From the NCBI GenBank assembly GCA_016928575.1, contig JAFGKK010000004.1, positions 1 through 37,592 of the forward strand: a stretch of DNA of 37,592 nt. Direction: 5' to 3'. Within the stretch, counting starts at the first letter, position 1. Every line of letters begins with the position of its first letter. The notes under the pieces were generated by a model, which saw only the letters and a program-made list of their open reading frames with translations, made no database searches and was not told where the DNA came from. The stretch comes from Anaerolineales bacterium (GTDB lineage: Bacteria > Chloroflexota > Anaerolineae > Anaerolineales > RBG-16-64-43). The translations under genes were made by a program, and so were the position numbers. This document shows positions 1-37,592 of this stretch, piece by piece.

Positions 1-38
1 ACAATCTCGTCGCTGATGATGGAGGGTTGGTATGGGGC

Positions 39-79
39 GGCCGGATTACACCGGAATCGGTGGCCGAATTGACCGGAAT
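39..79. mobile_element. possible terminal repeats of an IS21-like element
   Basis: Two imperfect direct copies of GGCCGRATT followed by ACCGGAAT lie at 39-57 and 62-79. Repeated short motifs of this kind are usual in the ends of IS21-family elements, and the surrounding 1-560 region is richer in A+T than the rest of the window. No istA or istB coding sequence is visible, because the window starts here. The assignment rests on motif resemblance from memory and is weak. Confidence 0.3.
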
Positions 80-392
80 TTGCATTTCCGCGAGTGAGAT
101 TCTTGAAGACTCGCGGCTGACGGATCCACGGAACTCTCCCTTCCGCGTTAACTTTTCTCCGTCCGGAATGGCTTTCGACCTCATTCGTGTTCGTTTTATC
201 CTTTATTTATTGGGCTTTGGTCTGATTGGTTATTTTCACGCAGGTTGTTGGTGAGGTTTCAAAAGAAGCAAAATTTTTTTACAATTTATCTTTGATCATA
301 GTTGTCGGCTTTATTTCATCCTTTTCCGTTTACAATTATTCTTCATGTTGGGTTGAGCAGATCGATAAAACAGTCATAGGAGGCAAAAAAGC

Positions 393-509
393 ATGCGATG
401 TTTCCACGTATATGGTCTGAAAATTGGAAATTTTCCAATTTTTTTGGGGATTCATGGAAATCTTCCAAAAAGGGCCGTATGCTCAATCAGACGAATTGCC
501 TTTTTTTAA
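393..509 (+). CDS. candidate 38-residue small ORF
   Basis: A 38-codon reading frame starts at ATG 393, nine bases after a full AGGAGG (378-383), and ends at TAA 507-509. The peptide begins MRCFHVYGLKIG and ends in RRIAFF; it is basic and moderately hydrophobic, with no recognisable domain. The only support is the strong ribosome binding site in an otherwise gene-free AT-rich stretch. An inverted repeat lies inside the frame (421-441). It could equally be chance. Confidence 0.2.
   Translation: MRCFHVYGLKIGNFPIFLGIHGNLPKRAVCSIRRIAFF
421..441. repeat. AT-rich perfect inverted repeat
   Basis: Arms AAATTGGAAA (421-430) and TTTCCAATTT (432-441) are exact reverse complements around one base and are followed by more T. 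The spacing suits a dimeric protein-binding site better than an RNA hairpin. No gene nearby suggests a regulator. Confidence 0.4.
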
Positions 510-730
510 CCTTGCGGCCTTTTAGAATGGGAATGAACTTCAAGACGGCTGTCCGCCGATTGCATCCTAGGAGGACCTCACACCGTCTAGTCCGCCATGC
601 AGGTCATCCCGGCGGAATCAGATAAATCGCGGCAGCGCGCTCACGAGCAGCACGGGAGCCAGCCCGTCCGAAGGATCAACTCGGAAAGTTGCGTCCGTTC
701 GTCACAGACGACAATGGAATCCCCGCATCA
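510..730. other. no gene recognised
   Basis: I see no convincing coding sequence here on either strand. Composition changes from AT-rich to the GC-rich average at about 560. The open frames present have no good ribosome binding site and read as low-complexity arginine-rich shadows. Confidence 0.5.
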
Positions 731-760
731 CAAAAAAAGGCATGGGGAATACCATGCCTT
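731..760 (-). terminator. rho-independent terminator of the DsbA-like gene
   Basis: Read on the minus strand, AAGGCATGG (760-752) and CCATGCCTT (745-737) form a 9-bp stem with a six-base loop, followed by a run of T. It lies about 45 bases past the stop codon of the thioredoxin-fold gene. Confidence 0.8.
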
Positions 761-805
761 ATCGAACTCATCGGGTGGCCGGAAACCGGCGCCCGTCCAG
801 CGCCG

Positions 806-1468
806 CTACTGCTTCAATTCCTTTTCGATCGCCCGCTGGAAAACCTCGAACGGCTGCATGCCGGAGATGAACTGGCTGTTGACGAAGAACGCCGGCACGC
901 CGCTTACGCCCAACCGTTCGGCATCCTTCAAGTCGAGGTCGATTTCGTTGTCGTATTGGCCGCCGGTGAGGCAGCTGCTGAACGCGGATACGTTTAGGCC
1001 GATTTCCTGGGCGTAGGTCGAATATAGTGAGCTTCCCAGACCGCGCGAATCCCCATAGAGCAGTTTGAAGTAATCCCAATAGCGCCCCTGCGCGCCGGCG
1101 CAATTGGCCGCCACAGCCGCCGGCCTGGCGTTGGCGTGAAAGGAAAGCGGGTAATCCCGGAAGACGAAACGCACCCTGTCGCTGTAGGTTTGGTACAGCT
1201 TCTCGTACACGTTGGTATACCATTGCCGGCAATAGGGGCACTCGAATTCCGCGAACTCCACAATGGTCACCTTGGCGTCGGCCGGACCCCAGGAGGGATC
1301 GTCCTGCGCCGAGGCGCTCTGGGCGGCGCCGCCGGAGTTTTGCAGGAGGGCCGGGATATCGCGCGCGGTGTAGCCCACCGCAAATCCGGAGCCGAAGAGG
1401 ACGATCCCGATGACGATCTGCCGGATCGGCCATTGGCTCTTATAGTTGACGTTGATGTTTCTTCTCAT
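806..1468 (-). CDS. membrane-anchored DsbA-family thiol:disulfide oxidoreductase
   Basis: The 220-residue protein has a basic N-terminus, one hydrophobic anchor (about residues 15-35) and then a thioredoxin-fold domain on the outer face of the membrane. The redox motif C77-P-Y-C80 sits in EFECPYC, and the cis-proline loop is visible later as GVSGVPAFF. This is the DsbA/DSBA-like (thioredoxin_4) architecture, which introduces or shuffles disulfides in exported proteins; BdbD of Bacillus is a comparable protein. I chose ATG 1468 because upstream residues in frame look non-coding and a -10-like TAAAAT lies only seven bases upstream, suggesting a very short or absent leader. No partner DsbB is adjacent. 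A terminator follows. Confidence 0.88.
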   Translation of the reverse strand: MRRNINVNYKSQWPIRQIVIGIVLFGSGFAVGYTARDIPALLQNSGGAAQSASAQDDPSWGPADAKVTIVEFAEFECPYCRQWYTNVYEKLYQTYSDRVRFVFRDYPLSFHANARPAAVAANCAGAQGRYWDYFKLLYGDSRGLGSSLYSTYAQEIGLNVSAFSSCLTGGQYDNEIDLDLKDAERLGVSGVPAFFVNSQFISGMQPFEVFQRAIEKELKQ

Positions 1469-1475
1469 GCGTCGG

Positions 1476-1481
1476 ATTTTA
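1476..1481 (-). promoter_or_regulatory. -10 box of the DsbA-like gene
   Basis: The minus strand reads TAAAAT here, seven bases before the ATG at 1468. No ribosome binding site is visible in the gap, so the transcript may be almost leaderless. No clear -35 box is seen. Confidence 0.35.
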
Positions 1482-1580
1482 TCACGGCTCCGCGGAGGGC
1501 GCCCGGGAGACTTGAAAGGCAAGAAAGAAAATCCTTCGCGATTCTCCGGATTTCCACCGCGCCCTGCGCGGACGAGACGG

Positions 1581-1586
1581 TATAAT
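1581..1586 (+). promoter_or_regulatory. -10 box (TATAAT) of the citrate/homocitrate synthase-like gene
   Basis: A consensus TATAAT lies 44 bases before the ATG at 1631, with no recognisable -35 box. The ribosome binding site AAGGAAGG follows at about 1618-1625. Confidence 0.5.
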
Positions 1587-1630
1587 CCGTCCGGACGGCG
1601 AGCCCGACGGCCGCCAAAAGGAAGGATCCC

Positions 1631-2863
1631 ATGGGAAATACCATCTACCTGATCGACGTCACCAACCGCGACGGCGTGCAGACGGCCAAACTCGGCCTCG
1701 CAAAGCTGGAAAAGACGATGATCAACTGGTACCTGAACGAGCTGGGAATTTTCCAGAGCGAATGCGGGTTCCCCACCACCCGCCACGAGACCAACTACCT
1801 CAACGCCAACGTGGAACTGGCCGAAGCGGGCGCGCTGAAACCGATCGTCCTCTCCGGGTGGCTGCGGGCCGTCGTCGCCGACGTGGAAACGGCGTTCCGC
1901 CTCACCCGGGTGCGGCACTTCAACATCTCCACCTCAACCTCGGAGCAGATGACCCAGGGCAAGTTCCAGGGCCGGAAGAATCGCGAGGACGTCCTGCGGG
2001 ATATGGTGGATGCGTTGCGGCGGGCCCGGGAGCTCGGCGCCGCGACCGTCGGGGTGAACGCCGAGGACGCCTCGCGGACCGACCTGCCGTTCCTCGTCCG
2101 CTTCGGCTTGGCCGCCAAGGACAATGGGGCCGACCGGCTCCGCTACTGCGACACGCTCGGGTACGACAACCCCTTCTCGATCTACGAACGGGTCAAGGAG
2201 CTGGCGGCCGGGACGGGCCTGCCGATCGAACTGCACTGCCACAACGACTTGGGGATGGCCGTGGCCTGCTCCCTGGCGGGCGCCAAGGGCGCGGTCGACG
2301 GCGGGGTGGACGCCTACATTAACACCTGCGTAAACGGGATCGGCGAGCGGGCGGGGAACGCCGACCTGCTGTCGGTGATCCTGGCCGTCACCAAATCGGC
2401 CGAATTCGCCGGACGCTACGCGCTGCAGGATGGAATCCAACTGACCAAAATCTGGCGGCTCGCCAAGTACGCCGCGTATGCCTTCGGCGTGCCGATCCCG
2501 ATCAACCAGCCGGGCGTGGGCGACAACGCCTTCGCCCACGCTTCGGGAATCCACGCCGACGGGGTGTTGAAGGACGAACGCAACTACGAGCTTTACCACT
2601 TCGAGGAACTCGGGCGCGGGGAACCGGAGATCATCGAAACCGGACGCCAGATCTGCGTCGGCGAATACAGCGGCATCAAGGGCTTCCGCAACGTCTACGA
2701 GAAGATGGAGGTGGAATTCACGAGCGACGAGGAAGCTCGGGAGATCCTGGAGCTGGTGCGCTACGCGAACGTACTGAAGCAGAAGCCGCTCGTCGTGGAC
2801 GAATTGCGCTTCATCGCCAAACATCCACAGCAGGTGAAGAAACTTCTGACGGTCACGCCTTAA
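1631..2863 (+). CDS. HMGL-like acyltransferase: homocitrate synthase or Re-citrate synthase
   Basis: The 410-residue protein belongs to the DRE-TIM metallolyase family, which condenses acetyl-CoA with a 2-oxoacid. Visible motifs are DVTNRDGVQT near the N-terminus (metal and acid site), LHCHNDLGMA (metal-binding histidines), GIGERAGNA and FAHASGIHADG. Length matches homocitrate synthase (NifV-like) and is well short of 2-isopropylmalate synthase, whose C-terminal leucine regulatory domain is absent. Dehalococcoides and clostridial Re-citrate synthases fall in the same family, and the NRDGVQT start reminds me of them, so it may make citrate from oxaloacetate. The gene stands alone: no leuB/leuC/leuD, nif or lysine genes adjoin it. 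The family is certain; the substrate is not. Confidence 0.85.
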   Translation: MGNTIYLIDVTNRDGVQTAKLGLAKLEKTMINWYLNELGIFQSECGFPTTRHETNYLNANVELAEAGALKPIVLSGWLRAVVADVETAFRLTRVRHFNISTSTSEQMTQGKFQGRKNREDVLRDMVDALRRARELGAATVGVNAEDASRTDLPFLVRFGLAAKDNGADRLRYCDTLGYDNPFSIYERVKELAAGTGLPIELHCHNDLGMAVACSLAGAKGAVDGGVDAYINTCVNGIGERAGNADLLSVILAVTKSAEFAGRYALQDGIQLTKIWRLAKYAAYAFGVPIPINQPGVGDNAFAHASGIHADGVLKDERNYELYHFEELGRGEPEIIETGRQICVGEYSGIKGFRNVYEKMEVEFTSDEEAREILELVRYANVLKQKPLVVDELRFIAKHPQQVKKLLTVTP

Positions 2864-3016
2864 GAAAAGATCGCCACATAAGGCACAGATTTTTTGCGCC
2901 TTTTGTGGCTAAGTAATTTCTGCCGCCGCTTTTTCCGAACTTCCCCCCAAGCGGAGAGGCGGAAAACCCCCTCGGATCGCGGCATCCATCACGGCATATT
3001 GGATATAATCCCCGGT
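2864..3016. other. intergenic, no gene recognised
   Basis: This stretch follows the synthase stop. It contains an imperfect inverted pair (CCACATAAGGC near 2873 and GCCTTTTGTGG near 2898) around a T-run, which may act as a terminator. I see no coding sequence. Confidence 0.4.
3004..3009 (+). promoter_or_regulatory. TATAAT box directly ahead of a broken small gene
   Basis: A perfect TATAAT lies seven bases before ATG 3017 with no room for a ribosome binding site. This fits a leaderless transcript for the small frameshifted gene that follows. Confidence 0.4.
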
Positions 3017-3281
3017 ATGCCGGATTCCACCGCCTTGCGCAACACCCTCGACCGCACCCGGCGCGGACGGCATCGTTCCGGCCAAGCCCGACGGATCGGC
3101 CAAAGGCGGGGCTTTCCTCCGCATCCGCAAGGAGCCGGTCTTGCCGAAAGGCTTCGTCAGATCGGGCGAGAAGGTCGGTCATCTGGAACCGTTCGATCCT
3201 GGGAAATTCCTGGACGGAATACTTGCCGCTCCCACACCCTCCCCGCCCCCTCCCCTTCCCTCCCCAAATCTGCGAAGATAA
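3017..3281 (+). pseudogene. possible frameshifted remnant of a small gene
   Basis: The frame from ATG 3017 begins with a plausible MPDSTALRNTLDRT. From about 3057 the protein-like text moves to the next frame (GADGIVPAKPDGSAKGG, FLRIRKEPVLPKGFVRSGE and onward to LDGILAAP). A one-base insertion near 3050-3059 would explain this. The reading then runs into a C-rich interspersed repeat at about 3232 and stops at 3279-3281. I do not recognise a family. It may be a degraded gene cut off by the repeat, or chance coding appearance in GC-rich DNA. Confidence 0.3.
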
Positions 3282-3335
3282 TTCTTCACTTGGTTTGACA
3301 TTTCCTTACAGATTTGGGGAGGGTGTGGGAGGGGT
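3228..3335. repeat. C-rich/G-rich inverted repeat
   Basis: A C-rich block (3232-3272, ending TCCCCAAATCTG) is matched in reverse by CAGATTTGGGGAGGGTGTGG (3309-3328), with about 35 bases between the arms. The same kind of CCCTCCCC-type inverted repeat recurs at 4652-4692, 29272-29347 and 37480-37592. Confidence 0.7.
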
Positions 3336-3356
3336 GAATTGGAGGTTCGGAAGCGC

Positions 3357-4202
3357 ATGAAAATCCATCACCTCAACTGCGGCACGATGCACCCGTTCGG
3401 CCTTCCCCGGAAGGACGGCACCGGCGGATTCTTCCTCCGCGGCGACGGCGTTCTCCATTGCCTGCTGGTCGAAACATCGGAAGGGCTGGCGTTGGTGGAT
3501 GCCGGCTGGGGGTTGCGCGATTGCGGCGATCCGACGCCGGCGGTGCGCCAATTCATGGCGCTCTGCAGCTGTGCGCGCGATCCGGAAGAAACGGCCGTTC
3601 GGCAGATCAAGAAACTCGGCGCCAAACCTTCTGACGTCAAGCACATCTTCCTGACCCACATGCACCTGGACCATGCCGGCGCCTTGCCGGATTTTCCCCA
3701 AGCCGCAATCCACCTGGCCGGCGCGGAGCTCGAAGCGTGTCTGCGCCCGCGCACATATATGGAGAGGTACGCCTACCGGCCGGAGCATTGGGCCCATAGC
3801 CCGCGCTGGCAAGCCCACGAAACCTGCGGAGCGCGCTGGTTCGATTTTGATTGCGCCCCGCCGATCCGGATCGGCGGGGCCGATTTCGTCCTGATCCCGT
3901 TCCCCGGCCACACCCGCGGCCATTGCGCCGTCGCCGTGCGCGGGGAAGGCGGATGGCTCCTGCATTGCGGCGACCTTTACGGATACCAGCCGCAGGTATC
4001 CCCGGCTCAACCGTACCGCTATCCAAACGGCGCCCTGATGGAGAGGATCGTCACGGCGGGGTTTGCCATGCCCCGGCGGCATTGGAAGAAAATCCGGCAA
4101 CTGCTGCGCGAACACGGAGGCGACGTGCGGGCGTTTTGCTCGCACGATGCGGTTAATTTTCCCCCGTACATCCCACATGAAGCGCCGGGCGAATTTCCAT
4201 AA
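3357..4202 (+). CDS. metallo-beta-lactamase-fold hydrolase
   Basis: The 281-residue protein has the complete metal-binding signature of the metallo-beta-lactamase superfamily: THMHLDHAG (H101, H103, D105, H106), PGHTRGH (H185) and HCGD (D206), with a further CSHD histidine near the C-terminus. It lacks a signal peptide and is probably cytoplasmic. The layout resembles lactonase- or glyoxalase II-type enzymes, but the substrate cannot be told. ATG 3357 follows GGAGG (3341-3345) by 11 bases; a TTG at 3339 would overlap that site. It is transcribed alone, with a C-rich repeat immediately upstream. Confidence 0.88.
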   Translation: MKIHHLNCGTMHPFGLPRKDGTGGFFLRGDGVLHCLLVETSEGLALVDAGWGLRDCGDPTPAVRQFMALCSCARDPEETAVRQIKKLGAKPSDVKHIFLTHMHLDHAGALPDFPQAAIHLAGAELEACLRPRTYMERYAYRPEHWAHSPRWQAHETCGARWFDFDCAPPIRIGGADFVLIPFPGHTRGHCAVAVRGEGGWLLHCGDLYGYQPQVSPAQPYRYPNGALMERIVTAGFAMPRRHWKKIRQLLREHGGDVRAFCSHDAVNFPPYIPHEAPGEFP

Positions 4203-4290
4203 ATCGATCAAAACCCTGCCAGCAGGTTGACCACCCGTCAACGGCAGTCCCGAGCCATCCAGCGTGTAACGAAATTGGCACAATCCTGAA

Positions 4291-4636
4291 ATGGAAAACA
4301 TGCAATATTACTTTTTACCTGATTCAAAGGGCCGCCGATGCCGACTCCGATTGTTTTTTTACGGCATTATTACTCCTTGTGGGGTTTGGCTCCTGTCAAG
4401 GCGCTCAAAGCACCATCCGCGGTAGGGATTTGACTCAAAACCAACCAGGCGTGCCATCCCCGACCGTCACCCCGTCCCGCGCCGTAAAACCGTCTCCCAC
4501 CGGCACCTCTTCGCCAACATTCACGCAGGAAATATTCCCTACTCCGACAAACACCCCCAAGCCGGCTTTCAGCTTGACCACCGCCGGCCCGTATTTATTC
4601 CTCCTCCTAAGAAAAGAAACCTCGGTCCGGGATTAG
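4291..4636 (+). pseudogene. frameshifted short lipoprotein gene
   Basis: From ATG 4291 the frame reads a basic start (MENMQYYFLPDSKGRRCRLR) and then meets a run of seven T (4354-4360). If one T is removed, translation continues as LFFTALLLLVGFGSC, a good lipoprotein signal with lipobox GFGSC. A Thr/Pro-rich linker follows (PSPTVTPSRAVKPSPT, PTPTNTPKP), typical of lipoproteins in this window, and the frame ends at TAG 4634-4636 without a folded domain. It is either a broken remnant, a sequencing error in the homopolymer, or a gene expressed by slippage. Function unknown. Confidence 0.45.
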
Positions 4637-4651
4637 CCCCCGGCGGATTGA

Positions 4652-4692
4652 CCCCTCCCCTGCCCTTCCCAAATCCGCAAATCGGAAGGGGT
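4652..4692. repeat. short C-rich/G-rich inverted repeat
   Basis: CCCTCCCCTGCCCTTCCC is followed by a partial reverse copy, GGAAGGG. It belongs to the same family as the repeats at 3228-3335 and 29272-29347 and lies just ahead of the prfB promoter. Confidence 0.5.
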
Positions 4693-4699
4693 TTACGTT

Positions 4700-4705
4700 T
4701 ATAAT
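4700..4705 (+). promoter_or_regulatory. -10 box (TATAAT) of prfB
   Basis: TATAAT lies 20 bases before the prfB ATG, and a purine-rich ribosome binding site (AGAGGA, about 4713-4718) falls between. No clear -35 box is visible. Confidence 0.45.
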
Positions 4706-4725
4706 TCCACCCAGAGGAATGCCGC

Positions 4726-5827
4726 ATGTCCAATTTCGACGAACTCACCCAGCGCCTGACCGTCTCCCACGAAAAACTCCACCGCCTCCTGGAGAGTCTT
4801 TGACCTCCCGGTCAAGGAAAAGCGCCTCTCCGAACTGGAAGCCCAAGCCGCGGAACCGAACCTTTGGAATTCGCCCGACAACGCCAAGAAGCTGATGCAG
4901 GAACTCACCCGCGTGAAGGCGCAGGTGAACGCCTGGCGCGGGCTCGAACGCCGCGTGGGAGACGCGCTCGAGTTGGCCGCGCTCGGCGACGACGGCCTGC
5001 TCGCCGAATTGGAAAAGGAGACCGACTCCGTCGAAGCCGAGGTGGCGCGGATGGACCTCGAGGCGCTCCTTTCCGGGCCGCACGACTCTTCCGACGCCTT
5101 CTTCTCGATCCACGCCGGCGCCGGCGGAACCGACAGCCAGGATTGGGCGTCGATGCTCGAGCGCATGTACCTGCGCTGGGCGGAACTGCGCGGATACGCA
5201 GCCGAGATCCTCGACCGCATGCCGGGCGAGGAAGCCGGCATTAAAAGCGTCACCCTTTCGATAAAGGGCCCGCAGGCCTACGGCTACCTAAAAGCGGAAA
5301 AGGGGGTCCACCGCCTGGTGCGGCTTTCGCCGTTCGATTCGGCCAACCGCCGCCACACGTCCTTTGCGCTGGTCGAGGTCTACCCGCAGATCGAGCAGTC
5401 CGACGAGGTCGAGATTCCCGCCGCCGACTTGAAGATCGAGACCTACCGCTCCTCCGGCGCCGGCGGGCAGAACGTGCAAAAGAACGAAACCGCCATCCGC
5501 ATCACCCATCTGCCCACCGGCTTGGTGGTCACCTGCCAAAACGAGCGCTCGCAGACCCAAAACCGCGAGAACGCGATGCGGGTCCTGCGGTCGCGCCTGC
5601 TCGACATCCAGCGCGAAACCCAGGCCAAGGAACTGGCGGCGATCAAGGGCGAACACGTCAAGGCCGAGTGGGGCAGCCAGATCCGATCCTACGTCCTGCA
5701 CCCCTACCAGATGGTCAAGGACCACCGCACCGAGTACGAGACCGGCAACACCGCCGCGGTGTTGAACGGCGAGATCGATGAATTCATCGAGGCCTACCTG
5801 CGGTCGACGATCGGGGAAAAGAAGTAA
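4726..5827 (+). CDS. prfB: peptide chain release factor 2, with programmed +1 frameshift
   Basis: RF2 reads UAA and UGA stop codons and triggers peptide release on the ribosome. The gene is in two frames. Codons 1-25 run from ATG 4726 to CTT 4798-4800 and meet an in-frame TGA at 4801-4803. After a +1 shift the second frame continues from GAC 4802 to TAA 5825-5827, giving 366 residues, the usual RF2 length. The slippery CTT-TGA-C and the upstream Shine-Dalgarno-like GGAGAG (4791-4796) are the known autoregulatory frameshift signal: low RF2 lets the ribosome shift and make more. The stop-recognition tripeptide SPF (about 201-203) and the catalytic GGQ (about 246-248) are both intact. Confidence 0.96.
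4791..4804 (+). promoter_or_regulatory. RF2 programmed frameshift site
   Basis: GGAGAG is followed one base later by CTTTGAC. This matches the bacterial prfB recoding signal: an internal Shine-Dalgarno, then CUU in the P site and UGA in the A site. The frame after the shift encodes the complete RF2 body. Confidence 0.93.
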
Positions 5828-6028
5828 CGGCCGGGATGCCGGTTCTCTCTGCAACGGCAAGCCGCCGGGGCTCACACCGGAGCCGGACGGGCGCGGCGGT
5901 CGTCCGCCGCCGCTTCCCCATCCCCCCGGCCAACTGCCCCCGCCCGCGGACCGGGGAGCGTGCTCCTTCGTTCATTCCGCCGCGGCAGTCGACCGAGTCC
6001 GCCCGCACAGCGAACCGCCGCATGCCAT

Positions 6029-6472
6029 TTAAATCATCAGCCAGGCAAATCCGCACACCATTGACAGCAGAACGAACCCGTTCAGCGCCAGGCCGATGAT
6101 CCCCAGGATCTTGTTGGCGGTCTTTCCGAACAGCGCCCCCAGCCCAATGACGATGCCGATCAGGGAGACGATCAGGGTGCCGCACGCCAGCGCAATCGTC
6201 CCCAGACCGAAATTGGTCACTTCCGCAGCCGAGAGGTCCTCGGTATTAAATCCGGGTTGGTTGACCATCGAATAGGCGAACATGCAATAGACGCAAAGGA
6301 AGAGGAACGGAAAAATCACGGTCAGGATCGAAAGCATCCCCATGAAAGGCGGCCACGATTTTCCTCCCGGAGGGGCTGCGGGAGGCTGGGCGCCGGGCGG
6401 CTCCGCCTGAGGAGTGTGCGGCGGATACGGCGGGGGCGAACCCGGCAGGATGGACGGGTGGTTGTCGGACAT
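6029..6472 (-). CDS. small DUF4190-like membrane protein
   Basis: The 147-residue protein has a proline-rich cytoplasmic N-terminus (about residues 1-40, PPPYPPHTPQ and similar) followed by three hydrophobic segments: about 45-70, 87-113 and 118-145. A soluble Pro-rich start followed by short membrane helices resembles the DUF4190 family of small bacterial membrane proteins, whose function is unknown. ATG 6472 follows AAGGAGGAG by about six bases, which settles the start against the longer open frame. It is divergent from the coiled-coil gene at 6701. Confidence 0.7.
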   Translation of the reverse strand: MSDNHPSILPGSPPPYPPHTPQAEPPGAQPPAAPPGGKSWPPFMGMLSILTVIFPFLFLCVYCMFAYSMVNQPGFNTEDLSAAEVTNFGLGTIALACGTLIVSLIGIVIGLGALFGKTANKILGIIGLALNGFVLLSMVCGFAWLMI

Positions 6473-6673
6473 GGCGTTCTCCTCCTTCTTCCAGCCGGTC
6501 GGTTTTTCCGGCGGCTGGTTTTCCAGTATAGATAGTAACGCCGCCGAAGGCAAATCGGCGCGCCCAAACCCATCGGCCAGATCCCGTGCGCCGGCGATCC
6601 GCGCCGGAAACCGGATTCGGCCGGCGGGCGCGGGGAGGACGGCAGAACGCGGAGGCGACCGCACGAAAATCCG

Positions 6674-6679
6674 ATATAC
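6674..6679 (+). promoter_or_regulatory. -10 box of the coiled-coil/zinc-ribbon gene
   Basis: TATACT lies 21 bases before ATG 6701, with the ribosome binding site GGAGG at 6692-6696. This implies a short leader. Confidence 0.4.
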
Positions 6680-6700
6680 TCTAGGGACCATGGAGGCCTC

Positions 6701-7768
6701 ATGACCAAATCCGCCGCTCCCGATCCGATGCAGGAAGTCCGCCGCCGGGTGGATACGCTCAAAGATACCCTCAAAGAAATCCAGGAAAAATCGCTGCTCA
6801 CCTCCGTCCGCGACCAGGCCGAGGACGTCGAAACCCAGGCCAACCGGGTGTTCGACCTGGCCCGCGCCGTGCGCGAGCGCGGCTACGTCTGGGAGAAGGA
6901 TCTCGAACCCAAATGTCTGGATTTCCGCAAACGCTGGGCGGAACTGAAGCCGGGCGTGATGCAGGCGATCGTGCGCGAGACGGCCTCGCTTAAGACTCGG
7001 GTCGCGCAGGCCGAGGCCGAGGTGGCTCAGGCCGCTTCCCGCGCTGTCAACCCGTCGATCGCCAATTCCGTTCTGACTCCGGTTGAAAATTCGCTCGATA
7101 CGCTGAAGGGCGCAGCCGAAGCCGCCGAGAAGGCGGTCTCGGGGATGTTCGACCGGATGGCATCAGACGTATCCTCCCTCGAAACCCACCTCAACCGGGT
7201 CTCTTGGATGATCGACCAGGCGGCCGCCTCGAAGGTCGAATGGCTGGAGGCCGAATCGACCGTGCTGGCGGTGAAGGCCAAATGGGACAAGGACGGCAAG
7301 GACGATCCAAAAGGGATCCTCTTCCTGACCGACCAGCGACTGGCGTTCGAACGCAAGGAGGATGTGGCCACCAAGAAGGTGCTGTTCATCGCCACCGAAA
7401 AGGAGAAGGTTCAGGAAGTGATGCTGGTCGTCCCGCTGCCGGAGGTGAACGAAGTGACGGCCAGCAAGAAGGGGCTGATGGGCCACGAGGACCATCTGGA
7501 TTTCGAGTTCACCTCCGCCGCGCCGATGCGCAAAGCCCATTTCCACATCGACGGGCAGGATTGCAACCAATGGCAGGCTACGATCGGCCGGGTGAAGGAC
7601 GGCGAGATCGAAAAAAGCCGCGTCACGCCGATCTCGGAGGAGGAAAAACAGCGCCTGCGCAACGCGCCGACCAAATGCCCCTCCTGCGGCGGCGCGATCA
7701 AAGCGCCCATTCTGCGCGGACAAACCGAGATCCATTGCACCTACTGCGGGGCGGTGACACGGTTCTAG
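6701..7768 (+). CDS. coiled-coil protein with C-terminal zinc ribbon, function unknown
   Basis: The 355-residue soluble protein has three visible parts. Residues 1-170 are helical and heptad-like, rich in Ala, Glu, Lys and Arg, as expected of coiled coil. Residues of about 180-300 look like a beta-rich PH/GRAM-like domain (GILFLTDQRLAFER, then VLFIATEKEKVQEVMLVVP). The C-terminus holds a four-cysteine zinc ribbon, CPSCGG and CTYCG. Proteins with this LTDQRL-type segment often act as membrane- or protein-binding scaffolds, but that is inference. ATG 6701 is preceded by GGAGG; the ATG at 6690 is out of frame. It is probably monocistronic. Confidence 0.7.
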   Translation: MTKSAAPDPMQEVRRRVDTLKDTLKEIQEKSLLTSVRDQAEDVETQANRVFDLARAVRERGYVWEKDLEPKCLDFRKRWAELKPGVMQAIVRETASLKTRVAQAEAEVAQAASRAVNPSIANSVLTPVENSLDTLKGAAEAAEKAVSGMFDRMASDVSSLETHLNRVSWMIDQAAASKVEWLEAESTVLAVKAKWDKDGKDDPKGILFLTDQRLAFERKEDVATKKVLFIATEKEKVQEVMLVVPLPEVNEVTASKKGLMGHEDHLDFEFTSAAPMRKAHFHIDGQDCNQWQATIGRVKDGEIEKSRVTPISEEEKQRLRNAPTKCPSCGGAIKAPILRGQTEIHCTYCGAVTRF

Positions 7769-7791
7769 GATTTGCGGAACCCGAAGAACGA

Positions 7792-7822
7792 AAAAACGTG
7801 GATGGACCATCCGCGTTTTTCT
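7792..7822. terminator. bidirectional rho-independent terminator
   Basis: AAAAACG, a GGAT/ATCC stem and CGTTTTT form a hairpin flanked by A on the left and T on the right. It separates the convergent genes ending at 7768 (plus) and 7840 (minus) and can serve both. Confidence 0.7.
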
Positions 7823-7839
7823 TTCGGCGGACACCCGCC

Positions 7840-9129
7840 TCAGCAATCGGCCGGATCGAGCAGGAAGAAATCCGGATCCCAGCGGCGCGCCAGCGCGAAA
7901 TAGCGCCGGCTTTCCCCGGCGTTCCCCAGCCGCCGCAGGGCGTCGGCGAGATGGTAGGCGTCGGCCGCCCGGGCCGACGGATCGATCTGCCCCGCCAGCG
8001 CCCGCTTGAGCAGGGAGATCCCCTCCTTTAACCGTCCGGTCTCCGCCAGCACCATCCCGCGCGTGCCGACGATCGACGGCTCCCAGGGAAGGTTGCGGAA
8101 GGCTTCCTCAGAACAGCGTTCCGCCTCCGCCAGCAGCTCCCCGCCGCGGATCAGGGCATCCACGTAGGCGATGTTGTTGAGGATCAGGCTCCGGAAGAAC
8201 GGTTTTTCCGCTTCCGGGGAATCCCGCAACGCCAGGAAAACCTCCCGCGCCGCGGCGAATTGCTTCCGCCGGATCAAATTCACGCCCTTGGTGGTGAGCA
8301 GCATCGGATGGCCCGGAAATTTTTCCAATCCCCGGGCGAGCCAATCCAAAGCGGCTTGGGGATCGTTCCGCGAACCGGCGTCCATGGCCTCCATCAGGTA
8401 ATACCCCTGATTCATCGACGCCTGCCGTTCCGGAGGCATCAACAACTGGTCCAGCATCTGCAAGCCGTCCGTGCCGGCCTGCCGGTAGAGCCCGCCGGCC
8501 CTCATCGGGATGAGATTGAAAAATAAAAGCACCAGGTCGAAGTAGAGGAACAAACCGGTCAGGTGCAACGCCAAAACGGCGTCGATGCCCAACCAACCTT
8601 GGAGGAGCAGCAGGAAAAACCGGAAGACGACGGCGGCCAGCAGCAGCAGGGCGTGGATCCCGGGTCCCGCCGCAATCGCCAGGAACATCCTCCAGCGGCA
8701 CCCCGGGCGCGGCGGGCAGGCCAGCACCGTTCCGGCTCCAAACAGCCACGGGCGGAGTTCCCAGGTGATCCCGAACCTGCGCCGCACGGCCAGCGGTTTT
8801 CCAAATCCGATGATCACCCGGAAGATGCGCAATCCCAGCAGCAACCCGGCCGCGGCGTGGGCCAGCTCATGCGCCGCAGCCAGAAGCAGATTGAGAATCC
8901 CGAGAAATAGAAAATCCAACAGAACAAGCGCCGCCCCCCGGCCGATGATCAACGCATCGAGCGCGAGGAAGAGCGCGATCGCCACGGCGATTGTAAAAAA
9001 CTGTCTGCGCAGGTACACCGTCTCCCAACACGGCGGACAGTACGCACGTTTCACAAGTCCGACCCATTCCCTGCGGACGGTGAACGCCTCCTCGACACCG
9101 GATTCCACCCCGCAGCGGGAGCACTTCAT
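7840..9129 (-). CDS. M50-type membrane metalloprotease with C-terminal TPR-like repeats
   Basis: The 429-residue protein begins with a zinc finger-like segment (CSRCG and CPPCW). A multi-helix membrane region follows, carrying HELAHA, the HExxH zinc-protease motif of site-2 protease (M50) proteins, within a hydrophobic helix. A later NLIPMRAGG segment takes the place of the second M50 motif (N-P-x-D-G), but the aspartate is not obvious, so activity is uncertain. The C-terminal 200 residues form TPR-like helical repeats (DPQAALDWLARGLEKFP, GRLKEGISLLKRALAG). ATG 9129 overlaps the stop of the upstream gene as ATGA, so the two are translationally coupled and the start is secure. Confidence 0.8.
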   Translation of the reverse strand: MKCSRCGVESGVEEAFTVRREWVGLVKRAYCPPCWETVYLRRQFFTIAVAIALFLALDALIIGRGAALVLLDFLFLGILNLLLAAAHELAHAAAGLLLGLRIFRVIIGFGKPLAVRRRFGITWELRPWLFGAGTVLACPPRPGCRWRMFLAIAAGPGIHALLLLAAVVFRFFLLLLQGWLGIDAVLALHLTGLFLYFDLVLLFFNLIPMRAGGLYRQAGTDGLQMLDQLLMPPERQASMNQGYYLMEAMDAGSRNDPQAALDWLARGLEKFPGHPMLLTTKGVNLIRRKQFAAAREVFLALRDSPEAEKPFFRSLILNNIAYVDALIRGGELLAEAERCSEEAFRNLPWEPSIVGTRGMVLAETGRLKEGISLLKRALAGQIDPSARAADAYHLADALRRLGNAGESRRYFALARRWDPDFFLLDPADC

Positions 9130-11447
9130 CCGGCCGTCTCCGGAGATCCGGCGGGCGGAGCGCGCCTGCGGGTCCGCCGCATGAGCCGCACGGCGGCCGC
9201 GGCGCAGAGCGCCAGCAGCGCGCCGACCGACGCCAGCGCGCCCCCCCAAAAGGCGGGCGGCGCGTACCGGAATTCGACCGTGTGCCTGCCGGCGGGCACC
9301 CGCACGGCGCGGAATGCATAATCCGCCTGGAGATTCGGGACGCGTTCCCCGTCGAGGAACGCCTGCCACCCGTCGTCATTTACATCGGCCAGAACAAGGA
9401 ACCCATCTTGCGCGAAGTCGACTTCGATCCGCACGCGGTTCGGATCGGCGCCCGCGGCGATTTCCACCCGGGGGGGCGAAGCGCAATCCGTCCCCTCTTC
9501 CCCGCTTCCCGCCTCGAGGATCACCGTCCGCGCCGGGTCGAACTGCTCGGCCGTCACCGCGCGGAGGGCGTCCTCCCCGCCGAGCGCCCATTGCGCGCGG
9601 CACACCCCCCAGGCCCGGGCGCCGCCGGAGAGGTATCGCAGGGTGGGATCCCCGTCGCCCGGCGGCCATTCCCACACCGCGCCGACATCCATCATCCCCA
9701 ACAACCGATCGCGCAGCTCCGCGGGAAGTGTCTCCACCTCCCGCACCAGAACGGCGTAACGCCGGGGGACGAACGAATCGAAATTGTCCGCGGCCGGGAG
9801 GGAATCCAGAATGCACACGTTGGGGAGCTCCCAGCGCCGGACGTCCATCCAATCCGCCAGCCCCGCAAAGATGCGGAAGAGAAACGCCCGGTGGTACATC
9901 AGCTCGTAGCGGATCGCTTCCGGCATGTAGATCCGCCGCTCCCCGAGGGTCGCGGCGATCCCGGCGGCCGCGGGGTTTTCCTCCCGGTAGAGGGAAGGCG
10001 GCGCAGTAGGGACCAATCCGGCGGCTGCCAGTCCGAGATCCAGCGCGATCAGGGCAGCCGCCGCGGGGGCGACCCAGCGCGCGAGCGGCGGCCGGCGCTT
10101 CGCAAGGTATTTGAGCAGCGCAAGCAGGGCGATCAGGATCCCGATTCCGCCGGTGGCTGCGACGGAAGGTGCGAAAGTATCCCGGCGGATGAACGCAAGA
10201 TACGTCGCCGCGATCCCGGCCGCCAGCGCCGCAGCCGACGCTACGCCGATGTTGGCCGCGGTCCGCCAGGAGGTCGAGGCGGATTGTTGCCAGCGCTGGG
10301 CGCCGGCCGCCGCCAGGAGGCACAAAGCGAACACGAACCCGATCGTCATCCGCGAGGGAGCCTGGAAGAAATTGAAGCTCGGGACATGCGCGAAGAGGAA
10401 CGGGAAGACCGGTGTGTTTTTCCCCAGCCCAAGCAGCAGCGAGAAGCCCGCAAGCGCCGCGAGATAGCCGTAGGGAAACCCCGCCGCACCCCGGCGGCGC
10501 AGCCGGTCGACAAGCGCCGAGACGGCAAGGCCGAGCGGGAGCAAGCCGATATAGACCGCATCCTCCCAATAATTGGCGTAACCCCAATAATCGCCGTGAG
10601 CCGGATTCCCGAAAAAGTTCGGCGCCACCAGCGTCACCAGCCGCCACGGCCAGAAGGAATAGGTGAGCGCCGCCTCCGGATCCACGCCCGACGCGCGCTG
10701 CGAGTTCAGCCAATAGGCGGCGGTGGGGATGAATTGCGCCGCGCCCAGAAGCGCGGCCGCTAGGCTGGCACCCAGCATACGCAACCCCGCGCGCACGAGG
10801 GCCTTCCCCGCCGGGCGGTCCGCCACGGCGCGCACCGCCATCCAGCCGACGGCGATCCACCAGGTGTACCACGCCGTCTGCCAATGCCCGGCCAGCCATT
10901 GCAAGCAGAGCGCCAACGCGAGCCGGAGATCGAGGATGCCTTTTTCCTTCCGCAGCGCGCGCTCGGACGCCAGAACGATCCACGGCAGCCAGGCCACCGA
11001 GGCGTTGATGCTGAGAAACCACGCCCGGGAGGCGAGGTATCCGGAAAGCATGAAGGCCAATCCGGATGCCGCCTGGCCCAAGAGGCCGATTCCGAGCCGC
11101 CGGCTGAGCTTCGCCATGCCGATGCCGGCCCATAAAAGATGCGCGACCATCAGCAGGCCCTGGCCGTACTCCACCGGGACGATCAGCAGAATCCAGTTCG
11201 GCGGATAGAGCAGCGCGGATTGGGCGTTGGCCAGAAGGGGTGCGCCCATCCCCAGCCACGGATTCCAAAGCGGCAAATATCCGGCGAGCAGGGTTTGTTT
11301 TGCGGTCTCGTGCCAGGGGGCGAATTGAAGCAGCGGAAGTCCCCAGAAGATGACCCGCGTGCCGAGCAAGACCGGCGCGAACAGGAAGACGAGGACGGCC
11401 GCGAGCAAGGCGTATACCGGATCCAGACGGAGGAGGAACCGCTTCAC
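9126..11447 (-). CDS. YfhO-like multi-pass membrane protein
   Basis: The 773-residue protein has about 12 membrane helices and an extracytoplasmic C-terminal domain. The loop LPLWNPWLGMGAPLLANAQS and the C-terminal LVLADVNDDGWQAFLDGERV with VPAGRHTVEFRY are hallmarks of the YfhO family. In Bacillus YfhO takes part in lipoteichoic acid glycosylation, and the family is GT-C-like, so a role in cell-surface sugar transfer from a lipid-linked donor is likely. I prefer GTG 11447: the ATG at 11510 lies upstream of the likely -10 box (TATACA, minus strand 11488-11483). It forms an operon with the M50 gene through a four-base ATGA overlap. Confidence 0.8.
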   Translation of the reverse strand: MKRFLLRLDPVYALLAAVLVFLFAPVLLGTRVIFWGLPLLQFAPWHETAKQTLLAGYLPLWNPWLGMGAPLLANAQSALLYPPNWILLIVPVEYGQGLLMVAHLLWAGIGMAKLSRRLGIGLLGQAASGLAFMLSGYLASRAWFLSINASVAWLPWIVLASERALRKEKGILDLRLALALCLQWLAGHWQTAWYTWWIAVGWMAVRAVADRPAGKALVRAGLRMLGASLAAALLGAAQFIPTAAYWLNSQRASGVDPEAALTYSFWPWRLVTLVAPNFFGNPAHGDYWGYANYWEDAVYIGLLPLGLAVSALVDRLRRRGAAGFPYGYLAALAGFSLLLGLGKNTPVFPFLFAHVPSFNFFQAPSRMTIGFVFALCLLAAAGAQRWQQSASTSWRTAANIGVASAAALAAGIAATYLAFIRRDTFAPSVAATGGIGILIALLALLKYLAKRRPPLARWVAPAAAALIALDLGLAAAGLVPTAPPSLYREENPAAAGIAATLGERRIYMPEAIRYELMYHRAFLFRIFAGLADWMDVRRWELPNVCILDSLPAADNFDSFVPRRYAVLVREVETLPAELRDRLLGMMDVGAVWEWPPGDGDPTLRYLSGGARAWGVCRAQWALGGEDALRAVTAEQFDPARTVILEAGSGEEGTDCASPPRVEIAAGADPNRVRIEVDFAQDGFLVLADVNDDGWQAFLDGERVPNLQADYAFRAVRVPAGRHTVEFRYAPPAFWGGALASVGALLALCAAAAVRLMRRTRRRAPPAGSPETAG

Positions 11448-11482
11448 GCCGGAAACAACAGAAGGAAACGCCACGCTTCCGT

Positions 11483-11488
11483 GTATAC
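11483..11488 (-). promoter_or_regulatory. -10 box of the YfhO/M50 operon
   Basis: The minus strand reads TATACA, 35 bases before GTG 11447. If it is used, the upstream ATG at 11510 cannot be the start codon. Confidence 0.4.
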
Positions 11489-11551
11489 TCTGTTTCCCGG
11501 GTCGCGGCAAGTGGCCCGCCGCGCCGGTCCGCCATTACGCAGATCCTGTTT

Positions 11552-11557
11552 TATAAT
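11552..11557 (+). promoter_or_regulatory. -10 box (TATAAT) of the TolB-like lipoprotein gene
   Basis: TATAAT lies about 80 bases before ATG 11638, giving a leader of roughly 70 bases. No clear -35 box is seen. Confidence 0.4.
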
Positions 11558-11637
11558 CCCCAGCGTCTCTGACGCGGCCGATCGCCCACTCGGCCGACCG
11601 GCGACAACCCGATCGCCCCGCCGGAAAGGAGAATCCC

Positions 11638-12765
11638 ATGCGCACCCGATTTTTCGAGGCAACCTCCCTGCTGTTTTTGGCGGCCGCGCTTTGCGCCTGC
11701 GGGCCGGAGGCCGCATCCGAAGCCACCATCTCTCCAACCGAAGAATCCGCCGCCACCCGGGAAGCTTCACCCACGTCGACCTTCACCCCGACCGCGGTTC
11801 CGACTCTTCCGCCCGCGTCGCCCATGCCGGGCCTGGTGTTCGCCGACGCCGATTCGATGAAGCGCATGATCGGGCCTTACCTGGTGGATGCGGACGGAGA
11901 GACCGTCCAACTCGCCGATAAACCGGATCCGGCCCTTTCTCCCGACCGCAAACAAGTGCTGTATTCCGGCGACGGAGACGTCTGGCTGCTGGATCTGGAT
12001 ACCGGAAAGACCCGCAACCTCACCAGGACCAAGGACCGCATGGAGCAGCAATACCAGTGGTGGCCGGCGCGTCCGGACCTGATCGTCTTCCATTTCCAAT
12101 ACGCCGAAGATCTCGGCCCGGCCGCCGGGTACCTCGCGACCATGAAACCGGACGGCACCAACGTGCTGCTTTTGGACGAGGAATTCCAATCCTTTTCGCC
12201 GGCCGCCCTCTCGCCCGACGGCCAGGCGATCGCCTTCGACCGCGCCGGCGAACCGTGGATCTACCATTACCTCGCGGGGAAAATGCCGGCCCTGCCGGCG
12301 ACCTTCACCGGTTACAAAAACGCCGCCAACCCCGCTTGGTCCCCCGACAGCCGGAAGATCGCCTGGCAGTTGTTCGGACTTCCCGGCGGACAAGACGGAT
12401 CGAGCGCCGTCGCGATCTTGGATTTCGACACCCTGACGGTGACCCAACTCCATACGTACCCGATCCTGGGCGGCGGGATCGGCAATAGGAACTTGGCGTG
12501 GAGCCCCGACGGCCGCTGGCTGGCGGTCGCCAATCCGGCGGAACGCACGGAGGACAAGAAGGTTTCGCTGTGGGTGCTGAGCCCTGACGGAACCGAGGAG
12601 CATCATCTCGGCGGCGGCGACCTGCCCGTCTGGTCTCCGGACGGATCCATGCTTCTCTATCATACCGATGCCGGCGTGTTCGCGGCGAACGCCGGGGAGT
12701 GGATTCCATTCCCGGTAACCCTTCCAAAGACCGCCCAGGTGATCGACTGGGTGGAGATCGCGTAG
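11638..12765 (+). CDS. lipoprotein with TolB-like beta-propeller
   Basis: The 375-residue protein starts with a lipoprotein signal (MRTRFFEATSLLFLAAALCAC, lipid on C21) and a Thr/Pro/Ser-rich linker (about 30-62) that holds the domain off the membrane. The rest is a beta-propeller of the TolB/PD40 type, with repeated blades ending in ALSPDRKQVLY, ALSPDGQAIAF, AWSPDSRKIAW, AWSPDGRWLAV and VWSPDGSMLLY. Such propellers bind proteins or ligands; no enzymatic residues are evident. ATG 11638 follows AAAGGAGA by six bases. The same blade type makes up the C-terminus of the exporter fusion at 31521. Confidence 0.85.
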   Translation: MRTRFFEATSLLFLAAALCACGPEAASEATISPTEESAATREASPTSTFTPTAVPTLPPASPMPGLVFADADSMKRMIGPYLVDADGETVQLADKPDPALSPDRKQVLYSGDGDVWLLDLDTGKTRNLTRTKDRMEQQYQWWPARPDLIVFHFQYAEDLGPAAGYLATMKPDGTNVLLLDEEFQSFSPAALSPDGQAIAFDRAGEPWIYHYLAGKMPALPATFTGYKNAANPAWSPDSRKIAWQLFGLPGGQDGSSAVAILDFDTLTVTQLHTYPILGGGIGNRNLAWSPDGRWLAVANPAERTEDKKVSLWVLSPDGTEEHHLGGGDLPVWSPDGSMLLYHTDAGVFAANAGEWIPFPVTLPKTAQVIDWVEIA

Positions 12766-12787
12766 CCGCGGGAAAGCAATCCCGCGG
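12766..12787 (+). terminator. GC-rich hairpin after the TolB-like gene
   Basis: CCGCGGGA (12766-12773) and TCCCGCGG (12780-12787) form a perfect 8-bp stem directly after the stop codon. There is no T-run, so termination would be partial, or the hairpin may protect the 3' end. Confidence 0.4.
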
Positions 12788-12932
12788 ACGCGGCGAGGGT
12801 TCTTCAGCCCCACCGGTTATCCCAAGACCGCATTTCCGAAATCGGCATCCTTCCAGCCGAAGCCGGCGCGTCCGCGCCGGGCGACGGCTTGGACAAACGG
12901 AAAAAATCGAACGCGAACGAATGGAGAGAAAT

Positions 12933-13964
12933 ATGAACCGCCGCATCGCAAGTGCGTGTTTGTTGGTCGCAGCCGGCTTTCAGCTCGCGTCGTGCCAGTC
13001 CGCGACGGGAGAACCAACCGCAATCCGTGTGGGATTTTTTCCGAACATCACGCACTCGCAGGCGCTGATCGGGATGGCCCGCGGGGATTTCCAGAAGGCA
13101 CTGGGGGACGGCGTGGAAATCCAGGCCACCCAGTTCAACGCCGGCCCCTCGGTGATCGAATCCTTGTTCGCCGGGCAGATCGATCTCTCCTACATCGGAC
13201 CCAACCCGGCGATCAACGGCTTCATCAAATCGGAGGGCGAAGCCCTGCGGATCGTATGCGGCGCGACCAGCGGAGGCGCCGCCTTCGTCGTCCGGCCAGA
13301 CGCAGACATCAACACCGCCGCCGATTTGGCGGGCAAGAAGATCGCCAGCCCTCAGCTCGGCAACACCCAGGACGTGGCTCTGCGCAAATACATCCTCGAC
13401 AACGGTTTGAAAACTCTCGAGCAGGGCGGGACGGTGGAGGTCGTCCCCACCCAGAATCCTCTGATCCTGGACATGTTCCGCCTCGGCGTAATCGACGGCG
13501 CCTGGGTCCCCGAACCGTGGGCCAGCCGCCTGATCGTGGAGGGCGGCGGGGTGCTGTTCCTGGACGAACGCGGCCTCTGGACGGAAACGGACGGCGAGTT
13601 CGTAACCGCCCACGTCATCGTCAACGCCGAATTCCTGGCGGCGCATCCGGATCTGGTGAAGGCCTGGATCCAGGCCCATGTGGAAGTCACCCGGTGGGCG
13701 CTGGAGAATCCCGCAGAAGCCCAGGACCTGCTGAACGCGGAGATCGAAAAGCTGACCGGGAAAAAATTGCCCGCGGAAGTGCTTTCCATGGCGTGGGGGC
13801 GGATGACGGTGACTTGGGATCCGATTTCGGCTTCGCTGTTCGCTTCGGCCCAATCCGCCCACGAGGCAGGTTTTCTGAAAGAGGAGCCCAAATTGGACGG
13901 CATCTACGACCTCACGCTGTTGAACGAAGTTCTGGAGGAGATGGATCTGCCGGCGGTGGAATGA
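12933..13964 (+). CDS. ABC-type sulfonate/nitrate/taurine-family binding lipoprotein
   Basis: The 343-residue protein has a lipoprotein signal (MNRRIASACLLVAAGFQLASC) and a two-lobe solute-binding fold of the SsuA/TauA/NMT1 class. IRVGFFPNITHSQALIGMARGDF, DLSYIGPNPAINGFI and DGAWVPEPWASRLI are the usual landmarks. It should bind an organic anion such as a sulfonate outside the membrane and deliver it to an ABC permease. No permease or ATPase gene is next to it, so the rest of the transporter must lie elsewhere or be shared. ATG 12933 is preceded by GGAGAG; an in-frame ATG at 12921 gives four more residues. A strong terminator follows. Confidence 0.85.
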   Translation: MNRRIASACLLVAAGFQLASCQSATGEPTAIRVGFFPNITHSQALIGMARGDFQKALGDGVEIQATQFNAGPSVIESLFAGQIDLSYIGPNPAINGFIKSEGEALRIVCGATSGGAAFVVRPDADINTAADLAGKKIASPQLGNTQDVALRKYILDNGLKTLEQGGTVEVVPTQNPLILDMFRLGVIDGAWVPEPWASRLIVEGGGVLFLDERGLWTETDGEFVTAHVIVNAEFLAAHPDLVKAWIQAHVEVTRWALENPAEAQDLLNAEIEKLTGKKLPAEVLSMAWGRMTVTWDPISASLFASAQSAHEAGFLKEEPKLDGIYDLTLLNEVLEEMDLPAVE

Positions 13965-13998
13965 CCGCGGATCCGACGGTGAAGGGATGGCAATGAAG

Positions 13999-14028
13999 AA
14001 ATTCCCGGTTCGGAGCCGGGAATTTTTT
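13999..14028 (+). terminator. rho-independent terminator after the binding-protein gene
   Basis: AAATTCCCGG (13999-14008) pairs with CCGGGAATTT (14016-14025) around a seven-base loop, with T continuing to 14028. It is a textbook intrinsic terminator. Confidence 0.9.
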
Positions 14029-14039
14029 CATCAAATCCG

Positions 14040-14085
14040 ACCTGACAGGTGGATCACACCTGACAGGTCCACCTACCTGTCAGGT
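14040..14085. repeat. cluster of ACCTGACAGGT repeats
   Basis: ACCTGACAGGT occurs at 14040-14050 and 14058-14068, and its reverse complement ACCTGTCAGGT at 14075-14085. Each copy is itself a 5-bp inverted repeat around one base. The cluster lies between a terminator and the convergent aldo/keto reductase gene. Confidence 0.75.
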
Positions 14086-14149
14086 GTTTCGGACCTGATC
14101 GGTGTGCTCGACGGAGTGCAGTAAAAAATCCCCTCAGCGGCTTTTTCAC

Positions 14150-15133
14150 TCACCAATACGCATGCACCTGCGGCTTGATCTTTTCGTCGTACAAGGACCG
14201 GATTTTGCCCATCACCTCGGGCGCGAGTGCCGGCAGGCCGGCCGCGGCGGCGTTTTCCTCCACTTGCGCGGGCCGCTTTGCGCCGGGGATCGCGCAGGTC
14301 ACTTCCGGAAACATCAAAATCCAGCGCAGCGCCATCTGGGCCATCGACATTCCGGGCGGAAGCAGTGCGCGCAATTTTTTGACCGCCTCGAGCCCGGTCG
14401 CATAATCCACCCCCGAGAAGGTCTCCCCGCGGTCGAAGGCTTCTCCCTTGCGATTGAACGCCCGGTGGTCGTCGGGCGAAAACGTGCTGGCCGCGGTGAA
14501 TTTTCCGGTGAGCATCCCCGAGGAGAGCGGAACGCGGGCGAGGATCCCCACCCTGCGTTTGCGCGCCTGCTCGAAGAACAGATCGGCCGGCCGCTGGCGG
14601 AAGATGTTGAAGATGATCTGGACCGTCCCGACGTTCGGGAATTCGACCGCCTTGAGGGCTTCCTCGACTTTTTCCACGCTCACCCCATAGTGGCGGATCT
14701 TCCCCTGGCGCACGAGGTCGTCCAGGCTTCCAAACACCTCGGGCCGGTAATACACTTCGGTCGGCGGGCAATGCAGTTGAAGCAGGTCGAGCGCGTCCGC
14801 CGCGAGGTTCTTCAGGCTGCGGTCGACGAAGGCGGTGAGGTTTTCCCGGTTGTATCCGGCCGACACGTGTGGATCCAGCCGGCGGCCGGCCTTGGTGGCC
14901 ACATAGAACGGATCGCGTCGCTCGCGGCGCAGGCGGGCCAGCAGACGCTCGCTGCGCCCGTCGCCGTAGACGTCGGCGGTGTCGAAAAAGTTGACCCCCA
15001 GATCCAGCGCGCGGTGCAGCGCGGCCAGTGAATCCGAATCCTGCACCTCGCCCCACGTGCCGCCGATCGCCCAGGCGCCGAAGCTGACGGTGGAAACCTT
15101 CCAGCCGGTTCGTCCCAGTTCGCGGTATTGCAT
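14150..15133 (-). CDS. aldo/keto reductase
   Basis: The 327-residue cytoplasmic protein is a complete member of the aldo/keto reductase superfamily, a TIM-barrel enzyme that reduces carbonyl groups with NAD(P)H. The catalytic tetrad is present: D51 and Y56 in FFDTADVYG, K81 in ATKAG and H121 in LLQLHCPP. The C-terminal cofactor loop reads CAIPGAKRPAQVEENAAA. The overall sequence resembles the YajO/Tas-like and plant-type AKR subfamilies; the physiological substrate is unknown. ATG 15133 follows AAAAGGAG by eight bases. The gene upstream on this strand is separated by interspersed repeats, so it is probably its own transcription unit. Confidence 0.92.
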   Translation of the reverse strand: MQYRELGRTGWKVSTVSFGAWAIGGTWGEVQDSDSLAALHRALDLGVNFFDTADVYGDGRSERLLARLRRERRDPFYVATKAGRRLDPHVSAGYNRENLTAFVDRSLKNLAADALDLLQLHCPPTEVYYRPEVFGSLDDLVRQGKIRHYGVSVEKVEEALKAVEFPNVGTVQIIFNIFRQRPADLFFEQARKRRVGILARVPLSSGMLTGKFTAASTFSPDDHRAFNRKGEAFDRGETFSGVDYATGLEAVKKLRALLPPGMSMAQMALRWILMFPEVTCAIPGAKRPAQVEENAAAAGLPALAPEVMGKIRSLYDEKIKPQVHAYW

Positions 15134-15156
15134 TGTTCACTCCTTTTCTGACTGCC

Positions 15157-15380
15157 GTCATCCCTGAGTGCTCTGATCGGGGATCCAGGGCTTGCGCCCG
15201 AGCGTTCACTCCGCCGGTTCCTGGATGCCCGCTAAGAATACCCCCGCTCCGCGAGGGCGGGCGCGGGCATGACGATCCTCCGTCACCCCGGTGTGTTCTT
15301 GGCCGGGGTCCACGCATTGGAAACCGTTCCTTTCTGGATGCCGGCTGAGAGCACGCCGGCATGACGATCCTCCGTCACCT
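15157..15380. repeat. interspersed repeat, two copies in tandem
   Basis: Copy one runs from GTCATCCCTGAG (15157) to GCATGAC (15273); copy two runs from GTCACCCCGG (15282) to GCATGAC (15365). Both contain a CTGGATGCC segment, and both are followed by the same GATCCTCCGTCACC. A related copy with GTCATCCCTGAG, CGGGGATCCAGGG and CTGGATTCCCGC lies at 37234-37447. Copy two encodes the end of the overlapping membrane-protein gene. Confidence 0.75.
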
Positions 15381-16941
15381 TCCACACATCCCACCCGTCG
15401 GCGCGGTAGACCAGCCCGCAGCCGGGGATCCCAGCCGGGGTTTTCTCCAATTCACCCGGCCCGAGCAGGACGTAATGCGCGCCGCTTTCGCGCAGAGCGG
15501 CGATTCGCTCCCCGTCCGGCAGCGTTCCATCGAGGACGATGTCGACGAGGGCTTGTTTTTGCTCGCGATGGAGGGTCTCCGGACCGTGGCCGATGAACGC
15601 TATGAGGTCGGTGTAAGCCGGCACGACGTTGCCCGCCGCATAAGAACTGAGTACGACCGCGCCCGGCTCGGCGTTCGCATCCAGCCACTCCAGCGCGTGC
15701 ACCTCCGCCGCGGGCAGGAAAACCGGCGCGGCGGGTGCCGCCGCCCGCAGGAACGATTGCCCCCAGAAAAACACGGCGGCCGGAAGCAAAAGCGCCGTGC
15801 CCAGAATAAACGCCGCCCGCCGCGCGCCGCCGGCCAGCTTCCGCTCCGCGAAGTGCACCGCCAAAACCACCAACGCGGTCCAAAATCCCTCCGCCAGGCG
15901 GCGCTGCACGGGGAGGGGAAGATACACCAGGATCGGAAAAACGATCAGCCAACCGAGCGGCAGCATCCACCGGCCGTACGTCTTGCGCGCCAGCCAGGCG
16001 CCCGCCAGGGCCGGCCCGAGCAGGATGCCGTAGGATAGGAGATACTGCCAGACCGGCGGCGAGGGCAGGGTGTTTTGCGCCGCCCACTGGCGCAGAACCG
16101 GATCCAGCGCGAACGCCAGCGCCGAATACACAAGCAACGGAACGGTGACCGCGGCGGCGGTCAGCGCCCGGACGGCCGCATCCCGCAAGGGCGCGCTCTC
16201 AGCCGTCGGCTCGATCCGTTCTCGAAGGAAAAGGAGAACGAGGTACGCGCCCGCCACCGCCCAGGCAACGACCACCGCCAGCGGTTGGAACAGCCAGGCC
16301 AGGACCAGCGCCAGTCCGATCTTCACGCCGTCCCGTTTCGCCGCCGATCCGCTTCCGCCGGAGACGAGCCACGCCAGCGCCAGCAGCAGGCAGGCGCGGG
16401 CCGCGGCCAGGTGCGGCAATCCGAACAAGGAGAGAAACCCGAACGCTTCGGGCGAGGAGAATTCCAGCGGATAGGCGCCCGTGCCCAGCAGGATCCATCC
16501 GAACCCGCCGCCGAAACCTACCGCCAGAGTCCCCCAGCGGCGGAGGGGGACGCTGGCGGTGAAGCAGGCCAGGAAACGGTAAACCGCCAGGAGCATCGCG
16601 ACCGCGGCCGCGAACCGCGCTAAGTGGAACAGCGCCGTCAGCTGCTCGTGCATCGCCGCGCCCCCGGCCAGCTTTCCCAGCAGGAGAAACGGCAGATAGA
16701 TCAGCGCGCCGCTCTGCGGCTCGGACGTGTAGGGGATGCGGAACAGCCACGCGCCCTCCGCCCCCTGGCGCATATCGGCGATGTAGGAATTGCCGTCCTC
16801 CACGCCGAACAGAAAGCCACTGAACCGCCACTCCTCCCCCTGGGCCGAGTAGGCCGCCCAATACGGCAGAGCCAAGCCCAGCGAGAGGATCACCGCGAAG
16901 GCGGCGGCCCAGCGTCCTTCCGCGCGCGTCACCCCGCCCAT
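15283..16941 (-). CDS. multi-pass membrane protein, GT-C-like, with repeat-derived C-terminus
   Basis: The 552-residue protein has about ten membrane helices followed by a soluble outer domain (ALEWLDANAEPGAVVLSSYA, then HYVLLGPGELEKTPAGIPG). The first large loop (GVEDGNSYIADMRQGAEGAW) and overall layout resemble GT-C-type glycosyltransferases, which use lipid-linked sugars, but no signature proves activity. ATG 16941 follows GGGAG and overlaps the upstream gene by 13 bases; GTG 16932 would give a GTGA overlap and is an alternative. The last 25-30 residues, after VWKVTEDRH, are encoded by an interspersed repeat, so the original C-terminus was probably altered. Confidence 0.75.
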   Translation of the reverse strand: MGGVTRAEGRWAAAFAVILSLGLALPYWAAYSAQGEEWRFSGFLFGVEDGNSYIADMRQGAEGAWLFRIPYTSEPQSGALIYLPFLLLGKLAGGAAMHEQLTALFHLARFAAAVAMLLAVYRFLACFTASVPLRRWGTLAVGFGGGFGWILLGTGAYPLEFSSPEAFGFLSLFGLPHLAAARACLLLALAWLVSGGSGSAAKRDGVKIGLALVLAWLFQPLAVVVAWAVAGAYLVLLFLRERIEPTAESAPLRDAAVRALTAAAVTVPLLVYSALAFALDPVLRQWAAQNTLPSPPVWQYLLSYGILLGPALAGAWLARKTYGRWMLPLGWLIVFPILVYLPLPVQRRLAEGFWTALVVLAVHFAERKLAGGARRAAFILGTALLLPAAVFFWGQSFLRAAAPAAPVFLPAAEVHALEWLDANAEPGAVVLSSYAAGNVVPAYTDLIAFIGHGPETLHREQKQALVDIVLDGTLPDGERIAALRESGAHYVLLGPGELEKTPAGIPGCGLVYRADGWDVWKVTEDRHAGVLSAGIQKGTVSNAWTPAKNTPG

Positions 16942-19118
16942 CGCCGCACTCCCGCATAGCCCAGCAGAGCCAGCAACGTGACCGCCAATCCGATCTGCGA
17001 AAGGTACGGATCGTAGGTCAGCTCGACCGTATGCTCCCCCGGGCCGACCGCCACCGCGCGCCACCAGCCGCCGACCGTCAACAGCTCAGCGGCTTCGCCG
17101 TCCACCCGCGCGCGCCAATCCGGATAGGCCGCTTCCGCAAGCACGACGATGCCTGGGCCGGCGACTCTCAAGCGCAGGCGGTTGGGGCTTGCGAATTCAA
17201 TCCACGCCCTGCGGCCGGGGATGGGCGTATCCCACACCGCGGCCGATTCCGCCACCCAGGCGCGCGGCATTGCGAATGGATTCCCGCACAGGTACGCTTC
17301 GCCGCTTCGGACGCATCCGCCGGGCGCCCCGGAAACGGGAAAGGCCGAGACGACGGTGCCGACGTTAAGCAATCCGAGCAGCCGCCAATCCGGGACGGCT
17401 TCGCGATTGTCGGTCTGCGGATCGCCCCCGGCGAACGCGGGCAGAGTCACCGAATACCCCGCGAGCGGAACGCCCGCCGCCGCGGAAACCGTCCCCGCCG
17501 TCGAGGCGAGGATCAGCGGGTCGATGCCGTCGAGCGTCCGCAATCCGCAGCGGACGGCCGCCAGCGAGGGGATTTCGTAGGAAGGCGAATAGACGCGGTA
17601 CTCCTGCGCTTCCGCCGCGAGAGGGGCGGCGGACTGCAGGGCTTCCCCGGGAACCGACTCGGCCGACTTCCGGTCGATCATCCGCCCGTCGGCCAGCGCC
17701 AGGTCGACCACCGTCAGGAAAAGCAACGCGCCGCTCGCGGAAATACTCCAGCCTTCTTTCCGGCATCCGAGGAAGAGGACCGCGCCCACCCCGCCCCAAA
17801 CCAATCCATCCTGCCACAGCGCCGGAGGCAATCCGGAAAAGCCCGCGGCGGCGGCGAAGATCAAACCGCCCGCGGCCAGCGTAAAACCGGTCAACTTCAT
17901 CACGCGATGGCCGCCGGTTATGTTTTCCAGCGCGGTCAGACCGCGGGCGGCGAGCATCGCCAGCGCCAATCCGGCCAGGAACATCCAGCGCGGCGGAACG
18001 CGCAGGAGGTTCAATCCCGGCACGGCGTCGCTGACAACTCCCAGCCCGGGTACCCGGGACCCAAGAGAAAGCAGAACGCACAATAAAAAGAGAAGGAACC
18101 AAAACAGACGCTCGCGCCCCCTGCCCGGCGCCGGTCCGGAAGCCGGCGCCCCGGTGGGAGATCCAACCGGCGGGGAAACCAGGATCATGGAGGCGGTGGC
18201 GAGCAGCAACACGGCCGCGCCGGAATACACCACCCATTCGGGATACGGCTCGATCCCGCCGAGGGTCAATCCGCTGAGCGAGTGGAACGGGAGGGAATAG
18301 GCCGTTCTCTCCTGTCCCGGAAGGCCGGCCCGGGTGGTGAGCGACGTGAAGCGGATCAGGGGAAGGGCGAGCACCGCCGAGACCGCGGCCGCGAAAAGCG
18401 CGAAGACAGCCAGGTTTTTCACCCAGGAGAGCCATTCCCGGCGGAGCGCCTGCGGCGCGCGACCCGCGGGCGCCGCACACAAGGCATAGCCGGCCGCGGC
18501 CAGAACGGCGGGCAGGAACCAACGCGGGTCGGTGAGGAAAATGATTCCCGCCATCACCCCGGCCAGCGCCCAGCGGCGGAGGCTGCGCCCACGCGCCCCG
18601 CCGCGCGCCGCGGACATCAACCAGGGAGTCCAAGCCACCGCCAGGACAAGCGTCAGGTGCCCGGAGGCGGTGTGCGCCACCAGCTTCGGCAACCCGCCGA
18701 ACGCGATTCCGGCCAGCAGCGGAGCGGTTTGTCCGGCCCAACCCGCCCGTTCGCCGATTTCCTCCCGCGCCAGCAGAAACGCTCCGACGCCGGCGAAGGC
18801 CAGATGCAGGTAAAACAAGATGTGGAAAGCCAGCGGCGCAGGGAGCAGGAGTGCGAGCCAGAGCGGCGGATAATACAATCCCGAAAGGGGATTCGCCGCA
18901 AAGGGGGTTCCGCCGAGGGTGTGCGGATTCCAAAACGGGATCTCCCCGTACTCGAGCAGGGAACGGCGCAGGAACTCGGCGCTCGGCTGGTGCGCGATGA
19001 GGAGATCGGAATACCCGGCGTTGGGCGCAAAATGAACCTGCGTGGGATCGCCCAGGAGGGGGGCCAGCCAGAGGACGGGCATCAGGACCAGCAGCCACAG
19101 CGGGGAGGCGCGCTTCAT
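16929..19118 (-). CDS. YfhO-like multi-pass membrane protein
   Basis: The 729-residue protein is a distant paralogue of the one at 9126-11447. It shares the IPFWNPHTLGGTPFAANPLSGLYYPP loop, about a dozen helices and a C-terminal domain with VVLAEAAYPDWRARVDGEA and GPGEHTVELTYDPYL. A role in sugar transfer to cell-surface polymers is inferred from the YfhO family. ATG 19118 lies nine bases after a TATACT box on the same strand and has no ribosome binding site, which suggests a leaderless message; the frame upstream to 19193 is therefore not coding. The downstream gene overlaps it, so the two form an operon. Confidence 0.78.
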   Translation of the reverse strand: MKRASPLWLLVLMPVLWLAPLLGDPTQVHFAPNAGYSDLLIAHQPSAEFLRRSLLEYGEIPFWNPHTLGGTPFAANPLSGLYYPPLWLALLLPAPLAFHILFYLHLAFAGVGAFLLAREEIGERAGWAGQTAPLLAGIAFGGLPKLVAHTASGHLTLVLAVAWTPWLMSAARGGARGRSLRRWALAGVMAGIIFLTDPRWFLPAVLAAAGYALCAAPAGRAPQALRREWLSWVKNLAVFALFAAAVSAVLALPLIRFTSLTTRAGLPGQERTAYSLPFHSLSGLTLGGIEPYPEWVVYSGAAVLLLATASMILVSPPVGSPTGAPASGPAPGRGRERLFWFLLFLLCVLLSLGSRVPGLGVVSDAVPGLNLLRVPPRWMFLAGLALAMLAARGLTALENITGGHRVMKLTGFTLAAGGLIFAAAAGFSGLPPALWQDGLVWGGVGAVLFLGCRKEGWSISASGALLFLTVVDLALADGRMIDRKSAESVPGEALQSAAPLAAEAQEYRVYSPSYEIPSLAAVRCGLRTLDGIDPLILASTAGTVSAAAGVPLAGYSVTLPAFAGGDPQTDNREAVPDWRLLGLLNVGTVVSAFPVSGAPGGCVRSGEAYLCGNPFAMPRAWVAESAAVWDTPIPGRRAWIEFASPNRLRLRVAGPGIVVLAEAAYPDWRARVDGEAAELLTVGGWWRAVAVGPGEHTVELTYDPYLSQIGLAVTLLALLGYAGVRRWAG

Positions 19119-19127
19119 TAAAGGAAG

Positions 19128-19133
19128 AGTATA
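19128..19133 (-). promoter_or_regulatory. -10 box of the membrane-protein operon
   Basis: The minus strand reads TATACT, nine bases before ATG 19118. Transcription would begin within a few bases of the start codon. Confidence 0.45.
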
Positions 19134-19182
19134 CCGCGGGTGGTCCGGATCGGGCCGTTCCGCTTCCGCCCGCCAATTCTGA

Positions 19183-19188
19183 TATAAT
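19183..19188 (+). promoter_or_regulatory. -10 box (TATAAT) of the tRNA-Val gene
   Basis: TATAAT ends 12 bases before the mature tRNA 5' end, as expected for a short-leader tRNA promoter. Confidence 0.55.
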
Positions 19189-19200
19189 CGCATATTGCCC

Positions 19201-19277
19201 GGGCGGTTAGCTCAGTTGGTTAGAGCACACGGTTGACATCCGTGAGGTCGTAGGTTCGAGCCCTATACCGCCCACCA
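19201..19277 (+). tRNA. tRNA-Val (anticodon GAC)
   Basis: The acceptor arms GGGCGGT and ACCGCCC pair perfectly. The D-arm (GCTCAGTTGGTTAGAGC), anticodon arm (CACGG, loop TTGACAT, CCGTG) and T-loop (GGTTCGAGCC) are all present. The loop places GAC at positions 34-36, which reads valine GUC and GUU codons. The 3' CCA is encoded. The gene stands alone. Confidence 0.95.
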
Positions 19278-19286
19278 TCGGTTCTC

Positions 19287-19328
19287 CCCCCGGTTGCGGA
19301 AAACGACAGCCCGGGGGTTTTTCTTTTT
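19287..19328 (+). terminator. terminator after tRNA-Val
   Basis: CCCCCGG (19287-19293) pairs with CCGGGGG (19311-19317), followed by a T-rich tail. It lies about ten bases past the tRNA. Confidence 0.75.
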
Positions 19329-19436
19329 TTCCTGATCCCGTCTTCGCGAAATCCGGCCGGAGGCCCCCTCCGACAAAACCCCCACGGGCTCCTTTGGGTA
19401 TATTCCCGTTCGCGCACCGGATCACCAAAGCGCTGG

Positions 19437-19823
19437 TCAGGCGTCATGCTTACGGCATTTCGAACAGGTTCCGAACAGGATCAGATGGTTGGTCGCCACA
19501 CGGAACGAACACGCCTTCTCGATCCGATCGAACAATTCCCCCACCATGGCATGGTCCAGCGTGAGTATGCGCCCGCATTTCCGACAAACCAGATGATGGT
19601 GGATCCTGTCGCTCACCGCTTCATAGACCGACGCTCCGGTGCCCATGTCGGAAACGGAAATTTTGCCCGAGTCCGCAAGGCGTTCCAAAGCCCGATAGAC
19701 TGTGGAGGGGTTCATCGCCGGGAACCGCGGATGCATCCGCTGATACACCTCCTGCGCGGTGAGGTGATGGTGATCCTGATTGAGCAGATCGAGAATCGCC
19801 AGTTCGATGGAGGACGCCTTCAT
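19437..19823 (-). CDS. Fur-family metal-responsive repressor
   Basis: The 128-residue protein has the two-domain Fur layout. The N-terminal winged helix contains LTAQEVYQRM and the recognition-helix text NPSTVYRALERLADSGKI. The C-terminal dimer and metal domain contains RIHHHLVCRKCG and ends with CSKC, so both structural-zinc cysteine pairs are present. The metal sensed (Fe, Zn, Mn, or peroxide through PerR) cannot be read from sequence. It is transcribed away from the FmdE/ABC operon. The shared AT-rich gap holds several palindromes that suit a Fur-type operator, so it probably represses itself and the operon. ATG 19823 follows a weak AAAGGG site. Confidence 0.9.
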   Translation of the reverse strand: MKASSIELAILDLLNQDHHHLTAQEVYQRMHPRFPAMNPSTVYRALERLADSGKISVSDMGTGASVYEAVSDRIHHHLVCRKCGRILTLDHAMVGELFDRIEKACSFRVATNHLILFGTCSKCRKHDA

Positions 19824-19862
19824 AACGGCCCTTTCTTTCCTAGCTCTAATATACGCATTTTA

Positions 19863-19892
19863 TTGCATTTGCAATTATTTGCATTATAATGC
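19863..19892. promoter_or_regulatory. palindrome cluster, probable operator of the Fur-family regulator
   Basis: Three overlapping inverted repeats lie in 30 AT-rich bases: TTGCA-TT-TGCAA (19863-19874), TGCAA-TTAT-TTGCA (19870-19883) and the perfect palindrome GCATTATAATGC (19881-19892), which contains a TATAAT box. Their place between a Fur-family gene and a metal-transport operon suggests regulator binding; this is inference. Confidence 0.5.
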
Positions 19893-20111
19893 GGTTCGTT
19901 TGGAAACCAGCAATCCGTCGCCCTTCTAGCAAATATGCCCGTCTGCAGTAATTTTACTCATCCATTATCACACAAGGGGATGGAAAACCTGCCCGGAAAT
20001 TCCGGGAAGGTATTGGGCTGGATGCACCCGAACCCGGAGCGGCTTTCCATATGCCGGTCCGGCCAAGGCAGAATAAATCCACAACCAGAGCCGCACACAG
20101 GAGAATTGGCG
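19893..20111. other. long leader of the FmdE/ABC operon
   Basis: Counted from the TATAAT at 19885-19890, the leader is more than 200 bases long. It contains a perfect hairpin, CCCGGAA/TTCCGGG (19992-20006), and further GC-rich inverted pairs (CCGG near 20057 and 20065). The frame from 19935 is open into the FmdE gene, but its residues do not look like protein. No known riboswitch consensus was recognised. Confidence 0.35.
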
Positions 20112-20714
20112 ATGGTGATAGATATTCCTTCGGTTCAGGCTTTCCACGGCCACATGTGTCCGGGCCTGGCGACCGGCATCCGGGTGTCGGAGCAAGCCTT
20201 GCGGGAGATGGGTCCGCGTCCCGGCGACGAGGAAGTTGTGGCGGTCGTGGAGACCGACAACTGCGCGGTGGACGCGATCCAATTCCTCACCAGATGCACC
20301 TTCGGCAAGGGCAACCTGATCCATCTGGATTACGGCAAGAACGCCTTTCGCTTTTTCCGCCGGTCGGATGGAAAAGCCATCCGCATCCGGGTCCGTTCGG
20401 AGGATAAATGCCCGCACCAGGCGGAAGAGGACCGTCTGCGGGAACATGCGCGCACCGGGAAGGCGGGCGGAGCGGAACGCATGGAAGCGGCTGCGCTCCG
20501 CGCCCGGCGGATCGAATGGATCCTCTCCGCCCCGCTGGCCGACCTGGTCGAAGTGCAACCCATCGAAGCTTCCCGCCCGCCGCGCGCGCGGATTTTCAAT
20601 TCGATCGCCTGCGCGCAGTGCGGCGAGCGGACGATGGAAACCCGCCTGCGCATGCTGGAAGGGAAAGCCCTGTGTCCGGAATGCTTCGAACAGGCCGTCC
20701 TTCGCGGGAAGTAG
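20112..20714 (+). CDS. FmdE-family protein with C-terminal zinc ribbon
   Basis: The 200-residue protein carries the FmdE signature: FHGHMCPGLATGIR near residue 12 and VETDNCAVDAIQFLTRCTFGKGNL around 46-70. These conserved His and Cys residues probably bind metal. A helical linker leads to a zinc ribbon, CAQCGE and CPEC. FmdE was named after a formylmethanofuran dehydrogenase (Mo/W enzyme) subunit, but stand-alone copies occur widely in anaerobic bacteria next to metal transporters, and their role is unknown. ATG 20112 follows AGGAGA by eight bases and matches the family start. It opens a five-gene operon, with TrmO 13 bases downstream. Confidence 0.88.
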   Translation: MVIDIPSVQAFHGHMCPGLATGIRVSEQALREMGPRPGDEEVVAVVETDNCAVDAIQFLTRCTFGKGNLIHLDYGKNAFRFFRRSDGKAIRIRVRSEDKCPHQAEEDRLREHARTGKAGGAERMEAAALRARRIEWILSAPLADLVEVQPIEASRPPRARIFNSIACAQCGERTMETRLRMLEGKALCPECFEQAVLRGK

Positions 20715-20727
20715 ATCCGAGGCGTAC

Positions 20728-21192
20728 ATGCTACTTGCCACGTTCGTCGCAATCCAGAGCCTGTACAAGACCTGCGGGGATGCCCCCCGCCAGGGAAGGC
20801 TCTCGGACGGGATGCAAGTGGTGGAAGTTTTTGCAGAATACGCCGCCGGGCTTGAGGGGATCGAGCAAGCCGCCCGTCTGATCGTGCTGTATTGGGGAGA
20901 TAGGGCCAAGCGCAACTTCCCGCGAGCGAGTCCCCCGTTCCATCCACATCCGGTCGGAGTATTCGCCAGCCGGTCGCCCAACCGTCCAAATCCCATCGCC
21001 TTATGCATTGCGGACTTGGTCAAACGGGATGGAAACCAACTTACCGTTCGCGGCGTAGATGCCCTGGACGGACGCCCTCTTTTGGACTTGAAACCCAATT
21101 CCCCGTCCCTAGATTTCTTTCCTGAACCCAGAACGCCAAGGACGCACCCCGATGATAGAACGGCACCGGCGGAGGGCTTCGGCGATGGCTGA
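20728..21192 (+). CDS. TrmO/TsaA-family protein (tRNA t6A37 methyltransferase-like)
   Basis: The 154-residue protein matches the TrmO (YaeB/VirR) fold, which in E. coli uses S-adenosylmethionine to methylate N6-threonylcarbamoyladenosine-37 of tRNA-Thr. Landmarks are APRQGRL, VGVFASRSPNRPNPIALC and VRGVDALDGRPLLDLKP. It lacks the extra C-terminal domain of the E. coli enzyme. Members placed in metal or molybdopterin clusters of anaerobes may do something other than tRNA modification. The start ATG 20728 follows GAGG by about seven bases. The last eight bases overlap the permease gene, and the C-terminal 25 residues look unstructured. Confidence 0.82.
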   Translation: MLLATFVAIQSLYKTCGDAPRQGRLSDGMQVVEVFAEYAAGLEGIEQAARLIVLYWGDRAKRNFPRASPPFHPHPVGVFASRSPNRPNPIALCIADLVKRDGNQLTVRGVDALDGRPLLDLKPNSPSLDFFPEPRTPRTHPDDRTAPAEGFGDG

Positions 21193-22273
21193 TAATTCCG
21201 TGGTCTCCGCCCGGCCGACTTCCGCCTCCGAAGCGTTCCTCCGGTCTTCGGCCCGTAAACGGCTGATCATCCTCGGGCTGGCGCTGTTCACCTTGCTGTT
21301 GGCGGTGTTTGCCATCCACGCCGGAGCCGCCCAGACCACGCCGCTGCAGGTCCTGCGGGCGCTGCTTCACTTGGATACGGGCATATCGAACGTCGTGATC
21401 TGGAACATCCGCCTGCCGCGCATTCTGGCCGCGATTGCCGCCGGGGCCGGGCTGGCGGTCGCCGGTTGCGTTATGCAAACCTGTCTGCGCAACCCGCTGG
21501 CCTCTCCGTCCACCTTGGGCATCTCCAACGCCGCTGCCTTCGGCGCCAACCTGGCGATCGTCTTCTTCGGCGCCGGCACCATCCACAGCACGACGCAGGA
21601 CGCCGTGTCCATCGGCAACCCGTACCTGGTCACCGTGACCGCCTTCCTTTTCTCCATGATCGCCATGACTCTGATTCTGCTCCTGGCGCGCCTGCGGGGA
21701 TTTTCCCCCGAATCGGTCGTGCTGGCTGGCGTCGCCTTCGGCTCGCTGTTCACCGCCGGCTCCACGCTGGTCCAGTACTTCGCACAGGACGTGCAGGTTG
21801 CGGCGATGGTGTTTTGGACCTTCGGCGACCTGGGGCGCATGGCCTGGCGGGAGATCGCGATCCTGGCGATCCTGACCGGCGTTTCCTCCGTGTACTTTCT
21901 GCTTCGCCGGTGGGATTACAACGCCCTCGACAGCGGCGACGACACCGCCGCCGGCCTCGGCGTGCGCGTGGATCGGATCCGCTTCCTCAGCATGCTGGCG
22001 GCCTCGTTGGTCACGGCCGTCGCGGTTTCCTTCATGGGCATCATCGGCTTCATCGGGTTAATCGCCCCGCACATGATGCGCCGGGTGGTGGGAGTCGACC
22101 ACCGCTTCCTGATCCCGGCCTCCGCCGTGGCGGGCGCGGCGCTGCTGCTCCTTTCCGATACATTGGCGCGGACAGTCGTCTCGCCGGTCGTTTTACCGGT
22201 CGGCGTGCTGACCTCCTTCTTCGGCGCGCCGCTGTTCCTCTTCTTGCTGGCCAAGGGATACGCCAAACAGTGA
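21185..22273 (+). CDS. FecCD-type ABC transporter permease
   Basis: The 362-residue inner-membrane protein has about ten helices and the conserved features of the FecCD/BtuC family: RLPRILAAIAAGAGLAVAGCVMQ, NPLASPSTLGISNAAAFGA, and GFIGLIAPHMMRRVVGVDHR with LLLLSDTLAR near the C-terminus. Two copies form the channel that imports iron chelates, haem, cobalamin or molybdate/tungstate in this class. I chose ATG 21185 because GGAGGG lies nine bases upstream; ATG 21152 is possible and adds 11 residues. It overlaps the TrmO gene by eight bases and the ATPase gene by four, so the operon is translationally coupled. Confidence 0.92.
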   Translation: MADNSVVSARPTSASEAFLRSSARKRLIILGLALFTLLLAVFAIHAGAAQTTPLQVLRALLHLDTGISNVVIWNIRLPRILAAIAAGAGLAVAGCVMQTCLRNPLASPSTLGISNAAAFGANLAIVFFGAGTIHSTTQDAVSIGNPYLVTVTAFLFSMIAMTLILLLARLRGFSPESVVLAGVAFGSLFTAGSTLVQYFAQDVQVAAMVFWTFGDLGRMAWREIAILAILTGVSSVYFLLRRWDYNALDSGDDTAAGLGVRVDRIRFLSMLAASLVTAVAVSFMGIIGFIGLIAPHMMRRVVGVDHRFLIPASAVAGAALLLLSDTLARTVVSPVVLPVGVLTSFFGAPLFLFLLAKGYAKQ

Positions 22274-23022
22274 TCCTCACCGTGCAGGGCATCCGGTTCG
22301 CCTACCCCAGCCGCCCGGTCTTGGACGACGCCACATTCACGGCGAAAAAAGGCGAACTGGTGGCCGTGCTTGGAACCAACGGCACAGGCAAGACAACCCT
22401 CTTGAAGTGCATCAACCGCATCCTCAAACCGTCGGCGGGGGCGGTGTTCGTCGGCGGGGAATCGGCGGCCGCGCTCGGACGCAACGCGCTCGCGCAAAGG
22501 ATCGGCTATGTGGAACAGCAACGTTCGGCCTCGCGCGCAACGGTGTTCAATGCCGTGCTGCTCGGCCGCAAACCCTATATCCGCTGGGACATCACCCACC
22601 ACGACACCGCCGTCGCCGAAAAGGCTCTGGAAACGCTCGGGATGTCCGGCTACGCCTTGCGCTTCCTGGATGAACTCAGCGGGGGCGAACTGCAGAAAGT
22701 CATCATCGCCCGGGCGCTGGCCCAGGAGCCGGAAGTCCTCTTGATGGACGAGCCGACCAGCAGTTTGGACTTGAGAAACCAGCTCGAGGTATTGCGGCTG
22801 ATCCGGGAGATCACCCGTAATCGCGGCCTCGCCGCCGTGATGGCGATGCACGACCTCAACCTGGCGCTCCGTTTTGCCGACCAATTCCTGTTCCTAAAAG
22901 ACCGGAAAATCTTCGCGGCGGGCGGCCCGGAAGTCGTCACGCCGCAGACCGTCGAAGCGGTGTACTCCGTGCCGGTCACGATCGCCTCGCACGACGGCCG
23001 CCGCGTCATCATTCCGCTGTGA
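22270..23022 (+). CDS. ABC transporter ATPase of the FecE/BtuD type
   Basis: The 250-residue cytoplasmic ATPase drives the FecCD permease. Walker A is GTNGTGKTT, the Q-loop lies near GYVEQQR, the ABC signature is LSGGELQKV, Walker B is VLLMDEPTSSLD, and the H-loop is AMHDLN. The start is GTG 22270, sharing GTGA with the permease stop (TGA 22271-22273); no better start with a ribosome binding site lies downstream. The order permease, ATPase, binding protein agrees with iron-siderophore and related clusters. Confidence 0.94.
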   Translation: MILTVQGIRFAYPSRPVLDDATFTAKKGELVAVLGTNGTGKTTLLKCINRILKPSAGAVFVGGESAAALGRNALAQRIGYVEQQRSASRATVFNAVLLGRKPYIRWDITHHDTAVAEKALETLGMSGYALRFLDELSGGELQKVIIARALAQEPEVLLMDEPTSSLDLRNQLEVLRLIREITRNRGLAAVMAMHDLNLALRFADQFLFLKDRKIFAAGGPEVVTPQTVEAVYSVPVTIASHDGRRVIIPL

Positions 23023-23060
23023 CGCGGCCCGCTCCAAATTCATCCTGCAGGAGGAAATCC

Positions 23061-24173
23061 ATGGCAAGAAGAGTTCGAATGGCGTGGTTGCTGACGATCC
23101 CGGCGCTGCTTGCGTTGTGCGGATGCGGCGCCGCGGAGCAGACCGCCGGTCAAACAGTCGAGGTCACCGACCTGTTGGGGCGGAGGGTATCCGTCCCGGC
23201 CTCCGTAAGGAGCGTGGTTGCCATCGGCCCGGGCGCGCTCCGCCTGTATGTCTACGCCGGAGATCTGCAGTACGTCGCCGGGGTGGAACAGGTGGATATC
23301 CACGACGTCAGCGGCAAACCCTACATCCTGGCCAACCCTTCGCTCTCGCAGTTGCCGGTGATCGGACTCGGAGGCCCGAACAACGCCCCGGATCCCGAAA
23401 AACTTCTGGCTGTCAAGACGCAGGTCATCTTCAGCACATACGCGCAGGACGCGGAGGCGGCCGATGAACTGCAGGACCAAACCGGCATCCCGGTGGTAGT
23501 CCTCAGCTATGGATCACAAGGCTTCGGCGTCACGTCGATCTTCGGCCAGCCGATACAGGACTCTCTCCGTCTGATAGGCCGGATCACCGGAGAAACCGCC
23601 AAATCCGAAGCGGCGATCGCCTTCCTCTTGGACAGTCAACGGGATTTGTCGAACCGGACCGAGGATATCCCGGAGGACGGCAAACCCTCCGTGTACATCG
23701 GTGGATTGGGTTCCCAGGGACTGCACGGAATGGAAAGCACACAAGGTCGCTACGCCCTTTTGGATGTCCTTCACGCTAAAAACGTCGTGGACGAAACCGG
23801 CAAGAGCGGCGCGATGATGGTCGACAAGGAGCAACTGCTCGAATGGGATCCGGAGTACCTTTTCCTCGACATGTTGGGGTACGCCTCGGTTTTGGAGGAT
23901 TACCGGAAAAATACCGCCTTCTATGAATCGCTTTCCGCGGTCCGTAACGGAAGGGTCTACTCCCAGCTGCCGTACAATTACTACTCCACCAACCTCGACA
24001 CCGCCATCGCGGACGCGTATTACCTCGGTAAGATCCTATTCCCGGAAGCTTTTGCGGACATCGATCCTGCGGAAAAGGCGGACGAGATCTACCTGGCGCT
24101 GCTGGGGCAACCGGTGTACGACAAAATGACCGCTTCCTTCGGCGGATTCCGGCAACTGCAGTTGGGGGATTGA
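23061..24173 (+). CDS. substrate-binding lipoprotein of the FecCD-type transporter
   Basis: The 370-residue protein has a lipoprotein signal (MARRVRMAWLLTIPALLALCGC) and a class III (BtuF/FepB-like) periplasmic-binding fold. Evidence includes VTDLLGRRVSVPASVRSVVAIGP, APDPEKLLAVKTQVIFST and VRNGRVYSQLPYNYYSTNLDTAIADAYYLGKIL. It captures the substrate outside and docks on the permease. The ligand cannot be assigned; the tyrosine-rich YNYYSTN segment and HGMESTQGRY could contribute metal or oxyanion ligands. ATG 23061 follows AGGAGGA by six bases. It is the last gene of the operon and is followed by a strong terminator. Confidence 0.9.
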   Translation: MARRVRMAWLLTIPALLALCGCGAAEQTAGQTVEVTDLLGRRVSVPASVRSVVAIGPGALRLYVYAGDLQYVAGVEQVDIHDVSGKPYILANPSLSQLPVIGLGGPNNAPDPEKLLAVKTQVIFSTYAQDAEAADELQDQTGIPVVVLSYGSQGFGVTSIFGQPIQDSLRLIGRITGETAKSEAAIAFLLDSQRDLSNRTEDIPEDGKPSVYIGGLGSQGLHGMESTQGRYALLDVLHAKNVVDETGKSGAMMVDKEQLLEWDPEYLFLDMLGYASVLEDYRKNTAFYESLSAVRNGRVYSQLPYNYYSTNLDTAIADAYYLGKILFPEAFADIDPAEKADEIYLALLGQPVYDKMTASFGGFRQLQLGD

Positions 24174-24251
24174 TCCTTGGCCGGTCTCCCTTTGCGGAGC
24201 GCGTATGACAGCATCGTCGGAACAGAAAGGGAAAGTGCCGAATCACTTCGA

Positions 24252-24289
24252 CCCGATGGCTCGCGTATGCCCATCGGGCCGTTTTTTTT
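24252..24289 (+). terminator. terminator of the FmdE/ABC operon
   Basis: CCCGATGG (24252-24259) pairs with CCATCGGG (24271-24278) around an 11-base loop, followed by eight T at 24282-24289. Confidence 0.88.
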
Positions 24290-24373
24290 GGCACCGTTCC
24301 CGCCGTTCGCCCGGCCCCCCCGCCGGAGTCGGCCGGTTCTCCCCATCAGCCGGTTTTCGCGGAGGGAACGGAG

Positions 24374-24406
24374 AAAACCCCTCGCTTCATGCGTCGCGGG
24401 GTTTTT
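24374..24406 (-). terminator. terminator at the end of the tetR-type gene
   Basis: AAAACCCC (24374-24381) and GGGGTTTT (24398-24405) form a stem that overlaps the last codons of the TetR-family gene and can end transcription from that strand. Confidence 0.65.
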
Positions 24407-24998
24407 CGAAGCTTGTCAGGATGGCAATGAACTGTTCCAGGAAGAGTTCGTCGAGCGCGGCGTCCTTCTCCTTCCAGCAGAGGATCTCGGCGAAGCGGCT
24501 TTTATAGCGGAACCAGAAGTGGATCGGCCCGATGATCATGCTGAGGAACACGGCCGGATGAATCGCCCGGGAGAGATACCCGTCCCGCTGCATGGCTTTC
24601 ACGTACTCCGCCAATCCGGCGGTCAACCGGGCTTCGCCGGCCGCGCTCGTTTCCCGGCGCTCGAGAAACGACCACAGGCTGATGCGGTTGTAGGTCTTTT
24701 CCGTCCGCCAGAAATCGAACACCGCCCGCAACGCCTCCCTGAGCATCTCCGGCGGGGGAAGATTTGTGTCGCGCAAGCCCGTCAGCACTTCCGCGTACCG
24801 CGCCGAAATCCGCTCCAGCACTTCCTTGTACAACCGCTCTTTTGTCTGGAAATGATACAGGATCAGCCCGACGGAGATTCCGCTCGTCTTGGAAACCTCC
24901 GCCAGGCTGGTTCCGTTGAATCCTTTGGCGGCGAAGATTCTTTCCGCGCCGTCAAGGACCTTCGATTGGGTATCCTGGGCATTCCGCTTTTTCCGCAA
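24387..24998 (-). CDS. TetR-family transcriptional regulator
   Basis: The 203-residue protein has an N-terminal TetR helix-turn-helix (VLDGAERIFAAKGFNGTSLAEVSKTSGISVGLILYHFQTKERLY) and a helical ligand-binding domain of the AcrR/RutR type (FWRTEKTYNRISLWSFLERRE, then PAVFLSMIIGPIHFWFRYK). I prefer TTG 24998, placed five bases after AGGAGG and giving a normal TetR length. The frame also opens at ATG 25058, which shares TGATG with the stop of the upstream membrane-protein gene and would add 20 residues. It is the second gene of a two-gene operon and probably represses it through the inverted repeat at 25602-25621. Confidence 0.88.
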   Translation of the reverse strand: MRKKRNAQDTQSKVLDGAERIFAAKGFNGTSLAEVSKTSGISVGLILYHFQTKERLYKEVLERISARYAEVLTGLRDTNLPPPEMLREALRAVFDFWRTEKTYNRISLWSFLERRETSAAGEARLTAGLAEYVKAMQRDGYLSRAIHPAVFLSMIIGPIHFWFRYKSRFAEILCWKEKDAALDELFLEQFIAILTSFEKPRDA

Positions 24999-25057
24999 TC
25001 CTGCCTCCTGGAAGATGCATTCTACTCCCCCTGCGGCTGTCCGGGTTGTCTTCCGCA

Positions 25058-25585
25058 TCACGCCGAAGGCTGCGCTTCCTGTTTGCGGCCGCATTTGCAT
25101 CCGACAATCAGCAGCAACAGGAAGCAAAGCGTGTAGAACACGGCGAAGGACGCGTGCATCGGGAGATTCCAGGAAACAAAAAATTGCCTTGCCGCCGCAT
25201 CCGCCGTGCCGGAACACACCGCCTCCTCCGCCGTGGCGAAACCGGAGGCGAAGAAGACGCAACCCACCCAGAACGAGGAAAGCCCCGCGCTCAGGGCGAC
25301 GATCCGGTCCTTACGGACCAGGAAGGAAAATATCGTCCAGAAGATCCCCAGCACGAGGGATGCCCATAAAAAATAATTGTAGTGGACATTGGCCTGGGAA
25401 GCCTCCCGGAACAATGCGAAAGAATCGGTGAACACCCCGTAATCTCCGGATTCGAGAATCCAAGTGAAATACCGGCCCAGCAAGACGCTGTGGGAGGTCA
25501 GGAAGCCTGCCAGGATTCCCGTAATCATTGTCACAAATAACCAAGAAATCCAATGAATCCGTGAAAAAATCGCCTTGTTTTTCAT
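25058..25585 (-). CDS. four-helix membrane protein, family not recognised
   Basis: The 175-residue protein has about four membrane segments: about 12-32, 69-90, 98-118 and 138-160. Polar loops contain FTDSFALFREASQANVHYNYF and EEAVCSGTADAAARQF, and a cysteine-containing tail (GCKCGRKQ) follows. Size and layout resemble small DUF1772-like proteins, but I cannot confirm that. ATG 25585 follows AAGGAG by seven bases. It is the first gene of an operon with the TetR-family regulator, so it is likely the target whose inducer the regulator senses, for example a membrane-active or toxic compound. Confidence 0.65.
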   Translation of the reverse strand: MKNKAIFSRIHWISWLFVTMITGILAGFLTSHSVLLGRYFTWILESGDYGVFTDSFALFREASQANVHYNYFLWASLVLGIFWTIFSFLVRKDRIVALSAGLSSFWVGCVFFASGFATAEEAVCSGTADAAARQFFVSWNLPMHASFAVFYTLCFLLLLIVGCKCGRKQEAQPSA

Positions 25586-25601
25586 ATCTTTTCTCCTTAT
25601 T

Positions 25602-25635
25602 TTTACTTTATACTAAGTAAATAATTTTTTGTCAA
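25602..25635 (-). promoter_or_regulatory. consensus promoter overlapped by a probable TetR-type operator
   Basis: On the minus strand TTGACA (25635-25630) and TATAAA (25612-25607) are separated by exactly 17 bases, the strongest promoter seen in the window. The inverted repeat TTTACTT (25602-25608) and AAGTAAA (25615-25621) spans the -10 box. Regulator binding there would block RNA polymerase. Confidence 0.75.
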
Positions 25636-25861
25636 GGCCAACAGGAAATTGGGACATCACCCGCTTAAGATATACAGGATCTTGAGGGAAGAGAACAAAG
25701 ATAATCGCAACGTAAAACCGGACCTTGGAATGTCATGGAAACAAGGTTTTCGGCTTAAAATATCGGTGATGATTCTTCTGCGGATATATTCGCTCAGCCC
25801 TGATGGCTTCGATATGAAGTTACCTTGATCAACCGGATCCGCCATTCGAGGAAGTCCAGCC

Positions 25862-27424
25862 ATGAAAAAGGGAATGAGATTTCTTCCATTGTTTCTCACC
25901 GCAACCGCCTGTTCGCTTTCCCCTTCGGCCGGGAACGCCACCGAGGAAAAAACAAACTTACCAACTGTCCGCGCCGAAACGGCGGCGACCGGCGGCTTCC
26001 CACCCGCCCCAGCCGGAACCGATCTTCCCGCCCCGTCCGACGCCGCCTGTACGTTGTACGTTTCCACCGACGGCGACGACTCCGGCCCCGGCACCGAGAG
26101 CCGGCCGTGGGCCACCTTCGAGCGCGCGGCTGACGGCGCCGAACCGGGTGACGTCGTCTGCTTCCGCGGCGGCGTGTATGCGTCCGAGGAAACGCACTTC
26201 TCCCGTTCCGGAACAGCCGAGGCGCCCATCACCTTCCGCGCCGCTCCCGGCGAGATCCCCATCCTGGACGGCGGGGGCGAGGCCGCGGGATTGCTGACTC
26301 TGGACGCGGGCGCCTCATACCTGCGGATCAGCGGTTTTTCCCTGCGCGGATTCACCATCTGGGGGGTAACACTCTCCGGCGAGAACCGGCATGTCTATCT
26401 CGACCATCTGGAGATCAGCGGCGGGGAAGCCGCCGTACACTTCACTTACGGTGAGACGGAAGGCGCGCCGGAAGAAGGCCCGGTCGAGCACATCACGCTG
26501 GAAGATAGTGTCATTCATGGCAGCGAGTTTTCGGCCGTCGACTGCACGCCCGGCCCCTGCGACCACATGACCGTCCGCCGGGTGGAAATCTACGGCACCG
26601 GCCTATCCGGGGAAGCGTTCTACGGATCGGACGGATTGGAGTTCGCCCGCGGCTACCCGGTGCTGATCGAGGATTGTTATATCCATGACAACGGAGGCGA
26701 CGGGATTGATTTAAATTCCCGCGACCGCGCCGGAAACGCCGCGGGCGTAATCGTGCGACGCAACCGCGTGGTGCGCAACCACCTCAACGGAATCAAACTG
26801 TGGGCCGGGGGTCTGATGGAGGACAACATCATCTGGGGCCAGGGCAACAGCGCGGTCTGGGTGGGAGTCTTTCCCTCCACCGTCGACGTGCTACACAACA
26901 CCGTCGCCTACAACATGTGGGATCTATCCTTCAGCCAACGCAACTGGTCGTTTGTCGCCGGGTATCCGGAGGAGATGGATTCCCCATCGGTGCAACTGAC
27001 GCTCCTCAGCAACATCTTCGCCTTCAACGCCGGTCCGCTGGAAGGCGGGCCGACCGGCATCTACCTCGGGCCGGGAGTGGTGCTGTTACACGAAGGAGAC
27101 AACGTGTTTTACAGCCGTGCAGACGGCGAGATCACAGCCGAATTCGCAACCGGACGGGATGCGGATTTCACTCGGGCCGAGATCACCGACGGAACCTGGG
27201 CCGCCTTCACCGGGTTCGGGGAAGGCGATCTGACCGTGGATCCGCTGTTTCTTTCCGGATGGCCGGACGCGGACCTGCGGTTGCATGCGGACAGCCCGGC
27301 CGCGGGCCGCGGGGCGCGGGGCGCGCCGATAATCCTCCGGGACCGCTTTACAAATGCCGGGAAACGCCGCCAAGACCGCCTTAACGCCGCGGCTTCGCCG
27401 GCGGCAATCCCGGCCAACCCCTAA
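25862..27424 (+). CDS. secreted right-handed beta-helix protein
   Basis: The 520-residue protein has an export signal (MKKGMRFLPLFLTATACSLS, possibly a lipoprotein with lipobox TATAC) and a low-complexity linker. Next comes a YVSTDGDDSGPGTESRPWATFERA segment, the usual opening of pectate-lyase-like and DUF1565 beta-helix proteins. Repeating coils follow (LRISGFSLRGFTIWGV, VYLDHLEISGG, ITLEDSVIHG, GVIVRRNRVVRNHLNGIKLW), as in parallel beta-helices that bind or cleave polysaccharide. Catalytic residues cannot be assigned. ATG 25862 follows AGGAAG by seven bases. Its stop overlaps that of the convergent ZIP gene by four bases. Confidence 0.82.
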   Translation: MKKGMRFLPLFLTATACSLSPSAGNATEEKTNLPTVRAETAATGGFPPAPAGTDLPAPSDAACTLYVSTDGDDSGPGTESRPWATFERAADGAEPGDVVCFRGGVYASEETHFSRSGTAEAPITFRAAPGEIPILDGGGEAAGLLTLDAGASYLRISGFSLRGFTIWGVTLSGENRHVYLDHLEISGGEAAVHFTYGETEGAPEEGPVEHITLEDSVIHGSEFSAVDCTPGPCDHMTVRRVEIYGTGLSGEAFYGSDGLEFARGYPVLIEDCYIHDNGGDGIDLNSRDRAGNAAGVIVRRNRVVRNHLNGIKLWAGGLMEDNIIWGQGNSAVWVGVFPSTVDVLHNTVAYNMWDLSFSQRNWSFVAGYPEEMDSPSVQLTLLSNIFAFNAGPLEGGPTGIYLGPGVVLLHEGDNVFYSRADGEITAEFATGRDADFTRAEITDGTWAAFTGFGEGDLTVDPLFLSGWPDADLRLHADSPAAGRGARGAPIILRDRFTNAGKRRQDRLNAAASPAAIPANP

Positions 27425-28152
27425 AGCGATTTTGACAATACGATGAACATGGCCAACCCCACCCCGCCCAAGAACGCATAGCTGGAATGTTTTTCTTCCT
27501 CCGCCCTTGCCTTCGGCAAAAGATGGGATGCCGAAATATAAATTAGCACGCCGGAAACGAAACCCAGGATCAAGCCCAAATTTTCCGGGCTGAGCTTGTG
27601 TATCAAGGGATAGGCCAAAAACGCCCCCAAAGGCGTGGTCAGGCCCGCCACCAGTAGGGCGTACAGCATGGCGGTTCTTTCTTTGACGCCCGCCTTTAGA
27701 AACACCGTGTAGGTGATGATTCCCTCGGCGAGTTCATGAATGACTAAACCCAGGGCGGCCAAAAAACCGGTCAGGATGCTGATGCTGAACGTCACCGTAT
27801 AGATCACGCCGTCGATGAACGAATGGATGCCGATGCCCTCGGCCGCCACGATCCCGAAGGCCAGGGATTCCGTTTGAGTCCGTTTTTTAATCAAATCATT
27901 GGAAAAAAACATGAACAGGAACCCCAGCAGGGCGGTAAACCCCGCATAGGTGTTTTTTTCGACGGCTTGAGGCAGAGCAAGCATCAAGGGAGTCGAGATC
28001 AATACGCCGGAGGCAAAACACATAAACAGGGTTTTCACCCTTTCCGCCCAGCTTCGGTGGTAATGCAGCAGCAATATACCCACACCGTTCACGAGCGCCG
28101 AAAGAACCGCAAACACGGCGATCCAGAGAAACGTCATGGTTTCGATAGCCAT
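27421..28152 (-). CDS. ZIP-family metal transporter
   Basis: The 243-residue membrane protein has about eight helices and the ZIP metal-site motifs in the fourth and fifth helices, EGIGIHSFIDGV and VIHELAEG, which bind zinc, iron or manganese and import it. The cytoplasmic loop before them is short and not histidine-rich. ATG 28152 follows AGGAGG by five bases. Upstream on the same strand, about 200 bases away, lies a Fur-family regulator, so both may be controlled by the palindrome at 28801-28821, with zinc the most likely metal. Its end overlaps the convergent beta-helix gene. Confidence 0.92.
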   Translation of the reverse strand: MAIETMTFLWIAVFAVLSALVNGVGILLLHYHRSWAERVKTLFMCFASGVLISTPLMLALPQAVEKNTYAGFTALLGFLFMFFSNDLIKKRTQTESLAFGIVAAEGIGIHSFIDGVIYTVTFSISILTGFLAALGLVIHELAEGIITYTVFLKAGVKERTAMLYALLVAGLTTPLGAFLAYPLIHKLSPENLGLILGFVSGVLIYISASHLLPKARAEEEKHSSYAFLGGVGLAMFIVLSKSL

Positions 28153-28350
28153 CCCATCCTCCTGCCGGTGAAAAACCCGGTGCGCATCCTGCTTTCCGCG
28201 AGGTCAGGCCGCCGACCAGCTGTTCCCCTCCTCCTTCGGCCGGCTTCCTCCATTCTGCGAACGGACAGGATAGGCGCGGCCGGATGCCTGGAGGTCTTCC
28301 ACGAAAAAGCCGTTCCCCGCATCGGTGAAATCCGCCCTCCGTTCCGGAAT
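28153..28350. other. gap between the Fur-family gene and the ZIP gene
   Basis: About 200 bases with no clear gene, promoter or strong terminator. The two genes on either side may still be co-transcribed. Confidence 0.4.
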
Positions 28351-28788
28351 TTACTCCGTCTTCCGGCACCTCGGACACAACCCGGACAGTTCCAACCAAT
28401 GCCCCCGGACCGCGTATCCGGTGCGGCGCTGAACGGATTTGATCAGCGCATCCAGATTGCAGCCCGGGAATTCCATCACCGCCCGGCACCGATCGCAGAC
28501 GATGTGATGGGCATGACCCGCGCTGGCGGGGGCGTAGGAGTGGCAGCCGTCCACGCGGTGCATCTTGCGGACATGCCCGCATCCCGCCAGCACCTCCAGG
28601 GCGCGGTAGACGGTGACCAGCCCGGTCTTGGGATAGTACCGCCGGGCGCGCCGAAGGATTTGGTCCGGGGTGAGGCTGGTGGGGGTTTCGGCCAGCACGC
28701 GGATCACCGCCCGGCGCGGAGCGGTTAACCGGTGGCCTTCCTTATGCAGATCGGCGGTCCATAACCCGATACGGTCGGAGGCGTCCAA
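28351..28788 (-). CDS. Fur/Zur-family metal-responsive repressor
   Basis: The 145-residue protein has a Fur-type winged helix (GHRLTAPRRAVIRVLAE, then TGLVTVYRALEVLAG) and a C-terminal metal domain. The latter holds CHSYAPASAGHAHHIVCDRC and the closing CPRC, which form the zinc-binding sites. It differs clearly from the other Fur-family protein at 19437, and its closeness to a ZIP transporter favours a Zur-like zinc role; that is inference. The start is TTG 28788, six to seven bases after AAGGAAA; no ATG lies at a sensible place. The palindrome at 28801-28821 is immediately upstream, so it likely represses itself. Confidence 0.88.
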   Translation of the reverse strand: MDASDRIGLWTADLHKEGHRLTAPRRAVIRVLAETPTSLTPDQILRRARRYYPKTGLVTVYRALEVLAGCGHVRKMHRVDGCHSYAPASAGHAHHIVCDRCRAVMEFPGCNLDALIKSVQRRTGYAVRGHWLELSGLCPRCRKTE

Positions 28789-28800
28789 GGGCGATTTCCT

Positions 28801-28821
28801 TATTGAAAATATTTTTCAATA
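28801..28821. promoter_or_regulatory. Fur-type operator
   Basis: TATTGAAAA (28801-28809) and TTTTCAATA (28813-28821) are perfect inverted arms around TAT. The size and TGAAAA/TTTTCA core resemble Fur, PerR and Zur boxes. It sits 12 bases upstream of the Fur-family start codon. Confidence 0.65.
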
Positions 28822-29000
28822 AAGATTTTAGCATGCGCCGGCCGGAGATGTCAAGCAGGCGGCGGAACACGCCGCCGATTTCCCGGACGGGTGAAAAGGA
28901 CAAGCGGCCGGCTTGGTCCCGTGGTCCGCGGTGGATTGTCCGGTGCGGGTTTTCCCCACTCCGGACGCAAAGTCCGGCCTGATTTGGGATAGTTTTATGG

Positions 29001-29006
29001 TAGAAT
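29001..29006 (+). promoter_or_regulatory. -10 box of the thrS leader
   Basis: TAGAAT at 29001-29006 would start a transcript near 29013, which fits the 5' end of the T-box leader. No clear -35 box is seen. Confidence 0.4.
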
Positions 29007-29012
29007 TCCCTC

Positions 29013-29262
29013 TAAGCCAAAGCAACAGCGACCGCCGGGACGAGTATGGGAATTTCGGACCTCAGCGAGCGGGAGTACACGGTGAAAGGCCCGCGATCCG
29101 CATCCCGGAAAACCACCCGGCGCGCTCCGACGGAACGGCCGCCAGGCCAAGTAAGAAGGACGGTTCAGCCCCGTTAGCGGCTGCAGTAGCCCCGCAGCAT
29201 TACTGCGGGGGAACATGGGTGGAACCGCGAGAAAATCGCCCCAGGATTGGGGCGATTTTTAT
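29013..29262 (+). ncRNA. T-box riboswitch leader of thrS
   Basis: The conserved T-box sequence GGGTGGAACCGCGA lies at 29217-29230. A terminator hairpin follows directly (AAAATCGCCCC 29232-29242 with GGGGCGATTTT 29249-29259). The upstream part begins with GGGACGAGTA and contains ACGGTGAAAGGCC, as expected of Stem I. Uncharged tRNA-Thr would bind the specifier codon and the T-box bulge and favour the antiterminator, raising thrS expression. I could not fix the specifier codon with certainty. The 5' boundary is approximate. Confidence 0.87.
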
Positions 29263-29271
29263 TTCCATCCC

Positions 29272-29347
29272 ATCCTTCCCCACCCCTGCCCCTCCCCTTC
29301 CTTCCCATGATACGGGAAGGAAGGGGAGGGATGGGAGGGGTAGGATA
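29272..29347. repeat. long perfect C-rich/G-rich inverted repeat in the thrS leader
   Basis: The 17-base arms at 29290-29306 and 29314-29330 are exact reverse complements around a seven-base loop and are flanked by further C-rich and G-rich bases. The repeat lies between the T-box terminator and the thrS ribosome binding site and could itself fold in the mRNA. Confidence 0.8.
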
Positions 29348-29368
29348 GGATGGCGGAGGAATGCAACG

Positions 29369-31162
29369 ATGCCGCTCAAGAAAAACGAAAAATACGAAGA
29401 TACGCCGCTCTACCGGGTGCGCCACTCCGCTTCGCACGTGATGGCCCAGGCGGTGCTGGAGATGTTCCCCGGCCAAGTAAAGTTCGCCATCGGACCGGCG
29501 ATCGAGGACGGGTTCTATTACGATTTCGACCTGCCGCGCGCGCTCACCCCGGAAGACCTGGAAAAACTCGAAGCGCGGATGCGCGAGATCATCCGCGCCG
29601 ACAAGCCGTTCGTCCGGAAGGAGCTTTCCGCCGCGGAGGCCAAAAGGCTCTTCGCCGACCAGCCGTACAAAATCGAACTGGTTGAAGGACTCGAGAAAGG
29701 CACCGAGGACGAGGACGGCAACCCGCTCACCGAACCTCCGGTGATCTCCACCTACACCAGCGACGCCTTCACCGACCTGTGCCGCGGGCCGCACGTGGAA
29801 TCCACAGGGAAGATCAACCTGGATGCGTTCAAACTGCTGAACGTCTCGGGCGCCTATTGGCGCGGAGACGAGAAGCGGCCGATGTTGCAGCGGATCTACG
29901 GCACCGCCTGGAATACCGCGAAAGAGTTGGAAGAATACCTTTGGAAGGTGGAAGAGGCCAAGAAGCGCGACCACCGCAAGCTCGGCAAGGACCTGGACCT
30001 GTTCCAGATCAATCCCGAGGTCGGGCCGGGCCTTCCGATTTGGCACCCCAAAGGCGCGATGGTGCGGCACCTGATCGAGGAATTTTGCAAGAACGAGCAC
30101 CTCAAAAACGGCTACGAGTTCGTCTACTCGCCGCACGTCGGGCGCGGGCAGTTGTGGGAAACAAGCGGCCACCTCGATTTCTACCGTGAGAACATGTACG
30201 CCGCGATAGAAATGGACAACGAGGAGTATTTCGTCAAGCCGATGAACTGCCCGTTCCACATCCACGTCTACAAAGCGGGGATCCGCTCCTACCGCGAGCT
30301 GCCGATCCGCTACGCCGAATGGGGCAGTGTTTACCGCTTCGAGAAGGCCGGGGTGCTGCACGGGCTGATGCGCGTGCGCGGGTTCACCCAGGACGACGCC
30401 CACATCTTCTGCCGCCCGGACCAGATGCCGGGGGAGATCGACCGCACGCTTTCGTTCTGCCTGCACATCCTGCGTTCGTTCGGCTTCACCGACTTCCACG
30501 CCTACCTCGCCACCCGGCCGAAGGAAAAGGTGGTCGGTGAGCCGGCCCAGTGGGATGCGGCGATCGAAGCCCTGCGCGGAACGCTCGACCGCTCCGGCCT
30601 CGAGTACGATATCGACGAGGGCGGAGGCGCGTTCTACGGACCGAAGATCGACCTGAAGATCCAGGACGCACTCGGCCGCGAGTGGCAGTGCAGTACGATC
30701 CAGTTCGACTTCAACGAATCCGAGCGCTTCGACCTGCATTATGTGGACGAAGACGGCAAGGAGAAGCGGCCGTACATGGTCCACCGCGCGCTGCTCGGCT
30801 CGATCGAACGCTTCTTCGGCGTCATGCTCGAGCATTACGGCGGCGCCTTCCCGGTCTGGCTGGCTCCGGTGCAGGCGATGATCATCCCGATCGCCGACCG
30901 CCACACGGAGTACGCCCGCAACGTGGAGGAGCAACTGCGGGCGGCGGGGATCCGCGCCAAGTGTGACGTGCGCACCGAGCGGATGAACGCCAAGATCCGC
31001 GACGCGCAGCTGCAAAAGATCCCCTACATGCTGGTGACGGGCGACAAGGAGGCGGCGGCCGGTGCGGTGGCGGTGCGGCTGCGCAGCGGCGAAGACAAGG
31101 GCGCGATGCCGGTGGAAAAGTTCCTTGAACTGGCGAAGCAAGCCGTAAATTCGAAAGAATAA
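29369..31162 (+). CDS. thrS: threonyl-tRNA synthetase lacking the TGS domain
   Basis: The 597-residue enzyme charges tRNA-Thr with threonine. It starts directly at the editing (N2) domain, HSASHVMAQAVLEMFP, so the N-terminal TGS domain of about 60 residues in typical bacterial ThrRS is missing. The class II core follows, with motif 2 (YRFEKAGVLHGLMRVRGFTQDDAHIF), the catalytic zinc ligands in MNCPFH, DDAHIF and YMVHRALLGSIERF, and the C-terminal anticodon domain (VWLAPVQAMIIPIADRHTEYA). ATG 29369 follows GGAGGA by about eight bases and gives the expected start; the longer open frame runs through the T-box leader and is not coding. Expression is controlled by the T-box upstream. Confidence 0.96.
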   Translation: MPLKKNEKYEDTPLYRVRHSASHVMAQAVLEMFPGQVKFAIGPAIEDGFYYDFDLPRALTPEDLEKLEARMREIIRADKPFVRKELSAAEAKRLFADQPYKIELVEGLEKGTEDEDGNPLTEPPVISTYTSDAFTDLCRGPHVESTGKINLDAFKLLNVSGAYWRGDEKRPMLQRIYGTAWNTAKELEEYLWKVEEAKKRDHRKLGKDLDLFQINPEVGPGLPIWHPKGAMVRHLIEEFCKNEHLKNGYEFVYSPHVGRGQLWETSGHLDFYRENMYAAIEMDNEEYFVKPMNCPFHIHVYKAGIRSYRELPIRYAEWGSVYRFEKAGVLHGLMRVRGFTQDDAHIFCRPDQMPGEIDRTLSFCLHILRSFGFTDFHAYLATRPKEKVVGEPAQWDAAIEALRGTLDRSGLEYDIDEGGGAFYGPKIDLKIQDALGREWQCSTIQFDFNESERFDLHYVDEDGKEKRPYMVHRALLGSIERFFGVMLEHYGGAFPVWLAPVQAMIIPIADRHTEYARNVEEQLRAAGIRAKCDVRTERMNAKIRDAQLQKIPYMLVTGDKEAAAGAVAVRLRSGEDKGAMPVEKFLELAKQAVNSKE

Positions 31163-31520
31163 CCAAATCCACTGCCAAGGCGCAAAGAATACATAGGTTT
31201 TTCCCTCCGTGGACCCTTGTTCTTTAGTGATATGAAAAAACAAATCCACGGAGGGCACGGAGTTGCACGGATTGTCATAATCCTCTGTGTCTCTCTGTGT
31301 TTCTCCGTTCCCCTCCGTGTTTTCCGTGGAAAATTATAATGATTGATTCTCGCGAAGCCTTCGGGAACGGCGCAGGGAGTGTAGGCACCGGGCACGCTTT
31401 CAGAAAGAATGGCCGGATGTACGCCTCCCGAGAAAACTTGGGAACCCGCCGGAATGATGTTAAGATGAGGGCGAAGCACACCGGCCGACTCTGCTCTCAG
31501 GCCGTCAAGGGATCCTCCGA
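31163..31520. other. repeat-rich gap with a large inverted repeat
   Basis: This gap contains low-complexity text (CCTCTGTGTCTCTCTGTG) and an inverted pair, CCCTCCGTGGA (31203-31213) and TCCACGGAGGG (31245-31255), with a 31-base loop. A TATAAT box at 31335-31340 lies about 180 bases ahead of the next gene. I see no coding sequence and no recognisable metal riboswitch. Confidence 0.5.
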
Positions 31521-34091
31521 ATGTCCAATGGGCGCATGCGATCGAAGCCGGAACGAAACCGCGCACCCGGGTTTCTGACCGCGCTTTTCCTGGCTTTGCT
31601 GGCATCGATTCACCCCGCGGCGCCGGCGCAGGCGCATCCGCTGGATATGTTCTTTTTTTCCCACGAGGTTCACCTCTCCCCGGAAAAGATCGAAATCCAT
31701 ACGACGGTCCGCCCCGGCCCGTTAATGGCGCTCTCGGAATGGTATCGGCTGGATACCGACCTGAACGGCGAGGTCTCGCCGAAGGAAATCACCTACTGGG
31801 CTTCCGCGCGGATCGACGCGTTGTCGCTCGCACTCGACGGCGCGGGCGAAATCCCGTTGACGATGATTTCGGTGGGTTGGCCTTCGTCGGCGGAAGCCGT
31901 GCAGCTCGGCGAGGAATCGTTCCGCTTCGCCGCACGGGCGGAATGGCCCGCCGCCGAAATGGGCGGTTCGGAAACCCGCCGCCTGGAACTGCACTTCCGC
32001 TACGAAGAGGAGCGCGGATACAATTGGTTTTTCCTGCACGGCGAAGACGGCATCGGCTTCACAACTCCGCTGCAAACCAACGGCCGGCTGTCGGTCGACC
32101 TCCGCGCCGCTACGGGTTTGTTCTCCCCCGCCCCCGGAATGACATATTGGGACAGCGGGTCGCCGGCCCTGGGCTCCCCCGAGGAGAGCTCGGCGGCCGG
32201 ACCGACGGATCCCTACGGCGTCGTTGCGGTCCTGACCGATTGGATCCGCACGCCGGAATCGACCGCGGCGTTCTACCTGGGGGCTGTCTTGCTGACCCTG
32301 TTTCTGGGGGCCGTCCATGCCCTCACCCCGGGGCACGGGAAAACCCTCACCGCAGCGTATCTGATCGGTGAGCGCGGGACGGCCGGCCACGCGATCACAC
32401 TCGGCGGCATCGTCACCGCGACCCATACGGGATCGGTGCTGGTGTTCGGCATGGTTACGCTGGCCGTCTCGCAATTCCTGGTCCCCGCGGATTTCTTCCC
32501 GTTTTTGGAATTGTTCAGCGGACTGTTGATCATTGCGCTGGCGGTTAACCTGATTCTTCCGCGTTGGCGGGGGTATCTGCGGGTACGGCGTGCGCGGGCT
32601 CGCGCGTCGAAGTCGGAAGCGAAGCCCACTCCCTCTGCATCGGCCGCCGAATCGTCCGTCCAACGGATTTCGGTCCAGGAGAGGGTTGAAACCCGGCCCT
32701 ACGATGCGCTGCTCCCCGGGGGCAACCGTCCGCCGGACACGCCAGGCGCACCAACGCGGCGGATGCTGTTCCTGCTGGGAATCAGCGGCGGACTGGTTCC
32801 CTGCCCGGATGCCGTCGCCATCCTGCTGGCTGCCGTCGCAATCAACCGCATCCCACTCGGTCTGATCTTGGTTGCCGCCTTCAGCGTGGGCATGGCCGCG
32901 GTGCTGATTTTAATCGGCCTGGCGGTGGTCCGCAGCCGTCGCTGGCTGGCCGGATTCGATCTGTTCTCCCGTGCGGCGCCGATTCTTTCTGTCGTCAGCG
33001 CAGGGGTCATCCTCGGAATGGGATTGATCCTCACAGCGGGGGTTGTCGTCCGGTACGGGATTCCGGAACCGGACCGCAGCACGGCGGCCGTAACTCCCCC
33101 GCCCGATTTCGATATCTCCTATGCCGGTATCCTGTACCTCTCCCCCGACGACCGCGGAAGAATGCAGGTGTACCGGCAATCCCCCATCCGCGGGGAACCT
33201 CGCCGGATCACCGATGCCGGGCAGGGGATTACGGATTACCGGCTTTCGCCCGACGGCTTGCACATCGGGTTTGCCTCCTCCGGAGGCGGGGGGTCCGGCG
33301 TTTGGATCGTCACGCTTCCGGAAGGGGAAACGCATCTGGCGGTGGATTGCGGAAACGACTACTGCAGCAACGTCCTTTGGGCGCCGGACGGCAGCCTGCT
33401 CTTGTACGAACGGACCGATTTAAACTCTCTCATTGCGGTCCCCACCTTATGGTCCTACGGCTTGGAGGACGGCGCAATCCAAACGGTTTTTCGCGATCCG
33501 CAGATCCCCGGCTACACCGCCAGTTGGTCGCCGAACGGCGATTGGCTGAGCTATTGGAGTTATCCGGGTTCGCCGGCGGTCGAGCTGTATAATTTGCGCA
33601 CCGGAGAACGGGATTCGATCGCCAGTCAGACCGGGCTGGCCGCCGTCTGGTCGCCGGACGGCGCCTCCCTGCTGTTTACCGACATGGTTGCCACCGCCGC
33701 GAGGACCGTCTGCCACCTATTCCGGTACGATCTGGAGGACGGCTCTTTGACCGACTTGAGTCTCCAAGGGAATACCGAAGATTTCGCCGGATCCTGGTCG
33801 CCGGATGGGGGTTGGCTGGGCGTCGTCCGCCGGGAGAACACGGAATCCTTCCCGGTGGGCACTCAAATATGGCTGATACGTCCGGACGGCGGCGATGCCC
33901 ATCCCGTCACGAAGACTCCGCACGTGTTTCATACCGGGATGCAATGGTCGCCCGACGGCCGTTATTTGCTTCTCCAGCAGCATGGGACGGGAATCGATCA
34001 TCCGCAAAGGGAAATCTGGTTGTTGGACATTCAGACCGGGGAATATACCCTGTTGATCGAGAACGCTTCCCAACCCGTTTGGGGGCCATGA
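31521..34091 (+). CDS. nickel/cobalt exporter-type membrane protein fused to a C-terminal beta-propeller
   Basis: The 856-residue protein has three parts. A signal segment (about 16-38, ending AQA-HP) leads to an extracytoplasmic domain with an EF-hand-like loop, DTDLNGEVSPKE. The membrane core (about 245-520) has NicO/RcnA-type motifs: AVHALTPGHGKTLTAAYLIGE and ATHTGSVLVFGMVTLAVSQF, then GISGGLVPCPDAVAILLAAVAINR. The linker between its halves lacks the histidine-rich stretch of RcnA. From about 540 a PD40/TolB-type propeller follows, with blades such as YRLSPDGLHIGF, ASWSPNGDWLSY and QWSPDGRYLLL. It may export a metal, with the propeller acting as sensor or partner-binding domain. Start ATG 31521 has only a weak ribosome binding site. 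Confidence 0.85.
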   Translation: MSNGRMRSKPERNRAPGFLTALFLALLASIHPAAPAQAHPLDMFFFSHEVHLSPEKIEIHTTVRPGPLMALSEWYRLDTDLNGEVSPKEITYWASARIDALSLALDGAGEIPLTMISVGWPSSAEAVQLGEESFRFAARAEWPAAEMGGSETRRLELHFRYEEERGYNWFFLHGEDGIGFTTPLQTNGRLSVDLRAATGLFSPAPGMTYWDSGSPALGSPEESSAAGPTDPYGVVAVLTDWIRTPESTAAFYLGAVLLTLFLGAVHALTPGHGKTLTAAYLIGERGTAGHAITLGGIVTATHTGSVLVFGMVTLAVSQFLVPADFFPFLELFSGLLIIALAVNLILPRWRGYLRVRRARARASKSEAKPTPSASAAESSVQRISVQERVETRPYDALLPGGNRPPDTPGAPTRRMLFLLGISGGLVPCPDAVAILLAAVAINRIPLGLILVAAFSVGMAAVLILIGLAVVRSRRWLAGFDLFSRAAPILSVVSAGVILGMGLILTAGVVVRYGIPEPDRSTAAVTPPPDFDISYAGILYLSPDDRGRMQVYRQSPIRGEPRRITDAGQGITDYRLSPDGLHIGFASSGGGGSGVWIVTLPEGETHLAVDCGNDYCSNVLWAPDGSLLLYERTDLNSLIAVPTLWSYGLEDGAIQTVFRDPQIPGYTASWSPNGDWLSYWSYPGSPAVELYNLRTGERDSIASQTGLAAVWSPDGASLLFTDMVATAARTVCHLFRYDLEDGSLTDLSLQGNTEDFAGSWSPDGGWLGVVRRENTESFPVGTQIWLIRPDGGDAHPVTKTPHVFHTGMQWSPDGRYLLLQQHGTGIDHPQREIWLLDIQTGEYTLLIENASQPVWGP

Positions 34092-34180
34092 GCCGGCATG
34101 GAAATCCACCCACGCGCCGAAAAAAACCGTCGGTACGCACGTCTGACACCCTTCCGTGAGGGTCCGGCTGGGTTGCGCCC

Positions 34181-34858
34181 CTATGTTTTTATCCGCGCGA
34201 CGGTCTTCGGATCCGTCAATTCCCGCAGCGCGTCCTTGGCGATCCAGCGCGCGGAGCGCGAATCCTGCCCCGCGATGCGGCGGGCGCAGGCCAGGGCGGC
34301 CTTGTGGAGCGCGCGGTTGCGCTTGCCGATGTTGCGCAGCGCCCAATTGGCGGCCTTGCGCACGAAGTTGCGTTCGTCGAAAGCGTAGCGCTCGATCAAC
34401 GCCAGGAAGCCCAGGAACACTTCGTCCTCGGCCGCCTTGTCGTGCACGGCCAGCGCCGCCATCAGGGCGAACCCGGCCCGCCGCTCAAATTCCGGATTCT
34501 TCTTCGCCCAGACGGCGGCTTTGCGGCGTGCGGTCCGGGTTCGATCGAAAAGGATTCCGCAGACCTGATCGCACACGTCCCACGAATCGAAATCCACGAT
34601 CCAGCGCTCCATCTGCGCCGGCGTCACCTGCGCCGGATCGTCGACCAGCGCGGCCAGGATCCGCGCTTCGTGGATCCCGCTGGCCCATAGGCGCCCGGCG
34701 AGTTCGTGGTTCGTCCCGACCCGTTTGGCCAGGGCGCGCAGGAACGGCATCGAAAGTCCGAGAGTCCCGTGCGGATTGATTCCGTAGCGCGCCATGCCCG
34801 CGACGCTGGCGGCATCGGCGTGGGCCTTCATCTCGCGCAGAATTTCGTCATAGGTCAT
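34181..34858 (-). CDS. AlkD-like DNA alkylation repair glycosylase
   Basis: The 225-residue protein belongs to the AlkD family of DNA glycosylases, made of HEAT-like helical repeats that grip DNA and release alkylated purines. The text LSMPFLRALAKRVGTNHELA, IVDFDSWDVCDQVCGILF (the conserved Trp and Asp of the catalytic cleft) and NFVRKAANWALRNIGKRNRALHKAA fits this family. ATG 34858 follows GGAGAGAG by five bases; the longer frame to 34888 passes that site and is not used. It is transcribed alone and converges with the exporter fusion. Confidence 0.88.
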   Translation of the reverse strand: MTYDEILREMKAHADAASVAGMARYGINPHGTLGLSMPFLRALAKRVGTNHELAGRLWASGIHEARILAALVDDPAQVTPAQMERWIVDFDSWDVCDQVCGILFDRTRTARRKAAVWAKKNPEFERRAGFALMAALAVHDKAAEDEVFLGFLALIERYAFDERNFVRKAANWALRNIGKRNRALHKAALACARRIAGQDSRSARWIAKDALRELTDPKTVARIKT

Positions 34859-35275
34859 CGACTCTCTCCGAGGACGGATCAATGGCAAACAGGCGGAGTG
34901 GACAGGGTTTTTCAGGATTGAATTATAAATAGAAAAGGGACCTGCTCAGCCAGTGGTCGTCATGCCGGGTAATAGTGCCCCCGGCGAAGAACGCGCCGAG
35001 GGCGGGCGCCGGTAGGACGATCGCCAGATGAGAAGCAACCATTATTCTTTCCGCTGTTGTGGTGCTGGGAAGCCGATCCCGGTGCAATTCCGGGAAAGGT
35101 GCCCGAACCTGTCCCGGAGCGCCTGTCCCGAGCAAAGCGAGGGAAAGCGACGGGCGGGCGGATGGGGGAGATGCGGAGTAGTAGATGTAAAGGGTTTTGA
35201 AATTTTATCCATTCAGAGTAGAATCCAGCTATAACCTTCCGCCGCAAGCGGAAAATTCGTCAAAGGGGAGGAGTC
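34859..35275. other. gap holding a repeat, a possible riboswitch-like fragment and the ssb promoter
   Basis: The stretch 34958-35022 resembles the GTCATGCC-type interspersed repeats elsewhere in the window. At 35067-35125 the text GGTGCTGGGAAGCC, GGTGCAATTCCGGG and GGTGCCCG weakly resembles the core of a cobalamin riboswitch, but no B12 box is present. No gene is recognised. Confidence 0.35.
35197..35224 (+). promoter_or_regulatory. promoter of ssb
   Basis: TTGAAA (35197-35202) and TAGAAT (35219-35224) are separated by 16 bases. This is one of the few promoters here with a plausible -35 box. The ssb ATG lies about 50 bases further on. Confidence 0.5.
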
Positions 35276-35695
35276 ATGTTTCATAAAGTCATCCTGGTCG
35301 GCAACCTGGGTAGAGATCCCGAAATGCGCTACACCGCCGGCGGACAGCCGGTGACTTCCTTCTCCGTCGCCAGCAACCGGCGCTATACGGATTCCAGCGG
35401 ACAGAACGTCGAGGAAACAATCTGGTTCCGGGTCTCGGTTTGGGGCAAGCAGGCGGAAGCCTGCAAGCAATACCTGGCCAAAGGCCGGCAGGTGCTGGTG
35501 GAGGGGCGCCTGATATGCGACAAGCAAACCGGAGGCCCGCGGACTTTCAAGCGCGCCAACGGCGAGACGGGGACCTCCTTTGAAATCAATGCCGAGGTGG
35601 TGCGCTTCCTCGGACAGCGTGGCGATGCCGCTCCGGCCGAGGGGGAATCCGGACCCGCCGCGGCGCCGGGGACCGAAGAGGAAATCCCCTTCTAG
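35276..35695 (+). CDS. ssb: single-stranded DNA-binding protein
   Basis: The 139-residue protein coats single-stranded DNA in replication, repair and recombination. The OB fold is complete (MFHKVILVGNLGRDPEMRYT, VTSFSVASNRRYTD, IWFRVSVWGKQAE, LVEGRLICDKQTGGPR). After a flexible Ala/Gly/Pro linker the protein ends EEEIPF, the acidic tip that recruits partner proteins. ATG 35276 follows GGGGAGGAG by three to four bases. The terminator at 35705 separates it from the DUF3467 gene, although read-through is possible. Confidence 0.96.
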   Translation: MFHKVILVGNLGRDPEMRYTAGGQPVTSFSVASNRRYTDSSGQNVEETIWFRVSVWGKQAEACKQYLAKGRQVLVEGRLICDKQTGGPRTFKRANGETGTSFEINAEVVRFLGQRGDAAPAEGESGPAAAPGTEEEIPF

Positions 35696-35704
35696 ATTAA
35701 TCCG

Positions 35705-35733
35705 GGCGGGGCGATGCCCCGCCTTCTTTTTTT
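35705..35733 (+). terminator. terminator after ssb
   Basis: GGCGGGGC (35705-35712) pairs with GCCCCGCC (35716-35723) around GAT, followed by TTC and a T-run. It ends ten bases before the DUF3467 ATG. Confidence 0.88.
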
Positions 35734-35743
35734 CGAGGTTGCT

Positions 35744-36094
35744 ATGAGCGATTCTTCGCACCCGACTCCGCCCGCTCCGCGTCCGATTCCGCTCGAACTT
35801 CCGGCGGCGCTCGAGCCGATCTACTCCAACTTGGCGCTGATCGGCCACTCGCCGGCGGAAATCGTGATCGATTTCGCACGCATGCTGCCGGGAATGCCCA
35901 AGGCGCGGGTGGCCGCGCGCGTGGTGCTCACCCCGCTGTGCGCCAAGGCGCTGATGCGCGCGCTGGCCGACAACATCGCCAAATTCGAAAAACAATACGG
36001 CGAGATCCACCTCCCGGAAGGTCCTTCGCTGGCCGAGCAATTGTTCGGCAAGCCGACCGGGGATCCGGCGCCCGAAAGCCCGAAGGAAGGATGA
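35744..36094 (+). CDS. DUF3467 family protein
   Basis: The 116-residue cytoplasmic protein has a Pro-rich N-terminus and a DUF3467-type domain (IYSNLALIGHSPAEIVIDFARMLPGMPKARVAARVVLTPLCAKALMRALADNIAKFE). The family is widespread in bacteria and of unknown function; the fold may bind a partner protein. ATG 35744 follows GAGG by six bases. The TTG start of the translin-like gene lies four bases after the stop, so the two are co-translated. Confidence 0.85.
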   Translation: MSDSSHPTPPAPRPIPLELPAALEPIYSNLALIGHSPAEIVIDFARMLPGMPKARVAARVVLTPLCAKALMRALADNIAKFEKQYGEIHLPEGPSLAEQLFGKPTGDPAPESPKEG

Positions 36095-36098
36095 AACC

Positions 36099-36737
36099 TT
36101 GGACGGATTGGATGCCATCGGCGAAATGATGCACGCCCTGTTGCGCGATAAGAACGCCGCCCGCGACCGGGCGCTCGAGCAATCACGCACCCTGATCCGC
36201 CACTGTTCGCTGGCCATCCGCGCCTCGCACCGCGAGGAGCGCAGCGCGGCGGAGGACAACCTCCACCAGGCCCGTTCCCAATCGGCGGATCTGCGCCGCG
36301 GCTTGGAGAAATATCCGGACTTATATTTCGCCGGCTACACCCAGGACGCGCTCAAGGAATTCGCCGAGGCCAGCATCGTGTTCGCGCTGCTCGGCGGCCG
36401 GTCCCTGCCCGGCCCGGAGGAACTGGGGGTGGATCTCGCCCCCTACATGAACGGCCTCGGCGAGGCGGCCGGCGAGCTTCGCCGCTGGGCGCTGGACCTG
36501 CTGCGCCGCGGGAAAACGGCGGAGGCCGAGCGGGTGCTGGCGATGATGGACGATATCTACTCGCTGCTGGTGACGCTCGATTATCCCGACGCGCTGACCG
36601 GGGGGTTGCGCCGCACCACCGACATGGTGCGCGGGGTTACCGAACGCACCCGCGGCGACCTGACCCTCAGCCTGCGGCTGGAGGCGGCCGAGCGCGCCGC
36701 CGCCGCCCTCGAGCGGGCGCTCGGCAAGAGAAAATGA
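36099..36737 (+). CDS. translin/TRAX-like protein
   Basis: The 212-residue, all-helical protein resembles the translin superfamily, single-stranded nucleic-acid-binding proteins found in eukaryotes, archaea and some bacteria. The C-terminal match is the clearest: YPDALTGGLRRTTDMVRGVTERTRGDLT, with YFAGYTQDALKEFAEASIVFALL earlier. In eukaryotes translin and TRAX form an RNase complex; catalytic acidic residues cannot be confirmed here. The start is TTG 36099, about eight bases after AAGGAAGG and four bases after the DUF3467 stop; in-frame ATGs begin only 27 bases on. The placement after ssb suggests a nucleic acid role, by inference. Confidence 0.8.
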   Translation: MDGLDAIGEMMHALLRDKNAARDRALEQSRTLIRHCSLAIRASHREERSAAEDNLHQARSQSADLRRGLEKYPDLYFAGYTQDALKEFAEASIVFALLGGRSLPGPEELGVDLAPYMNGLGEAAGELRRWALDLLRRGKTAEAERVLAMMDDIYSLLVTLDYPDALTGGLRRTTDMVRGVTERTRGDLTLSLRLEAAERAAAALERALGKRK

Positions 36738-36740
36738 GGA

Positions 36741-36885
36741 GTCATTGCGAGCGGCCGAAGGGAGCGAAGCCCGTCCCGGCAAGCCCACCGGGCGGGCCGG
36801 GGCAATCTCCATCGCTAAAAAAGGAGATTGCTTCGCCCGCCCCGGCGCGGGGGTGGGCCGGGGTCGCTTCGCTCCCCGCAATGAC
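36741..36885. repeat. interspersed inverted repeat with GTCATTGCG ends
   Basis: GTCATTGCG at 36741-36749 and CGCAATGAC at 36877-36885 form the ends. An inner pair, GCAATCTCC and GGAGATTGC, flanks an A-run. The GTCATTGCGAG type of repeat is common in Chloroflexi and deltaproteobacterial genomes. It could form a hairpin after the translin-like gene. Confidence 0.8.
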
Positions 36886-36926
36886 TCGAACCCATTCCCT
36901 TCCATGAATTTCCCTAAAGCCCCCCC

Positions 36927-37172
36927 ATGCCGCAACGGGTGATCCGCGCCAGCGAGATCGGCGAATACCTCTTTTGCAAGCGGGCGTGGTGGCTGCGCAG
37001 GCAGGGGATCGAATCCCGAAACCGCGCGGCGCTCGAAGCCGGGACGGCCGAACATGAAGACCTCGCCCGGCGGGCGGCGCTTTCGGGCTGCCTGCAGGCG
37101 GCGGCGTTCGTGACCTTTCTCGCCGCGCTGACCGCCGCCGCGGCGGGGATGACGATACTGGTTTTGAGGTAA
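36927..37172 (+). CDS. 81-residue protein with Cas4-like N-terminus and membrane segment
   Basis: The first 45 residues ([28 protein letters not shown], then [12 protein letters not shown]) resemble the start of the Cas4/PD-(D/E)XK nuclease fold, including the first cysteine and the G-x-x-x-H motif. The later nuclease residues and the C-terminal cysteine cluster are absent. Residues of about 55-80 form one membrane helix ([22 protein letters not shown]). It may be a stand-alone mini-protein or a truncated Cas4-like gene; no cas genes or CRISPR array are in the window. ATG 36927 has no good ribosome binding site. Confidence 0.55.
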
Positions 37173-37233
37173 GAGTAGAACAATATTCAGGATTTACTGG
37201 ATTCCTTGCGGGATTTTCAGGATATCGTAAATC
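37173..37233. other. gap after the Cas4-like gene
   Basis: Short AT-richer stretch containing the imperfect pair CAGGATTTACTGGATTCC and GGGATTTTCAGG. No coding sequence is seen. Confidence 0.4.
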
Positions 37234-37447
37234 GTCATCCCTGAGCCCGCCCTTGCGGAACATTCCGGCTCGGATTTGTTCTTTGAGCCGGAATGGTTGC
37301 GAAGCAAGAGCGTTCTTATCGGGGATCCAGGGTTTGGAAAAAAGCTGCTTCTGGATTCCCGCCCACGCTTCGCACTCATCCCCGCTCATAAATCAAGATC
37401 GAGCGGGGACGCTCCGCGAGGGCAGGCCAAGAACTCACGGAAATGAC
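37234..37447. repeat. interspersed repeat of the GTCATCCCTGAG family
   Basis: It begins GTCATCCCTGAG, contains CGGGGATCCAGGG and CTGGATTCCCGCC, and ends ATGAC at 37447. It shares these segments with the copies at 15157-15380. An inner inverted pair, ATTCCGGCTC and GAGCCGGAAT, is visible. No gene is present. Confidence 0.75.
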
Positions 37448-37479
37448 GAAATATAAATAAAAACCGTTGTATCTCCTCA

Positions 37480-37592
37480 GCCCCCCGTCCCTGCCCTTTC
37501 CTCACCCCCCAACCCCACAACCCCTTCCCCCTCTCCTGACTTATGCCAGGAGAGGGGGAAGGGGCCAGGGGATAGGGGTGAGGATGGAAAAG
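37480..37592. repeat. C-rich/G-rich inverted repeat at the window end
   Basis: The 18-base arms at 37521-37538 and 37547-37564 are exact reverse complements around an eight-base loop. Outer C-rich (CTCACCCCCC) and G-rich (GGGGTGAGG) blocks extend the symmetry. It belongs to the same class as the repeat at 29272-29347 and runs to the window edge. Confidence 0.8.

Follow-up and report, generated by a model that had tools for sequence, protein, structure and literature searches.

A conserved NicO-type transporter fused to a beta-propeller in Anaerolineae, apparently an undescribed variant of a known metal permease type

In a stretch of 37,592 nucleotides of contig JAFGKK010000004.1 from a bacterium of the Anaerolineales (hereafter the window), one uninterrupted reading frame on the + strand (31521..34091, 856 aa) joins an N-terminal extracytoplasmic domain, a NicO membrane core and a PD40 beta-propeller. 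We consider this protein a real variant of a known transporter type, because its build is common to dozens of Anaerolineae and because genes of zinc or iron control lie beside half of the loci examined. The variant is apparently undescribed, judged from the open papers searched, in which no description of a protein combining NicO and a propeller was found. The sequence-only reading that started this work had called the architecture unusual, which holds for the literature searched and fails in the sense of a one-off, as the fusion is a conserved family in Anaerolineae.

A search of 101 genomes of the order, among them the window's own, returned six full-length relatives, and 84,980 species genomes, when scanned, yielded 77 loci with about sixty full-length fusions; the genomes concerned are mostly metagenome-assembled, often with cut flanks. 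All fusion loci come from records named Chloroflexota or Anaerolineae, and the junction is open in every full-length fusion, across different assemblies. A stop codon missed between 33060 and 33120, which had been named as the observation that would undo the fusion, is thus excluded, because 60 further fusions read through the junction, and two genes joined by such an error or by misassembly, for which no evidence emerged, have practically no chance of being the explanation. Relatives with the N-terminal domain and the NicO core, roughly 490-580 aa long and unfused, occur in Chloroflexota, Actinomycetota, Acidobacteriota, Nitrospirota and others. At two loci, L088 and L090, the fusion gene seemingly lies in two frames, from draft-assembly error or decay; the split falls within the propeller in L088 and within the N-terminal domain in L090. 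NicO proteins of Acidobacteriota and Latescibacterota (L102, 5968-8328; L103, 4070-6337; L106, 5932-8160) extend some 230-270 residues past the core without any Pfam family, next to genes that we take, from reading them, to be TPR-like and DUF4331-like.

The protein probably starts five residues downstream of 31521, since a congener shares the ATG at 31536 and not the one at 31521. Upstream, the intergenic stretch 31180-31330 is rich in CCACGGAG/CTCCGTG repeats, which are partly kept in the congener. The signal segment (residues 1-39, 31521..31637, +) contains a modelled helix at residues 16-30 and ends near AHP, in a motif, AHP.D, that is conserved in 59-61 of 61 relatives. It is followed by the extracytoplasmic N-terminal domain (residues 38-246, 31632..32258, +), which AlphaFold2 builds from strands and helices with pLDDT mostly 85-96 to about residue 190. 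Within this domain the EF-hand loop DTDLNGEVSPKE (residues 78-89, 31752..31787, +) is canonical, with D, D/N, D/N and E at positions 1, 3, 5 and 12 in 61/61 relatives, and is flanked in the model by helices 67-77 and 87-100. The predicted EF-hand is probably a structural calcium site. No Pfam family was matched by the N-terminal domain of the window sequence. DUF1007 (PF06226) appeared below threshold in the N-terminal domains of 2 of 41 relatives (best E 0.0052) and not for the window, and a DUF1007 search of 151 Chloroflexota genomes gave no match and is uninformative, since no control rang either. DUF1007 is the family of the periplasmic protein ZevA, whose partner ZevB is NicO-like.

The membrane core (residues 249-511, 32265..33053, +) is NicO-like, as had been proposed: Pfam NicO (PF03824) scores 35.4 bits against a cut-off of 27.7 over residues 254-367, and the model shows six membrane helices (249-512), arranged as two halves that carry conserved motifs. 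These motifs are HALTPGHGKT (residues 266-275, 32316..32345, +) and GGLVPCPDA, whose PCPDA part spans residues 427-431 (32799..32813, +); H266, H272, K274 and C428 are present in 61/61 relatives and D430 in 60/61. The RcnA subfamily model NF007454 of NCBIfam is not reached (97.2 bits, cut-off 195). NicO is related to the DsbD family, and DsbD_2 of Pfam also gave a sub-threshold match (21.9 bits, cut-off 24.9). Between the two halves lies a basic, Pro/Ser-rich cytoplasmic linker (residues 351-412, 32571..32756, +), which, as the sequence-only reading had noticed, takes the place of the His-rich loop of RcnA and holds no histidine at all. Linkers with 0-1 histidines are found across the window, the congener, L032 and L033, and those of most other relatives carry 2-19; this loss in the window's clade suggests that metal preference or regulation has changed.

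The propeller (residues 530-856, 33108..34088, +) is seven-bladed by Pfam, model and fold alignment, with PD40 at 37.8 bits against a cut-off of 20.9. The model, computed with 61 relatives, reached a mean pLDDT of 81.9, with less certainty for the membrane region (block means about 59-92, linker apart), and places in order an N-terminal helix, the mixed N-terminal domain, membrane helices 249-512 interrupted by a disordered linker at 367-391, and the propeller at 530-856. Pfam and model thereby agree with the single-frame layout of signal segment, EF-hand domain, NicO core and PD40 propeller that had been read from the letters. Aligned with VIA-align, in effect for the propeller alone, the structure falls on S9-peptidase and other solved propellers with Z 21-29. 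An S9 peptidase, although suggested by the best fold matches, was rejected, as the chain ends at the propeller with no catalytic domain after it. A TolB/Tol-Pal role was also rejected, with the TolB model (TIGR02800) at 80.5 against 343 bits and no Omp85 match in the window's genome, where the control rang. Basic loops and the linker lie on one side in a positive-inside pattern. From this pattern, the signal segment and the six helices, the linker is predicted to face the cytoplasm, and both the N-terminal domain and the propeller the exterior, which upholds the earlier suggestion that the propeller lies outside the membrane. In the absence of an Omp85 match the host is a probable monoderm, and outside therefore means beyond its cell membrane.

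Within the propeller, the only conserved cysteines of interest form a CX4C pair (residues 610 and 615, 33348..33365, +), present in 60/61 relatives, and among the histidines only H804 recurs (50/61), with no conserved His cluster. C610 and C615 more likely form a disulfide. The label sensory and the ligand sensing once proposed for the propeller are unsupported, as nothing pointed to ligand sensing; partner docking, proposed alongside, is plausible.

Trees of cores and propellers, both made by a quick method, gather the 66 fused cores, out of 97 rows, into one group that contains just one unfused row, which amounts to two changes in all, and likewise cluster the fused propellers. Adjoining the latter is the separate, DUF1980-side propeller of locus L096 (SH-aLRT 98), with the other DUF1980-linked propellers on the opposite side. 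It is 35% identical to the fused propeller, compared with about 26-31% for other anchored propellers; another standalone propeller from the window's genome reaches about 29-30%. L096 itself encodes an unfused NicO protein and a separate propeller within 6 kb, in the company of genes for Fur, ArsP_1 and DUF1980. From the trees and this gene layout we infer that the propeller was captured about once, from the propeller family accompanying ArsP_1/DUF1980 permeases. The close likeness that had been seen to the lipoprotein encoded at 11638 proved merely ordinary, at 26% over 251 residues (E 1e-8, long branch in the propeller tree) against the 35% of L096. An unfused NicO gene (L137 and L095) nests within the fusion clade on a long branch and may have lost its propeller secondarily. 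Anchored Big_5-PD40 propeller genes stand directly after ArsP_1/DUF1980 permease genes in L009-L025 and others, and fur and znu genes follow some of these sets; the anchored propeller looks like a third subunit of the ArsP_1/DUF1980 permease.

The neighbourhoods of the fusion point to metals. A Fur, ZnuA/B, FeoB, DtxR or ZIP gene lies nearby in 32/64 fused loci versus 1/13 unfused ones, a count in which loci of related genomes are not independent, yet several clades with zinc-, iron- and ZIP-type gene content contribute; among the 32/64 fused loci without a metal neighbour, a number have short or cut flanks. Around the relatives' fusions, a Fur-family gene recurs directly downstream and a separate propeller gene directly upstream; ZnuA, an ABC ATPase, an ABC-3 permease, ArsP_1 and DUF1980 are recurrent neighbours as well. 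Another lineage has FeoA, FeoB and a DtxR-type regulator, with the fusion directly upstream of feoA in L066, L078 and L079. The fused loci contain 48 sites that match TGAAAATNATTTTCA with at most two mismatches, where base-composition shuffles predict 3. They stand chiefly in front of fur (14) and znuA (13), at short distance, and by this excess and placement they are likely Zur boxes. No Zur-like or DtxR-like box was recognised before the fusion genes and, as TGAAAATNATTTTCA precedes none of them, the fusion gene is probably not under Zur-box control. Boxes of the TGAAAATGATTTTCA type stand directly before fur or znuA in L003, L037, L043, L048, L051, L075, L093, L094 and others. This type of box is a candidate Zur box for Anaerolineae, and the fusion loci also offer a candidate layout of zinc loci for the class.

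The window holds metal genes of its own. A Zur-type Fur-family regulator (28351..28788, - strand) shares up to 44% identity with the Fur genes that adjoin the relatives' fusions, compared with about 26-30% with most of these for the other Fur gene of the window (19437-19823), and is followed by a ZIP-family, ZupT-like zinc transporter gene (27421..28152, -). Upstream of the regulator lies the Zur-like box TATTGAAAATATTTTTCAATA (28801..28821, unstranded), matching with one mismatch at 28804-28818, where 0.07 matches with at most two mismatches are expected; the congener preserves the outer arms of the box. The zur-zip pair is about 2.7 kb from the fusion, with a gene between that we presume from reading its sequence to be thrS, and the gene order fur, thrS, fusion, AlkD-type gene is the same in the congener. 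ZnuA gave no match in the window's genome, whose only ABC-3 match is the FecCD permease of the window. At 19437-24173 the second Fur gene faces an FmdE/zinc-finger gene, followed by this permease, an ABC ATPase and a metal-chelate-type binding protein, a set that marks a further locus of metal or B12 uptake in the window.

On balance, and by a modest preference, we read the fusion as a one-piece permease for divalent metal, most likely zinc here, whose propeller was acquired about once and serves at the outer face as a docking or metal-handling accessory, with efflux slightly favoured. The six NicO helices would form the pore through which a divalent metal moves, most likely zinc here, with an iron link in one sister lineage (FeoAB/DtxR). 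The EF-hand domain and the propeller would stand at the outer face and the linker that joins helices 3 and 4 in the cytoplasm, and the outside propeller may act as a docking or metal-handling module and not as a sensor. Precedents are AztD, an extracytoplasmic propeller able to hand on zinc and described as the first propeller in metal transfer (PMC6689063), and ZevAB, a second zinc uptake system (PMC3872050); prokaryotic genes of COG0523 subfamily 5 are also reported to lie in clusters with WD40-repeat genes and znuABC (PMC2770081). As to direction, efflux is slightly more likely than uptake, because the NicO family is classed as in-to-out (PMC4608589), because the relatives have a His-rich linker, which would fit the collecting of cytoplasmic metal, and because no Zur box precedes the fusion, which may fit a role other than uptake under starvation. 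In the class Anaerolineae as a whole, one propeller subfamily, often with CX4C, may serve two unrelated permeases, ArsP_1/DUF1980 as a separate anchored subunit and NicO as a fused part, handling or gating metal outside; this wider proposal is tentative.

The main competitor, clearly less probable than the reading above though a serious one, is a ZevAB-like importer, whose N-terminal domain and propeller would pick up metal on the outside and deliver it to the pore. The neighbours of the fusion argue for it, being mostly uptake systems and their regulators (ZnuABC/Zur, FeoAB/DtxR with the fusion directly ahead of feoA, and ZIP/Zur in the window), as do the growth of cells in low zinc that ZevAB, a second zinc uptake system, aids (PMC3872050) and the weak DUF1007 similarity described above. 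Against this, the in-to-out classification of NicO speaks for the opposite direction, the Zur-like boxes at zur and znuA have no counterpart at the fusion gene, unlike what a Zur-controlled importer would show, and the adjoining ArsP_1 permeases are related to efflux families. Improbable, by our estimate, is a propeller that itself binds zinc as a metallochaperone in the manner of AztD, which has a conserved disulfide and whose gene adjoins a zinc ABC importer (PMC6689063). The CX4C of the fused propeller and its similar gene company fit this idea, but AztD uses conserved His ligands where here H804 alone recurs, no AztD model of NCBIfam matched at E 0.1, and the cysteines are more simply taken as a disulfide. 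That the core is instead a DsbD-like thiol carrier reducing this CX4C is very improbable: the DsbD_2 match and the position of the CX4C outside would suit it, yet NicO exceeds its own cut-off and C428 is the sole conserved cysteine of the core, which therefore holds no thiol pair.

We return to the preferred reading, a metal permease with an accessory propeller, in comparing the fusion with known systems. Propellers working with metal transporters are hardly known, and a conserved permease that carries its own propeller, in Zur and DtxR neighbourhoods of a little-studied class, gives a concrete target for studying what a propeller contributes. RcnA of E. coli is the best-known NicO member; the fusion shares with this type the six-helix core with HALTPGHGKT and GGLVPCPDA and, in most relatives, the His-rich cytoplasmic linker, and differs by the added N-terminal EF-hand domain and C-terminal propeller and, in the window, by a linker without histidine. 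The unfused proteins of N-terminal domain and NicO core have the same layout and are 29-34% identical over both parts, without the propeller. The anchored Big_5-PD40 propellers, a number of them with CX4C, are the nearest kin of the fused propeller, yet they are encoded by a separate gene and have their own membrane anchor and an Ig-like domain. TolB has the same PD40 repeat type, with sequence matches at E 1e-10 to 1e-12, whereas the fusion stays far below the TolB cut-off and its genome, lacking an Omp85 match, would hence have no outer membrane for Tol-Pal. ZevAB of Haemophilus influenzae, a second zinc uptake system (PMC3872050, PMC8000910), differs in consisting of two proteins and in having no propeller. 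AztD resembles the fused propeller in being extracytoplasmic, in its conserved disulfide and in its zinc-importer neighbourhood, and differs in its 8 blades, its conserved His zinc sites and its nature as a free-standing protein (PMC6689063).
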